Shown piece after piece: positions 1 to 64,000 of a stretch of 64,000 nt of DNA. The DNA is from a candidate division KSB1 bacterium (GTDB taxonomy: Bacteria > Zhuqueibacterota > Zhuqueibacteria > Residuimicrobiales > Krinioviventaceae). Location of the stretch: positions 62,001 to 126,000 of the forward strand of contig JAXHMJ010000004.1 of assembly GCA_034521575.1 (NCBI GenBank). Reading direction: 5' to 3'. A model generated the notes under the pieces. The model saw nothing but the letters and a program-made list of their open reading frames with translations, had not been told where the DNA came from and ran no database searches. The position numbers were made by a program, and so were the translations under genes. How positions within the stretch are numbered: position 1 is the first letter of the stretch; the number at the start of each line of letters is the position of its first letter.

Positions 1-65
1 ATCAACTTTTCAAACGGCCGGTATAATCCGTTCAATATCATCAAATTAAAAGGTTTGAGAGCGCC

Positions 66-3000
66 ATGAAGCGCATAATTGTTTTTTCCCTGATCGCGAT
101 GTTCAGCATCCGGGGCTATTGTCAGACAGGTGATAGCGCAGAAGAAACTTTTTTCACGCCTACAAACATTCATTTCAGCGATATCACATTCAAAGCCGGA
201 ATTTTACCCCACGGTGAACATGACTATGGACACGGGGTCACATTTGCGGATATCAATCATGATCAGCGCCCTGATTTTCTGGTCAGCAACGCCATGCGTG
301 ATATTGAGCTTGATGAGCATCTGTATATGAACCAGGGAAATGCATTTTTTAAAGAGGATGCGTCTGCTCGCGGGCTGAGCGATCCGGGACTGACGCACGC
401 CATGGTCGCTGCTGATTATGATAATGACGGTGACCTGGACCTGTTCTTTTCCAATATGACCATGTACCACGACGGGCACGGCGGATACGGTCACAATGTA
501 TTTTACCGCAATAACGGAGAGGGATATTTTACAGACAAAACGGATGCGGTTGGACTGTCAACGCAGCGCAATGACACCCGCGGGGCCGTGGCATTTGACG
601 CGGACAATGACGGCTGGCTGGACATCTTTGCCGCAAACTGGGGACAGCCCTGCGAGCTTTATCTCAACCGCGGCAACGGCCGGTTTCGCCGCGAAAACCG
701 TGGCGCCGAAGGCCCGCAGAATGATGAATCTGCGAAACAGGGGGTGACCGCAGCGGACTTTGACAACGACGGTGACATTGACCTCTATGTCTGCCGACGC
801 GAAACCGGCAACTGGCTGCTGGTCAACGGCGGCGGCGGTTATTTCAGCGAACGCGCAGCGGATTATCAAATCGATGTGGAGGGCCGTTCACACGGCGCTG
901 TATTTGTGGATATCGACAGGGACGCAGATCTGGATCTGTTTATCGTCAATTACCGAACGCCGCGCGCACCGCTGCCGTTTCTGAATGTATTTATCAACAA
1001 CGGTGACGGAACGTTCACAGACCGCACGCAAGCGTACAATATACGGGTTAGCGGCTACAGTGTGGTGTTTGGGGATGTTGATAATGACGGGGATTTTGAT
1101 ATGCTGCTGGTCAAAAATCCGGACAAAGATCCGGGAGCACGGCCTGCTCTTTATTTAAATGATGGAAACGGCAATCTTACCCTCCTCGCTTCCAGCGGTG
1201 TGGAGATGCCGGTTCAGGATCCGCGCGGCGCCGGATACGCGGATATTGATCACGACGGCGATATTGATTTTTTCATCGCCTGCAAAGATGGACAGAATTA
1301 TTTATTGAGAAACGATCTTGAGAGCAGCAATCATTATCTGGATATATTGTGCTATGGCCCACAGGGTGATTACGGCGGATTCGGAACCAAAGTCTGGATT
1401 TACGAACCCGGGCATCTGGGTGACGATACGCATCTGATTGCGTATCAGGAATCGATTTCCCAATACGCTTATCTGTGTCAAAACCAGACCGCCCTGCATT
1501 TCGGACTGGGACAACATATTTGCTGCGATATCAAAATAATTCTCACCGACGGCAGTGTGCATACGTTTGAAGCTATTAAAGCCGATCAACGGTTTGTGTT
1601 TCACGGTCCCGCGGATCTGAATTACGAATCCGGCAATGACCAGCACGGCTGGATTGAGCGTCAATTCCCCGAAGCTCTGGTGGTACGCGTCACTCGTCAG
1701 AACGAGGTGGTTGCAGATGCACGCGTCACCTTTACCCCGCAAAACGGCGGACGTATGCTCGAGTCACAGCCCGTTATAACCGGTAAAAACGGATATGCGG
1801 CAGCGCATTTCATGGCCGGATCCCGAGATGATGAATATCATATCAAAGCGACCTGTGATCAGACGCAGGATCAAGAGGTCTTTTTTTCTGTCACAGCAAC
1901 ACGTCCTCCGGTGCAGCTGGTCAAACTGGACGGGGAAGACCAAACAGGCCGGGTTGCCGAACCGCTGCCCGTCCCTTTGAGCGTCAGGACAGAACATCCG
2001 GACGGACGCCGGGTGACGGGACAGCCGGTGCGGTTCAATGCGGTTCCGGGCAGCGGTTCATTCACAGACCGGACCGTGCTGCAGGTAAAAACAGACAGCC
2101 TGGGAATCGCTTCTGCCAACTGGACCCTGGGAGAACAAAGCGGATTCCAGACCGTGACAGCCTCTATTGATACAGAAACGGTCTCTTTTACAGCAAACGC
2201 ACAACCGCAAAATCCATATCAGATTGTATCCGAATTTGATCCCGACCGTCCGCGCCAGGCGGCAGAAACCTATCCGGTCCTCTGCCGGGTCACCGATCAA
2301 TACAACAATCCGATAGTCGGTCATGCGGTTCAATATCAGATCATATCCGGTACGGGCCATATCAAGCATCAGAGCTCTGTGATTGATTTTACAGATTCAA
2401 CGGGACATACCACTGCGGACTGGTTTCTGGGCGGAAATTATCAGGAGCAAACTGTTATCCGGATCGCAAGCAGTTTCGATGAGGAACCGCTGGTGAATTC
2501 ACCACTGCGCCTAAAACTCTCACACATAACACCGCCCTCCTTCGGGCAATCCACAATTACAGCAACAGACAGCATCATCGCCGACGGCAATGACCATACA
2601 GAACTATTAGTGGCGCTGAAAAATGATTCAGGTGTGGCGCTTTCGAGTTATCCGATCACCATTAAAGTCAGCGGTTCGCAAAATCAACTGCACATCAGTG
2701 ATTCTCTGACGGATGAACAAGGGTTGGTTCACGCGCAATTGTCCAGTACAACGACAGAGCGTAAAATGATCACAGCCCGTATCGATAAACCCGGGATTGC
2801 GGTTCCGGACACAGAGTTTGTGACATTCATTTCTTCGCCTCTGGATTCATTTTTTCTGGTCAAGATAAACGGAGACAATCAACAGGATACAGTCCAACAT
2901 CGTTTGCCAAAACCGCTCTCAGTGCAGGTAATCAATGCCAATCAAGAACCGATACCGGGTCAGCCGGTGGTATTTTACAGGGTAAAAGGAAACGGTCATT

Positions 3001-4058
3001 TTGACGAAGATAGTCTGGTTACGGTTGCCAGTGACAGCAATGGTCTGGCACAGACAAATTATACACTGGGGACTCGTTCCGGTGTCCATAGTGATTCTGT
3101 AACCGCAACATTGAACAATAGCATCGGATTTCATGCCTCTGCCCTGCCGGACACTCCGGATCGATTACTGAACCTAACGCCTGATACATTATATTGCCGG
3201 GCTACGAGCCGACTTTTACATCCGTTCCGCGTCCAGATCATAGACCGCTATGGCAATCCGCTTTCTGGAGAAAAAATCCAATTTTCGGCACCATCCGGCG
3301 GTATGTTCATTGACGACAGTTTGCAACTCACAAATTCAGCGGGGGTGGGTTCATGCCGAATCCATTGTATAGACCGGGGCGGGGTTTACCAGTTCACAGC
3401 TCATACCTCGGATAGTTTAATCACACGCCTGACCGTGATCGTCAATGATCCGTATCATGTATTCAAAAACCGGTCACCCGACACAGTGTATGCCGACAGC
3501 CTGAATCAGATTGCCACGCTGGCAGCGCGAATCACACGACGAGACCGCAGTCCGTTGCCTGGCGTGACGGTAACATTCTCGCGCCTCGAAGGAACCGCCG
3601 AGTTTCACTCAGACTCGCTGTGTACAACGGATTCGACCGGCACAGCCACTTGTCGGGTCGGATTGGTACATCCCTGCCGTTCAGCTGTGTTCCGGGCCAA
3701 AACTCAACTGGACACGATACTGTTTGCTTTGGTGCATCGTAATAGTTTATCAGTTCATGATGATAATCCAGAGTCTGCCAATCAGGTACGCCTGCACTCG
3801 GCTTACCCCAATCCGTTCAATTCCCGAACAGTTATTTCATTTGAATTGCCCGTGTCAACCCGTGTCACACTGGCGCTCTATAACATCAAAGGCCGGTTAA
3901 TTGCAACTCTGATCGACCGGAATATGCAGTCCGGTTTTCATTCCCTGACCTTTGATGCCCTAAATGATCAAGGTGTCCACTTGTCATCCGGTCTGTATTA
4001 TCTGGTGCTGCGGACACCGGAATCCCGCAAGCACCGCCCGATACTGTTTCTGAAATAG
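66..4058 (+). CDS. Secreted FG-GAP/ASPIC repeat protein with Ig-like domains and T9SS sorting domain
   Basis: A 1330-residue exported protein. Residues 1-20 form a signal peptide ending in GYCQ. Residues about 55-410 hold repeated FG-GAP/VCBS blades with Asp-rich calcium loops (for example DYDNDGDLDL, DFDNDGDIDL, DVDNDGDFDM). Residues about 420-510 match the ASPIC/UnbV domain (GGFGTKVWIY, then ALHFGLGQ). Several invasin-like Ig domains follow at about 540-1220. The C-terminus (about 1250-1330) starts with AYPNPFNSRTVISFELP and ends GLYYLVLRTPESRK, the usual type IX secretion sorting domain. A surface-anchored or released adhesin or polymer-binding role is inferred. The start follows an AGAGCGCC stretch without a clear ribosome site, but the signal peptide fixes it well. 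Confidence 0.9.
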   Translation: MKRIIVFSLIAMFSIRGYCQTGDSAEETFFTPTNIHFSDITFKAGILPHGEHDYGHGVTFADINHDQRPDFLVSNAMRDIELDEHLYMNQGNAFFKEDASARGLSDPGLTHAMVAADYDNDGDLDLFFSNMTMYHDGHGGYGHNVFYRNNGEGYFTDKTDAVGLSTQRNDTRGAVAFDADNDGWLDIFAANWGQPCELYLNRGNGRFRRENRGAEGPQNDESAKQGVTAADFDNDGDIDLYVCRRETGNWLLVNGGGGYFSERAADYQIDVEGRSHGAVFVDIDRDADLDLFIVNYRTPRAPLPFLNVFINNGDGTFTDRTQAYNIRVSGYSVVFGDVDNDGDFDMLLVKNPDKDPGARPALYLNDGNGNLTLLASSGVEMPVQDPRGAGYADIDHDGDIDFFIACKDGQNYLLRNDLESSNHYLDILCYGPQGDYGGFGTKVWIYEPGHLGDDTHLIAYQESISQYAYLCQNQTALHFGLGQHICCDIKIILTDGSVHTFEAIKADQRFVFHGPADLNYESGNDQHGWIERQFPEALVVRVTRQNEVVADARVTFTPQNGGRMLESQPVITGKNGYAAAHFMAGSRDDEYHIKATCDQTQDQEVFFSVTATRPPVQLVKLDGEDQTGRVAEPLPVPLSVRTEHPDGRRVTGQPVRFNAVPGSGSFTDRTVLQVKTDSLGIASANWTLGEQSGFQTVTASIDTETVSFTANAQPQNPYQIVSEFDPDRPRQAAETYPVLCRVTDQYNNPIVGHAVQYQIISGTGHIKHQSSVIDFTDSTGHTTADWFLGGNYQEQTVIRIASSFDEEPLVNSPLRLKLSHITPPSFGQSTITATDSIIADGNDHTELLVALKNDSGVALSSYPITIKVSGSQNQLHISDSLTDEQGLVHAQLSSTTTERKMITARIDKPGIAVPDTEFVTFISSPLDSFFLVKINGDNQQDTVQHRLPKPLSVQVINANQEPIPGQPVVFYRVKGNGHFDEDSLVTVASDSNGLAQTNYTLGTRSGVHSDSVTATLNNSIGFHASALPDTPDRLLNLTPDTLYCRATSRLLHPFRVQIIDRYGNPLSGEKIQFSAPSGGMFIDDSLQLTNSAGVGSCRIHCIDRGGVYQFTAHTSDSLITRLTVIVNDPYHVFKNRSPDTVYADSLNQIATLAARITRRDRSPLPGVTVTFSRLEGTAEFHSDSLCTTDSTGTATCRVGLVHPCRSAVFRAKTQLDTILFALVHRNSLSVHDDNPESANQVRLHSAYPNPFNSRTVISFELPVSTRVTLALYNIKGRLIATLIDRNMQSGFHSLTFDALNDQGVHLSSGLYYLVLRTPESRKHRPILFLK

Positions 4059-4143
4059 CTGCCGCTTGCCGCATGGGGATTCACCAAGACGTGCAACGCC
4101 TGTACCGGAATGAAAGCCCGGCCGCACCATCCAGTCGGAGCGT

Positions 4144-4413
4144 TTACTCGAACAAACTACCCTGAACCGAACGCTTTTCCTCGCGCTCAATGCGTTCCAG
4201 TTCAGAAATCCGGTCCTCGAGCTCGGTGATAAGCTGCATCTGTTCTCCGGACATCAGTTTGGTGGCAAACTCTTTTTCCAGCAGTTCAAGCGTTTCATCC
4301 AGATTGGACGATTTGTAGCGCAACAGATCCAGATCTGTGAAATTTGACCAGTATTTATTCCAGTTCGGTAGATGTCGTTTTTGTTTAGACTTTCGTTCAG
4401 CTGCCATTCCCAT
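4144..4413 (-). CDS. Hypothetical 89-residue protein, third gene of the lexA operon
   Basis: I do not recognise this protein. It is charged and mostly helical. The N-terminus is basic (ERKSKQKRHLPNWNKYW) and residues 45-85 look like a short coiled coil rich in Glu, Leu and Arg (LITELEDRISELERIERE). The tail VQGSLFE is a plausible short linear motif. The start has a good ribosome site (AAAGGAG about 6 bases before the ATG). It lies 26 bases downstream of the 126-residue gene and on the same strand as lexA, so it is probably co-transcribed and damage-inducible. That regulation is inference from position only. Confidence 0.6.
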   Translation of the reverse strand: MGMAAERKSKQKRHLPNWNKYWSNFTDLDLLRYKSSNLDETLELLEKEFATKLMSGEQMQLITELEDRISELERIEREEKRSVQGSLFE

Positions 4414-4439
4414 GTTGATCTCCTTTTAATACATTCAGA

Positions 4440-4820
4440 TTACGCGGCTTCTACCAATGGTTGTTCCTGATTATAATCTTGTTTGTGCTCTGCTTCATAT
4501 TCATTCAACAAAGACAGCATCAGAGCTCGATAGGTTTTCAGGTCATGATGCCAATTAATCAAATTGCTTCTTACAATGCTATCTTGCAAATATTTGTTTT
4601 GAATATCCGTATCAATACGGCTCCATAGCTCGTTGAGCATAGAGGCTGTATTGGCGTGATTCATATGCACATAGGACATAAAGTGTTCGTAGGAATAATT
4701 CTTTTCATTGAATTTTTTGCTCAATTCAGAAACCAGGTTCTGCATTTCTGTTACGGGATCCAGCAGGGTATCAAGCCAGTCCGGCAGAGACAAAGACTTT
4801 GCAGTTTCGGCTCGTTTCAT
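4440..4820 (-). CDS. Hypothetical 126-residue protein, second gene of the lexA operon
   Basis: No family recognised. The protein is predicted mainly helical and soluble, with residues LPDWLDTLLDPVTEMQ near the start and an acidic tail EQPLVEAA. It has no signal peptide and no Cys-rich or nuclease motif that I can see. A strong ribosome site (AGGAGG, 7 bases before the ATG) and a gap of only 11 bases from the lexA stop support translation as part of one lexA transcript. It is not ImuA, SulA or DinB-like by eye. A role in the SOS response is inferred from operon position alone. Confidence 0.65.
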   Translation of the reverse strand: MKRAETAKSLSLPDWLDTLLDPVTEMQNLVSELSKKFNEKNYSYEHFMSYVHMNHANTASMLNELWSRIDTDIQNKYLQDSIVRSNLINWHHDLKTYRALMLSLLNEYEAEHKQDYNQEQPLVEAA

Positions 4821-4831
4821 AAAATCACCTC

Positions 4832-5455
4832 CTAATATTTCCTCAACAGTCCGCGCACCAACCCGATCACGGAAAAATTTGGATGATCGCGGTCAATATA
4901 TATCGGCTGCATGGTCGGATTTTCCGGCTGCAGTCGAATTCTGTCATGTTCTTTGTAAAAGCGTTTCACGGTCGCTTCATCATCGAGCAGCGCAATAACA
5001 ATATCGCCGTTGTGACAGGACTGGGTCTGTTTGACCACAATAATATCCCCGTCGCGGATATCCGCGTCGATCATGCTCTGACCTTTGACACGCAGTAAAA
5101 ACGTATCCTCATCGCCGGCCCATTCTTCATCCAGCATCATTTCACCTTCTTTATCTTCATACGCCAGCTGCGGCATGCCGGCCTGCACCTGACCGAGAAT
5201 GGGGTAACTTTTTGCACCGCTGCGCGCCTCAAAATCCGGATTTGTATCCACAAGATTCAAAGAACGGGACTTGCCGTCGGTTTTGGTCAAATAGCCCTTT
5301 TCCCGCAAAACCTTGAGTATTTTATGAATCCCGGCGGTTGAGGACTGGCCGAACACATCCGCCAGTTCACGCACCGTCGGCGAATAGCCGTAATCCGTCT
5401 GATAGCTGCGCACGGCCTCGAGCACTTGCGCCTGTTTTGTCGTCAAATCATCCAT
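4832..5455 (-). CDS. lexA: LexA repressor (SOS response)
   Basis: A 207-residue LexA. The N-terminal winged helix-turn-helix (about 1-70) includes the stretch TPTVRELADVFGQSSTAGIH. The self-cleavage site is the Ala-Gly in GQVQAGMP. The S24 peptidase domain carries the catalytic Ser in VKGQSMIDADIRDGDI and the catalytic Lys in ATVKRFYKE. RecA-stimulated autocleavage would release DNA-damage genes. Two unknown small genes follow at 11 and 26 bases. A dyad operator overlaps its own promoter, so autoregulation is likely. Confidence 0.96.
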   Translation of the reverse strand: MDDLTTKQAQVLEAVRSYQTDYGYSPTVRELADVFGQSSTAGIHKILKVLREKGYLTKTDGKSRSLNLVDTNPDFEARSGAKSYPILGQVQAGMPQLAYEDKEGEMMLDEEWAGDEDTFLLRVKGQSMIDADIRDGDIIVVKQTQSCHNGDIVIALLDDEATVKRFYKEHDRIRLQPENPTMQPIYIDRDHPNFSVIGLVRGLLRKY

Positions 5456-5469
5456 AAGGTGAACAAACC

Positions 5470-5503
5470 ATCTTTAAAGTGAACGTTTGTTTACCCTAAA
5501 GAT
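5470..5503. promoter_or_regulatory. Probable LexA operator (nested dyad)
   Basis: Inner arms GTGAAC (5479-5484) and GTTTAC (5489-5494) are separated by 4 bases. Outer arms ATCTTTA (5470-5476) and TAAAGAT (5497-5503) share exactly the same centre (5486.5). It lies 15 bases before the lexA start and overlaps the -10 element. It resembles the GAAC-N4-GTTC type of SOS box. A second GTGAACAAAC copy lies at 5459-5468. Confidence 0.7.
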
Positions 5504-5527
5504 AACATATTATCACCTATTTGTCAA
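5499..5527 (-). promoter_or_regulatory. lexA promoter, sigma-70 type
   Basis: Reading the minus strand, TTGACA (5527-5522) is followed by 17 bases and then TATCTT (5504-5499). The -10 element overlaps the outer arm of the dyad, so bound LexA would block it. Confidence 0.65.
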
Positions 5528-5703
5528 GGATTTTTTTAAAATCCGAGTCCAAATCAGGAAAATAAAATTTTTATCATTCAAAACAACACTGCATAATCGC
5601 CCCTGAACTGGACGGATCAGTTCCCATGATACGACAAGGCATATATTTATGATGCATATCCCCATTACCCAAACACAGGAGAATCATATAAAGGAACGTC
5701 ATA

Positions 5704-5937
5704 TTATTCAGATCGCATCATTCTTATATTCTGCAGCTCGGTCTGAAATGTATGCATATCTTTGATGACGATCGCATTCAGACTGTGCAGTGCTTTTTCA
5801 CAGGAATCGGCCGACTCGCCGCCGACAAGCATCGGCATATCACCGGACAGCAGACGCTTCAAACGTAAAAGCCGGGCGGCAATATCCGGATCTGCCGGCG
5901 GGAAAATAAAACTTGCAACAAGCGCTGCCGCATCCAT
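5704..5937 (-). CDS. Doubtful hypothetical 77-residue ORF
   Basis: An open frame with reasonable composition (an Ala-rich start, then RLLRLKRLLSGDMPMLVGG) but no recognised family and no ribosome site before the ATG. It is the only candidate in the interval between lexA and the next gene. It could be a real small gene, the remnant of one, or chance. Confidence 0.25.
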   Translation of the reverse strand: MDAAALVASFIFPPADPDIAARLLRLKRLLSGDMPMLVGGESADSCEKALHSLNAIVIKDMHTFQTELQNIRMMRSE

Positions 5938-6023
5938 CTGCTGATTTGATCGGGCGGCTTTTTAATTTGCATAATAGCTGTCAGAACATTACATTAAAAC
6001 AAAAATTAGCAATAGGTCCACAC

Positions 6024-6898
6024 ATGCGCCTGATCCTCATATTCATATTGTTGAGTGTCGCTGCACTCACGGCACAGGAACTTGAAGAATATACACTGTT
6101 CGGCATGCTGCAAACAGCGCAGCTGAGTGAAATAAGCGGCATTGAACGGTCAGCACAATCGGATACCGTCCTGTGGGGCATCAATGACAGCGGCAACGCT
6201 CCCAACCTGTATGCTTTTTCAAAGACCGGAGTTCAGAGATCCTTTACGATAGAACATGCTGAAAACAGGGATTGGGAAGACCTGTCCGCGTTTCGCCGGA
6301 AGGGTCAGTCTTTTTTGATCATCGCGGACATTGGAGACAACAGAGCCGTGCGGGACCATTGTGTACTTTACATCATCAAAGAACCCGATCTGCGTTCATC
6401 CAGTGATGAAATCACCTTGCAGCAAAAAATCTATTATCAGTATCCGGACGGCCCGCGCGATGCGGAAGGCTTCGCCGTAAATCCGCAAACCCGCTCTATT
6501 CTAATCTGCTCTAAACGCACTATTCCACCTGCTATATACAGACTGCCGCTCGATTTGAGCAGCGACAGCCTGTATACCGCAGAAAAAATTGCCGATCTCA
6601 CAAGTATTCCGCGTCCCAAGATTCCCAGGCTCTGATCGACCGCTATCAGTGGCAGCCGACGGCCATGGATATTGATTCGCGCTCTGAGACTTGCTGCATT
6701 TTAACCTATTCTTATCTACTGGTTTATAGAAAAAACAGCAGCGAATCCTGGGAGCAGGCGGTCCAACGGGCTCCGGCAATCAGACAACTTCCCCTGATGC
6801 AGCAGGCGGAAAGCCTGTGTTTTTCCGATAACGGGCAAAACCTGTTTGTGACCAGCGAAAAAACACCGGCGCCTGTTTTTCGCATTTCAACCCCCTGA
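6024..6898 (+). pseudogene. Secreted beta-propeller-like protein, frameshifted
   Basis: The likely start is ATG 6024, which gives a signal peptide of about 18 residues ending ALTAQ. The mature part holds phrases typical of SMP-30/SdiA-regulated-type propellers: SEISGIERS, WGINDSGNAPNLYAF, DWEDLSAF, IADIGDNRA, and a DAEGFAVNP segment. The first frame stops at 6635. The reading continues one frame over (SQALIDRYQWQPTAMDID) to the stop at 6898, so one indel lies at about 6600-6622. Total length would be about 290 residues. An extracellular role is inferred; the substrate is unknown. The break may be a sequencing error rather than decay. Confidence 0.7.
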
Positions 6899-7154
6899 GC
6901 CCAATTGGCTTGATAAAATGGCAGAACTTGAAATCATAATATGGATTAACTCTTATTTTCTTTGCGGTCTCGGCTCGTTATAGAACCACCCAATTCTTCC
7001 TGTTTTCCCCCACTCTAAAACAAAACCCGGCCGCCGCCCGCTTTGTTGGTTGTCCCCGCCCATTTCATTTGTTAACTATGGTTTACAATAGTTTACAACC
7101 ATTTTTCCTTTCATTTTCGTATTTTACATGGTATTCTAAAGAAAGGACAAATGA

Positions 7155-9765
7155 ATGGTTTCTCGTTTACTATTGGCGATTCTCACACTGACTATGGCAA
7201 GTCACGCGATACCCATTGACACAACCCGCGTTTACACAGACGACGGCAAACGTATTTTTCAAACACAAAAACTAAAGCAAGCTCCAACCATTGACGGCAG
7301 ACTGAATGATGCGTGCTGGCAAAACAGCGTCTGGTCCGGGAATTATACCCAGCAAATCCCAATGGAAGGCGCCCCCCCCACCGCAGAAACCGCTCTGAAT
7401 ATATTGTATGACGACCACAATATTTATGTGGCCATACGCGCGTTTGACGATCCGGACAAAGTGGACCGCTCCGCCAGCCGCAGAGACGGCTTCAGCGGCG
7501 ATATCGTCGGAGTCTGTTTTGACAGCTATTTTGACCACCGCTCCGGATTTGAATTTAATCTGACAGCCGCCGGCACCAAAATCGATCTGATTCTGATGAA
7601 CCGGGGCATTGATCGCAATTGGAATCCGGTCTGGGAAGGCAAAGTGTCGCACGATGACCGCGGCTGGAGCGCTGAAATGCGAATCCCCTTGAGTCAACTC
7701 CGATATGACGGCGATGAACAGCAAATATGGGGCCTGCATGCCTGGCGCTGGATCAATCGCAACCAGGAGGAAGACCAATGGGCGCTCATTCCGCGCGACA
7801 CCCCCGGACGCCTGTATGACATCGGAGAACTGCACGGCATTCAGAATCTTCCCAAACACCGCCGCATCGAACTGCTGCCCTATGTACGCGGCAAACTGCA
7901 CACATTTGATGCGGACAAGGACAATCCGTTTACAAACGGCCGGGATTTAAACGCCGCTCTGGGGTTGAACGGGAAAATCGGTTTGAGCAGTGATTTTACC
8001 ATGGATTTTACCTTAAATCCGGATTTCGGCCAGGTGGAAGCCGATCCCGCCAATCTGAATCTGAGCGCCTTTGAAACCTTTTTCAGTGAAAAACGCCCCT
8101 TTTTCCTGGAAGGTAAAAATATCATGGACTTTGAGCTGGGCGGAAGTGAGCTCTTTTATTCAAGACGCATCGGCGCCAAACCGGCCTATTCTCCGGATAC
8201 AGAGGATAATGAATATCTGGATACGCCGCAAAACACGTCTATTCTGGGGGCCGTCAAAATGACCGGCAAATCCCGAAACGGATTATCCATTGGTATCATG
8301 GAAAGTGTAACCGGCAAAGAAAAAGCCCGGATCGGAAGCAGGACGGATGAACGAGAGATTACGGTCTCTCCCTTGACCAATTATCTGGTCACCCGGGTTC
8401 AAAAAAATATCAACGACAGCAATACCATGATTGGCGGCATATTAACCGCCACACATCGCGATATTCAGCAAAACCATCTGCTGGAGCTGCCGGATCAGGC
8501 CTGGACCGGCGGACTGGATGTTTTACACTACTGGCATGATAAAACCTATTATATTGACGGCAAAGCCGTGTTCAGTCATATTGACGGTAATCCGTTGGCA
8601 ATACTGGAACGACAGACCTCATCCGCACGCTATTATCAGAGACCGGACGCGGATTATCTCTCTCTGGATTCGAGTCGAACTGATTTGAGCGGCACAGGCG
8701 GTGAACTGGAAATCGGCAAGGGCGGAAACGGAAATTGGCGTTTTGAACTGGAAAGTCAATGGCGCACACCGGGACTGGAGTCTCAATGATCTCGGGTTTA
8801 TGCATACAGCGGATTTTATCAGCGCCGGCGGTGAAATTGAATATAAAAACAATGTCCCCTGGTGGTGGTTCCGGTCTGTATCGGTTTCCGCTTCTCATGA
8901 GCGGCAATGGACGTTCGGCAAAGAACAAATTCACAACGGTACCAATCTCATGCTGAGCGGACGATTGCGCAACAAGTGGAGTGTTTTCATGCGTGTCACA
9001 CGTATGGCTGACGCCATCAACCCACGACTGCTGCGCGGTGGTCCGGCCATGATTCAGGAGGGGCACTGGTGCCGATTTCTCAGAATCGGCACAGACGACG
9101 CCAACAAGGTCAGTGGTGGTTTTGGAATTCACAGCCACCGGCACGACGATGCTCCGGCCTCTCAGACGCTGGACTTTTTCCCTTTCCTCACGTTTAAACC
9201 CACCCCCCAAAGCCGTTTGAGAGCAGAACTCGATTACAGCAAATCCAGAACTCCATTCCAGTATGTGGAAGCTGAAGCGCCGTTGTATGTGCTGGCCCGA
9301 CTGGACCGGGAAACCATCGGTATTACCCTGCGAATGGACCTGTCTATTACCCCGGATTTTACAATCCAGTTTTACGGCAATCCCTATTTCTCAACAGGAC
9401 AATACAGCCGCTTCAAATCCATTGACAATCCACAGGCGGACCGGTACCGGGACCGCTATTCAATACTCGATCAAGAACTGGCCTATTCTTCAGAGGATGA
9501 ACAATTTAAAGTGGATGCAGATCTTGACGGCAGCGCCGATCTCGGTTTCGATGATCCGGATTTCAATTTTGCGGAATTTCGCTCCAATGTTGTAGCGCGC
9601 TGGGAGTTTAAACCCGGCTCTACACTCTTTTTCGTGTATACTCACGGAAGATCGGCCTATGAAACCATAACCCGATCATCGTTTTCTCATAATGTTGACA
9701 ACTTGCTGCATACAAGACCGGATAATATCTTTATCATCAAACTTAATGTGTGGTTTTCAGTTTGA
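7155..9765 (+). CDS. DUF5916 outer-membrane protein with CBM9-like N-terminus (frameshifted)
   Basis: About 870 residues when read through a single indel near 8775. A signal peptide (MVSRLLLAILTLTMASHA) is followed by a carbohydrate-binding family 9-like sandwich (APTIDGRLNDACWQ to about residue 210) and the DUF5916 barrel-like region with the diagnostic DFGQVEADPANLNLSAFE and FFSEKRPFFLEG. The C-terminal half has alternating aromatic strands ending IFIIKLNVWFSV, like an outer-membrane beta-barrel terminus. The ribosome site AAAGGA precedes the ATG. It probably sits in the outer membrane and handles a polymer or peptide; the true function of the family is not settled. Confidence 0.85.
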
Positions 9766-9773
9766 GTCTTTAG

Positions 9774-9811
9774 CATCATTTATCCCGTTTTTCAAAGAGG
9801 AATAAATGATG
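9774..9811. repeat. Inverted repeat after the DUF5916 gene
   Basis: CATCATTTATCC (9774-9785) pairs with GGAATAAATGATG (9799-9811) with one bulged A, so the stem is about 12 bp. There is no T-run directly after it, so a weak or non-classical terminator is the most that can be claimed. Confidence 0.4.
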
Positions 9812-9898
9812 TTCGGCAGGGGGTATATTTGATTTTTTCCACGATGTTATTAACAAATTTGAAAGACGCTTGAATCGGATGGATATTCAGGAAGGAAA

Positions 9899-9923
9899 GC
9901 CGCCTCTGCAGAACAGAGGCGGC
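9899..9923 (-). terminator. Terminator hairpin of the FadL-like gene
   Basis: A perfect 10-bp stem GCCGCCTCTG / CAGAGGCGGC with a 5-base loop, 9 bases after the stop codon on the minus strand and followed there by TTTCCTTCC. The GC-rich stem plus a short T-rich tail fits an intrinsic terminator. Confidence 0.7.
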
Positions 9924-9931
9924 ATATTACT

Positions 9932-11314
9932 TTATTTCAAAACATACGTCAAACCAATGGCAAAATCTATATTGCTGCGCTGATAGATCTCCTTATAAGA
10001 GCCCAATGGTGTCTGTTCGTTCAGATAATAAGCAATCTCTTTTTCACCGTCATCATACATGGTGTACAGAGCGCCCAGATCCATAAACAGGGCTTCGGTG
10101 AGCGCCACACGCGCTCCCAAACCGACGGTATTGCTGGTGAGACTGTGACTGATATCAGTCTGATAAGCAGCACCGACACCGGTCTGTGAGTGCAAAACGC
10201 CGAGACTCAGAGTCACGTCTTCATTCAGCATATACTCGGTTCCGGCCGATACTTCAAAAAAGTTATTATCAACCAGTTCCTCGCGGCCTTCCCAGTCCGC
10301 GCCGTCATCAAAAAAGTAGGTTCCGGATACGGATGCTTTCCATTCCGGAGCAATGACATACTGAACGCCAACACCCAGAACAGCGGGAATGTCATTGCTG
10401 AAAGACACGCCGTCCGGATACATTCCGGTGCCGTCTTTTTCGGTATCGTTTTCAAGGTCAAGATCCGTGTTCATCTCATAGCGGAGTCCGATATTCAGTC
10501 CGTCCATGGGACGTACATTCAAACCAACCAGCGGAGTCACAGCTGTACCGGTCTGAGTGACATCAACCTCTTTGTCCGCCACCATAGCAGCGTACTGAGA
10601 CATTCCCAACGTATTGAACAGATGATAAGCAGACACCAGCTTGCCCTGCGGATTCACATCCGGTATAGTCGGATTGATTTTCACATCAGCAAGAGCACCG
10701 TCATAGGTATTGACTGCATAAATATAACGCGCGCCTGCGGACACACTGACCATGGGATGCAGGTCGTATGCGGCGTTGAATTGAAATCCCCAGAAAATGG
10801 AACTGCCCTCGAGATTTACGGAAACATCATATTGCGATGTCGGAACCGGGCCGCCCATTGCTTCCGGTAAATTTGACAGAATTAACGGCAGTTTGGCCAC
10901 GTCGGTTTCAAAAGAAGGCAGACCCTCGGCATAATCAGCCGTACCGCCGCCGCCAGTGGGGCCAACACCCAGGGACAAAGCCAGTTTGTTGCGTTTCCAC
11001 ACAACATAGGCATTGGGGAATGTGGGGACTGTAACCTCACCCACAAATTCTTCATCATTCAGATAAGGAAATTTGTTAATGATTGTTTTTTCCTGAAAAA
11101 TTGTCTGACTGCTGACAGAAAAATACCAGCCATCTTGCAAATCAACCAAACCGGCCGGATTAAAATAGACCGCATCTACATCGGTTGAAGCGTTGCGTGA
11201 CAAATTGCGCACAAACGCCGCACTTTGGTTGGTATTCGTAATGATGCCCCCTGCAAGTACAAACTGTGCTGCGATGAGCAGCACCAAAATCACGACACAC
11301 CCTTTAAGATACAT
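9932..11314 (-). CDS. OMPP1/FadL/TodX-family outer-membrane transporter
   Basis: 460 residues from ATG 11314, chosen because AAAGGAG lies just before it and a signal peptide (MYLKGCVVILVLLIAAQFVLAGG) starts there. The mature N-terminus GGIITNTNQSAAFVRNLSRNAS and the following DAVYFNPAGL are typical of the FadL family, which imports hydrophobic compounds through a 14-strand barrel. The C-terminus ends IDFAIGLTYVLK, a barrel-end signature. It is followed by a clear hairpin terminator and is a single-gene unit. The substrate cannot be told from the sequence. Confidence 0.88.
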   Translation of the reverse strand: MYLKGCVVILVLLIAAQFVLAGGIITNTNQSAAFVRNLSRNASTDVDAVYFNPAGLVDLQDGWYFSVSSQTIFQEKTIINKFPYLNDEEFVGEVTVPTFPNAYVVWKRNKLALSLGVGPTGGGGTADYAEGLPSFETDVAKLPLILSNLPEAMGGPVPTSQYDVSVNLEGSSIFWGFQFNAAYDLHPMVSVSAGARYIYAVNTYDGALADVKINPTIPDVNPQGKLVSAYHLFNTLGMSQYAAMVADKEVDVTQTGTAVTPLVGLNVRPMDGLNIGLRYEMNTDLDLENDTEKDGTGMYPDGVSFSNDIPAVLGVGVQYVIAPEWKASVSGTYFFDDGADWEGREELVDNNFFEVSAGTEYMLNEDVTLSLGVLHSQTGVGAAYQTDISHSLTSNTVGLGARVALTEALFMDLGALYTMYDDGEKEIAYYLNEQTPLGSYKEIYQRSNIDFAIGLTYVLK

Positions 11315-11458
11315 AGCCGCTCCTTTTGTTAGTGAATACATTAAATGAACACAATTCAAGATAGGAATTATATTAAAGATGCACAAGTATTTTTTAATAT
11401 TATTTTAACATTTTTCAACGGATGACAGAGAACCAGCGGTCTGCATCAATGACGTTGG

Positions 11459-12436
11459 TTAATAGGCGCCGCGAATATGATCTTTGACATGTTCCTGATA
11501 AAAACGACGCAGTTGTTCGTGAATTTCAGGCGACAGTGAGGGCAGATCACCGGCCGACGTATTGGAAACCACATGTTCGGTATTCGAAGCGCCGGGTATG
11601 ATTACACTGACCTCCGGAAAGTCCAGAATCCAGCGAAGCGCAAACTGCGCCATGGACCAGTTCTGCGGCACAAACGGCTTTAACTGATCCGACAGTTCCA
11701 CACCTTTTTCAAAAGGCAATCCGGCGAATGTTTCCCCCACATTGAACATTTCACCGTTGCGGTTAAAAGACCGATGATCCTGCGGGGAAAAAGTCGAGTC
11801 TTTTGTAAATTTACCCGCCAGGAGTCCGCTTGCCAGAGGCAGACGAATAATCAAGGCGACATTTTTCTCTTTGGCCTTTTTAAACAATTCATCGATCGGT
11901 TTTTGTCTGAAAATATTAAAAATAACCTGCAGCGACGCCAGATCATCCTGTTCCAGGCAGATCAATCCTTCTTCCACGGTTTCTACACTGGCGCCGAAAT
12001 AACGGATCAATCCTTCTTCTTTCAAGCGGCGCAGCCAGTCAAACACTTTGCCTTCCTGCAAATGATGCCTGGGAATGCAGTGCAGCTGCGTCAGATCAAG
12101 CCGGTCCACACCCAAACGTTTCAAAGATTCTTCGGTGGATTGTTTGAACAAATCCAAAGAGTAATCATCAGGGTAACCGCGCAGGCGGCCCAGCTTGGTT
12201 GCGATAAACAGATGAGCCCGCGATTCCTTGATAAACTCGCCGATCAATTCTTCGCTTCTGCCGGTTCCGTAAACATTGGCTGTATCAAAAAAAGTGACGC
12301 CCCGTTCCACGGCGGTCTGCATAATAGACATGGCGGTTTGATCCGTTAGTTCTCCCCAGTCCCCGCCGAATTGCCAGGTTCCCAATCCCACTTTTGATAC
12401 ATTTTCCTGTGTCGCTCCAAAATGTCTCGTCTTCAT
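11459..12436 (-). CDS. Aldo/keto reductase
   Basis: 325 residues from ATG 12436, which has AGGAGA 6 bases upstream. The family tetrad is visible: Asp and Tyr in FFDTANVYGTGRSEELIGE, Lys in FIATKLGR, His in LTQLHCI. The NADPH-binding end is seen in VSVIIPGASNTEHV. It would reduce aldehydes or ketones, or oxidise sugars, in the cytoplasm. The gene points away from the ilv leader region, which starts 140 bases upstream. Confidence 0.9.
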   Translation of the reverse strand: MKTRHFGATQENVSKVGLGTWQFGGDWGELTDQTAMSIMQTAVERGVTFFDTANVYGTGRSEELIGEFIKESRAHLFIATKLGRLRGYPDDYSLDLFKQSTEESLKRLGVDRLDLTQLHCIPRHHLQEGKVFDWLRRLKEEGLIRYFGASVETVEEGLICLEQDDLASLQVIFNIFRQKPIDELFKKAKEKNVALIIRLPLASGLLAGKFTKDSTFSPQDHRSFNRNGEMFNVGETFAGLPFEKGVELSDQLKPFVPQNWSMAQFALRWILDFPEVSVIIPGASNTEHVVSNTSAGDLPSLSPEIHEQLRRFYQEHVKDHIRGAY

Positions 12437-12575
12437 AAATCTCTCCTGTACTCTTTTTTTTATTGTCACCTTCAATAACAGTTTGATGAGGCACAATCAT
12501 TCCGTCACTGTAGAATAAAATGTAGTGAAAATCAAAACCAGAAGCAGATTGATTGACAATTAATTATATTTTTGC

Positions 12576-12604
12576 TTGACTTTGTCTTGAAAAAGCCCTA
12601 ATTT
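12576..12604 (+). promoter_or_regulatory. Promoter of the ilv-leu-cimA operon
   Basis: TTGACT (12576-12581), 17 bases, TAATTT (12599-12604). It lies 46 bases before the leader ORF start, consistent with a short 5-prime leader. Confidence 0.6.
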
Positions 12605-12650
12605 TCCGAATTACTAACCGAATTGAATTCATTCATGCTCAGGACAAAAC

Positions 12651-12845
12651 GTGTTTTTCACAAACTCACACATACCGACACTCACACGCGCAGCATTCGC
12701 CAATGGTATGGCTTGTTCTGACAGCAAAGGCAACCGGGTTGTTCCGCTCGTTGTCAATGAAATCATCTCCCTGCCTGTTGTATGGGTCGTACTAAACATT
12801 ATAGTACTACCTCTCGTTATTATTAACCTCTTGCTCCTGAAATAG
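12651..12845 (+). CDS. Branched-chain amino acid leader peptide
   Basis: A 64-codon ORF with a GTG start, AGGA 6 bases upstream (12641-12644), and an alternative in-frame ATG at 12708. The last 35 residues contain 10 Val, 9 Leu and 6 Ile, with runs such as VVPLVV, NEII, LPVVWVVLNII, LPLVII and a final LLLLK. This is the pattern of an attenuator peptide sensing all three branched-chain aminoacyl-tRNAs. It ends 156 bases before ilvB, and stems overlapping its last codons can switch partners. A ribosome stalling on these codons would control expression of the operon. Confidence 0.85.
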   Translation: MFFTNSHIPTLTRAAFANGMACSDSKGNRVVPLVVNEIISLPVVWVVLNIIVLPLVIINLLLLK

Positions 12846-12925
12846 CAAACAGGGTGTAAGAGGCCAATCAAACACACAAATTTTCCACAAATAATCATTT
12901 TCTTTACTATAGCCTCTGCACCCTG
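12827..12925 (+). promoter_or_regulatory. ilv attenuator: alternative RNA stems
   Basis: Segment 1 (12827-12839, CCTCTTGCTCCTG, the last Leu codons) can pair with segment 2 (12850-12863, CAGGGTGTAAGAGG) through CCTCTT/AAGAGG and CCTG/CAGG, with the leader stop codon in the loop. Segment 2 can instead pair with segment 3 (12912-12925, GCCTCTGCACCCTG) through 13 base pairs with one small bulge. The two structures exclude each other, as in classical attenuators. No T-tract follows segment 3, so the off-state (Rho, or masking of the ilvB start) is unresolved. A small hairpin GTACTA/TAGTAC also lies inside the control codons (12789-12807). Confidence 0.6.
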
Positions 12926-13001
12926 GGAAAAGACTGCTAAGACAGGTTTCACAGGCGGGAAAAGAGTTTGAAACAAAAAACAATAAAAAATGAGGATTTC
13001 C

Positions 13002-14721
13002 ATGACTGGTGCAGAAATGTTACTCTACGCATTTACAAAAGAAAAGGTTAAAGCGGTTTTTGGCTATCCCGGCGGTGCGGTCATTGACATCTTTGACAAG
13101 CTGTACGATTCAGATACCGCCTTTTTCCTCACACGGCATGAACAGGGCGCAGCCCACGCAGCAGACGGTTATGCGCGCGCGTCCGGAGAGGTCGGAGTCT
13201 GTATCGCCACATCAGGCCCCGGCGCCACGAATCTGGTAACCGGACTGGCTACGGCTTATATGGACTCGATTCCGGTGGTCGCCATCACCGGACAAGTCAA
13301 CACCAGCCTGATCGGCAACGACGCATTTCAGGAAGCGGATACCGTCGGTATTACACGCTCAATCACCAAACACAACTATCTGGTCAACAATGTAGACGAT
13401 CTGCCGCGCATCTTAAAGTCCGCGTTTTATATTGCGCGCACCGGCCGTCCCGGTCCGGTCGTGGTGGACCTGCCGAAAGATATTCAGCAGGCCGTGACCC
13501 AGGTGCCCTATCCGGATACCATTGACATCCCCAGCTACAAACCCACCATGGAGGGCCACAAACAGCAGATTAAAAAAGTGGCCCAGGCCATTGCTGAAGC
13601 CGAACGCCCGGTCATTTACGCCGGCGGCGGCGTGGTGGCCAGTGAAGCCAGCGACGAGCTGCGCAAACTGGCGGAAATTGCCGATATCCCGGTGACCACC
13701 ACTCTGATGGGACTCGGGTACATTTTCCGAAACCGACGAACGCGCTTTGAAAATGCTGGGTATGCACGGCACGGAATACGCCAATTATGCCATTCAGGAA
13801 TGCGACCTGCTTATTGCTGCGGGCGCGCGATTTGACGATCGCGTGACCGGCAAGGTTGAACACTTTGCCTCCAGGGCCAAAGTTGTACATATTGACATTG
13901 ACCCCACCACCATCCGCAAAAATGTTGAGGTTCATCTTCCGGTGGTCGGTGATATTAAATCCGTACTCGGGATGCTGAACACCGTTGTCAAACCCAAACA
14001 ACACAAGGCCTGGCGGCAAAAAATTGCGGACTGGAAAAAGAATCATCCGTTGACCTACGCCGAAAACGGCCGCATTCAGCCCCAGTACGTGATCGAGCAA
14101 ATCGCGGATCTGGCCAAACACCGCGCCATTATCGCCACCGAAGTGGGTCAGAACCAGATGTGGGCGGCCCAGTATTACGATTATGTGCAACCGCGCACGT
14201 TCCTGACCTCCGGCGGTCTCGGGACCATGGGCTATGGATTTCCGGCCGCCCTCGGTGCACAGGTGGCTCACCCGGATTCCCTGGTTGTGGACATTGCCGG
14301 CGACGGCAGTATCCAGATGAACATCCAGGAACTGGCCACCGCAGTGGTTTACAATATCCCGGTCAAAATAATCATCTTAAACAATCATTCTCTGGGTATG
14401 GTGCGCCAGTGGCAGGGAATTTTTTACAACCGGCGGTTTTCCTCAACCTGTCTGAAACGCCGCGCCACCTGTCCCTCGCACTGTGACCGCTCCGGCGACC
14501 AGTGTCCGGCTTATATTCCGGACTTTGTCAAACTGGCCGAGGCGTACGGCGCCACCGGATTGTTTGCCGATCAACCGGATCAGGTGCGGCCGACGCTGGA
14601 AAAAGCATTCAAAACACCGGGCCCGGTTGTGGTTGAATTTACCATTGATGAAGATGAAAACGTGTATCCGATGGTGCCGGCAGGCGCCCCCATTGATAAA
14701 ATGATAAGAGGGATGGCATAA
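13002..14721 (+). CDS. ilvB: Acetolactate synthase large subunit (frameshifted)
   Basis: Catalyses condensation of pyruvate (or pyruvate and 2-oxobutyrate), the first common step to Val, Leu and Ile. ATG 13002 is preferred over ATG 12990 because GAGGA (12993-12997) then serves as ribosome site. Thiamine-diphosphate enzyme features: FGYPGGAVIDIFD, the Glu-containing RHEQGAAHAADGYARASG, and GDGSIQMNIQELATA with NN at the end. One extra base near 13720 shifts the frame (GLG then TFSETDERALKMLG); this operon must be functional, so an assembly error is likely. Codons 14449-14505 encode an insert with four cysteines (C-x6-C-x3-C-x6-C) after the GMVRQWQ motif. Confidence 0.92.
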
Positions 14722-15209
14722 TGAGACATATTATTAATCTTGAAGTAGAGAACAACGCGGGCGTCCTCGCCCGCATCGCGGGACTGTTCAGCGCCCGCGG
14801 TTTCAATATCGACAGCCTGTCTGTCGCCAATACGGACAGTGATGATATTTCCAGAATGACCCTGGTGGTTCAGGGTGACGATGCTATTATTGAACAGGTG
14901 AACAAACAGCTGAACAAGCTGATTGATGTCATTCGGGTGACCGATATCACCAAAAACAACTATGTGGACCGGGAGCTGCTGCTGGTGCGTGTCAACTGCC
15001 CGCCCAATCAGCGCGCAGATGTCTCACAGGTCGCCGAAATATTTGGCGCCAAAGTGGTGGACATTGGCCCCAAAACCCTGACACTTGAAGTGATCGGATC
15101 TGAGCAGAAAATTGACGCGTTTGTCGAGACCGTGCGCCCGTACGGGCTCAAAGAAGTGGCGCGCAGCGGTCCGGTGACCATGCTGCGTGAAGCCGCCAAA
15201 CGAAATTAA
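14721..15209 (+). CDS. ilvN: Acetolactate synthase small (regulatory) subunit
   Basis: 162 residues. The N-terminal ACT domain (about 2-75) reads HIINLEVENNAGVLARIAGL then FNIDSLSVANTD, the valine-binding surface of IlvN/IlvH. The C-terminal domain begins around ELLLVRVNCP. The ilvB stop and this ATG share a base (TAATG), so translation is coupled. It binds IlvB and gives feedback inhibition. Confidence 0.96.
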   Translation: MRHIINLEVENNAGVLARIAGLFSARGFNIDSLSVANTDSDDISRMTLVVQGDDAIIEQVNKQLNKLIDVIRVTDITKNNYVDRELLLVRVNCPPNQRADVSQVAEIFGAKVVDIGPKTLTLEVIGSEQKIDAFVETVRPYGLKEVARSGPVTMLREAAKRN

Positions 15210-15229
15210 ACATTAACCAGAATATATAA

Positions 15230-16234
<1,005 letters not shown>

Positions 16235-16247
16235 AGGAGTCTGTGTT

Positions 16248-17793
16248 TTGGATAAAAACCGAGTTCTTGTATTTGATACCACCTTACGCGACGGTGAACA
16301 ATCACCGGGCGCCAGTTTGAATGTGCAGGATAAATTGAATATTGCACATCAGCTCGCCCGCCTGGGTGTGGATGTCATCGAAGCGGGATTTCCGATTTCA
16401 AGCCGGGCCCAGTTCGATGCGGTCAAACAAATATCGGAAAACGTGCAGGGTCCAGCCATTGCCGGACTGGCGCGCTGTGTTCAAAGTGACATCGAAAACG
16501 CCGCCAAAGCATTGGAAAAAGCAAAAAAACCGCGCATTCATACCTTTGTCGCCACGTCCAGGATTCATCTGGAGAAAAAATTCGGAAAATCCAAAGATGA
16601 TATTTTAGAAATGGCGGTAAAAAATGTTGAACTGGCGCGCAAGTATGTCGATGACGTTGAATTTTCCCCGGAAGATTCATCGCGCACCGGCAAGGACTAT
16701 TTGTTCCAGGTCGTGGAAGCTGCCATCAACGCCGGCGCTTCCACCATCAACATTCCCGATACCGTGGGTTATGCCACCCCGGATGAATTTGGAGAGCGCA
16801 TCCGCAGAGATCATCGAAACCGTGCCCAATATGCACAAAGCCATTCTCAGTGTGCATTGTCACAATGATCTGGGACTGGCTGTCGCGAATACGCTGGCCG
16901 CCATCCGCAACGGCGCCCAGCAGGTGGAAGTGACCATCAACGGTATCGGTGAACGCGCCGGTAACGCCTCACTGGAAGAAGTGGTGATGGCCCTGAAAGC
17001 GCGTAACAATTTCTATCAGAAAACCACGGGCATCAACACCCGGGAAATCACCCACACCAGCCGCATGGTCAGCAGCCTGACCGGCATGTCGGTGCAGCCC
17101 AACAAGGCGATTGTCGGCAGCAATGCGTTTGCGCACGAAGCCGGTATTCACCAGGACGCTATGATCAAACATGCCAGCACCTACGAGATCATGACCCCGG
17201 CGGAAATCGGTCTGGATGCCAGCCGCATTGTGCTCGGCCGCCACTCCGGCCGTCACGGACTGAAACAAAGACTGCAGGAACTCGGCTATGTCCTGGATAA
17301 AGGGGAAATGGACCGTGTGTACGAACGTTTTCTTGAAATCGCGGACAAGAAAAAAGAAGTGTTTGATCAGGATCTGATTGCCATTGTCGGCGACGAATAT
17401 CAGGAATACGAAGAGACGTTTCATCTGGACTATTTTCACATCACCAGCGGCAATTCGGTGCTGCCCACCGCCACGATCCAGTTGCTGCGCGGTGAAGACA
17501 ATTTCAGAGACGCCTCGGTGGGCGACGGTCCCATTGACGCCGCGTTCCGGGCCATTGAAAAAATCGTGGACCGTCCGCTGGTACTGGAAGAATACTCGCT
17601 GCGCGGCGTGACCGGCGGCAAGGACGCCATGGGCGAAGTGGTGGTGCGTCTGCGCCAGGGTGATTACAAAATCCTGGGGCGCGGCGCCTCGACCGATGTG
17701 ATTGAAGCCAGTATCCGCGCTTTTGTCAATGCGCTCAACCGGATGCTGCACATGGAACAAAACGGCAAGTTTGACTCGAATGAACAGGTATAA
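16248..17793 (+). CDS. leuA: 2-isopropylmalate synthase (frameshifted)
   Basis: First committed step of leucine synthesis: acetyl-CoA plus 2-oxoisovalerate. Start TTG 16248 follows GAGGAG and lies 13 bases after ilvC. Catalytic-barrel motifs are [16 protein letters not shown] at the N-terminus and the HxH metal site in [15 protein letters not shown]. The C-terminal regulatory domain (from about residue 380) reads [18 protein letters not shown]. One extra base near 16800 breaks the frame between DEFGERIR and [11 protein letters not shown]. Length about 515 residues is normal. Confidence 0.93.
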
Positions 17794-17838
17794 ACAAGCA
17801 TACGGCGGTCACGCCGCAACAGGAGGAAACCAACAGGC

Positions 17839-18906
17839 ATGCAAACCGACACCACAATAACCGTGCTGCCGGGCGACGGCATCGGCCCCGAAGTCACCGC
17901 GGAAGCGGTCAAGGTGCTAAAGGCGTTAGCCGGGTCAAGTGATTTGAATTTTGAATTCAACTATGCCGATGTGGGCGGCTGCGCGGTGGACAAGCACAAC
18001 ACACCGCTTCCGAAAGCCACACTTGAACAATGTAAATCCAGTGATGCGGTTCTGATGGGCGCCATCGGCGCGCCGCAGTACGACGAACTGCCCGGACACC
18101 TGCGGCCGGAACGCGGTCTCCTGGACCTGCGCAAAGGCCTGGGACTGTACGCCAATCTGCGTCCCGCGCGCGTGTATCCGGCGCTGGCGTCCGCATCAAC
18201 GCTAAAACCCGAGTACATCGAAAACGTGGATATTCTCATTGTCCGCGAGCTCACCGGCGGTATTTATTTCGGCACGCCGCAGGAGATCAACGAGTCCGGT
18301 GGAGAAGCGCGCAGCACCATGGTATACCAGAAACATGAAATTAAACGCATCGCCCGCGTCGCCTTTAAAGCCGCCGGCAAACGCGGGAACCGCGTCTGCT
18401 CCGTGGACAAGGCCAATGTGCTGGATGTCTCCAAATACTGGCGCCGGATTGTCAAAGAGACGGCAACCGAGTATCCGGATATCGAGCTCAGTCATATGTA
18501 CGTGGACAATTGCGCCATGCAGCTGGTGCGCTATCCGGCTCAGTTTGATGTGATTGTCACCGGCAATATGTTCGGCGACATTCTCAGCGACGAAGCGTCC
18601 ATGCTCACCGGCTCTCTGGGCATGCTGCCCTCCGCCAGTCTGGGCGACGACTATGCGCTGTACGAGCCCGTGCACGGATCCGCGCCGGATATTGCCGGAC
18701 AGGGCAAAGCCAATCCCATTGCCACCATTGCGTCAGCGGCCATGATGCTGCAATACACCCTGAACCGTCCCGATCTGGCCGAAACCATTGAACAGGCCAT
18801 TGAAACAACCCTGATTGCAGGCTGCCGCACCGCGGATATCGCCATGAACGGCGAAACCCCGGTCAGCACGGCGGACATGGGACAGGAAATCGTTAAAAAT
18901 CTATAA
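17839..18906 (+). CDS. leuB: 3-isopropylmalate dehydrogenase
   Basis: 355 residues, intact. The N-terminus has [16 protein letters not shown]. The substrate loop with Arg residues is in [22 protein letters not shown]. The metal and nucleotide region is in [20 protein letters not shown]. It oxidises and decarboxylates 3-isopropylmalate with NAD. AGGAGG lies upstream of the ATG with rather long spacing (about 13 bases). The leuCD isomerase genes are not in this window. Confidence 0.96.
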
Positions 18907-18927
18907 TACTATGACTATGAGACGTTT

Positions 18928-20510
18928 ATGAGCACGTTGACCCTATATGACACCACCCTGCGCGACGGATCCCAGGCAGAAGGGATCTCGTTTTCCGCAG
19001 AGGACAAAATCAAGATCGCCAAAAAACTGGCCGCGTTCGGCGTTGATTATATCGAAGGCGGCTGGCCGGGATCCAATCCCAAGGATATGGAGTTTTTCCG
19101 CCGCGCCCGCGACATCAACTGGGGCAAAACGAAAATCGCCGCGTTCGGCAGCACCCGGCGCGCCAAATTTAGTGTACAGGACGATCAGAATATCAAGCTG
19201 CTGCTAAAAGCCGATACCCCGGCGGTGACGGTGTTTGGTAAAACCTGGGATCTGCATGTGACCGAAGGCCTGCGCACCACCCTAAAGACCAATCTGGAGA
19301 TGATCTATGATTCCGTGGCCTATCTCAAGGATCAGGACAAACAGGTGATCTATGATGCCGAGCATTTCTTTGACGGCTTTGCGCACAATCCGGATTACGC
19401 GCTGCAGACCCTGGAAGCGGCGCAGCGCGGCGGCGCCGAGTGCCTGGTGCTGTGCGATACCAACGGCGGCACTCTGCCGCATCAGGTGCAGGATATGATC
19501 GAGGCGCACTCAGGCGCACGGATTCGACGTGCCGCTGGGCATGCACGCCCACAACGATTCGGATGTGGCGGTGGCCAACAGTCTGGCCGCCATTCAGCTG
19601 GGACTGTATCACGTGCAGGGTACCATGAACGGGTATGGCGAACGCTGCGGCAACGCCAATCTGTGTTCAGTGATCCCGAATGTGGCGCTGAAAACAGATA
19701 TCAAGCTCAGCCGCCGGGTCAAGCTCAAAGACCTGACCCGACTCTCCCGCTATATCAGTGAAACCGCCAACATGCAGCATGAGGAAAAAGCCGCGTTTGT
19801 CGGCAACAGCGCCTTTGCGCACAAAGGCGGCATTCACGTCAGCGCCATCAAGCGCAACCGCCGCACCTATGAACACATCGATCCGGAACAGGTCGGCAAC
19901 CATCAGCGCGTGCTGGTGTCGGATCAGGCCGGACAGAGCAACGTGCTGCACAAGGCCGAGGAAATGGGCTATAAACTGTCCAAAGACGCGGATATCAAAC
20001 AGATCGTCGAGCGCATGAAAGAACTGGAACATCTCGGATATCAGTTCGAAGACGCGCTCGGCTCCTTTGAGGTGCTGCTGCACAAGACCACGGGACAACA
20101 CAAGGACTTTTTTGAACTCAAAAGCGCCAGGGTGATGATCGACAAGCATGAAAACGGCGATTTATACTCTGAGGCCATTGTCAAAGTCACGGTCGACGGC
20201 ATGCTGGAACACACCGCATCCGAAGGCACCGGACCGGTCGATGCCCTGGACGAGGCCTTGCGCAAGGGTCTGGAACCGTTTTATCCGTCCCTGAAACACG
20301 CATGAAACTCACGGACTATAAGGTGCGAGTGCTGAACAGCACCGAGGGGGCGCCGCCGCCAAGGTGCGCGTGTTCATCGAATCCCAGGACGAAAACATGG
20401 TCTGGGGCACCGTCGGCGTCTCGGAAAACATCATCGAAGCCAGCTGGCAGGCCCTGGTCGACCGCATTACCTATAAACTCATGCGCGAAGAGCAGGCAGC
20501 CCCGGAATGA
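18928..20510 (+). CDS. cimA: Citramalate synthase (three frameshifts)
   Basis: Condenses pyruvate with acetyl-CoA to citramalate, giving 2-oxobutyrate for isoleucine without threonine deaminase. The N-terminus [18 protein letters not shown] with [10 protein letters not shown] is characteristic of CimA rather than LeuA. The metal site is [18 protein letters not shown]. The C-terminus is [19 protein letters not shown]. Indels lie at about 19510, 20300 and 20350. The tail [12 protein letters not shown] to REEQAAPE reads only after correcting the last two. Total about 525 residues. It is the last operon gene; the foreign cassette array begins 3 bases after its stop. Confidence 0.9.
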
Positions 20511-20512
20511 GG

Positions 20513-20549
20513 AACAAGCGGCGGGGCTGGCCGGGTGTACGTGCTTGTT
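20513..20549 (-). other. Terminal attC-like site at the cimA junction
   Basis: AACAAGC (20513-20519) is the exact inverted repeat of GCTTGTT (20543-20549). It lies 3 bases after the cimA stop and at the stop codon of the CYTH gene. Short (37 bp) compared with the other sites; it may be a hybrid or remnant at the array end. Confidence 0.5.
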
Positions 20550-21066
20550 ATAACCTGTTTTCTTTAATCATATCAACATAAGCACTGCTGATCAGGTCTT
20601 TCGCTGAGATATTGAAAGCCTTTATCAATTCATTGGCTTTAGTCTTGCCTTCAGTCATATTCTCATTCTCTTTGAGAACAACTTCAAATTCTAAAAATTC
20701 TCCCAGATTTTCGACCTGATCCAAATGAATGCGAGTTCTTCCGATGAGATAAAGTCTACGAGTCTTTTTTACTTTCCCGCATGAACCGTATGATCTTTCT
20801 AAAATATAAAGTAAACGATCAGGTTCATGAGTGGATGTAATATGGTACTCGGATGGTTTGGGGCCGGTTATATCAGGTCGATTGTAGAATATGAGCACAC
20901 CATTGTCCTTTGAAAGAATACGGAGTTTTAGTCTTCCATTCTCACATTTGAAAAACGTATCGTCTTGTATAATAATTTCGGGTTCTGCATCAGCCAAGCT
21001 TTCAGCTTTTTTCATGCAGTAATCAAAGTCTGAAATTCTCGCTTTTATTTCTATATTTCTTGCCAT
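20548..21066 (-). CDS. CYTH-domain protein (CyaB/thiamine triphosphatase-like)
   Basis: 172 residues. The N-terminus NIEIKARI is the ExExK-type signature of the triphosphate tunnel superfamily. Further family features are KLRILSKDNGVLIFYNRPD, the arginine-rich KKTRRLYLIGRTRIHLDQV and GEFLEFEVVL. Class IV adenylate cyclases and inorganic or thiamine triphosphatases share this fold; the substrate cannot be chosen from sequence. It is the last cassette, between two attC-like sites. Confidence 0.85.
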   Translation of the reverse strand: MARNIEIKARISDFDYCMKKAESLADAEPEIIIQDDTFFKCENGRLKLRILSKDNGVLIFYNRPDITGPKPSEYHITSTHEPDRLLYILERSYGSCGKVKKTRRLYLIGRTRIHLDQVENLGEFLEFEVVLKENENMTEGKTKANELIKAFNISAKDLISSAYVDMIKENRL

Positions 21067-21088
21067 TCATTCTCTTCCAGTTCTTTAG

Positions 21089-21175
21089 AACGTCGCGCAA
21101 CCGGTAAAGCCGTTTGGCGCGGGCTTTTCCAAAGGCCGTGACAAGCGGTTTTGTGCGTGTTCATGCGCTTGTTAG
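21089..21175 (-). other. attC-like site between CYTH and the 72-residue gene
   Basis: Core AAC at 21089-21091 and GTTAG at 21171-21175. Inside, GCGCAACCG pairs imperfectly with CGGTTTTGTGC, and ACAAGCG (21141-21147) is the exact inverted repeat of CGCTTGT (21166-21172). The right end GCTTGTTAG resembles the end of the terminal site. Confidence 0.5.
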
Positions 21176-21272
21176 TGCCATCTCTCGCTAGCATTCGATC
21201 AAAGGGCCTCTATCCGAAAATGGCGTTGCGATGGTTTGTTTTATTTGTTTTTTCAATTTCATTACTTTTTCT

Positions 21273-21491
21273 TTAGAGTTCCCAATCAATTTCTTCCAGA
21301 TTCCAGCTTTCCAAATAATCTATTGGATCAGATTCAATACCAGTCACAAATGTTAGAATTCCTTTTAAATATTCTTCCTCGTTAGTATAATTCCTAGCGG
21401 CAGCTCCAAGCTCAACAGCTAAAATATCAATTACACTATATGCAAACACAATGCACTCATAAGCCATCGGTGTCAAGTTATCAGTATCCAT
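21273..21491 (-). CDS. Hypothetical 72-residue cassette protein
   Basis: Small acidic protein, no family recognised. The sequence starts MDTDNLTPMAYECIVFAYSV and ends LESWNLEEIDWEL; it looks helical with no membrane segment. It begins 27 bases after the stop of the 129-residue gene and in the same frame, so the two form one cassette. The second copy of the 129-residue gene has a different partner at this place. Confidence 0.6.
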   Translation of the reverse strand: MDTDNLTPMAYECIVFAYSVIDILAVELGAAARNYTNEEEYLKGILTFVTGIESDPIDYLESWNLEEIDWEL

Positions 21492-21504
21492 TGATCTTTT
21501 TAAA

Positions 21505-21958
21505 ATAATTTTTACCAGTTATGATTCCCAAGGCATATCATACCAATTTATATATTCATGGATTGCGCTGTCAATAATACTGTAATGGTTTCCTCGATAG
21601 TCTGTTCGTTCATGTTTTGCATTTGAATCATCGAATAATTGCTCCAAAGGTTCCGACAGTAATCTTTTAATCACTTCAAAGTCATTCAGTTCTTCCGCCA
21701 TTTGAAGATTGCCCGCAACAGTTTCAGAATCTTTTTTCTTTTTATCCTGCTGGCATGCCATTATTGTCGCATATTGAAGCATGCCGGCAATAATTAGAGC
21801 GAGGCGATGTGTTCTTCCCTGCGGTATCAGGTGTTGGAGCATACTTGTCCATACGTTATATGTGGCAGGTCCAACAACTGATTGTAATGTATTCATGCGA
21901 TCATCCATTTTAAATTGATATCAATATTAGCTCTAAAAATGATTTTGTATGCGCTAAC
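21505..21958. repeat. 454-bp duplicated cassette block, copy 1
   Basis: Identical to 23870-24323 except for about six substitutions, with no indels (constant offset 2365). The right edge of the identity is the attC core GCGCTAAC. The left edge lies 10-15 bases past the stop of the 129-residue gene. Confidence 0.9.
21519..21908 (-). CDS. Hypothetical 129-residue cassette protein, copy 1
   Basis: No family recognised. Residues 20-50 (QHLIPQGRTHRLALIIAGML) may form an amphipathic or weakly hydrophobic helix and are followed by QQDKKKKDSETVAG. The C-terminus contains HERTDYRGNHYSIIDSAIHEYINWYDMPWES. A nearly identical copy lies 2365 bases away (23884-24273) with two residue differences (Pro/Ser in the LIPQG segment and Asp/Asn in QQDKKK). 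The block before it runs exactly to an attC core, as expected for a cassette start. Possible antitoxin, immunity or structural role is unknown. Confidence 0.7.
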   Translation of the reverse strand: MDDRMNTLQSVVGPATYNVWTSMLQHLIPQGRTHRLALIIAGMLQYATIMACQQDKKKKDSETVAGNLQMAEELNDFEVIKRLLSEPLEQLFDDSNAKHERTDYRGNHYSIIDSAIHEYINWYDMPWES

Positions 21959-22072
21959 CTGCACGCGGACTGAACCGGCTCGGTCCCGCCTGAAAAGTCC
22001 AATTCACCCAGGCCCCCTTAAACAATTAAAAAGAGCACGCACCCCGCGTGTCAGGTTGAGCTCTCCGTTAGC
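21953..22072 (-). other. attC-like site between HEPN and the 129-residue gene
   Basis: GCTAAC (21953-21958) and GTTAGC (22067-22072) are exact inverted repeats. AACCTGCACGCGG (21956-21968) pairs with 22044-22057 with a single extrahelical T. A 120-bp site with perfect outer cores and one bulge is the best attC match in the array. Confidence 0.75.
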
Positions 22073-22099
22073 ATTTTATCTGCAAATCAATAGAGCGTG

Positions 22100-22498
22100 T
22101 TATATGTGCTCTATGATATACACAGTGAGCGTTTCAATAAAATATTTCGCCTTTGCTGCATAATCTGATATTAATTCTTCCGAAGGTATGATTAAATCGA
22201 CATAATCGAATTTTTGACGATATTCAAATACTGTATTAAACAGCCTTCCAAATTCTTTTGGGAAAACCCCGGTTTTGATGAATTCTTTGTTGAAAAATCC
22301 TTTCACTTGCCCATGCTTGGAAAAAGAACTTTTTTTGAGAATCAATAAAGCCTGAACCGCGTAAAACATCGAATAATAAATACGGTTCATCGCAGGAATA
22401 TACATCGAATTTTCCAGCATCAATTCTGCGGCTTTTATCGATTCATTTGCCCGCTCTAACCGGTAATTAATCAAGGTTTTTTGTTCATCATGGCTCAA
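22100..22498 (-). CDS. HEPN-domain protein (HEPN-MNT toxin candidate)
   Basis: 132 residues, all-helical. The HEPN core is visible in SIKAAELMLENSMYIPAMN then RIYYSMFYAVQALL and SKHGQVKGFFNKEF. HEPN proteins paired with minimal nucleotidyltransferases act as RNase toxins whose partner modifies and neutralises them. It overlaps the MNT gene by 4 bases (ATGA), so the pair is co-translated. The catalytic Rx4-6H is not obvious by eye; the arginine in NRIYY and the histidine in SKHG are candidates. It is cassette cargo; a plasmid-addiction-like role stabilising the array is inference. Confidence 0.85.
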   Translation of the reverse strand: MSHDEQKTLINYRLERANESIKAAELMLENSMYIPAMNRIYYSMFYAVQALLILKKSSFSKHGQVKGFFNKEFIKTGVFPKEFGRLFNTVFEYRQKFDYVDLIIPSEELISDYAAKAKYFIETLTVYIIEHI

Positions 22499-22803
22499 AT
22501 GGCTATGCCTTCCTTCTCAATATGCTTATATAAAGGAATGGTGTGATTGAATTCTTCAGACAGTACAATCACATCAATTTGGCAATCATGCTCCAGCTCA
22601 AGGTCATAGGCCATATCAAACAAATCTTCCTCGATCTCCCGATTCACTTTTGGCAATTTAACCATGATATCAATATCGGACTCTTTTGTTTGCTCCAATC
22701 TAGCCGACGAACCGAACAATTTCATATCAATAATGTTGTACTTTTTTTCTACTTTTTGCTTGAATTGCTTTGTAATTAATTTGATCTTGTCATTATTTGT
22801 CAT
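22495..22803 (-). CDS. MNT-type minimal nucleotidyltransferase
   Basis: 102 residues. The nucleotidyltransferase signature is clear: LFGSSARLEQTKESDIDIMV, with Gly-Ser and two Asp residues for metal, and a third Asp near CQIDVIVL. It pairs with the overlapping HEPN gene. In known systems the MNT protein AMPylates or otherwise blocks the HEPN toxin. The ribosome site is weak (GGAG about 10 bases upstream of the ATG). Confidence 0.88.
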   Translation of the reverse strand: MTNNDKIKLITKQFKQKVEKKYNIIDMKLFGSSARLEQTKESDIDIMVKLPKVNREIEEDLFDMAYDLELEHDCQIDVIVLSEEFNHTIPLYKHIEKEGIAI

Positions 22804-22882
22804 TTATTTAAATCTCCTGAATCCATCTATAAATACTATTTGTAATATACAACTTTAATAACTTTATGCAAATTATTTCAAT

Positions 22883-22912
22883 GCTAACGATAAAGTTCTG
22901 CGGCGGTTAGCC
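22883..22912 (-). other. Minimal attC-like core pair
   Basis: GCTAAC (22883-22888) and GTTAGC (22906-22911) face each other with only 17 bases between. The stop codon of the acetyltransferase gene (22907-22909) lies inside the right core. It is far shorter than the other sites, so it may be a collapsed or deleted attC. Confidence 0.5.
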
Positions 22913-23449
22913 GTTCGCTGCAGCACATTGCTGGCCATTTGCTTTGAATCCTTCATGAAACATGACATTGCCCTGCGGCATGTTCCCGTCAAATGAAAGA
23001 GCGAAGAACACTTCTTGCGGAACGCCTTCATGAACTAGCCCTTCAACATTGTTAAAGCCAAATTGTCGATAGTATTCCGGATGTCCGACCAGGCAGCAAC
23101 CTTTGGCTTTGAGTTTTCTCAAGTGTGACAATCCTTCTTGTATAAGTGCCTTTCCAATGCCCTTGCGTTGAAAGTCTGGGTGTACTGAAACCGGGCCGAG
23201 TCCGTACCAGTCTTTGGTGCCGTCTGACATTGTTAAGGGAGAAAACGCAATATGTCCCACAACAAGGCCGTCTAACTCTGCAACCAATGAGACTGTTAAG
23301 GCCTTCGCAGATCGTAGTGCCTCAATGATAAACTGCTCAGTGTGATTGCTGATCTCCATCGTTTCGAATGCTGATTTCGTCACATCCGAGATTAATCTAT
23401 AATCAGTGTCCTTTTCGTCTCTAATTATAACATTTTGTGCTTCCATCAA
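22907..23449 (-). CDS. GNAT-family N-acetyltransferase (YhbS-like)
   Basis: 180 residues. The acetyl-CoA loop is HPDFQRKGIGKALIQEG, followed by GCCLVGHPEYYRQFGF, a pairing typical of the YhbS group. The catalytic residue is not assigned. GNAT enzymes are among the most common integron cassette cargoes. Its stop codon is contributed by an attC core. Start ATG 23449 has AAGGGAAC upstream. Confidence 0.88.
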   Translation of the reverse strand: MMEAQNVIIRDEKDTDYRLISDVTKSAFETMEISNHTEQFIIEALRSAKALTVSLVAELDGLVVGHIAFSPLTMSDGTKDWYGLGPVSVHPDFQRKGIGKALIQEGLSHLRKLKAKGCCLVGHPEYYRQFGFNNVEGLVHEGVPQEVFFALSFDGNMPQGNVMFHEGFKANGQQCAAANG

Positions 23450-23474
23450 AGTTCCCTTTACTTTTTATTATTAT

Positions 23475-23609
23475 GGCTAACTTTCACTTGAGTTGCCTGG
23501 CGCTGTTACGCATTAACCCACTCGCTCTAACCATTCTAACTTTACTTTCCCAAAACAACGAATACTTTGCCATATTCACTGCCAGGTCAATTCCAAGTGG
23601 TTGTTGAAT
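23475..23609 (-). other. attC-like site before the acetyltransferase
   Basis: Cores GGCTAAC (23475-23481) and GTTGAAT (23603-23609). Long stem ACTTGAGTTGCCTGGC (23486-23501) against 23581-23598, with a few extrahelical bases. The 135-bp span is similar to other long attC sites. Confidence 0.7.
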
Positions 23610-23880
23610 AGCAAGTCTTTTTTTTATACTCAATAATATTATTATTTATAAATTCATATAAACTTTTTGGCATACGACTTCTAGTTGAAATAAGTGTAAC
23701 AAAATTTCTTATTGAAACAGTAACATACTTTTTCGGCTTCTTTTCTATTTGTTTACATATTATTTCTACGTTTTCATATACATATTCACAAAATGTAATA
23801 AAAAACCAAATTAAATACTTTCCCCTTATAAAGTGTTCTGCACCTTTATTTTCAGTAAACTCTTTTTTTATAATTTTTAC
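23587..23880 (-). pseudogene. Start-less ORF after the second 129-residue gene copy
   Basis: A 97-codon open frame directly following the stop of copy 2, in the same frame but with no ATG, GTG or TTG near its beginning. It reads KKEFTENKGAEHFIRGKYL, then IWFFITFCEYVYENVEIICK, then PKSLYEFINNNIIEYKKK. It is AT-rich and runs into the attC-like arm, where it stops. Probably a gene that lost its 5-prime part when the duplicated 454-bp block was joined to it, or a unit translated by read-through. No family recognised. Confidence 0.45.
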
Positions 23881-24323
23881 CAGTTATGATTCCCAAGGCA
23901 TATCATACCAATTTATATATTCATGGATTGCGCTGTCAATAATACTGTAATGGTTTCCTCGATAGTCTGTTCGTTCATGTTTTGCATTTGAATCATCGAA
24001 TAATTGCTCCAAAGGTTCCGACAGTAATCTTTTAATCACTTCAAAGTCATTCAGTTCTTCCGCCATTTGAAGATTGCCCGCAACAGTTTCAGAATCTTTT
24101 TTCTTTTTATTCTGCTGGCATGCCATTATTGTCGCATATTGAAGCATGCCGGCAATAATTAGAGCGAGGCGATGTGTTCTTCCCTGCGATATCAGGTGTT
24201 GGAGCATGCTTGTCCATACGTTATATGTGGCAGGTCCAACAACTGATTGTAATGTATTCATGCGATCATCCATTTTAAATTGATATCAATATTAGCCCTA
24301 GAAGTGATTTTGTATGCGCTAAC
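23870..24323. repeat. 454-bp duplicated cassette block, copy 2
   Basis: Matches 21505-21958 with about six substitutions and no indels. It starts right after the ORF-free junction and ends at the attC core GCGCTAAC. Confidence 0.9.
23884..24273 (-). CDS. Hypothetical 129-residue cassette protein, copy 2
   Basis: Second copy of the protein at 21519-21908, with two residue changes. The gene and its upstream leader are preserved up to the attC core. What follows its stop is different from copy 1, so two cassettes share a 5-prime half but not a 3-prime half. Function unknown. Confidence 0.7.
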   Translation of the reverse strand: MDDRMNTLQSVVGPATYNVWTSMLQHLISQGRTHRLALIIAGMLQYATIMACQQNKKKKDSETVAGNLQMAEELNDFEVIKRLLSEPLEQLFDDSNAKHERTDYRGNHYSIIDSAIHEYINWYDMPWES

Positions 24324-24434
24324 AATTAAATCAGCCGTTTTAACCGCATCAGGCTAATTTGTGCAAACCAACCGAACTTGAAACTGCCACGAAATTCGCC
24401 TGAAAGAATCAGCGGTTAAAATCGGCTGCAGTTG
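24316..24434 (-). other. attC-like site next to the insertion sequence
   Basis: Cores GCGCTAAC (24316-24323) and GTTG (24431-24434). CAGCCGTTTTAACCGC (24332-24347) pairs with 24412-24428 with a single extra base, the hallmark of attC. The insertion sequence begins within about 14 bases of the right core. Confidence 0.75.
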
Positions 24435-24507
24435 CTTGATATTATTCTTGTCCTTTAGTCAAGTTTTGCTTAAAACATTGCAACCCCATAAACCAAAGGA
24501 GGACAAG

Positions 24508-25626
24508 ATGCGATTTTACACAGAACAGCACCGCTATTACTGCGGTATCGACCTGCACACCAAAACCATGTACATCTGCATCATCGATGCTGACGGCACA
24601 ATCCTTTGCCACGAAAACGCACCGGTCAATGACGTGATACTTTTGGACATCATAGAGCCGTACCTTCCGGATATCGTCATCTGCGTCGAGTGCATTTTCA
24701 CCTGGTACTGGATCGCTGATTTTTGCGAAGAACGCGACATCCCATTCGTGCTCGGTCACGCGCTTTACATGAAAGCCATCCACGGCTCGAAAACCAAAAG
24801 CGACAAAATCGATTCGCAAAAAATCGCCAAACTGCTCCAGGCGAAAATGCTGCCCATGGCCTACGTCTATCCGCGAGGCCTTCGCTCGACCCGAGATCTT
24901 TTACGCCGGCGCATCCATTTGACCCAAAAGAAAGCAGAGCTTTTGGCTCATATTCAAAATACTAAAAGTCAGTATAACCTGCCAGGATTTGAGAAATCAA
25001 TTTCCTACAAAGCCAACCGCAAAACAGTCGTTTCACATTTTGACGATCCGAGCGTGCAGCAGATGATCCACTGCGACGTGTCGCTGATCGATCATTATGA
25101 TGTGCTGCTGCAACAGGTCGAATTGTATATTCTCAAACACGCCAAAGCGCATCGACCGCAGGATCTTTATCTGCTGCAAACGATTCCGGGCGTGGGCAAA
25201 ATCCTGGCGCTGGTGATGCTGTACGAAATCCACGACATCAACCGTTTTGAACGAGTGCAGCATTTCACCTCGTACAGCCGACTTGTAAAACCGACAAAAG
25301 AATCAGCCGGAAAAATCAAACGTGGCGGTGGCAAAAAAATGGGCAACGCCTTTTTAAAGTGGGCTTTTTCCGAAGCCGTGCTTTTAATGCTGCGCGAAAG
25401 TGAGGAGGTCAAAGAACTGCACAATCAACTTAAAAACCGTTACGGCAAGCCCCGCGCCTTGGCAATCCTGTCGCACAAACTGGGACGCGCCGTCTATTAT
25501 ATGTTGAAAAATAAACAAGCCTTTAATGTAAAAATGTTTGTAAATGAAAAAACAAAAGCAAAAGAAAAAACTTTGGTAAATGAAAAAGCAAAAACGGCTG
25601 TCGCAGTCGGATCAACGTCTAACTGA
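24508..25626 (+). CDS. IS110-family transposase
   Basis: 372 residues from ATG 24508, chosen for the strong AAAGGAGG upstream. The N-terminal RuvC-like DEDD domain begins YCGIDLHTKTMYICIID, with the second acid in VICVECIFTWYW and the last in GSKTKSDKIDSQKIA. The C-terminal domain has IPGVGKILALVMLYEI and the serine-containing SAGKIKRGGGKKMGNAFLKWAF. These enzymes use a guide (bridge/seek) RNA from the element to choose donor and target. The tail (from about residue 350) is Lys-rich and low in complexity. Confidence 0.92.
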   Translation: MRFYTEQHRYYCGIDLHTKTMYICIIDADGTILCHENAPVNDVILLDIIEPYLPDIVICVECIFTWYWIADFCEERDIPFVLGHALYMKAIHGSKTKSDKIDSQKIAKLLQAKMLPMAYVYPRGLRSTRDLLRRRIHLTQKKAELLAHIQNTKSQYNLPGFEKSISYKANRKTVVSHFDDPSVQQMIHCDVSLIDHYDVLLQQVELYILKHAKAHRPQDLYLLQTIPGVGKILALVMLYEIHDINRFERVQHFTSYSRLVKPTKESAGKIKRGGGKKMGNAFLKWAFSEAVLLMLRESEEVKELHNQLKNRYGKPRALAILSHKLGRAVYYMLKNKQAFNVKMFVNEKTKAKEKTLVNEKAKTAVAVGSTSN

Positions 25627-26042
25627 GGTCGCCAACAAAGCGAGTCGATGATAACGATCATTGCCAATTTGAGAGTGTGCTTGAAAGCACAAGTATTAGT
25701 ACGGGCTATGATCTAGACAGCTAAGAACCTCGCTTGTTTGATTGGACGGCCGGCACGGGCCATATATAAAGATCATACATTTTTCGTCTGCTCCTGTCTG
25801 AGCCCGTTGACTAACTGAATCGAACGTTGAGTCATATTTCTTGCATGGGACAGCCCAGGATCCGAGAATATTTCCGAGATCGCCCCGCCAACGATGCGGG
25901 GATACAACTCCAATATATGTTTGGTGGCAGACAACGTTCTGCGAAACCGCACGAGAAATCAAGTCAGACAGTAAAAATGAGTTGATCAAAGAAAAAACTT
26001 AAAATAAAAAACTAATTTATTTGACAGGGATTACTGTTTTTA
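25627..26042 (+). ncRNA. Candidate bridge/seek RNA region of the IS
   Basis: About 416 bases with no convincing gene between the transposase and the right inverted repeat. It contains small hairpins such as TGTGCT-TGAA-AGCACA and ATGAT-AACG-ATCAT near its 5-prime end. In IS1111-type elements the guide RNA is encoded at this side. The placement is by analogy; no loop was matched to the target. Confidence 0.4.
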
Positions 26043-26097
26043 CTTGACATTTTGGGACAAATATATGTTATGTGTTCTCTTAATTTAACCTTATTCT

Positions 26098-26222
26098 CAA
26101 CGGTTAGCAATATGAAACGGTTGGGTTTTCGGGCTGCGTACTTGTCCACCGACAAAAATGCTGAAGCGAGAAACAAACGCCCACAAACCGCTGAACCCCA
26201 ACTGTTTTATATTGTTTGTTGT
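26098..26222 (-). other. attC-like site after the restriction cassette
   Basis: Core AAC (26099-26101) and GTTG (26218-26221). CAATATGAAACGGTTGGG (26108-26125) pairs with CCCAACTGTTTTATATTG (26197-26214) with only two mismatches. The start AACGGTTAGC matches the other sites at 30569 and 31484. Confidence 0.75.
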
Positions 26223-26360
26223 GTTTTCGTGCTTTATTTTCTGTTGTCTATCCGTGTATTGGGGCAGCCATACTCTTTGACAAATTTTGGTTTGTGTGTC
26301 GGGTTTTTGAGCGACTTGGCAATGTGTATGGATGCGAAGGGCTGGCATTGTATCGAGATA

Positions 26361-27047
26361 TCAATTTTTACTAATCAAATCTATCAAGTAATGCCATAAT
26401 ACAATACTTTCCTTTTGTGATGTTCTGTGGTGTATGGAACTTAATTTCTCAACTAAAGGAAATGACTCTATTTCAGACAGCAACTCTTTTTTTTCAGTCC
26501 AATCAATAGTTGAATCAGAGTTTTCTTGTGACAATTCTGAAATCCAATTATTTATCTTTTTTATCCATTCAGCAGAAGTCTTGTCCTGAATATATCCAAA
26601 CATTCCACATACTTTTAAGTGAGATGAATGATGCCCCCTCTTAAATCGTTCAATACCTCCTCTAATTCCACAAACATATTCTTTATTGTTAGATGATTCT
26701 GATAGTCGTTTTGCTTCAAATTCGATTATTGGAATAGGCTTTCGTGTTCTTGACATTACAAAAACACCAATATCAGTTTCTTTATCTGATTCTGGTTGTG
26801 TAGGATTTTTACTAAATCTAAAAGGGAAAAAGCTTTCAAAATCATTTTTACATAATTCAAAATGACCTACTAAAAAATCACTAATTCTATTTTCGCTATC
26901 AGAGTCTTTGTATTGGTGGTAATATTCAGGAAATTCTGAAATGTTTTTATCTATAAAAGTCAGTATTAAATCCACTTCAAAATTTGAGTCCACACTCAAA
27001 TCGTTTGGTTTTGGAGTTTGATATGATGGATAAGAATCTCTAAGCAT
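26361..27047 (-). CDS. Probable restriction endonuclease subunit (PD-(D/E)XK-like)
   Basis: 228 residues from ATG 27047, overlapping the methyltransferase stop by 8 bases, so the two are coupled. I do not recognise the exact family. The stretch KETDIGVFVMSR followed by PIPIIEFEAKRL fits the D...ExK pattern of nuclease cores. The partner gene is an N6-adenine methyltransferase, which supports a restriction role. AT-rich, cassette-borne. The C-terminal part (SSIHHRTSQKESIVLWHYLID) is unassigned. Confidence 0.6.
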   Translation of the reverse strand: MLRDSYPSYQTPKPNDLSVDSNFEVDLILTFIDKNISEFPEYYHQYKDSDSENRISDFLVGHFELCKNDFESFFPFRFSKNPTQPESDKETDIGVFVMSRTRKPIPIIEFEAKRLSESSNNKEYVCGIRGGIERFKRGHHSSHLKVCGMFGYIQDKTSAEWIKKINNWISELSQENSDSTIDWTEKKELLSEIESFPLVEKLSSIHHRTSQKESIVLWHYLIDLISKN

Positions 27048-29592
27048 TATAATAACGGGATTTAATATAGTCTGCAAAAGTTTCGTCTGCATCCCTTAAT
27101 GCAATAGATGGTAACCAATATCGTAGTTGTTTTGGCTTAGCTAATATGATAGAGTCTTGTCCATAAGCTTTTATTATCCGTTGTATATGTGTTTTTTGCT
27201 GATTATCATCTCGGGTTGGGATTACATTTTCAATATATTGTTCCAAGTCCGTAATTACTTCTTGTTTTGGGGTTAAATTTTCATTAGTATATTCAAAATG
27301 TAAGGCGCAATACCTTTCTGCGTCAATTACTTTATATAATTGGAAATTTTTATTTGTATGATAAATGCTATTTAAAGTCTTACAAAACAAATTATTGTAT
27401 CTTTCTATTTCACTTAAAGATGCGTTCTTTTCAATACTATTGTTAGAGTTTGAATTTAAAAAGTAGTCCATAGAATCATTAAGAATGATTTTATCAGCCT
27501 CAGATAATAGAACTTCTTTTACATTTTCAGGATAAGGAATGTTCAAAATATCCTCATCGTATAAAGAAGTAGATTTAATTATCTTAACACGGCTACTTGT
27601 TACTAATATGAAGAACCTTAATAAATAATCGTGTTCTTTTATGTAATCAGCTAGTTTAATTAATTCCTGCCTATCTTTTTTTGGTGCATGAATTGAATAT
27701 ATATCACTTAAAAATGTTAAATATTCATCCGAATATTCTGTGAGAAGGCTACTTCTTCCCAAAACTTTTCTAATCAATAAATGAGGAGGAGTATACAATT
27801 CTTCTTTTCTAGGTCGATGGAAAAAGGGAATTTCACATTTTGGATATGTATCTATTTGAATTCCGTTTTCTGTCAAACATTCTGTCGGAAGAAAGGCTTT
27901 GCCAGTTATATATTCTGCTTTGTTTTTATCTCCTTTTTCAATAAAACCTTCACCTTTTATCCAACCTTCACCTTTTTTATTATTTAGGAAATCTCCTAAA
28001 CGTCGAACCTTTGATAACCGTTCCAAAAGCTGAACTAATCTACCACCTCCAAATAAATTCGCTTTCCATATATATGGATTGTTAATTACTGCATCCTTAT
28101 TTGCATAATGAAAATCATAATAATCAAATTCTATAAACAGCCTATTTGCATTTGAGAAAGTTCTATTTGCAATTAAATGCAAGACATCTTCATTATCAGG
28201 CTCTGTTTTTTGAATAAACACAGCTGCTGTAGCAACATTTTTTCTTCCCCAAAGCTTATCAGCAAGTTTTGTGAAATCAATTACTTGTATTAAATTATTC
28301 TGCGAAAATAATTCTTGTTTAAAATCCTGGTCTTTTTGATAGAGAATTGGTCCTGAAGGTTGGATTAAGCATAAAAGTGCATCTTGCTTAAGCAGTTTCA
28401 TTGATTGTACAAGAAAATGTAAAGCAGGATTTTCATCTGGTATTTTTATTTCACTTTCATATCCAACATCTTCTTTTAGTTGTTTGAAATGTTTTTTCCT
28501 GCTAGGTTCTTTGCCGTTAACTTTAGGTAAATTAAAAGGAGGGTTACCAATTACTAAATCAAAATCAGATTTTTGATTATCTGTAATAAACTTGAAAAAA
28601 TCCGTTTCAATTATATTTTTGCTTAAATCAGGAAATTTCAGTTTCCCCCATGTAGGTGGGTCTAAATCAACTTCATCTAAAACTGCTAATGCAAGGCTCT
28701 GAATACTCTAGAAGGCGAATGGCATTTGCGTCTTTAATGTCAACACCATGAATGCTTTTTAACAAAAGATTCTTTAAAACAGATAAAGAAGGTTTGGTTA
28801 ATTTTCCGGTTATCTTCCATTCAGTGTATCTCCACCATTGAACAATACGCTTGTAGGTTTTTACAAGAAAAATTCCCGAGCCGCAACTGACATCAATTAT
28901 TTTAAAGTTTTCCTTTGGTTGTTTTAACGGCATACACTCATCAACCAAAGTACTAACAATCATTTCTGGAGTATATACAATATCCTTATCATCTGTGAGT
29001 AATTCCTCATAAACCGAACTTATAACTTCTACCGGTAAGTGGGAAAATGAATATAGACGCCATATTACAATCTGTTTGTCTTGACTATTACCATCTAAAT
29101 ATTCAGCCAATACTTTAACATTTGCATCTTTGATTGCTTGACGTTCTTTTGTCTCATGCTTTTTATCCCATCCAAATATCTGTCCGTTAAAATCTTCAGC
29201 TAATTGGTCTAACCAATCAAGTCGCTTTGCAGCCTAGTATGTAATAGTGTTAAAAAAGTTTGAGCAATGAAAATGTTTATTAAAGTTCCTGCAAAATATC
29301 CACTGGCACTTTTTTCATCTCTTTCCTCAAGGTACTTGAGCAGGTGCAAGCTGTTGTCACTTATTAGTTTAAGGGAAACGTGTTTGTCTAATCCTGATTC
29401 TTTTTGAAAATCCTCATGGACTTCTTCAAGTCCTCTAATCAAATCACGAGTAGCGGATTCTTCAAAACGAAAATCTTTTTTTTCATCTTGCTCATCCCAA
29501 AAAAGCCCAGTATCCAAATCTTTTGCACGAAATTCTTTTAATCTTGTCCCGGTATATGTTAATAACTCTTGCGCATAATTATCTCTGTTCAT
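27040..29592 (-). CDS. N6-adenine DNA methyltransferase / restriction protein (two frameshifts)
   Basis: About 850 residues when read through indels near 29215 and 28700. SAM-binding motif I is FKIIDVSCGSGIFLV. Catalytic motif IV is DLVIGNPPFNLPK (residues in the second frame, around 28530). Further features of Eco57I-like/type IIG enzymes are LDEVDLDPPTWGKLKFPDL and a long C-terminal target-recognition region ending DADETFADYIKSRYYNA. It would methylate adenine and probably guide cleavage together with the overlapping downstream gene. Whether the frameshifts are real or sequence errors decides if the system is active. Confidence 0.8.
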
Positions 29593-29720
29593 CTTTCGGT
29601 TTTTTGCGTGAAATAGAAAAACGCTAATTGACGATTTTCCAATGGGTCGAGTGTTCGGCAGGCACCTGATAACCAGTTCCAGGCGACTTTTTATGTGTAT
29701 CGAGTTTTTTTCTTCAGATG

Positions 29721-29975
29721 TTAAATTTTTATGAGTGAAGAATCGATGTTGTACAATTGAGGCACATTACCTCTTCCACCTTCAAAATGTCTGAAATAAA
29801 CAGCGTCTGCATCAAATTTCTTCTTTGCTGTTTCCAGGGCAAAAAGAATATCAGGCGATGCGACATTAAAACTGACGTTTTCATAATCATTTGTCAACAA
29901 AACACCATTATTCTCACTACTATCTAAAAATGAGAAATTCAAGTTAATAATTTGTTTTTCAAATAATTGCATCAA
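29721..29975 (-). CDS. Hypothetical 84-residue protein upstream of the methyltransferase
   Basis: No family recognised. It contains FDADAVYFRHFEGGRGNVPQ, which reads like part of a larger folded domain, and ends SSLIKI. It lies 129 bases before the methyltransferase on the same strand and in the same large cassette, so it may belong to the restriction system, or be the surviving end of another gene. Confidence 0.5.
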   Translation of the reverse strand: MMQLFEKQIINLNFSFLDSSENNGVLLTNDYENVSFNVASPDILFALETAKKKFDADAVYFRHFEGGRGNVPQLYNIDSSLIKI

Positions 29976-30101
29976 TTTATTTTAATTTTAATATAATCCA
30001 AATTACAAAAATACATTTTTATTACTGAGCATCGAAATTTCTATTTCTAAAATATCAACAATTCTATGTTGTTTAATCGGAAACCGTGGAATGGCAAAAA
30101 A

Positions 30102-30159
30102 TTGGCTCTTTTGCAAGCTGTAGTATTGGCTTGTGTGTTTGGGCTTGCAAATGTGCCAA
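30102..30159. repeat. Strong inverted repeat
   Basis: TTGGCTCTTTTGCAAGC (30102-30118) pairs with 30143-30159 in 15 of 17 positions, loop 24 bases. A second outer pair ACCGTG/CACGGT (30083-30088, 30180-30185) encloses it. It may be part of a compound attC or an older site adjoining the next one. Confidence 0.6.
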
Positions 30160-30202
30160 ATGTGCGCAGGCATTACTTGCACGGTCTTTTAGCATGAAAC
30201 AC

Positions 30203-30343
30203 AACGTTTGCGTGTATGAGAAGTTTCGCCGACTTCCTTATTATTATATCATAGAGGAGGCGAAATTTGGGTGAAAGAAAAAGTGCAACCTTTGAAAATT
30301 AAATAACGCACTTTTTCTTGAACCTCATACACGCTGTTATGTG
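30203..30343 (-). other. attC-like site with three-way junction
   Basis: Core AAC (30203-30205) and GTTATGTG (30336-30343). Outer stem GCGTGTATGAG / CTCATACACGC is a perfect 11 bp. Inside it are two further stems: AAGTTTCGCC (30221-30230) with GGCGAAATTT, and AAGAAAAAGTGC (30275-30286) with GCACTTTTTCTT (30308-30319). Confidence 0.75.
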
Positions 30344-30354
30344 ATGTTCGGCTT

Positions 30355-30519
30355 TTATGCTCTTTTATTAGATGTAGCAAGAATGATAAAACCGATTCCA
30401 GACAAAATTGAGGTAATGTCATAAGTTAAAACTCTTGAGTCATCAATAATATTTCCTATACCATTTAACAACAAAAGAGCACCCAGAACTATTAACGAAA
30501 TTTTGAAAGTTTTGTTCAT
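30355..30519 (-). CDS. 54-residue small membrane protein
   Basis: Two hydrophobic helices: SLIVLGALLLLNGIGNII and DITSILSGIGFIILAT, joined by a short acidic loop. Strong ribosome site GAGGAGA right before the ATG. It is the only gene in a cassette bounded by two clear attC-like sites. Function unknown; two-helix proteins are common in integron arrays. Confidence 0.75.
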   Translation of the reverse strand: MNKTFKISLIVLGALLLLNGIGNIIDDSRVLTYDITSILSGIGFIILATSNKRA

Positions 30520-30566
30520 AATTTCTCCTCAAGTTATAAATAAATTAAATAAAAGCCGAATTTCCC

Positions 30567-30698
30567 ATAACGGTTCGCAAATATGATTAGTTGCGGAATG
30601 CGTGGTGCTTTCCTGTCGAAAAGCACCGAGATTAATGCGGGCTACAAACCTTGATTATCCGCACCGAAACCGCAATTAATTATATTTTGCTGTTGGCG
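30567..30698 (-). other. attC-like site before the DUF3667 gene
   Basis: Core AAC (30569-30571) and GTTGG (30692-30696). A stem of about 20 bp, 30577-30596 with 30670-30690, has a single bulged base. The apical hairpin GGTGCTTT (30604-30611) pairs with AAAAGCACC (30619-30627). Confidence 0.8.
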
Positions 30699-30705
30699 GT
30701 AGTAT

Positions 30706-31440
30706 TTATTTGCCAATCAACACTATTCCAACTATAAATATTATTATTTGTATTATGAAATAAATATATGCAATAAATGTCAGAAATATCTTAGTATAGA
30801 ATTTTTTAGTATCGAAAAATTGATAAAAAGTCCAAAAAGTAAATAATACTCCAATAATAACTGGAATTCCCTGTAAATAATTATCCTTTAAAAGTACAAA
30901 ACTAAAAATTAGATGAATTATCATTTGTTGACCAGTAACATAAAAATTCAATACTAAGTGTTCAAAATAGTTGTATTTAGATTTTATGAAGGCTAAATAA
31001 GATGCAAGGGAAAAAAAAGGTAAAAATATCAATGTGGCATATTCGTGATTATTTGCCAACCATTTCAAAAAATTTGTGGTTGATAATTCAGTCGAATTAT
31101 CATTATTCAAACCATCTGTAATTCCTGATATTATTTCACTCAAAAAAGTGTTTTTCCCCAGCAAATAGGTCGATATCACATATAATGTAGATGCAAGAAA
31201 TACAAATGCCAATGGTTTAAAATGCTGTTTCCTTTTTCCTTTTAAAAATTGTCTTATACTGTGACCTGGTCTTGTAAATAACTCTTTCACAGTAAATAAA
31301 AATCCGCTATTTAGTTGAAAAATACTATTTGGAATTTCAATTAGTAGATATTTAAAATCAATTTTCTCAACATTTGAATTTTGCCCACAATTATTACAAT
31401 AATTTCCATCAAATTTTTGTCCACAGTTTTTGCAAATCAT
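30706..31440 (-). CDS. DUF3667 zinc-ribbon membrane protein
   Basis: 244 residues. The N-terminal zinc ribbon CKNCGQKFDGNYCNNCGQ is followed by a cytoplasmic stretch and about five hydrophobic segments (for example FKPLAFVFLASTLYVIS and IIQIIIFIVGIVLIGK at the end). LFTRPGHSIRQFLKGKRK is typical of DUF3667, common in Bacteroidetes. Function unknown. It is a single-gene cassette, flanked by attC-like sites on both sides. Confidence 0.85.
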   Translation of the reverse strand: MICKNCGQKFDGNYCNNCGQNSNVEKIDFKYLLIEIPNSIFQLNSGFLFTVKELFTRPGHSIRQFLKGKRKQHFKPLAFVFLASTLYVISTYLLGKNTFLSEIISGITDGLNNDNSTELSTTNFLKWLANNHEYATLIFLPFFSLASYLAFIKSKYNYFEHLVLNFYVTGQQMIIHLIFSFVLLKDNYLQGIPVIIGVLFTFWTFYQFFDTKKFYTKIFLTFIAYIYFIIQIIIFIVGIVLIGK

Positions 31441-31481
31441 AATATGTTAATTCTTTATCTCGTGAGTTTTCAATATTACCG

Positions 31482-31613
31482 CCAACGGTTTGCGGTATGA
31501 AATCGTTGGGGGTTTCGGAGCTACTTCACTATCAAGGTACAACAAACTTTGATGCGAGAACCGAGGCTCGAATAACCACTTCGCCCCCAATGTTTTATGA
31601 CCGCGTGTTAGCA
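31482..31613 (-). other. attC-like site after the DUF3795 cassette
   Basis: Core AAC (31484-31486) and GTTAGC (31607-31612). Arms 31492-31512 and 31584-31604 pair over about 20 positions with one extrahelical C. The stop codon of the DUF3795 gene is the TAA inside the right core. Confidence 0.8.
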
Positions 31614-32036
31614 TGCGTTTTTATTAATCTTAGTTTTACAATTTAGACAAATATCTCTGTGTACACTTAATCCAGAACCACAAACTTTACATTTCCATTT
31701 TTTCTCCTCATTTTTTAAGAAGCTATCAAGTCCTTTAACTTTAATATTTGCAAGGTTTTCAATCATGCTCATATCGTAATTAGTCCTGTATCTTTTATCA
31801 AGGTTTATTAATCTGGTACATGGATATTTCTCGCAATCGTAGCAAAATCCGGATTCAGTTTCTGCTAATAAACTACAGTTTACAATTTTACAACTTCGAC
31901 AAACATTCGGCTTATTCTCATCATCAATTTTAAAGCATCCTCCACATGGTCTTTTTTCTCGCAAATGGCCAATACAAAGTCCACAATTCATTCCACATGG
32001 AGCAATAAGTCCTTGATATTTAAGAGAAGTTGTCAT
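31608..32036 (-). CDS. DUF3795 Cys-rich protein
   Basis: 142 residues. It starts APCGMNCGLCIGHLREK with the DUF3795 motif, followed by PCGGCFK, CRSCKIVNC and GFCYDCEKYPC. A C-terminal zinc ribbon CKVCGSGLSVHRDICLNC is added. Probably metal-binding; function unknown. It overlaps the upstream gene by 17 bases and ends inside an attC core. Confidence 0.85.
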   Translation of the reverse strand: MTTSLKYQGLIAPCGMNCGLCIGHLREKRPCGGCFKIDDENKPNVCRSCKIVNCSLLAETESGFCYDCEKYPCTRLINLDKRYRTNYDMSMIENLANIKVKGLDSFLKNEEKKWKCKVCGSGLSVHRDICLNCKTKINKNAC

Positions 32037-32370
32037 ATTGTGTTAAACAGTTTTTACATGTAATTGCATATTGAACCGTTTCAATGTTCTTATCAACGAT
32101 TGTAAATAAAGGTGAATTATCGTTTGTACAACAAAGTCTATTTTTAATCAGCTTTAAATCCTCTATTGATTTTGTTGGTTCTTTGTCAGTTTTATATTGC
32201 AATCTAAAAGAACCTTTATTTCCACATTTGCAAACAAAATCATATTGAAAATCCTGATAAGTCGAATAACATAAATATCCAACAGTCTTATTGCATTTAT
32301 TGCAATACATCCAACTACCGTTGTTTTTAAGAATCCGACCGTTTTTTATTTCTTTAATCAATTCACTCAT
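32020..32370 (-). CDS. Zinc-ribbon hypothetical protein
   Basis: 116 residues with pairs CNKCNK, CKCGNK and CKNC, which suggest two metal knuckles. Also CCTNDNSPL in the middle. No family recognised. The ATG immediately follows the stop of the upstream membrane protein gene (zero spacing) and the end overlaps the DUF3795 gene, so three genes share one cassette and one transcript. Confidence 0.7.
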   Translation of the reverse strand: MSELIKEIKNGRILKNNGSWMYCNKCNKTVGYLCYSTYQDFQYDFVCKCGNKGSFRLQYKTDKEPTKSIEDLKLIKNRLCCTNDNSPLFTIVDKNIETVQYAITCKNCLTQYDNFS

Positions 32371-32688
32371 TTATCCAATAAATTTTGCTCCGGCGATGCC
32401 AATACCTGCACCAAGTATCAATGAAAAAATAATCATTGGAATTATTGCTTTTTTGTCTTTGGGGAATACAATTATCATTATCGGAATAGCAGTCAATAAA
32501 GCAATGACAATTCCTTTTATCCAAGGTTCTATTCCCCAGTCCACAAATGGAATAATTAATCCAAGTGCAAAATAATGAACAAAAGCAGAAATACTTGCTG
32601 ATTTCTCAAGTTTCATTATTATCATCGGAATAATGTCAATCATTCCTGCTATCAATCCGATTATTATGGCGATTAAAAAATCATTCAT
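32371..32688 (-). CDS. Small multi-pass membrane protein
   Basis: 105 residues with about three to four hydrophobic helices: FLIAIIIGLIAGMIDIIPMI, FALGLIIPFVDWG, IKGIVIALLTAIPIMIIVF and IIPMIIFSLILGAGIGIAG. Charged residues are few and confined to loops. It resembles conserved uncharacterised membrane proteins of Bacteroidetes and archaea. First gene of the three-gene cassette. Confidence 0.75.
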   Translation of the reverse strand: MNDFLIAIIIGLIAGMIDIIPMIIMKLEKSASISAFVHYFALGLIIPFVDWGIEPWIKGIVIALLTAIPIMIIVFPKDKKAIIPMIIFSLILGAGIGIAGAKFIG

Positions 32689-32732
32689 ATCGTAGTTTGC
32701 TTAGTTTAGTTGTAAGTCTCCTAAAATGCATG

Positions 32733-32816
32733 CTAACGTTAGTGTATAATTATTGCTTTTATACCGCTTATTGAGGTGTATAAGAACAATTGTATTTATT
32801 TTCAATTTGGCGTTCA
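32733..32816 (-). other. First attC-like site of the array
   Basis: Core CTAACG (AAC 32735-32737) and GTT (32812-32814). Arms 32745-32765 and 32775-32794 pair imperfectly over about 20 positions with a 9-base loop. It is shorter than most sites; the downstream core is weak. Confidence 0.55.
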
Positions 32817-32838
32817 TGCCGAAGACTGAGTGCACATA

Positions 32839-33012
32839 TTAAACACGAAAGATTATTCCAAAGATTAAAAAAATAATAAGCAATAATAATTCAACTATAA
32901 TCCTTGGATGAAAAATATGGATTTCAAGTCTTTTCATGTTTAGTAACGAGTATATAAGAAACAACATCGCGACTAGAGCAAAAATCAAAAATAAAGTGGA
33001 TTTTGATATCAT
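32839..33012 (-). CDS. 57-residue small membrane protein, first cassette
   Basis: One or two hydrophobic helices: STLFLIFALVAMLFLIYSLL and VELLLLIIFLIFGIIFRV, with a basic loop MKRLEIHIFHPR. It begins 17 bases after the recombinase remnant, with TTGGAT upstream of the ATG. No family recognised. It sits between the recombinase and the first attC-like site, where a first cassette is expected. Confidence 0.6.
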   Translation of the reverse strand: MISKSTLFLIFALVAMLFLIYSLLNMKRLEIHIFHPRIIVELLLLIIFLIFGIIFRV

Positions 33013-33028
33013 AGATCCAATTTAATAT

Positions 33029-33736
33029 TTATTTGTTCAAGTGTGTCGCAAAACTATGTCTGAGCATGTGGGGCGTTACGTTTTTTGACATACCAGCCTT
33101 GCGTGCCGAATTTTTCAGTATATTTGCCACGCTTGTTGTCGAGTATTTTCCACCTGTTTGCCCTTCAAATAGGTAATCCCGAGGCCTATACTCTTTATAG
33201 TAATCTCATAACATCGCTAAGGCATTTTTTGAAAGTAATGTTATTCTATCCTTCTTTCCTTTTGCGCCTCGAATAGTTATAATCATTCTTTCAGAATCAA
33301 TGTCAGAAGTTTTCAATTCTATTAATTCACTTCTCCTCAATCCTGCTGAATATATCAACATGAGAATACATTTATGCTTCATGTTTGTGCACGAGTCAAA
33401 AATTCTTTTTATCTCATTTTTGCTTAAAACTTTTGGTAATCTATGTTCTTTCTTGGGTCTGTGTAATTCATAGTATTGCTTTTCTCTGCCAAGAATTTTT
33501 TCATAGTAGAATTTAATAGCATTAATTCTTTGGTTTTGTTGGCTCGTTGAGATGTCTTCAGATTGAATCAGATGTAGAATATAGGCATTTATTTGTTCTT
33601 TGCTTAATTTTTCCAAGCAGACGCCGCTAAAGTGCTTGTAAAAATCCAAAAAATATTTGCAATAAATATTGATGCTATTTTGACTGTATCTTTTCTGAAT
33701 CAACCGGCTTTTATATTCTTCTAAAGTACTGTTCAT
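33029..33736 (-). pseudogene. Tyrosine recombinase (integrase) remnant
   Basis: The N-terminal core-binding SAM-like domain (about 1-90: SRLIQKRYSQNSINIYCKYF) and part of the catalytic domain are present. The first Arg is in YSAGLRRSELIELK, the Lys strand in RGAKGKKDRITLL, and the HxxR box in HMLRHSFATH. There is an in-frame TGA at codon 177 (33206-33208, probably once CGA because the sequence DYYKEYRPRDYLFEGQ continues in frame). The protein ends HLNK, so the last His/Trp and the nucleophile Tyr are missing. It looks XerC-like and shows no obvious IntI-specific insert. Almost certainly inactive. Confidence 0.85.
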
Positions 33737-34205
33737 TTTGTTCTACCACACATAACCAGTGTGTATACAGTTTCTTATTATCATTCAAAAGAAACTATTC
33801 AAAATTATCTATAAAAGCAATAAAAATAATTTCTTTTAGATTTTTTTATCCTCCCGAGTGCTAAACAGATTGCTTCGCATCGCAATTGTTATCATAAACA
33901 GAAAATACAACCTTGAATACCTGATAAAACCACCCTTTTGATCAATGTTATTTACAAATTTTTTTCGAAACAGGCAAGGGAAAATGAAGAAAAATAAAAA
34001 CGCCGGTCTGTCGTATGGCGCGCAACCTGGACGCCGACTATGCCATGACAATCAAAACGTCCACTACATATCAGCGCAAAACTTGTTAAACAACCCGATT
34101 ACAGAGCCGAGCGGCTTCACAGCATGCAGAATCACAGTACGTACTGCAAACCGTACTGTTTTGAATCTATTAAATCATATGCCGGTATCAGAATCTCATC
34201 CCCGT

Positions 34206-34331
34206 TGGTCAGATGCCGTAGCTGTGTATCACTTTGACAGCGACAGCAGCCGGGCTATGGACAGCCGGAGCGGGTATCACGGTATCATCCCTGGCGCCGA
34301 AAGTTTTCACAGTCAGGAAAATACCCATTGA
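34206..34331 (+). pseudogene. Fragment of a LamG/concanavalin-like domain
   Basis: The frame WSDAVAVYHFDSDSSRAMD followed by SRSGYHGIIPGAESF resembles the start of LamG-type domains seen in secreted proteins of this phylum. The frame upstream (33945-34205) has no recognisable content. Probably a gene remnant at the edge of the array. The whole interval 33737-34393 otherwise holds only AT-rich DNA. Confidence 0.4.
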
Positions 34332-34356
34332 CAAAGAGGCAAATTTTCTTTACAAT
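34328..34356 (+). promoter_or_regulatory. Promoter of the xanthine dehydrogenase-type operon
   Basis: TTGACA (34328-34333), exactly 17 bases, TACAAT (34351-34356). Near-consensus; it lies 38 bases before the first gene. Confidence 0.75.
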
Positions 34357-34393
34357 AAACAAACTTGAATCCATTGATCTACAGAGGTGAATA

Positions 34394-35038
34394 TTGACTC
34401 GTCACTCCCGAAACACACTCTGGGCCGGAATCCTGGGCGGTTCATTGTGGGCGTTTTCCGAGGTCGTGCTGGGCGCCGCACTGCGGGCAACAGCGCTGCC
34501 GTTGCGCAGTACAATACTCACAGGAATTGCTACTTTTATTTTGTTTGCGGCGTTTGCATATACCAGGCGCATCCCCACCCTGATCCTGGCAATGCTGACT
34601 GCTGTATCCGGACGCATTGTCCTGACATTGGCAGCGGGTGCGCAGATCAGCCTCACCAACGGCTCCCTCGCAGTGATTGTCACGGGATTGTGTTTTGCCG
34701 GTGCGCTTTACATGCTTCAAGCTCATAAACATCCCTCATTTGCCTATCTCGGATTCACCGCGGCGACGGCCATCCTCTTATCCGGCACCCTGTTTTATGC
34801 CGCCGGGCTGCATATGGATCCCTGTCCGTACCTGACACAGATGACACCGTTCATGTTCTTTATGCGCGAGAGTCTGCCCTGGGCTGTACTGTCCGCTGTA
34901 AGCGCGCCGTTGGGATATGCAGCGGGACACGCACTCTTGAATGCACAGCAGCGGAACAACCTGAAGCGTCTGACGATATGGGGTCTGACTGCCGGATGCT
35001 GGCTGTGCTGCGCGCTGGTGATTTGGGTTGCCGGTTAA
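34394..35038 (+). CDS. Multi-pass membrane protein of the xdh operon
   Basis: 214 residues with a TTG start after GAGGTG. About six hydrophobic segments, such as ILTGIATFILFAAFAY and LAVIVTGLCFAGALYMLQ; a Cys-Pro pair near MDPCPYLTQMTPFMFF is noticeable. No family recognised. It is the first gene of the operon and precedes the iron-sulfur subunit by 12 bases, so a transport or anchoring role for the molybdenum enzyme is possible but unproven. Confidence 0.7.
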   Translation: MTRHSRNTLWAGILGGSLWAFSEVVLGAALRATALPLRSTILTGIATFILFAAFAYTRRIPTLILAMLTAVSGRIVLTLAAGAQISLTNGSLAVIVTGLCFAGALYMLQAHKHPSFAYLGFTAATAILLSGTLFYAAGLHMDPCPYLTQMTPFMFFMRESLPWAVLSAVSAPLGYAAGHALLNAQQRNNLKRLTIWGLTAGCWLCCALVIWVAG

Positions 35039-35050
35039 GGGAACAAAAAT

Positions 35051-36445
35051 ATGACTTTATTCATCGTCAATCAAACTCTGGTTGAACCGGATATCCCGCC
35101 CGGCACCGCGCTCCTGGATGTGTTGCGCCGCAATCTCGGACTCACAGGCGTCAAAGAAGGCTGCCGCGAAGGCGACTGCGGCGCCTGTACCGTACTGGTG
35201 GGGGAACGCACACGGGACGGCGTGCGCTACAAGACTGCGGTGTCCTGTCTGCTGCCGGTCGGGGATGTGCACGCCAGACATGTGGTCACGATCGAGGGAC
35301 TGAACACCAGCGAATTATCGCCTGTTCAACAAGCCATTGTGGATCAGGGCGCCACTCAGTGCGGATTCTGTACGCCCGGCATTGTGATCGCGCTCACCGG
35401 TTTTCTGCTCAACAGTCCAGATTTGTCCTATAAAGACGCGGTCGCCTGCATGGCCGGCAATATCTGCCGCTGCACCGGCTATACATCCCTCCAACGCGTC
35501 TGTAAACAACTGACCGAGCAGCTATACATCGATGCCGACAGCGGCGAGCGCGTCCAACAGCTGGTACGGGCCGGATATCTCCCGGATTATTTTTTCACCA
35601 TCGAAAAACGCCTGGACGCCATTGATCCTCAGGCATCTGTGAATCCCGGTGCCGTGCGGGTGGCCGGTGGTACGGATTTATTTGTACAACAACCGGATGT
35701 GTTAACAGATAAAGATCTCGAATTCCTGACCCGGCGTCCCGATCTGCAGGGCATCCGCTTGCAGGACGATCATATCGAAATCGGCGCCGCCGTGACAACA
35801 GAGGCGCTGAAAACCAGCAAAGTTCTGAACCGAATCGAAGGATGGCAGAACGCCTTGACCCTTATATCCTCCACGCAGATCCGCGGCCGCGCCACGCTTG
35901 CCGGCAACCTAATTAATGCGTCTCCCATTGGCGATTTGTCGATTATGCTGCTGGCGCTGAATGCCGAGTTGGTGATCCAGGGTGATAACAGCAGCCGCAG
36001 CTTAAAGCTGAATCAGTTTTTCAGAGCCTACAAATCCATAGACCTAAAGCCCGGCGAACTCATCACCTGCATTCGCCTGCCGCTTCCCGCCCCGGAATCC
36101 CGATTTAATTTCGAAAAAGTCTCACGCCGCCGGCATCTGGATATTGCCGGTGTCAACAGCGCCTTGCTGATCACGATCAATGACGGCATCATCGCGCAGG
36201 CTCGACTCTCGGCAGGCGGTGTGGCGCCGGTGCCGCTGTTTCTGAAAAAAAGTTCCGCTCTACTCAAAGGACAGCCGCTATCACGCGGCACGCTGCAGGC
36301 CGTACTGGCAGGTGCAGCGGATGAAATCGATCCGATCTCTGATGTACGCGGCAGCGCAGACTATAAGCGACGGCTTTTGGGACGCCTGATCGGGGCACAT
36401 TTCATCACTTGTTTCCCGGACCTGAACACGGAGGATCTGCTATGA
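35051..36445 (+). CDS. Xanthine dehydrogenase-type small subunit (2Fe-2S and FAD)
   Basis: 464 residues. The plant-type 2Fe-2S domain has CREGDCGACTVLVG. The second cluster domain has QCGFCTPGIVIA and NICRCTGY. The FAD domain (from about residue 190) shows VAGGTDLFV and ATLAGNLINASPIGD, and the C-terminal flavin domain SAGGVAPVPLFLKKS. It passes electrons from the molybdenum site to NAD or another acceptor. The last four bases (ATGA) overlap the large-subunit start. Confidence 0.95.
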   Translation: MTLFIVNQTLVEPDIPPGTALLDVLRRNLGLTGVKEGCREGDCGACTVLVGERTRDGVRYKTAVSCLLPVGDVHARHVVTIEGLNTSELSPVQQAIVDQGATQCGFCTPGIVIALTGFLLNSPDLSYKDAVACMAGNICRCTGYTSLQRVCKQLTEQLYIDADSGERVQQLVRAGYLPDYFFTIEKRLDAIDPQASVNPGAVRVAGGTDLFVQQPDVLTDKDLEFLTRRPDLQGIRLQDDHIEIGAAVTTEALKTSKVLNRIEGWQNALTLISSTQIRGRATLAGNLINASPIGDLSIMLLALNAELVIQGDNSSRSLKLNQFFRAYKSIDLKPGELITCIRLPLPAPESRFNFEKVSRRRHLDIAGVNSALLITINDGIIAQARLSAGGVAPVPLFLKKSSALLKGQPLSRGTLQAVLAGAADEIDPISDVRGSADYKRRLLGRLIGAHFITCFPDLNTEDLL

Positions 36446-39228
36446 ACGGTTCACCGGATAGCCGCGCGCATGTGCGCGGCGAGTCCCCGTTTATCGATGA
36501 TCTGCCGGAACCCTCCGGCGCCCTGCACGCCGCGGTGTATGCATCGCCCTGCGCACACGGTATTATCCGGAACCTGGATTGTACTCCTGCCCTGGCCGTG
36601 CCCGGGGTGAGCGCCGTCTACACAGCCGCGGATATTCCCGGTGACAACCAGATCGGCACGATCATCAGGGACGAACCGCTGCTGGCTACGGATACCGTGC
36701 ACTATATCGGCCAGCCGCTGGCGCTGGTGGTCGCGAAAGACCCAATGACTGCCCGCAAAGCAGCCGCATTGATCCAAACCAACATCAAAGAACGGCCCGC
36801 GGTCTTTGATCCGCGGCAATCGGCGGCGCGCGGCGATCTGATCGCACCGGCGCGCACTCTGTCCCTCGGTGACGTGGACTCGGCCTGGGCCCGCTGCGCG
36901 GCCAGCGTGTCCGGCCAAGTTGAATCGGGCGGACAGGAGCATCTGTATCTGGAAACCCAGGCTTCTCTGTGCATCCCGGAATCGCGGGGACGCCTGCGCA
37001 TCTTTGCCGGAACCCAGTCGCCTTCCGCGGTACAGCGGGTCACGGCGCAGGTACTCGGACTGCAGATGCATGACATTCAAGTGGAAGTGCAGCGCCTCGG
37101 CGGCGCATTCGGCGGCAAGGAGGATCAGGCCACACCCTGGGCGGTGATGACAGCGCTTGCGGCGCTAAACCTGCAAAAACCGGTCAAGCTGACGCTGCGC
37201 CGCGGGGAGGATATGCGTCTGACCGGCAAACGGCATCCGTACTCTACGGATTACAAACTGGGTCTGGACGCGGATGGATGTTTCATCGCCTTTGAAGCGA
37301 CGTATTATCAAAATTCCGGCGCGGCCGCAGATTTATCTACCGCAGTGATGGAACGCACCCTGTTTCACGCCACCGGCAGTTATTACATCCCCAATGTGCG
37401 GGTAACGGGACTCTGCTGCCGCACCCATCTGCCGCCGTTCACTGCGTTTCGGGGATTCGGCGCGCCCCAGGCCATGTTTGTCATGGAAGCGGCCATTGCC
37501 GCTGCAGCGGAACAATTAGACTGGCCGCCCCGGACTCTGCAGCAGACGAATCTTTTGCGCAAAAACGACGAGCTGCCGTACGGGATGCGTATGCAGACCG
37601 ATACGGTGCGGCGCAGCTACAACAAAGCGCTGTCGCAGTTCAATGTGGACGCCCGCCTCCGGGAGATCGACACAAAGAACAATGCGTCCCGCCACATCAA
37701 ATACGGTCTGGCGCTGATGCCGGTGACGTTCGGCATCTCGTTCACCAACACCATGCTGAATCAGGCCGGAGCCCTGGTGCACATTTACCAGGACGGCAGT
37801 GTGAGCGTCAGTACAGCCGCCGTGGAAATGGGCCAGGGCGTGCTCACCAAACTGCGTCATATTGTCGCACGAAGCCTCGGCATTTCAGAGACAAAGATCC
37901 GAATCGAAAGCACCAGCACGGCGCGGGTGGCCAACATGTCCCCCACCGCCGCCAGCACAGCCACGGACCTGAACGGCGCGGCAGCGCTCTCTGCCTGCCG
38001 TATGCTGTCGGACAGGCTAATCACACTGGCCGCCTCATTGCTGCGCAGTAATGCGGATCATCTTACTCTGAACCGCGAATCCGTGTGGATGAATCATGAA
38101 CAGACGCATCTGGGATGGAGCGATCTGGTCGAGTGCGCCTATCGGCGTAGAATCGATCTGTCCGCGCACGCATTCTATGCCACCCCGGATATTTATTACG
38201 ACAAAAAAAGCGAAAAAGGACATCCGTTCGCCTATCATGTTTCAGGAACCGCGGTCGTGGAAGCGCGGCTGGATGCCTTGCGCGGCACGGCGTCCATTGA
38301 ATCCGTGCGCGTTATTCACGATGCCGGACGCAGTCTGGATCTGCTGGTGGACCGCGGACAGGCCGAAGGCGGGATCGTACAGGCCATCGGCTGGATGACA
38401 CTGGAAGAACTGGTATATAACGAAAAAGGACAATTATTATCCGATTCCATGTCCACTTACAAGGTGCCTGATATCTATTTCGCCCCGCCGGACCTGGAGG
38501 TTGTGTTCCCGGAAAACAGCGACGATCCGGGTGCGGTTATGCAGACCAAGGCCATCGGCGAACCGCCGTTCATGTACGGGATCGGCGCCTGGCTCGCCAT
38601 CCGCGACGCCATGCGCAATGTGCGCCGCCTGCCGCATGACATTTTACGCGCCCCTCTGACGCATGAACGCATTCTGGATCAGCCTGCCAGAATGCAGGGG
38701 ATCGAAATTCTGCAAACCGGTCTGGCGCCTGATATGCATATCCGGTTAAACCTGCGCGATCATCTGTCCGGACTGCTTATTTATGCGGCCGGGGATACCG
38801 CAGCCTCGCTCATGCTGAATGAATTTGCCTGGACGCGGCTCATCGGCATGATGGCTGTGGGCGCTACGGTTTACGCGCTCGAGATCCCGGCCTGGTTTCG
38901 CTGGATCGACCGGCGCACGGCGGCGCTGTCGCATGGATACAGAAAAATCGCCCTGCGCACCGCACTGGCCCTGCTGTATTTTAATCCCTTATGGATTGCC
39001 CGGCATTTGTTCTTCATCACCCTGTTCAGCAGCGGCTGGTCGGCATTGTCATGGAGCATTTTCCGTACTGCCCTGCTCTCCTGGCTGGTCAACATTCCCA
39101 TCGCCATCATCGGTAACGCGGTCATACAGGGTCTGCTGCCGCTGCGCTGGCGCTTTACCGGCAGCGCAACATTTTCTGCCTTGCTGGCTTTATATTATGC
39201 ACTCTCGAGGGTATGGTTTCATGCTTGA
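36442..39228 (+). CDS. Molybdenum hydroxylase large subunit fused to a membrane domain
   Basis: 928 residues from ATG 36442 (GGAGGATC upstream). Molybdopterin-binding motifs: RLGGAFGGKEDQATPW, TAFRGFGAPQAMFV, AAVEMGQGVLTKLRH and the catalytic Glu in KAIGEPPFMYGIGAW. The enzyme part ends near residue 760. The last 165 residues hold about four hydrophobic helices. They begin GDTAASLMLNEFAWTRLIG and include EIPAWFRWIDRR and SWLVNIPIAIIGNAVIQGLL. The order GD..., P-x-W...DRR, N-IP...N..., L-x-x-R is reminiscent of Mpv17/PMP22 proteins. Such a fusion is unusual and could tether the enzyme to the inner membrane. Confidence 0.9.
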   Translation: MNGSPDSRAHVRGESPFIDDLPEPSGALHAAVYASPCAHGIIRNLDCTPALAVPGVSAVYTAADIPGDNQIGTIIRDEPLLATDTVHYIGQPLALVVAKDPMTARKAAALIQTNIKERPAVFDPRQSAARGDLIAPARTLSLGDVDSAWARCAASVSGQVESGGQEHLYLETQASLCIPESRGRLRIFAGTQSPSAVQRVTAQVLGLQMHDIQVEVQRLGGAFGGKEDQATPWAVMTALAALNLQKPVKLTLRRGEDMRLTGKRHPYSTDYKLGLDADGCFIAFEATYYQNSGAAADLSTAVMERTLFHATGSYYIPNVRVTGLCCRTHLPPFTAFRGFGAPQAMFVMEAAIAAAAEQLDWPPRTLQQTNLLRKNDELPYGMRMQTDTVRRSYNKALSQFNVDARLREIDTKNNASRHIKYGLALMPVTFGISFTNTMLNQAGALVHIYQDGSVSVSTAAVEMGQGVLTKLRHIVARSLGISETKIRIESTSTARVANMSPTAASTATDLNGAAALSACRMLSDRLITLAASLLRSNADHLTLNRESVWMNHEQTHLGWSDLVECAYRRRIDLSAHAFYATPDIYYDKKSEKGHPFAYHVSGTAVVEARLDALRGTASIESVRVIHDAGRSLDLLVDRGQAEGGIVQAIGWMTLEELVYNEKGQLLSDSMSTYKVPDIYFAPPDLEVVFPENSDDPGAVMQTKAIGEPPFMYGIGAWLAIRDAMRNVRRLPHDILRAPLTHERILDQPARMQGIEILQTGLAPDMHIRLNLRDHLSGLLIYAAGDTAASLMLNEFAWTRLIGMMAVGATVYALEIPAWFRWIDRRTAALSHGYRKIALRTALALLYFNPLWIARHLFFITLFSSGWSALSWSIFRTALLSWLVNIPIAIIGNAVIQGLLPLRWRFTGSATFSALLALYYALSRVWFHA

Positions 39229-40189
39229 TACTGAATTCTGGACACAATTGACGGACATTCTAAAAAAAGGTACACCGGCCTGTCTGATTATCATGGTGCA
39301 GTCCACCGGACACGGGCCCAACCGTGCCGGCGCGCGCATGATGGTCACAGCCGACGGTCGGCACCACGGAACCGTGGGCGGCGGCGCCTCCGAGGTTCGG
39401 CTCGCTGAGACCGCGCGTCACTTGATATCTTTAAACCAAGCATCCGGCCCCAACTCGTGACGCTGCAGCGCACGGACTCTAAAAGCAAAACAGAGTCCGG
39501 TATGCTACTGTTCCGGATCACAGACCTTTGTCCTGATCAAACTCACGCCGAATGATATGGATACCCTTCAAGTCTTGGCACGCGCCGATGAACATCCGGT
39601 TGTTATGAGCGTAACGGCGGACGGACTGGCTGTGCGAAACGCCGACAACACTCTCCAATCCGCAGTTTTTGATGAAAAAACATGGCGCTATGATGAACCC
39701 ATTGGCATCCCGGATATTGCCACCCTGATCGGCGGCGGACATGTGTCGCTGGCGCTGTCTCCCCTGCTCGCAGGACTGGGGATGCGCGTGATTGTGCTGG
39801 ACAACCGCACCCGCCTAAGAACCATGCAAAGCAACCGTTTTGCATATGCCTGTCACAAGGTTGACTATGACAATATCCGGCCGCACATTCCAAAGGGCAG
39901 CCGCAGTTTTGTCTGCATCATGACCTATGGCCACCAATATGACGAAACCGTATTGAGTCAACTCGTCAATCTGGATATGTGCTATCTGGGCATGATGGGC
40001 AGTCCGCACAAAATCAGGACGATTTTCGAACATTTGCGCTCAAACGGCATCCCTCAATCCGCGCTTGATAACGTTCATGCGCCGATCGGATTGAATATCG
40101 GCAGCAACACTCCGGAGGAAATCGCGGTCAGCATTGCCGCGGAAATTATTGCGGTGCGCAATGGAAGGCTTTACGGAAACAATCATTGA
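39221..40189 (+). CDS. xdhC: XdhC-type molybdenum cofactor insertion protein (frameshifted)
   Basis: Matures the molybdenum hydroxylase by handing over the sulfurated cofactor. The start ATG overlaps the large-subunit stop by 8 bases. N-terminal XdhC/CoxI domain: PACLIIMVQSTGHGPNRAGARM and GTVGGGASEVRL. One or more indels at about 39440-39470 separate it from the Rossmann domain: ATLIGGGHVSLALSPLLAGLGM, YGHQYDETVLSQLV and LGMMGSPHKIRTIFEHL. About 320 residues in all. The exact C-terminus is uncertain, since another frame (ETIIEHLKDIANQ) also reads plausibly to 40217. Confidence 0.85.
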
Positions 40190-40709
40190 ACATCTGAAAG
40201 ACATCGCCAATCAATAAAACCTAATTCTGATTTTTTTAAACAATTTTCTATCCTTTGTGATTAACAGTCATTTCTCTGCCGCCTGCATCCGATTGTGCTG
40301 CGCTGAAGAAGAGTCAGCTATGCTCCCGCCGATTGAACCGATGTTATAGAAATGCACTTTTCCTTCTGATTGTGCTCTCGGCAGCTCACTTTACATCAGG
40401 GAGGATATCATGAAAAAACAGGTTATGTATCCGGGATTTTCTGTTAATCATAACCCTGGTAAGGGATCAATCTTTCACCGAAATTCAGAATTACGGCTAG
40501 AGTTGGTCAGCGCACAGCTGCAAACCTCATTCACTCATCAGATAAAAGATAACAGTGAATATGTTGTATCACTGAACCAGCCTGAGCCATTAAAACAGAC
40601 CTCACCGGCAATTTTGCAAAGAATCGACAGTTCGCTTCCCGAAACGGGCGTGGAGCGCTGCATTGGGGTTTCGTCAGCCTTAAACCGGGCATCCGTGTGT
40701 TCACCCCGG
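40190..40709. other. Intergenic interval without a supported gene
   Basis: 520 bases between convergent units. An open frame starting at 40410 behind GGGAGGATATC (MKKQVMYPGFSVNHNPGKG) runs into the antisense of the sulfatase and has no recognisable content. No clear terminator seen. Confidence 0.4.
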
Positions 40710-42134
40710 CTATCCGCTGGTATGATACGCCGGATTCACACGCGGCATCTGCGCGTCCACTGTTTTGAGCCAGGTGTTCAGCATTGCATGCAGTTCACGC
40801 GTTTTCTCCGGCATTTGTCCGGACAGGTCCGTGGTTTCGCCGATATCCTCGGCAATGTGATAGAGCTCTGTTTGACCGGTCTCGTAAAATTTGATCAGTT
40901 TGTAATCGCGCGCCCGGATGGCGCTGTGCGGCGTTGCGCCGCCGGGATGGTAATGCGGATAGTGCCAGTAGACAGCTTTACGTTCCAGCTGCTGATCAGG
41001 GCGCCGGAGCAGAGGCACCAGACTCGTCCCATCAATCTCCTCCGGTAAATGGACGCTTTCCTGACCGCGCGCCAGACTCAACAGGGTGGGGTAGAAATCG
41101 GGGCTAATCACCGGTTCCGGACAGACCGCGCCTTTAGCGGCCATATTCATCCGCCAGATAAACGTCGGCACGCGCACACCGCCTTCGTAAGCCGATCCCT
41201 TGCCGGCGCGCAACGGCGAATTGTCCGTTACAGAACCGTGCAGCCAGCGCCGATAGGTCAGACCGCCGTTATCGCCGGTGAACAGAATAACCGTATTGTC
41301 CAGCAGTCCCAGTTCATCCAGTTTATCCCGGATCTGTCCCAGACTCTGATCCACACTTTCCACCATGGCTGCATAAACCGGATTGCGGTGTTTCATACCC
41401 GTTTCAATCTTTTTCTCATACGCATCAACCCTGTCCGGTTTGGCCTGCAGAGGGATGTGCACGGCATAATGCGCCAGATTAATATAAAACGGTTCATCCC
41501 GATGCTTTTCAATAAACCCGCAAGCCTCTTCCGCCTCCCGGTCGGTTAAATATTCGCCTGCAGGACCCGGCTCAAGGGATGGAATATGCGTTTCCGGGCT
41601 GTTTTTATGCTGATACGGCGAAAAATAGGACGGCGGCTGCCCCTTGTGATATCCTCCCTTGTTGATATCAAAGCCCTGATGCTCCGGATAGTACGGTTCA
41701 TTTCCCAGATGCCATTTACCGATGTGAACGGTGCTGTATCCCTCATTTTTGAGCGCCTCGGCGATCGTGGTTTCCTCAAGCGGCAGCTGCAGGGTCCAGT
41801 CCGGCGGCAGCAGTTTGGCATTCTGAAAAGAGTGCCCGGCGATCCAGTCGGTGATATGCAGACGCGCCGGATACTTGCCGGTCATCAATGAGGCGCGCGT
41901 GGGTGAACACACCGTGCATGCGGCATACGCATCGGAAAAGCGCACACCGTCGCGCGCCATGCGGTCAATATTCGGGGTTTTATACAAATCACTGCCGAAA
42001 CAGCCGAGATCCGTCCAGCCCAGATCATCCACCAGGATCATGATAATATTCGGCCTGCGCGGCGTCGCTTGAAGCGGCAGAGCTACGGCGGGCACAGCAG
42101 TCATGATAGATTTCAGGAACATGCGTCGATCCAT
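40710..42134 (-). CDS. Sulfatase (formylglycine type), 1
   Basis: 474 residues, exported (MDRRMFLKSIMTAVPAVALP, a Tat-like RRMFLK start). Metal-binding Asp residues are in NIIMILVDDLGWTDLG. The formylglycine site is CSPTR within AACTVCSPTRASLMTGKYP. C-terminal metal residues are in ILFTGDNGGL. It would remove sulfate esters from a carbohydrate in the periplasm or at the surface. Last gene of the minus-strand operon that starts at the GPH symporter; 9 bases after the GH28 gene. Confidence 0.95.
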   Translation of the reverse strand: MDRRMFLKSIMTAVPAVALPLQATPRRPNIIMILVDDLGWTDLGCFGSDLYKTPNIDRMARDGVRFSDAYAACTVCSPTRASLMTGKYPARLHITDWIAGHSFQNAKLLPPDWTLQLPLEETTIAEALKNEGYSTVHIGKWHLGNEPYYPEHQGFDINKGGYHKGQPPSYFSPYQHKNSPETHIPSLEPGPAGEYLTDREAEEACGFIEKHRDEPFYINLAHYAVHIPLQAKPDRVDAYEKKIETGMKHRNPVYAAMVESVDQSLGQIRDKLDELGLLDNTVILFTGDNGGLTYRRWLHGSVTDNSPLRAGKGSAYEGGVRVPTFIWRMNMAAKGAVCPEPVISPDFYPTLLSLARGQESVHLPEEIDGTSLVPLLRRPDQQLERKAVYWHYPHYHPGGATPHSAIRARDYKLIKFYETGQTELYHIAEDIGETTDLSGQMPEKTRELHAMLNTWLKTVDAQMPRVNPAYHTSG

Positions 42135-42143
42135 TAATTCACC

Positions 42144-44852
42144 TCATGGTTTGAACCAGTATTCACGTTGATACAGCTTGTCGCGCTCTGCCGGGGACAG
42201 GGCACGATTGAAAAGGATCAGTTCATCAAGGGCGCCCTTGAAAAAGGCATACAGTGAGGGATTCGAACCGATAATCAGCGGAACCGAATTGGGCGCCGCA
42301 TCCACAGCAAAACTGTCCGTGGCAAACCATTGATTATCAATATAAAAAGAAATCGCAGAGCCGCGTTTTTCCGCCAGCAAATGATGCCAGTTCGAATCCA
42401 GATTGTAACGAATTTCACCCTGTTCCCGCTCATTGCGGCTGCCGCCGCAGAAATTTATCTTGTCAATATGCGGATTGATCTCCAGTTCGTATCCGGTACT
42501 GTCATCCCATCTCGGCTTTTTGCTCAACACCCGGGTAAAACTCGACAGATCGGGATCCTCCAACTTGACCCATACGGAGACGGCCATATCACCGCTGAGA
42601 TTAAAAGTGTCCGGGCAGGGACATTCCACATAGGCGTTTTCACCGTTAAAATACAAGGCGGATTGTTTTATTCCCTGCACCTGGCGTGCATGGTAAACCC
42701 GGCATGTACATTTCTCAGAAACAATGGCGCCATCACGAATGGTATCGAATGACCAGTACCCGGTGACCGGCTGATCCCGGAATGTCAGCTTTAAATCCTG
42801 AACCGTATTTCCGTCCGGCGAACGATCCGACAGGCGGTTGACATGCAAAGTATAATCAGTTTGCGGTTCAATCGTCCCCATGCCGATCAATGCCGTACGA
42901 CCGCCTTCCTGAAATTGGATCGATTTAATTTCTATATCCGGCTGGATACTTGTACCTTGATCGGTAAAGGATAGCGTATCGACCGGCTCGGAAAACTCGA
43001 GCATCACGTGCTGCGGGTCCACCAGTCGAATATCCTGCACAGCCGGCGGGGTTGTGTCACCGAGACCGGTGATCCGTGCCTGTCTGGTTTTGGAAATCCC
43101 GCCGCCAGGACCGACCGTGGCAATGCTGTATACGTAGAGTCTGGCCTGATCCGCCGAGGCATCGAACCAGGAAGAATCCCGACTATGGGCAAGCGGTTCG
43201 CCGTCGCGTTTTATCAGGGTACGGAACAATCCCGCGTCCCGGACAGCCGGAGGGGTCCAGGTGATCTGAATACCCGGAGGATTGCCGGGTACCGGTTCCG
43301 CCTTGAGGTTCTCAGGCGGTATCAACAGCTCATCAAAATTAAAATCATGTCCCGGAAAGCGAAACTGCGTCGATCTGTCACCGCTGACCCGGATCAAATC
43401 CATCAAGGACCACAACGAATCGGCGCTTACAGTGATATCAGTAGAATTATGAACACGCAGCACCGGCGGAGCATCCAGTCGGGATGAGTGGATGCCGGTA
43501 AAATCAGCGGAATGCACATCATCCAAAACCACAGCCGGCCGCTCATCATCGGACAAGAGACTGAAATGGATATCAGAAAATTGAATATCCTTTACATGCC
43601 GAAAATAAAAGCCGAACGCCGGGAGGTTTACACCGTATATGCGATTCATGGGATAGCTGGATGAAACCTCGGGCACGTTTAGCAGCGTATCATCCCCGGC
43701 TCCCCCACCCTCGGATTGAATGGTAATATCATGAAACTGGATTCGTCTAACCGGATGCTCAGGATAGCCGGTGATGGCGCTGCTGATAAGCCCTGCATCG
43801 CGAATGCGGATGTGCTGCAGGGAAATATCAGAGATTAAACCCGGGTCCGGCGCCGGAGCGCTTAGGGGCACTCGGTCATGCCGGTTGCCCAGCTTGATGT
43901 GGATCGGCGTTTCGACACTGTCAATCAGCACATTGCTGATATGCACATCCTGCAAATCGCCGCCGTCCACACTTAACAATTCGATTCCGGCCAGACCGCG
44001 CCAACTCTCCAAAACATGATGCATTTTGGCCGCTTTTGAGGGACGGATAATGCAGTTATCCAGAGTAATGCGCTGGAATCCGCCCACAGAACCGGTGCCG
44101 AGCTTGAACGCTGTGGCGTGCGAACTCAGAATACAGTTACTGATCACCACATCGCGCACACCGCGGTGGCCTTCGGCTTTCAGGCACAGAGCATCGTCAC
44201 TGGCATCAATGTGGCAATCCGATATACGCACATCATGGCAACCGTCGATATCCAGGCCGTCATTGTTCAGATTACTGTGATTGTATATCGTCAAGCCGGA
44301 TAACCGCACCCGGTCACATTCCAGATAACGCTGCATCCAAAACGCCGAATTCTGCATGTGGATGCCGGATATACTCACATCCCTGCAGCGTATAAAAAAC
44401 AAGCCGTAAGGACGCATTTTGCTGTCAGTAATTTGATCCTGGAAGACATTGTCATCGCCTCCTGGATAGATCATTCCGTTTCCGTGGATATGAATATGTT
44501 CTGCATCGATTGAATAAATCATAGCCTTTTGCGTAGTCTGGCTCATCCGCGTGATTGCGCCATGGTCGAGTTCCGGATACAAATCAGGATCAGGAATGCC
44601 TTTCCAGACCGTTCCATTGCTCAAAAAAACACTGACATGACTTTTCAACTCAATAGAACCGGTGCGGAACAGGCCGGATGGAAAGATCACCGTTCCGCCG
44701 CCCTGTTCATGACAGACGTCAATAGCGGACTGTACGGCACGCGTATTGTCCGTATATTGACCGGATTTGGCTCCAAAATCAATGATGTTCAGGTCTGCAG
44801 CGGTAAGAGAAGAGATGAGCAGGATCAACAAATAAACGATTAATTTGTACAT
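42144..44852 (-). CDS. GH28 polygalacturonase-like enzyme with LamG domain
   Basis: 902 residues with signal peptide MYKLIVYLLILLISSLTAA. The beta-helix (about 20-440) carries GH28-type motifs NNDGLDIDG, ASDDALCLKAEG and GHRG, and FKLGTGSVGG at the substrate end. It starts like pectate-lyase-3-type proteins (NIIDFGAKSGQYTDNTRA). After it come a fibronectin-like piece, an SbsA-like Ig domain (PPAVQDIRLVDPQHVMLEFS) and a C-terminal LamG domain (GYWSFDTIRDGA...). It would cut galacturonan-like or other uronic-acid-containing chains. Confidence 0.88.
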   Translation of the reverse strand: MYKLIVYLLILLISSLTAADLNIIDFGAKSGQYTDNTRAVQSAIDVCHEQGGGTVIFPSGLFRTGSIELKSHVSVFLSNGTVWKGIPDPDLYPELDHGAITRMSQTTQKAMIYSIDAEHIHIHGNGMIYPGGDDNVFQDQITDSKMRPYGLFFIRCRDVSISGIHMQNSAFWMQRYLECDRVRLSGLTIYNHSNLNNDGLDIDGCHDVRISDCHIDASDDALCLKAEGHRGVRDVVISNCILSSHATAFKLGTGSVGGFQRITLDNCIIRPSKAAKMHHVLESWRGLAGIELLSVDGGDLQDVHISNVLIDSVETPIHIKLGNRHDRVPLSAPAPDPGLISDISLQHIRIRDAGLISSAITGYPEHPVRRIQFHDITIQSEGGGAGDDTLLNVPEVSSSYPMNRIYGVNLPAFGFYFRHVKDIQFSDIHFSLLSDDERPAVVLDDVHSADFTGIHSSRLDAPPVLRVHNSTDITVSADSLWSLMDLIRVSGDRSTQFRFPGHDFNFDELLIPPENLKAEPVPGNPPGIQITWTPPAVRDAGLFRTLIKRDGEPLAHSRDSSWFDASADQARLYVYSIATVGPGGGISKTRQARITGLGDTTPPAVQDIRLVDPQHVMLEFSEPVDTLSFTDQGTSIQPDIEIKSIQFQEGGRTALIGMGTIEPQTDYTLHVNRLSDRSPDGNTVQDLKLTFRDQPVTGYWSFDTIRDGAIVSEKCTCRVYHARQVQGIKQSALYFNGENAYVECPCPDTFNLSGDMAVSVWVKLEDPDLSSFTRVLSKKPRWDDSTGYELEINPHIDKINFCGGSRNEREQGEIRYNLDSNWHHLLAEKRGSAISFYIDNQWFATDSFAVDAAPNSVPLIIGSNPSLYAFFKGALDELILFNRALSPAERDKLYQREYWFKP

Positions 44853-44971
44853 GGTTACTCCCTTTTTGTTACAGTAGGTCGTAAACAGTAAGTAGAATGC
44901 AGTAAGCAGTAAATAGAAAACGATATATCACCTAACAAAGCGTATGAATAGAAAACATACTTTGCAATTCG

Positions 44972-46886
44972 CTAATCAAAAACCTGCATAGGGGACCCGA
45001 CCTGACCGTGTTCAATCAAGTTGATCATGCCCAGCAGCGCGCCCCAGTGGTAAAAGGGATTGCTGCGCGCACCGGGATCACCGCCGGTTTCAGCGTGATA
45101 GTTTTCGCGCACGTTGCGTTCCTCACGCCATTGTTTCAGCAGCAGGGCTTTGGATTTTTCCGCCAGATCGGCCCGCGCCTGCGGCAGGTCATAGTTCTGG
45201 AATCCGAGATACACCAGAAAGTTCATCGGCGCCCAGATACTGCCGCGCCAGTAATCTCTGCCGGTATAGCCGGTGTCATTGCGGGCAATGGACGGCAGGA
45301 TCCACTCACCCCAAAACTCATCCGGATTGTAGAAATGTTCTTGAACCATGCGCTCAGCCTGTTCCCGGGTCGCGGCGCCGGCGATGAGTGGATAAAGATT
45401 CGTCGGAGAAATCCTCCGACTCAGCTCGCCGGTATCCGTGCGCTTGTTGAGAAACATGCCGAATTCATCATCCCAGAGGGTTTTCAGTTTATTTTCATAA
45501 CGTCCGGCCCGCTCTGTTAATTCCTGCTTTGCTTTCGGACGCTCCAGGATATCCGCCATATGCGCCAGCACCTTGCAGTCAGCTATGTACAAACCCATCA
45601 GTCCGACATCCGCCATTTCCAGCAGATGTTCGGTTGTGTCAAAGGGCACCTCATCGTACATGGGTGTATTGTCCAGCCCCGACTCGTTGGACGCAGCTTT
45701 GAATTCATTTTGCACACCTTCCCGCTTGTCTCCAGCCACGGGATCAAACGGATTCGACCCCCAGCATAAATAACCGTCGTGATCACGGTTCTCCGACCAC
45801 CAGCGGTTCCAGGTCAAAAGATCATCAAACACCGTTTCCAGAAACCAGTCCTCGCCGTAGCGATTGTAAACACCCATCACCATCAGCGACCCCACCGGCG
45901 GCTGCGAGCGGTCGCGGCTTTTCAATCCGCCCGGCGCGGCAAAGTTGGGCACAAATCCGAGTTTTTTGATTTCCCGACACATCTGCACGGCTTCGTTATA
46001 AGCCAGTTCTTTGCTTTCAATAGCATGCATATAGGATGCAAAAAAATTATCCCAGCAGAACAAGATATATCCGCCCGGTTCACGGCCGCCCCAGCCGTAA
46101 GCCCAGGGTCGGGCCACGGGGGTGACAGCCCGGTCTTTTTCCGGATCATACACCACCAGCCAGTTCATGGCGTTCTGGATCACATCCCAGATCTCGGCCA
46201 TGTCGCCGTATTCGGCTTTTTGATTTTTGTACAAACGTTCCTGTTTCAGCATCATCGCTTCTACAGCATCAAAATCAATATCAATCTTCGAACTCCAGGC
46301 GATCGGGCCGTTCAGCGGCTGATACACGGCATTGGCATGCGTGACTGCATCTTGCGGATTCAACAGCCGCAGCACCCGTGACGTATCCGGCAATTCAGCC
46401 CGCAATGTGTTATCTTTGGCGGAAAGACTTCCCTCGCCGACCATCCTATCTTTTCCTTTGATACGCAGTTGTCCGGGATTGGTATAATCATCCCGCGGAG
46501 TGATCAGAAAAAATATATCATCCGCCTCGGTGGACGCGCTTTGAATGCGCAGACCAAATGATTTCCAGGTCAGGGTAAAATCGGTGTACGAGCCATCCGG
46601 AGTATGAGCGATGGTGCGTACATCTTCCGAACCCGGAACCTCGTTGCCGGTAAAGGCATAAATAAGCGAGTCCCCGGTCAGGGTGTCATGCAGACTACTG
46701 CTCCCAGGCCAGACCCTCGGGCAGCAGAATGTGTGTCATAATACTGCGGTTGTCCCAGGTATTCCAGCCGTCAGTGACAGAATCGGACAGATGTTCAAAA
46801 CGGGCTTTTAGTTGAGAAGAGTGATCACCCGGTTTACACGTAATAATCAACAAGGGTAAAACCGCGATCATTATCATTTTCTTCAT
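44972..46886 (-). CDS. GH63/trehalase-like glycoside hydrolase lipoprotein (frameshifted)
   Basis: About 635 residues. The N-terminus has a lipobox (LPLLIITCKPG) and the phrase NTWDNRSIMTHILLPEGL. One indel near 46700 shifts the frame; the text then continues LHDTLTGDSLIYAFTGNEVPG. The (alpha/alpha)6 barrel shows GYILFCWDNFFASYMH, NFAAPGGLKSRDRSQPPVGS, YRGSIWAP-like DYWRGSIWAPMNFLVY and ENYHAETG, as in GH63-type enzymes. The substrate is probably an alpha-linked oligosaccharide released from the polymer. Anchored in the membrane facing the periplasm. Confidence 0.85.
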
Positions 46887-46904
46887 AGTTATTTCTCCTG
46901 AATG

Positions 46905-48524
46905 TTAAACCGTTTTATCAATAACCGGGCTGGGTTGATAACCGATACGGTGCGCCACACAGCGGATGGTATCGCCCGGGTTGATCCGAAACGAACCGGT
47001 ATACAAAAACCAGTGTTCCTTGGTATAGCCTGTGCCGTTGATCTGGTAGCCGATCGAGGCGCCTCGAGTCGGGCAGGTGATGCGCACTTGACCGTCAGCA
47101 ACGGTAATTACAGGCGCTTGGGTTTCCGGCTGCACGCCGCCCGGCCACATGGAATAGACCAGCTCTTTTTCCGTCATAAATCCCTTGTCGTCAATGCGCT
47201 GCATCCAGTCTTTACATTCCTGTCGCAGACGCCTGAGGTCATCCGCATAGGCCGGATCATCCGCCAGATTGTTCAGCTCGTGCGGATCCTGCTGGATGTC
47301 ATACAATTCTTCCGGCGCTTTGGTCCTGCGGAACCAGATCATCTGCTCTTCATTCAGTGAACCCGCATCACGCAGCCGCAACAGTTCGCGCATGCCGGCC
47401 AATTTTTTTCGAAACGAGATATCCAGATAGCAGGGAATTTCGGGATGAAAATTTTTGATGTATTTAAAACGCCGGTCGCGCACCGCCCGGCGCATATCAA
47501 CCTGTTCATCCATGCGATCGCGCGCCGCGTAAATATACCGCCGCGGTTCAGCTTTGTATGTACCCCAAAAGGCCTGACCGTGCATATAATCCGGCGGTTT
47601 GATACCGGTCAGCGATAAAATGGTGGGTGGAATATCAACAAAACTGATCATGTCATCCACCTCGGACCCGGCGTAGCGTTTGTCCGGAAAACGGATGATC
47701 ATGGGTACTTTGAGACCCGAATCGTAAATCTCGCGTTTGCCGCGCGGCAGCGGACCGCCGTGGTCCGAGTAGAAAATGACCATCGTATTGTCCCACAATC
47801 CCGCTTCCTTGACCTCCTTAATCAGCTCACCCACTTCCCGGTCCATGACCCGAATATTGCTGTACACGCGCGCCATATCCCGGCGCACATGATATGTGGC
47901 GGGATAATAGGGCGGCACAACCACCTGATCGGCTCGAATAACCACCGGGTCATTGGCCCGGTCCCAGACCTGGGATTCATGCGTGGTCATTAAATTGAAT
48001 ATTGAAAAGAATGGCTTACCCTGCGGCGCGTGACGCCAGTGTGCCCGGTTGCTGTTTTCATCCCAGGCTGTAACCGGCGCTTTAAACTGATAATCCGTTT
48101 TTACATTATTGGTGCAGAAATAACCGGCAGCGCGCATAAATTCGGGATAACACTTGACCTCCGGCGGTGGCACCGCTTCGTATTTCGGCAGTCCCTGATA
48201 CTGCTGGGTCACCCGCATATGATTGGCGCCGAAACTGTTGTGATACAATCCCGTGATCAAGGTCGCGCGGCAGGGCGCGCACACCCCGGCATTGCCAAAT
48301 ACATTATTGAATTTGACACCCTCGGCCGCCAGTTGATCCAGATGCGGGGTCAGAGCGATACCATCGCCGTAACAGTGCAAATAGGGACTGATATCTTCGC
48401 AGGTGATACAGAGAATATTCGGCTGCCCCGGTTGTGCCTGACGGCTGCTGCAGCCGAGCACAGCTGCGGCAGTCAAAGCCAGGCCGCTTTGTTTGATAAA
48501 TTGACGTCTGGAAACAGAATTCAT
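46905..48524 (-). CDS. Sulfatase (formylglycine type), 2
   Basis: 539 residues. Signal and lipobox-like start: SRRQFIKQSGLALTAAAVLG then CSSRQ. Metal site NILCITCEDISPYLHCYGD. Formylglycine motif CAPCR in GNAGVCAPCRATLITGLYH. Later HGGPLPRGKREIYDSG. The C-terminal 80 residues (VITVADGQVRITCPTRGASI) look like the chitobiase/hexosaminidase C-terminal beta domain seen behind some sulfatases. It lies 18 bases from the GH63-like gene. Confidence 0.94.
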   Translation of the reverse strand: MNSVSRRQFIKQSGLALTAAAVLGCSSRQAQPGQPNILCITCEDISPYLHCYGDGIALTPHLDQLAAEGVKFNNVFGNAGVCAPCRATLITGLYHNSFGANHMRVTQQYQGLPKYEAVPPPEVKCYPEFMRAAGYFCTNNVKTDYQFKAPVTAWDENSNRAHWRHAPQGKPFFSIFNLMTTHESQVWDRANDPVVIRADQVVVPPYYPATYHVRRDMARVYSNIRVMDREVGELIKEVKEAGLWDNTMVIFYSDHGGPLPRGKREIYDSGLKVPMIIRFPDKRYAGSEVDDMISFVDIPPTILSLTGIKPPDYMHGQAFWGTYKAEPRRYIYAARDRMDEQVDMRRAVRDRRFKYIKNFHPEIPCYLDISFRKKLAGMRELLRLRDAGSLNEEQMIWFRRTKAPEELYDIQQDPHELNNLADDPAYADDLRRLRQECKDWMQRIDDKGFMTEKELVYSMWPGGVQPETQAPVITVADGQVRITCPTRGASIGYQINGTGYTKEHWFLYTGSFRINPGDTIRCVAHRIGYQPSPVIDKTV

Positions 48525-48582
48525 CGCAGATCCTCTATGTTAAAATAATGCTGATCATCCGATCCGGTCCACAAACTGACAG

Positions 48583-49300
48583 TTATTCATTCTTTTGCTG
48601 CAGTTTGTCTTTGAGACAGCGGATACAAAATGCATTTTCCTTGATGTAATAATCACCCAAAAACAGATTCATATACTTGGGCGGCTGTGGATACCAGTAC
48701 CCGTCCAGTTGCGCAAACCAGGCGAACCCGCTGTCTGCTGGAGTTGACGTCCAGTATACGGCCCAGTGTCCCTTGCGACCGAAATATTCACGATAGGCCA
48801 CCCCGGACGAGATGGCTGTGAATCCGGTCACATTGTTTCCGTCCCAGGAAATGGAATCGGTTTTTGATGCTTTGAGTTTTTGTCCGGATGAATCGGCACC
48901 GAGCACGCTGCGCAGCATATGCCCAATCCTCACGTGTGGGCACATGCCAGCCCGGCGGGCACACCCCCTGCGCGCCCTGCTGTTGCGTCCACTGCATGGC
49001 TTCGTTCCAGGTATACAGCGCGCCGTAAGCCTGTTCTGCATCCGGATCATTGTTATAAAATGTCTTTTCCGCAATACTGTTATCCGATTGTTCACAGTCC
49101 TCAACCGCAACACCATAATTCAAATTTTCCGCCATCCAGACCTGAGTACCAATGCGTACGGTCTGATACGTTCGGCCGTCACGCGGATCAGTCAGCGGTT
49201 CAGCCTTACGCATGACCACAGAGTTATCGAAAGTTGGATCGGGTTGCCGACCGCAGCCGGCGATCAGAAATACGAGTACAAGCAATACAATTCTTTTCAT
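48583..49300 (-). CDS. FISUMP-domain lipoprotein (frameshifted)
   Basis: Lipobox in MKRIVLLVLVFLIAGCGR. The Fibrobacter succinogenes major paralogous domain is clear: DGRTYQTVRIGTQVWMAENL, GALYTWNEAMQW, CPPGWHVPTREDW, then after an indel near 48915 AISSGVAYREYFGRKG, AVYWTSTPADSG and YYIKENAFCIRCLKD. About 235 residues. These surface proteins are of unknown function. The start directly follows the GH5 stop. Confidence 0.88.
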
Positions 49301-50326
49301 TTATTTGTCCACCGGTTTTTTAAGAATGTTCCGCCAATCCTGTTTGGAACCACGATTCAGATTCCGAATCAATTTTTTGGCCAAGAGTCCGGACGTATCC
49401 AGATCCGCCTCGGTCCAGTTGCCGCGGGCATTCGCTCCAGGCAGCAGCGCCGAACAGGTTTCCTGTTTATCGGCAATTGACCATTTCACCCAGCTAATCT
49501 GATTGGTTTCCATCCAGTCCACCCACAATCGCCAGGATTCCAGATCCAGGCCGCCGTCACCGGACGCTTCGGAACCGCCGTATTCGGACACAAACAGCGG
49601 CAGGCCCTGTTTCAAAGCGTAATCACCGCGGTCACACAGCCATTGTTTGTGAGTTTTCGCGTAAAAATGCAGGGTGTACATGATGTTCGAATAACCGGTA
49701 AGCGGATCATCCGCCGCAACATGCACGTCCTGATCCCAGTGCGGACTGCCCACCAGAATAATATTCAACGGGTCATAGTCCCGGATGGTCCGGATCAGAG
49801 TATCGGAATAGGCTTTGACCGCTTCCCAGGATTCATTATCGGGTTCATTATAGATTTCATAAATAATGTTCGGATATTGTCCATAGGTCTCCGCCATATC
49901 CGTGAAAAACGTTTTGGCTTCCTGCACGTGTTCAACCGCATTGTGATCATGCCAGTCGATAATCACATATACGCCCTCTTTGAGACAGGCGTCCACCACT
50001 TGGCGCACCAGGGAATCGGAAACCTGCGGCCGTTCCAGATAGCCGTCCTCATGTTCCACTCCCATGGCCGCGCGGATCACCGTACAATTCCAGTCATTGA
50101 CCAGCTTGGAGACCACATCCGCATTCCAGAACTGCGGCCACCAGTTGGACCAGCCGAAACTCATGCCGCGCAGCACCAGGGTATCGCCGTTTTCATCTGT
50201 GAGTTTCGTCCCGTCCACCACGAGTTGTCCGTGCTCGCGCACAAAAGTGGGTTCCTGACTGCATGCTGTGATCATCACCGTCACCATCATCACAATCATT
50301 GTCAATACCAGACTGTTATTTTTCAC
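49301..50326 (-). CDS. GH5 endoglucanase-type lipoprotein
   Basis: 341 residues. Lipobox ITACSQ after a hydrophobic start. Catalytic-barrel motifs: LVLRGMSFGWSNWW, VIIDWHDHN, acid/base Glu in IIYEIYNEPD, and nucleophile Glu in LPLFVSEYGGSEASG. Aromatic IMYTLHFYAKTHKQW is typical of subfamily GH5_2. It would hydrolyse a beta-1,4-glucan or related chain. It overlaps no gene but starts 43 bases after the oxidoreductase. Confidence 0.93.
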   Translation of the reverse strand: MKNNSLVLTMIVMMVTVMITACSQEPTFVREHGQLVVDGTKLTDENGDTLVLRGMSFGWSNWWPQFWNADVVSKLVNDWNCTVIRAAMGVEHEDGYLERPQVSDSLVRQVVDACLKEGVYVIIDWHDHNAVEHVQEAKTFFTDMAETYGQYPNIIYEIYNEPDNESWEAVKAYSDTLIRTIRDYDPLNIILVGSPHWDQDVHVAADDPLTGYSNIMYTLHFYAKTHKQWLCDRGDYALKQGLPLFVSEYGGSEASGDGGLDLESWRLWVDWMETNQISWVKWSIADKQETCSALLPGANARGNWTEADLDTSGLLAKKLIRNLNRGSKQDWRNILKKPVDK

Positions 50327-50369
50327 GACTCTTCCTTTGCGGCAGACATAGACCAGAGGCCGGTTAAAT

Positions 50370-51409
50370 TCAATGGTTCAGGATTGTAAATAAAATATCC
50401 AAATGTTTGGCAGCCAGCTGCACGCTCATTTGCGGTTCCGCACCCTCAACCAGACAGTCGAGGAAATGCTGGGTCAGGGCAAAATTGTCGTCATGTTCCT
50501 CGGGGATCTCGACCTCCAGTGTTTTCTGCTTTTCATTCTGATCTTTGTCCAGATAAAACATTTCCACTTGCGGCGGATCCCAGCTCGCAAAATCCGGAAC
50601 TGCAGTCCGCCCCGGGTGCCGTAAATACGCGTTTGATTCGGCACTTCAAAGTGCACACCGCTGCCGCGTTCATAATAATACGTCAATCCAGTGTCAAATT
50701 CAAGGAAAGAAGCGCCGTGTTCTTCAATATCCGCCTGGGTATTGGGATCAGGATAAACCTTGAGACCGTTACGGGTGAACGATTTAACCTGCTCAAGCTG
50801 CGGTTTGTCATGCAACAGTCCCAGATGAAAGGACAGATCGTACACCCCCCAGTCAATAAAGGCGCCGCCGCCGGCTTTTTCTTTCTGCAGCGCCCAGCTT
50901 CCGGCAGGATTGTATTCAATAAACGTACCGCGTGATAATGCGTTGTGATGAATATGATACACCTCGCCGATCTCACCCGAATCGATGATATCCTTGATAA
51001 ATTTGAATTTCGGCTGCAGACGCGCATGACGGCAGGAACATTCCAGCGTCAACTGTTTGGGATGTCCGACAACCTGCTGGATAATGGCCTGCACATCCTG
51101 CCAATTGGCGGCGATGGGTTTTTCCAGCAACAAATGTTTACCGGCGGACAGACAAGCCCGAACCATATCCCGATGGGTAAACGGCGGTGACGCGATAATC
51201 ACCGCATCCAGCGAATCATCGTTCAGCATATCCTTATAATCAGTCGTGGCGTTTTCAATGCCGTATTTCTTTTTTTTCTTGTCCAGGGTTTCGCGCGTAC
51301 GCGTGGCGATCCAGGTCACCTCAGCCCGGCCGTCCCGGCGGATATTTTCAATATGTACATCCCCGATCATACCCGCACCGATGATGCCGATTGTTTTTTT
51401 TGCACTCAT
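50370..51409 (-). CDS. Gfo/Idh/MocA-family oxidoreductase, 1 (frameshifted)
   Basis: About 346 residues. The Rossmann N-terminus is TIGIIGAGMIGDVHIENI. The conserved EKP is in GKHLLLEKPIAANW. The substrate domain shows HHNALSRGTFIEYNP and GAFIDWGVYDLSFHL. One indel near 50595 shifts the frame; the C-terminus ends AAKHLDILFTILNH. NAD(P)-dependent sugar or inositol oxidation in the cytoplasm is expected. It lies in the same operon as the MDR gene. Confidence 0.9.
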
Positions 51410-51461
51410 AGCATCTCCTTGTGTTGATTTCGGCTCTCTGCTCAGAAAGCCGGTTCCCGAT

Positions 51462-52484
51462 TTACAGATTCAACCAGTCAAACACCACACCCATGTACGT
51501 GTCTTTGTCATTGGCCAGTCCATCGTAGGCGTTTTGCGCCTCGGACGGATGCAGCTTGTGGGTGTAAAAGGGTTTGATCTTTAATTCATCACGGCGCATC
51601 AGCTCCATGATAATTCGCGAATTGCGTTCAATGGAATGCTTGACAAATTCATCGTTTTGCGTCGGGAACGTAAATTCCAGCGCACCCTTCATAGTTAAAG
51701 AATGAGGCAGCAGGTGTACTTTCTGCAGCACCTGGGTCAAATCCGTTTGATAAGGTTGCCGGGGGCTGCCCAGTAGAATCAGTTCGCCGTTGAACGCCAC
51801 GGTTCCGGCATACTGTTCAATGACCGGAGACACACCGGTGGCGTCAATAAATGCATTCACACCGGCGGCGTCTGTCAATTTGTTGATCAGTGCGGGAATG
51901 TCTTCTTTTTTCGAATTGTAGACCTGTTGGATACCGCAAGCTTTTGCCACATCCAGCCGGTGATCCACCAGATCAACGGCGATCACCCGCGCACCTTGCA
52001 GTTGCGCCAGTTGCGCCGCCAGGTTACCGATCACACCCAGTCCCGTGACCAACACCGTATCCCCGAGTTCAATGGAAGAAGCCCGCAGTGACGTCATGGC
52101 AATTCCCGCCATATGCGTAAATGCCGCCACATCTTCATCCAGCCCATCCGGCACCGGCACACACAGACCATGCCAGCGGTCGGTGATATCAATTTTGTAA
52201 TATTCCTGATGCGGTCCCATGGTATAGACCCCATCACCCACATTGAATTGATCCACGGCCTCGCCTTTTTCAATAATCTCGCCGATGGCGGTGTATCCGG
52301 GAACGCCCGGAATCTCGAACCAGCTTTCCAGACCGGCCAAACAGGCCAGTTCGGTTCCGGCGCTGATATGTGAGAATCGGTTTTTTAAAATCACCTCAGT
52401 GGGAGACTGTATTGATTCTTCAAAGGCCTCTTTGACAAATTCGACCGTATTGATTTTAGTTGCTTTGACAGTTCTGCATTGCAT
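51462..52484 (-). CDS. Medium-chain dehydrogenase/reductase
   Basis: 340 residues from ATG 52484 (AGAGG upstream; a GTG at 52490 is less likely). N-terminal GroES-like domain: NRFSHISAGTELACLAG and GVPGYTAIGEIIEKG. Rossmann domain: VLVTGLGVIGNLAAQLAQL and VIAVDLVDHRLDVAKACG. I do not see the usual structural zinc cysteine cluster. Probably oxidises a sugar or polyol. It lies 12 bases after the symporter gene. Confidence 0.88.
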   Translation of the reverse strand: MQCRTVKATKINTVEFVKEAFEESIQSPTEVILKNRFSHISAGTELACLAGLESWFEIPGVPGYTAIGEIIEKGEAVDQFNVGDGVYTMGPHQEYYKIDITDRWHGLCVPVPDGLDEDVAAFTHMAGIAMTSLRASSIELGDTVLVTGLGVIGNLAAQLAQLQGARVIAVDLVDHRLDVAKACGIQQVYNSKKEDIPALINKLTDAAGVNAFIDATGVSPVIEQYAGTVAFNGELILLGSPRQPYQTDLTQVLQKVHLLPHSLTMKGALEFTFPTQNDEFVKHSIERNSRIIMELMRRDELKIKPFYTHKLHPSEAQNAYDGLANDKDTYMGVVFDWLNL

Positions 52485-52495
52485 GAACACACCTC

Positions 52496-53835
52496 TTAAT
52501 TTGCTTTACGTTTTGCCAGTTCAGCTTCTATTTCCAACACGGTGGCATCATCCAGCTTGTAAAAAAACAACAGCACCATAGCCGCCACAGCGAACACGGC
52601 CGGAACCACGCTCAGGGACAACCGGATACCCAGCAGCGACAGATCGGTCTGGGCCACACCGGCAGTATATCCGAACAAGGACAAGATTCCCATCGAAATT
52701 ACGCCGCCGAGAGAGAATCCGGCTTTTTGACTGAATGTAGACGCGGAATAGACCAGGCCGGTAGCGCGCCGATCGTTTTTAAATTCTGAATAATCAGCAA
52801 CATCCGCCAGCATGGACCAGAGCAGCGGCATGGTGGGGCCGGAGGCCAGTGAAAAAATAATCTGCAGTGTATAAATCAGCACAATACTGTCCGGTCCGGC
52901 CAGAATAAATCCGGAAGAAGACAGCGTGACTATGGCCATGCAGATGATATAAAGCTTTTTTTTGCCGATTTTTTCAGACAGCCATTTGGTCGGCAGTACC
53001 CCCAGCAGCACAAACAGGGTGCCGACGACCATAAACGCGGAAGCGGCTTCGGTATTGCCCACATAGTACTTGAAATAATACATAATCACGGAACTTCGGA
53101 TCGCCACATAAATCAGCGTGACCAGACACAGCAAAAACAGAATGATCCAGGGTTTATTGTGAACCAGATCGTTCAGGTCTTCCTTGAGCTTGCTCTTTTT
53201 CGCCGGATCCGGCTGCAGCCCGCTCGCGCACGGACAAAAACGCAATAATAAAACAGGCGATACAAATAGCGCCGAAAATGCCCATGGTGATCATATAACC
53301 ACGCTGACTGTTGCCGGCGCCGAATTTTTTCACCAGCGGAATGATCAGGGCCTGTACACTGGCCCCTGCGGCATAGGCAAACACAAATTTATAGGACGAT
53401 ACACTCGTGCGTTCTCCCGGTTTCGGTGAAATGACACCAATCAGCGAATTGTAGGGAATCATGATGCCTGTATAGATCACCATCATCAGTCCATAAGTCA
53501 CATAGGCATAAATGATTTTTCCGGTATCGCTGAACTCCGGTGTGGTGAACATTAACACGGTCCCGAGACCATAAGGCACCGCAAACCACAACAGATAGGG
53601 CCGAAACTTGCCCCAGCGGGTGTTGGTGCGGTCGGCGATGGTGCCCATCAGCGGGTCATTCACCGCATCAAACAAACGGATCACCAGAAACATCGTGGCC
53701 ACCGCAGCCGCCGATAAACCAAACGTATCCGTATAAAAAATGGGCAGAAAGAACATCAGCGTCTGCCAGATCACACTACCGGCATATTCACCGATACTGA
53801 ATCCAATTTTTTCTTTTGAATGTCAAGGGTTTCAC
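52496..53835 (-). CDS. GPH-family sugar:cation symporter (MelB-like, frameshifted)
   Basis: About 445 residues, 12 hydrophobic segments. Family motifs: KIGFSIGEYAGSVIWQTLMF, IRLFDAVNDPLMGTIADRT with the cation-binding Asp, RPYLLWFAVPYG, and MLADVADYSEFKNDRRATG. Start GTG 53835 has AAGGAG upstream. Indels lie near 53815 (an A-rich run) and 53205. It would bring oligosaccharides or glycosides across the inner membrane with Na or H. First gene of the minus-strand degradation operon. Confidence 0.9.
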
Positions 53836-54248
53836 GTCTGCTCCTTGTATTTTTTGTTATTCATCCATTTATCATCCGGGCGAGCCAGGATCATTTAGAC
53901 GTTGCTGCTGCTTTTTTCTCTGTCAACTCAAAAGCCAAGGATCATTTCTGGAACAAATCAGTACCACAATCATCGCGTAAACACGCATTTCTCTCACTCC
54001 CGTATACCGTGCTTCCGGAACATTGCTGCCGCACCGGCAACTTAACCTACTGGTACGTACTGTTATGTATTTTATGAAAAACCGAACACAAAAGCAAGGC
54101 TTTTCATAGTGTACTCGTAACTTTCTGACCGAAATTTAGCCGCATATCTTGTAATGAGAAACCTTGAGATGATCAACCCATCCTCATCGTTTTTTTTCTT
54201 TTTGCTTACTACTTTCTATCGACTGTAACGCTGAACCCTTGCGCCTAA
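53836..54248. other. Divergent intergenic region of the degradation locus
   Basis: 413 bases between the symporter operon and the LacI gene. It must hold both promoters. No clear palindromic LacI operator found by eye. Confidence 0.5.
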
Positions 54249-55335
54249 ATGAAAATTATTGTAAATTACAATCAAAACAGCAGACCATACCGGAGCATCA
54301 GAGACTTGCGAAAAAAAGTCACATTAAAAGAAATCGCCGATATCCTAAATGTGTCCATTGCCACGGTTTCCAAAGCGCTGCGGGACAGTCCGGACATCTC
54401 TGAAAGCATGTGTAAAACGGTAAAGTCACTCGCCGATAAATTGGGATACCGGCCCAATCTGCTGGCCAAGAGCCTGATCAACCAGGACAGTCATCTCATC
54501 GGCGTCATCATACCGGACCTGCGCATTTCGTTTTATTCTGAAGCCGTACGCGGCATTTACGAGCAGGCGCGCAAACAATCGTATCAGACGATTCTCATGG
54601 TGCACGATGAAAATCCGGACATTGAACGTCAGAATATCGAGTTTTTATCAGACATCAATGTCGACGGCATCCTGCTGAACAATGCACCCGGGGATCAGAA
54701 CCACGAATTGTTCACCCGCCTGCGCGAAGAAGGCATCCGCATGGTCTGCTGGGACCGGCGTCTGGATGAACTGAAATTTCCGTCCGTCAGCATTGACGAC
54801 CGTCAGGCCGCCGTGATCTGACCTCGGAACTCATCAGCAGGGGATGCCGGGATATTCTTTTCATGGGCCCCAACCTCGGTTTTTCCGTTGCTGAACAGCG
54901 GTTTGAGGGATTCTGTCAGGCTATGCAGGACCACAACATTGATGCGCCGCAGAACCGGCATCTGTTTTGCGGTTTGAACGCCGAGGACAGTTACCGCTGC
55001 ATGAACCATTATCTGAACGAACGCAAACCCGATGCCGTGCTGTGTCTGGGCGGTATGGTGGCATATGGCGCCGGACATGCAATCCTGACACGTGGCTATG
55101 ATATACCGGAGGATATCATGATCGCTGAATTCGGTGATAATAATATCGTGGCGCAATTGGGTGCTGTCGTTCATGTCCATTGACCAGAACGCCTATGAGA
55201 TCGGGCAAACCGCGGTCAATCTTGTTAATAGACCGTTGCAAGCAGACCGACTGGGACCAGCCGCCTGAGCACATCATCGAACCGGTCAAAATCATTCATC
55301 ACACCAAAGGCAAACCGTTTTTCAAAATCCTTTGA
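54249..55335 (+). CDS. LacI-family transcriptional regulator (frameshifted)
   Basis: About 360 residues. The helix-turn-helix VTLKEIADILNVSIATVSKA begins at about residue 25 and is followed by the hinge LGYRPNLLAKSLINQ. The sugar-binding domain reads IGVIIPDLRISFYSEAVRGI and, after an indel near 54815, DILFMGPNLGFSVAEQRF. A second indel near 55165 precedes the C-terminus (IDQNAYEIGQTAVNLLIDR to KPFFKIL). It probably represses the flanking genes until the sugar arrives. It faces away from the symporter operon, next to its promoter. Confidence 0.88.
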
Positions 55336-55346
55336 AAGGAGTTGTT

Positions 55347-56847
55347 ATGAGTCATCAGAATTTAAACCGCAGGCATTTTTTCAAAACAGGTTTGGGCACC
55401 GCTGCGATCGCTGCCCTACCCTCCATGCTGTCGGCAAAACCGTATACTTTTCATTCGCCAAAACCAAGTATCAGCAAAAACACCCCCAGTATTCTCTGGG
55501 TGTATTTGGAGGACACCAATGCCTGGATGAGCTGTTACGGCGACACGGTCATAAAAACTCCGAACATTGATGCTCTGGCCGCACGCGGTGTACGATTTGA
55601 CCGCGCCTATATGCCGGCGCCGGTTTGCACGCCCACGCGCTCGGCGCTGATCACCGGCATGTATCAAACTTCCATCAGCGCGCATGAACATTACAGTTCC
55701 TTCCGCATCTGGCGGGACAATGAAATGGAAACCTGGCATCCGAATCACCTGGGCGTGCGCACACTGCCGGAAATTTTCAAAGCAGCCGGTTATTACACCT
55801 TTAACGAAGGCAAGAACCATTACAACTTTGTGTTTTCCAACGAGGACCTGTACGATCACAAAGGCGAAAACGGCTTTAAAGGCGCAGCAAACGGCAGCGA
55901 ATGGACCGGACGCGCTCCGGACCAGCCTTTTTTCGGTCAGATTCAGCTACGCGGCGGCAAACGCGGTGACGCGCCGAAAAAAACCGATCCGGATGATGTA
56001 CCGGTGCCGCCGTATTATCCGGATCATCCGCTATACCGCAAAGAAATCGCGCACCATTATGATACAATTTTAAAAATGGACGAAATCCTGGGTCATATCA
56101 TCAAACGCCTCAAAAAAGACGGATTGTATGACAATACGGTGGTGTTCTTTTTCTCGGATCACGGCATGAAACTGCCGCGTCACAAACAATTCTGTTACGA
56201 AGGCGGCCTGCGGGTACCGCTGATTGTCGCAGGCCCCGGCATTCCCCAGGGTCAGGTGCGCACGGATCTCGTGAGTGGACTGGATATCAGCGGCGCCACC
56301 CTGACCCTGGCCGGCATTCCCATCCCGAATCACATGCACGCCCGCGACATGTTTGCCGATTCGTTTCATCGCGACTATGTCATCTCGGCGCGCGACCGCT
56401 GTGATTATACCATAGACCGCATTCGCGCGGTGACCACAAAACGCTATAAATATATCCGCAATTTTATGACCGATCGTCCCTATCTGCCAGCCCAATTATC
56501 GCGACGAATGGGACACGTTTCAAGTGCTCGAACAACTGTACAAAGACGGCAAACTCAACCAGGTACAGGCACGCTTTGTCAGCGACGAGCGTCCGGCCGA
56601 GGAACTGTACGACCTGGAAACCGATCCGCATGAAACCGTGAATCTGGTGCATTCGTGGAAACGCGAACATGCGGTTGCTTTGGCGGAACTGCGCAATATT
56701 CTGTACCGATGGATCATCGAAACCGACGATAAAGGTCAGTACCCGGAAACGGACACAGCGCTCGAGGCGGTGATCGACCGCTGGGGCGACAAGGCGGTAA
56801 ATAAAGAGTATCAAAGGGTGCGGAACTCTTCCGCTGCGTCCGACTAA
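55347..56847 (+). CDS. Sulfatase (formylglycine type), 3 (frameshifted)
   Basis: About 500 residues from ATG 55347 (AAAGGAG upstream). Exported start NRRHFFKTGLGTAAIAALP. Metal site ILWVYLEDTNAWMSCYGD. Formylglycine motif CTPTR in PAPVCTPTRSALITGMYQ. C-terminal metal residues in VVFFFSDHGMKLPRHKQFC. An indel near 56495 shifts the frame before YDLETDPHETVNLVHSW. It follows the LacI gene by 11 bases and is probably under its control. Confidence 0.93.
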
Positions 56848-57222
56848 GACCAGACACTATCTCCGCCGGCTGACGGAAGATGGGATGGTAAGAGCGGGGA
56901 GTGAAAAATAAAGCTACAATCCACCCCCTGATCCCGGTAACCCGGGATCTGTCCCCCTTGAAAAAGGGGGACAAAATCTCGGAGGATTGCGTTGAGGCCT
57001 GGGTTTGAAAATCTGTACATTCAAAGTAACTGCTTAACACAAGCATGCACCAACACTCGTTTCTTTCCCCTCCTTTGCCAAGATGGGGCGGCTGACGGCC
57101 TTGGCCAGAAGCCGGGGGGGGAGTTCCGCAATGAACTAATATGATGCATACCCAAAAATGTTTTCAGGATAGGGGTGATAAAAAACTGCGAGCTCTTTTA
57201 AATTTATAACCAAGGAGAGCCC

Positions 57223-57591
57223 ATGACAAAAATTTACAACAAAACAAATATGAAAGAACGCAGACGAGAATTGCGTAACCATATGACCCCAGAAGAGATT
57301 ATCCTATGGTCAAAATTAAAAAACAAACAATTGGACGGATTTAAATTCAAAAGACAAGCAAGTATTCACAACTATATAGTCGATTTTTATTGTCCTAAAC
57401 AGAAACTTGCCATCGAATTAGACGGTCAGTGGCATTTTGAAAAAGAAACGCAGGCGTATGACCAAACCAGACAGAATGAAATCGAACAAGAGGGAATTCA
57501 AATTCTGAGATTCACCAATAAGCAGCTCAGAGAAAATTTAACCGGCGTGTTGGAGATTATACGGAAAGCATTGCTTTACTCTACCCCCTGA
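57223..57591 (+). CDS. DUF559 endonuclease-like protein
   Basis: 122 residues, related to very-short-patch-repair-type nucleases. Family features: RRELRNHMTPEEIILWSKLK, GFKFKRQASIHNYIVDFYCP with the metal-binding Asp, LAIELDGQWHFE with the Glu, and ILRFTNKQLRENL. AAGGAG precedes the ATG. Its stop codon falls inside the next palindrome (CCCCCTGATCCC), so gene and palindrome form one unit. No partner methylase is seen; it may be a small selfish element. Confidence 0.92.
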   Translation: MTKIYNKTNMKERRRELRNHMTPEEIILWSKLKNKQLDGFKFKRQASIHNYIVDFYCPKQKLAIELDGQWHFEKETQAYDQTRQNEIEQEGIQILRFTNKQLRENLTGVLEIIRKALLYSTP

Positions 57592-57872
57592 TCCCGGTAA
57601 ACCGGGATCTGTCCCCCTTGAAAAAGGGGGACAAAATTATAAGTTTGCGGACGGATATCTGAAAATTTACATAGTAATCGGTTATTGCGGATAGGCACAA
57701 AATTGCACATCTATCTTTCCCCTCCTTTGCCAAGGAGGGGCGGCTGACGGCCTTGGCCAGAAGCCGGGGGGAGTTCCGCAATGAACTAATATGATGCATA
57801 CCCAAAAATGTTTTCAGGATAGGGGTGATAAAAAACTGCAAGTCTTTTTAAATTTATAACCAAGGAGAGCCC

Positions 57873-58240
57873 ATGACAAAAATTTACAACAAAACAAATA
57901 TGAAAGAACGCAGACGGAGAATTGGCGTAACCATATGACCCAGAAGAGATGATCCTATGGTCAAAATTAAAAAACAAACAATTGGACGGATTTAAATTCA
58001 AAAGACAAGCAAGTATTCACAACTATATAGTCGATTTTATTGTCCTAAACAGAAACTTGCCATCGATTAGACGGTCAGTGGCATTTTGAAAAAGAAACGC
58101 AGGCGTATGACCAAACCAGACAGAATGAAATCGAACAAGAGGGAATTCAAATCCTGAGATTCACCAATAAGCAGCTCAGAGAAAATTTAACCGGCGTGTT
58201 GGAGGTTATTCGGAAAGCATTGCTTTACTCTACCCCCTGA
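57873..58240 (+). pseudogene. Broken second copy of the DUF559 gene
   Basis: Nearly the same DNA as 57223-57591, with several small indels (for example AGACGGAGAATTGG near 57914 and a lost base near 58035). No long frame remains. The flanking hairpins are intact. Confidence 0.88.
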
Positions 58241-58466
58241 TCCCGGTAAACCGGATATCTCGTCCCCTTGAAAAAGGGGGACAAAATTATAAGTTTGCGG
58301 ACGGATATCTGAAAATTTACATAGTAATCGGTTATTGCGGATAGGCACAAAATTGCACATCTATCTTTCCCCTCCTTTGCCAAGGAGGGGATATTGCCGC
58401 CAAAGGCGGCAATCGGGGTGGTAGCAACCCTCAAGCTTTAACCAAGCGATATTCAGGGGAGGTTCC

Positions 58467-58481
58467 ATGACAAAAATTTAA
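58467..58481 (+). pseudogene. Start fragment of a third DUF559 copy
   Basis: ATGACAAAAATTTAA repeats only the first codons of the gene, behind a variant leader (GGGGAGGTTCC). The third unit ends here. Confidence 0.6.
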
Positions 58482-58570
58482 GCATTATTCCAAAGACACT
58501 GCTTGCAATCCATATTCAAATTCCCTATATTTTGGTTAACCAATCACCAATCATCTATGGTTTACCAGTT

Positions 58571-59282
58571 ATGCATGAAACCATACATTATTTTAAAGAA
58601 ATCAGTGTTACCAACCCCTTCGAACTCATCATCAGTCAAATCAAAACACTGATTTCATCCGGAATATTAAAACCCGGAGACCGGCTCCCGGCGGAACGGG
58701 CGCTGATGCAGCGCTTCGGAGTGGGACGGGGACACATCCGCAAAGCCATCCAGAAACTTGAATTTTACGGCATACTTGAAACCCGACCTCAGAGCGGTAC
58801 GTTTGTCGCCAGTATCGGAGTCAAAGCGCTTGAAGGTCTCATCACAAACATTCTCAAACTGGACAGCAAAGATGTAAATTCGCTGATCGAAACAAGAACC
58901 CTATTGGAAATAGAGGCGGTCGGACTGGCAGCCACACGGGTAACGGATTCGGAGCTTGAGGAGCTTGAAGAGGCGCATTTGGCCTTTAAGAACAACGTTC
59001 GTTCAGGGAAAAACGGCATTGATGAAGACCTCTTATTTCATCTCAAAATAACAGAATGTGCACACAATGCCGTCCTCCAGTCTTTGTTGGCGGTGTTAAT
59101 CCCGGATATCATTACGCTTTCCAATGATTGCGGAGCCTGCCGGGACGGGCGTTCCTCTGTTGCCATCCGTGAACGTTATGAAATTCTGAATGCCCTGCAG
59201 GAACATGATGCTGCCAGAGCATCCGGAAGCCATGAAACGTCATCTTGAACAGACGCTCAAAGTGCTGAAAAATACCAGGTAA
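58571..59282 (+). CDS. GntR/FadR-family transcriptional regulator (frameshifted end)
   Basis: About 237 residues. Winged helix-turn-helix: NPFELIISQIKTLISSGI, LKPGDRLPAERALMQRFGVG and KLEFYGILETRPQSGTFV. FCD effector domain: IETRTLLEIEAVGLAATRV and FHLKITECAHNAVLQSLL. An indel near 59215 displaces the end (EAMKRHLEQTLKVLKNTR). The start is uncertain; ATG 58571 is chosen on family length and has no clear ribosome site. It probably controls the following catabolic genes. Confidence 0.87.
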
Positions 59283-59311
59283 ACTGCCACCATAAATCAA
59301 GGAGGTTGTCA

Positions 59312-60693
59312 ATGAAAGATATCGTATAAAACGACGCACGTTTATCAAACAATCAGCCATGGCCACTGCCGCCCTGACCGCAGCCGGTTACAGTCGTGTA
59401 CTTGGCGCCAATGAACGCATTCGAGTGGGTTTCATCGGAGTGGGCAACCGCGGCAGTCAGCTGATGCACAATTTCATGGATAATGAAGATGCCAGGTCGC
59501 CGCGCTTTGTGATGTCGTACAGGCCCTATACTAAACGCGACCGCTCAAAGGTGAACAAGCGCTGGTTGAGCATCGGCAAAGTACCGCGCATGGGCGAAAC
59601 CTTTCCCAACAAACCAGAACAGTATACTGATTTTCGTAAAATGCTGGAAGATAAATCCATTTGACGCCGTCTGCATCGCCACTCCGGATCATTGGCACGC
59701 CGTGCAGACGATCCTCTCCATTGACGCCGGCAAAGATGTATACGTTGAAAAACCGCTGACCATCACCATTAAAGAAGGCCGCGCCATGGTGGATGCGGAG
59801 AAAAGCAGCGACCGCATCGCGCAGGTAGGACTCAACCGCCGCGGTTCGTCCATTTATCAGAGTCTGGCACCCAAAGTGCAGAAAGGACTGATCGGCAAAG
59901 TCCTGACCGCACGCGCCTATCGTATCAGCAATATGTATCCGGACGGCATCGGCAACCTGAATCCTGAAGAACCGCCTGCCGATTTTGACTGGGATATGTG
60001 GCTGGGCCCCCGGGATTTTCGCCCCTATCAATACAATCTCGCTCCCTACTTTTTCCGCTGGTGGTATTTTTATTCCTCGCAGATGGGCAACTGGGGTGTG
60101 CACTATATGGATGTCATCCGCTGGATGATGGGGGAACAGGCCCCCTCCGCAGTCACAGCACATGGCGGTAAATATGTGCTCACCGATGACCGCACGATTC
60201 CGGACACCATGGAAGTGTCCTTTGAGTTCAATTCCGGCGCCGTGGTCCAATTTCATATTTATGAAGGCACCAGCGGCAGCGGTGTTTCAGGCGGCGAAGT
60301 GGAATTTAACGGCACCAAAGGCACCCTGATCACCAGCCAGAACGGCTACAAGATCAATCCGGCCTGGCCGGGACAGTTTCAGGACTGGGAACGCCTGGTC
60401 GAGCCTCAGGAAGAAACCCTCAAGAGTAGGCCGGCCATCAGGAGATCTGAACATCAAGGAAAATTCAACCGGAAATTTAATGAAATTTTCTCGACTGTGT
60501 TGAAATATGCCGAAAACGACCGCTGTGTTCGCTGGAAGACGGCCATCGGTCCACCACCTTTGCACACCTGGCCAATATATCCCTAAAAATGGGTATGCGC
60601 ATCGAATGGGATGCGGAAAATGAGCAGATCAGCAACAGCCATTATGCCAACAAGCTTTTGCATTACGATTACCGCGAACCCTGGACTCTTTAA
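59312..60693 (+). CDS. Gfo/Idh/MocA oxidoreductase with Tat signal, 2 (many indels)
   Basis: About 455 residues. Start ATG 59312 with GGAGG upstream; an indel follows after two codons, then RYRIKRRTFIKQSAMATAAL, a twin-arginine signal. Rossmann motif IRVGFIGVGNRGSQLMHNF; after an indel near 59660, FDAVCIATPDHWHAVQ and VYVEKPLTITIKEG. Further MGNWGVHYMDVIRWMMGEQ. More indels at 60430-60560 before ISLKMGMRIEWDAENEQ and the end HYDYREPWTL. Exported members act on polysaccharide-derived sugars; the substrate is unknown. Confidence 0.87.
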
Positions 60694-60704
60694 GGAGGTT
60701 GAGT

Positions 60705-61638
60705 ATGTTTACCAGACGAACATTTTTAAAATCCGCACTGGCTGCATCTGCCCTTCCGGCAGCAGCCTGTGGATAAAACGGCTGAGCGGCGGCGATCCAG
60801 GCTACGCGCCATGCTGTATGTTCCAAACATCTGCAATGGCTGGATTACGAGGCCATGGCCCGAACCATTGCTGAAATCGGATTTGACGGTGTTGATCTGA
60901 CCGTACGTCCCGGCGGACACGTGCTTCCGGAAAACGTCACACAGGATCTGCCGCGCGCGGTTAAAGCGATTGAAAAAACCGGATTAAAAGTCCCGATGAT
61001 GACCACCCGCGGTGGCACTCTTGTAGACAAACCGCATACGAACCATTCGAGAAAACCGCAGATGACTGGGCATTACCCACTACCGCATGGAACTATATCT
61101 GAGATATGATCACAGTCTGTCCATCACGCAAAACCTGGATCGTCACCGAAAGGAAATGGAAAAACTGGCTGAATTGAACAAAAGCTTGCAAATCCGCGGC
61201 GCCTACCAGAACCACGCCGGCAACGCGATGGGCAAACCGTTCTGGGATCTCTGGTTCCTGCTCCGGGATCTGGATCCCGACTGGATCGGCTGTCGGTCGA
61301 CGTCGACATGCCGCGATCGAGGGCGGATATTCATGGCCACTGGGTATGCGGTTGTTTATTCAGCGAATTATATCGAGGATACGGTCATCAAAGACTGTAT
61401 CTGGAAGAAAAAACAAGGCGAATGGCGTCACCACAGTGTTCCGCTGCAATGGTATGGTCGAGTGGACAGTCAACCTGATTAAAGAAAAATTCTGCGATTA
61501 AACTTCATGCATTTCGAATATCCGTTGTATGATAAAAACGTGGATTTGACCCCCGAACAGCGCAAAGCTCAGACGGTGCAGAATATGCACAAGGATTTGA
61601 TGTGGCTGCGGAAAGAATTAAAAAAAACAAATCTTTAA
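60705..61638 (+). CDS. Sugar isomerase/epimerase-like TIM-barrel protein (many indels)
   Basis: About 305 residues, readable only by joining frames. Tat-like start MFTRRTFLKSALAASALPAAACG. Then DYEAMARTIAEIGFDGVDLT and RPGGHVLPENV, typical of xylose isomerase-like AP endonuclease-2 family barrels. Later ELNKSLQIRGAYQNHAGNAMG, FSEYIRDTVIKDCIWKKKQG, and the end KDLMWLRKELKKTNL. Indels at about 60776, 61010-61080, 61300 and 61470. It would interconvert or cleave a keto sugar. It follows the oxidoreductase by 11 bases. Confidence 0.78.
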
Positions 61639-61653
61639 TTTTTGGGAGGAAAA

Positions 61654-63078
61654 ATGATTAATCGTCGTGATTTTTTTAACAAAAGCATGGCCGGACTGTC
61701 TGTGCTGGGACTCTCCTCCCTGGCTTGTCAGAACGGCTCTTCAGACAAACAGGCAATGACAAAAGGCGGTCGGATACGAATCACCGATGTGGATGCCGAT
61801 TTTGAACGCGAGCCCCTGATCCGGCCGTTCGGATTCAAGGGCGGCTATATGACCGAGATCTGGCAGACCATTGCCAGGATGAGCAGCGGTTCCGGCCATC
61901 ACAGCATTGGTCTTTGCACACAGAATGTACTGTGGTCCGATTCCGCGGTGTTTGCATCTCATTCCGAGAGCGGCGGTAACGCGCTCATGTACGCTCTGAG
62001 CGAACGCGCTCTGCAAATGGCCAAAGGACAGTCTTTTGATTCTCCGGTTGATCTGCTGGATGCCGTACTGGAAGAGGTGTATAAACACGGGAAAGAAATT
62101 ACCGATAATCCGGATTTGCGCAAAACCTTTGCATTGAACGCTCTGGTGGGATTCGATAATGCCGCCTGGCTTTTATACGCCAAAGAGCACGGGATCACCG
62201 ATTTTGACGCCCTGATCCCGGAAACCTATAAACCGGCACTATCGCATCATCATGAAAAAGTCGCCAGCATTCCGCTCATGGCCTATTCCATTCCGATCAG
62301 CGAGATCAGGGATGCGGCGGACCGAGGGCTACTTTTTTCATGAAAATCAGAGCTGGGGCAGCCCGGCTACGCAGGCGGAAGATGCTGGAGAAGGACATGA
62401 GCGAGGCCTGTTCAACCGCCATCCACGAGGCCATCGGGCGGCATCAGACCGGCCGTACGCCCGGAACGGGAGGCTTCCCTATTACTTTCGACGCCAACGG
62501 CCGCTACGAGAAGAAGGAAACCCTGCTGAAGCTGCTGGGCCACGCGGCGCAAGATCGGCGCCTTTGATCAGATCGCCGTGATCGAAGAGCCGTTTCCGGA
62601 ACACACGAACATCACTGTGGATGACCTGGGCGTACGCATTGCAGCCGACGAAAGCGCGCACACAGATAAAGACGCTTTAAAACGCATCGAAATGGGTTAT
62701 TCGGCCATTGCCCTCAAAGCCATTGCCAAAACCCTGAGCATGACCATGAAAATCGCACAGGTGGCGCATGAACACAATGTACCGTGCTTCTGCGCGGATC
62801 CTTGACCAGTCAATCCCATTCTGGTGGAGTGGAACAAAGCCGTGGCCGCGCGTCTGGCGCCGTTTCCGGAACTGGGCCTGGGACTATTGGAGACCAACGG
62901 GCATCAGAATTACAAAAACTGGTACCAAATGGTCGGTTATCATCCGTATCCAGACGCGTCATGGCGCAAAACGGTGAACGGTGTGTTTCACCTGAACAAG
63001 GATTATTATGACAAAGACGGCGGCATTTTTGAACCGTCTGTTCATTATGAAAACATGTTTCAGCACCAAAAAGCATAA
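61654..63078 (+). CDS. Enolase-superfamily enzyme (mandelate racemase-like, frameshifted)
   Basis: About 470 residues from ATG 61654 (GGGAGG upstream). Exported start INRRDFFNKSMAGLSVLGLSS. Capping domain up to about residue 215. Catalytic-barrel motifs: FFMKIKIG, ITFDANGRYEKKETLLK, AVIEEPFPEHTN and VRIAADESAHT for the metal acids, and ALKAIAKT for the Lys. End IFEPSVHYENMFQHQKA. Indels near 62335, 62550 and 62805. Family members dehydrate sugar acids or racemise; an acid-sugar dehydratase would suit this uronate-related locus. Confidence 0.82.
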
Positions 63079-63158
63079 TCTTCGATTTGATAGTCTGGAA
63101 AATAGTTTGTCTGTTTGCAGACGTATATTGATATTGACAGTAAAAGGCGATTATTTTC

Positions 63159-64000
63159 ATGAAATGGAGCCCGTTAGTCAAACGCCTGCAGCAGCCGTGT
63201 TACGTTAGCGGCGCCCGGATTTTAAAAAACGTTTCCAGCTACCCAAATGATGGCGATAGCTCTGGGATTCATCGGTGTCGGTGGCATGGGCACCAACAAT
63301 TTAAAGGGTTTCCTTGGCAACCCAGAGGTCCGGGTTCTGGCGATTTGAATATCAACGATATCGTGCTGATCGAGCGCAAAACCTGGTGCAGCAGAAATAT
63401 GAGAATCAGGATTGTGCCCTGTATTCGGATTTCCGTGAGGTGACCTCGCGCCCGGATATTGATGCCGTGGTTATATCAACTCCGGATCACTGGCACACCC
63501 TGCCTGCCCTGGAGGCTGCCCGCAACGGCAAGGATATCTATCTGGAAAAACCCTTAACGCTGACCGTCAATGAGGGCAGGGTCATTAGCGATACCGTTCG
63601 AAAATACAGCCGTGTCCTGCAGACCGGCAGTATGCAGCGCAGTATGCTGCTGTTCCGGCGCGCCTGCGAACTGGTGCGCAACGGCTATATTGGTGCTATA
63701 CAAAAAGTCGAGGTCTCGCTGCCCGGCAATAACCGCGCCTGCCCCCCACCTGGCAGCCGCAGCCGGCGCCGGAAGCGCTGGATTACGAGTTCTGGCTTGG
63801 GGCCTGCACCGCATGAACCCTACACGGACCAACGCTGTCATTACACGTTCCGGTTTATCCGCGATTATTCGGGCGGACAAACCACCAACTGGGGCGCGCA
63901 TTACCTGGATATTGCCCAATGGGGCTTGGGCATGGACGATTCGGGACCGGTGAAAATCATCGGACGCGGCGTATTTCCCAAAACCGGATTGTTCAACACC
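63159..64000 (+). CDS. Gfo/Idh/MocA oxidoreductase, 3 (partial, many indels)
   Basis: Runs off the window. ATG 63159 is a possible start and ATG 63250 begins the clear part: IALGFIGVGGMGTNNLKGFL. After indels comes DIDAVVISTPDHWHTLPALEA, then DIYLEKPLTLTVNEGRVISD and the end WGAHYLDIAQWGLGMDD and GRGVFPKTGLFN. At least three frame changes between 63330 and 63800. It resembles the oxidoreductase at 59312, so the operon holds two such enzymes. Confidence 0.82.

Follow-up and report, generated by a model that had tools for sequence, protein, structure and literature searches.

The biosynthetic operon that begins with ilvB in the window (the whole 64,000-nucleotide stretch of a candidate division KSB1 genome that was analysed) is preceded by an element that very probably acts as a trp-type, ribosome-mediated attenuator sensing leucine, valine and isoleucine. 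The sequence holds a leader ORF that ends in a run of branched-chain codons, together with three short RNA words, A, B and C, for which two mutually exclusive pairings, A:B and B:C, are predicted; leader, codon run and pairings are conserved in the order. The pairing of B with C is probably the ON structure, an antiterminator.

The leader and its operon

The full element, about 12576-13001, exceeds the ORF: it begins with the promoter, whose -35 box lies at 12576, takes in C (12912-12925) and ends at the start of ilvB. The features of the region are as follows.

12576-12604, + strand: sigma-70-like promoter (TTGACT 12576-12581, 17 nt spacer, TAATTT 12599-12604)
12641-12644, + strand: AGGA, probable Shine-Dalgarno sequence of the leader, 7 nt 5' of the GTG
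12651-12845, + strand: leader-peptide ORF, 64 codons, GTG start, TAG stop at 12843-12845
12827-12839, + strand: element A, CCTCTTGCTCCTG, segment-1-like, within the last leader codons
12850-12864, + strand: element B, CAGGGTGTAAGAGGC, 4 nt past the stop codon, predicted to pair with A or with C
12866-12911, + strand: G-free spacer of A, C and T only, loop of B:C (0 G in 45 nt; edges shift by 1-2 bases depending on how B and C are defined)
12912-12925, + strand: element C, GCCTCTGCACCCTG, probable 3' arm of the antiterminator, 47 nt beyond B, no U-tract after it
13002-14721, + strand: ilvB, acetolactate synthase large subunit, putatively the first regulated gene, frame broken near 13720
14721-15209, + strand: ilvN (ORF list)
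15245-16234, + strand: ilvC (ORF list)
16248-17793, + strand: leuA-like (ORF list)
17839-18906, + strand: leuB (ORF list)
18928-20305, + strand: cimA/leuA-like (ORF list)

The operon genes between 14721 and 20305 are named from their sequences and from general knowledge of the pathway. Three genes of the operon each run over two overlapping frames: ilvB, with its break near 13720, the leuA-like gene, with one near 16820, and the cimA-like gene, with one near 19600. Three breaks within one operon of a 5-contig assembly (genome G000, 5.26 Mb) suggest residual indel errors, or less probably real mutations.

The leader ORF ends 156 nt before ilvB. Its last 35 residues, VVPLVVNEIISLPVVWVVLNIIVLPLVIINLLLLK, comprise 10 Val, 9 Leu and 6 Ile, and a recount reproduces exactly the position and the 25 of 35 branched-chain residues given in an earlier note on this DNA. 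That note also held that chance could not easily explain the tail. Measured against the long ORFs of the same genome, in which Ile, Leu and Val make up 22.4%, the binomial probability of such a tail is 9e-10, and among 22,611 tails of ORFs of 35-120 aa in 1.66 Mb of this genome the leader alone scores at least 23.

Conservation within the order

The order is represented by 22 genomes, 17 of which carry a close ilvB; the leader could be read in the 16 of these with upstream DNA and in G005, whose contig reaches only the ilvB start. The earlier note had proposed a search for the same leader in relatives, and every order genome with readable DNA upstream of ilvB keeps both the ORF and its branched-chain-rich tail (17/17). 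The leader ends ~130-340 nt before ilvB across the order. Its N-terminal part is variable in length and sequence and its C-terminus is conserved, with patterns such as PLVIINLLL. TTGAC lies 5' of the leader start at a comparable position in most order relatives, and AGGA also precedes the start in loci L003, L004, L007, L009, L010 and L027.

The density of branched-chain codons peaks at A (0.81 at codons -10 to -6), and the run extends upstream, with further branched-chain codons 15-25 codons before A. The rare Leu codon CTA makes up 22% of the Leu codons in the order's leader tails vs 3.1% in the long ORFs of G000, a comparison that is indicative because the tails come from several genomes and the baseline from G000 alone.

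A covariance model built on the region has a single clear match in each genome, in every case in front of ilvB, and its matches are confined to the order; model R1 finds one copy in G000. When built without G005 the model still matches G005 at E 1.3e-14. Weak model matches before gltB (G010) and trpE (G001) were rejected as further copies. A generic scan for a leader followed by A/B/C returns this place alone in 464 kb, and in 1.66 Mb it is the sole convincing one.

Three RNA words with exclusive pairings

In the window and the order leaders, A contains the last Leu codons, CCTCTTGC, at the end of the leader. The B word, GTGCAAGAGG, follows directly past the leader stop, and C is an A-like copy ~50 nt further on. 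In the window A:B has a predicted stability of -16.6 to -19.7 kcal/mol and B:C of -26 kcal/mol. Both pairings exceed dinucleotide shuffles in nearly all of the 16 order leaders, the lone clear exception in this test being L015 (G012), in which a clear C is absent. A:B is paired in 94% of alignment cells across the order, a level reached by 1 of 500 shuffles, and three pairs have changed on both sides. For B:C, 81% of cells are paired in a fixed MAFFT alignment, in which covariation does not rise above shuffles; register shifts caused by bulges contribute to this. When the region of A is treated as covered by a ribosome, B:C dominates the predicted fold in 18 of 21 leaders. The attenuation reading of the earlier note is thus right in kind, since the RNA part is present as well as the leader.

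Spread beyond the order

In relatives from the class and phylum the first gene is ilvD, and it is preceded by the same plan in other words, for example GGGCTTGATTTCTGGC / GCGCCAGAGATCAGCCC / GATCTCTGGCGC or ATAGGAGTGATTTCCGGC / GCCAGAGGTCATTCCTAC / GTAGGTTTGACCTCTGG for A, B and C. This architecture stands before ilvD in 19 phylum genomes and at 3 outside loci, two from Ignavibacteria and one a Bacteroidetes record. Among ~80 loci from Omnitrophota, Nitrospirota, Desulfobacterota and others the same leader was found only at those two Ignavibacteria loci and in that one Bacteroidetes record. The A/B/C architecture also appears, by a loose criterion, in ~23 of the 29 Bacteroidota loci most similar to the query. 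In the Bacteroidota leaders the branched-chain run starts at A, and many of them (L284-L299) carry a recurring TATATCTGAAG motif ~12-25 nt after C.

The anatomy was surveyed at 38 loci from the order, the phylum and the Ignavibacteria/Bacteroidetes set; related loci among them share descent, so that the counts cannot be used as probabilities. The words differ between families and their complementarity is kept: B:C is better than shuffles (p ≤ 0.05) in 38/38 loci and A:B in 30/38. B starts 3-9 nt past the stop codon in 37/38. The end of A is close to the stop in this order, and in Bacteroidota A lies further upstream. The B-C loop is 26-59 nt long and C lies 24-246 nt from the gene. The spacer is poorer in G than the sequence after C in all 38 loci (G 5-8% and C 19-29% vs G 25-27% and C 6-17%), a composition that a neutral linker could also give.

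Proposed mechanism and its polarity

In the trp leader, segment 1 ends at the stop codon and segment 2 lies a few nucleotides past it. The same layout is found here: a codon run for the operon's amino acid products, a first segment near the stop and a second just past it, and at the end of the ORF two exclusive pairings, A:B vs B:C, that correspond to 1:2 and 2:3. The 3:4 hairpin with its U-tract is not found in the order, so the element is said to work like the trp type and not to be a complete member of it.

From this layout we infer the polarity and the response to amino acids. Control of the operon ilvB-ilvN-ilvC-leuA-leuB-cimA would depend on how much charged Leu-, Val- and Ile-tRNA is available, with A (in the last leader codons), B (past the stop) and C (~50 nt on) standing roughly for trp segments 1-3. 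When branched-chain amino acids are scarce, the ribosome would stall in the codon run up to or over A and mask it; B:C would then form as the antiterminator and the operon would be transcribed. When they are plentiful, a ribosome at the stop codon would mask B, or A:B would form after its release. With B engaged elsewhere, C and the G-free spacer would be left free and transcription would stop before ilvB. B:C is assigned the antiterminator role, with A:B competing against it, because of the trp-like layout, the codon run at A and, in one group of Bacteroidota, a further hairpin (C:D) with a U-tract; this C:D hairpin overlaps C, as expected if C is segment 3.

The opposite polarity is rather unlikely and is retained as the chief rival because early stalls would leave A free. 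Here A:B would be the ON structure, formed while the ribosome is stalled upstream of A, and B:C an OFF hairpin that lacks a U-tract. The order's branched-chain codons do reach well upstream of A, and a ribosome stalled 15-25 codons before it would leave A free to pair with B, which speaks against the polarity proposed above; the high predicted stability of B:C also fits an OFF hairpin, and this was the initial reading. It was demoted after the 38-locus survey showed purine-rich sequence in place of a U-tract after C, and the terminator of the related Bacteroidota leaders was placed at C:D. Loops of 26-59 nt are, moreover, unlike those of intrinsic terminators, and with B only 3-9 nt past the stop a terminating ribosome would hinder B:C.

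The termination step

No U-tract follows C at any of the 38 loci, where the next 12 nt average 1.6-2.4 T in a purine-rich sequence; C therefore does not end an intrinsic terminator, and a canonical terminator at C is ruled out. Nor does a C:D hairpin exceed shuffles in any of the 16 order leaders (p ≤ 0.05; median p 0.64), and no U-tract follows there. With neither a C:D excess nor a U-tract, the terminator that the trp model requires is unseen in the order. One Bacteroidota group, with genomes mostly of 2-3 Mb, has a C:D hairpin that overlaps C (for example CTTCGGGA..TCCCGAAG) and is followed by a U-tract with 6.8 T of 10. Among the remaining Bacteroidota, 11 of 13 leaders hint at C:D (p ≤ 0.2), without an immediate U-tract. 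The C:D test is modest in Bacteroidota too, with median p of 0.10 and 0.17.

Rho acting on the exposed spacer is a conjecture for the OFF step in the order, and a reasonable candidate: a rho gene is present in G000 (706 bits), a strong hairpin stands after just 21 of the 188 gene ends in 464 kb (the U-tract being weak in many cases), and the G-free spacer would be fully exposed only with B:C open. A wider proposition is tentative: a branched-chain attenuator would span the phylum and Bacteroidota, its antiterminator would close a G-free loop, and in this order Rho, loading on that loop once it is exposed, would take the place of the intrinsic terminator kept by some Bacteroidota relatives.

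Several other observations concern termination in these genomes. A second rho-like gene lies in G000 at C5 2188875-2189993 (L113), below the family cut-off. At 9899-9923 of the window a strong GC hairpin with a weak U-tract on each side separates two convergent genes. Before trpE of another genome of the family (L131, G001 C26) stand two tandem hairpins with T8 and T7 tails; canonical intrinsic terminators therefore exist in the same family.

Other explanations

Alternative structures might instead open and close the ribosome-binding site of ilvB or ilvD, and C is indeed only 24-30 nt from the start codon in some ilvD-type leaders. Such translational attenuation is improbable given that predicted openness of the start region is alike in both states (mean 0.425 vs 0.395, 21 loci) and that the distance from C to the gene ranges up to 246 nt; start-site sequestration was rejected for want of a clear difference between the states. 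T-boxes and known riboswitches were likewise rejected, as Rfam 15 at gathering score gives no match in the window and only a tmRNA match in 16 relatives, and at E up to 10 nothing meaningful in 12540-13020. Least probable is a gene for a small hydrophobic membrane protein whose codons have no regulatory role: the tail is compatible with a membrane helix, but the peptide is poorly conserved outside its branched-chain-rich C-terminus, while the position before ilvB/ilvD, the stop-to-B spacing and the A/B/C complementarity are all kept and the generic scan of 464 kb singles out this place.

Comparison with known systems

Leaders of the branched-chain type have been described upstream of ilvB in both Proteobacteria and Actinobacteria (PMC1262725, PMC10272879, PMC11857589, PMC13236596). 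The earlier note took a three-amino-acid sensor to be little described in this phylum; joint sensing of Ile, Val and Leu by one leader is not in itself new, since actinobacterial ilvB leaders carrying runs of all three have already been reported (PMC1262725, PMC10272879, PMC13236596). The attenuators of E. coli trp, Mycobacterium tuberculosis ilvB1NC and Corynebacterium ilvBNC likewise combine a leader containing regulatory codons with exclusive RNA structures, the first segment lying in the ORF and the second past the stop. The latter two share both the target genes and the three amino acids with the element described here (PMC13236596 for ilvB1NC; PMC10272879 and PMC11857589 for ilvBNC). All three have an intrinsic terminator with a U-tract, whereas none was found in this order. 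The leader is also longer, ~42-70 aa here vs 15-17 in Corynebacterium, and a G-poor B-C loop of 26-59 nt is added.

In other phyla, the ilvB-OMG and Leptospira ilvB motifs, in which ilvB is preceded by ORFs with many branched-chain codons, are proposed attenuators (PMC10272879, PMC8632094). They are described as rich in branched-chain residues and threonine, and the comparison with the present leader is based on these descriptions, so that some overlap is possible; the element has no Rfam match to ilvB-OMG, a motif that Rfam may itself omit. For Flavobacterium psychrophilum, a member of the Bacteroidota, the parts of the report consulted give strong clues of leader-peptide attenuation upstream of amino-acid biosynthesis operons and, in those parts, name no structure or family (PMC9723704); what is added here is the A/B/C anatomy and how widely it occurs.

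The Rho-dependent mgtL and corL leaders of Salmonella and E. coli offer a precedent: efficient translation of the leader brings about repression, no U-tract terminator being involved, and the ON state of corA sequesters a pyrimidine-rich rut (PMC11552253). Their signal is Mg2+ and the mgtL leader uses proline and acidic residues, in contrast with the branched-chain codons found here, where the part of Rho is conjectural.

As far as the open-licence literature was checked, three things appear to be new: an A/B/C anatomy, G-poor in its loop, that is conserved across the phylum and Bacteroidota; its occurrence at ilvB, in new words, in this order; and the lack of a recognisable terminator there. 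With it, ribosome-mediated control of branched-chain synthesis would extend to an uncultured phylum and be widespread in Bacteroidota, and no Rfam family matched its anatomy. The swapping of words between families is a natural record of paired RNA segments co-evolving under coding constraint, and the order with no recognisable terminator offers a test case for an attenuator changing its termination step.

Other leaders in the order

The ilvD gene of G000 lies on another contig (C3 ~592138; L279 ~12137) and has a branched-chain leader of its own, MSCYDKRHIMMIHGEFVNSSNRIVVSLLLSLLSILGIITVR, which ends ~70 nt before it; several order relatives also have a branched-chain leader before ilvD. One order genome, G010, has a leader-like ORF with this A/B/C layout in front of gltB, the glutamate synthase gene (L133, C146, 27179-27305); the ORF ends NRIINTIKNLLRKCLN, and the other regions upstream of gltB in the order lack it. 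Two genomes of genus g3 (L147, L150) carry before gltB a long hairpin, CGCACAAT..ATGCA ... TGCAT..ATTGATGCGG.
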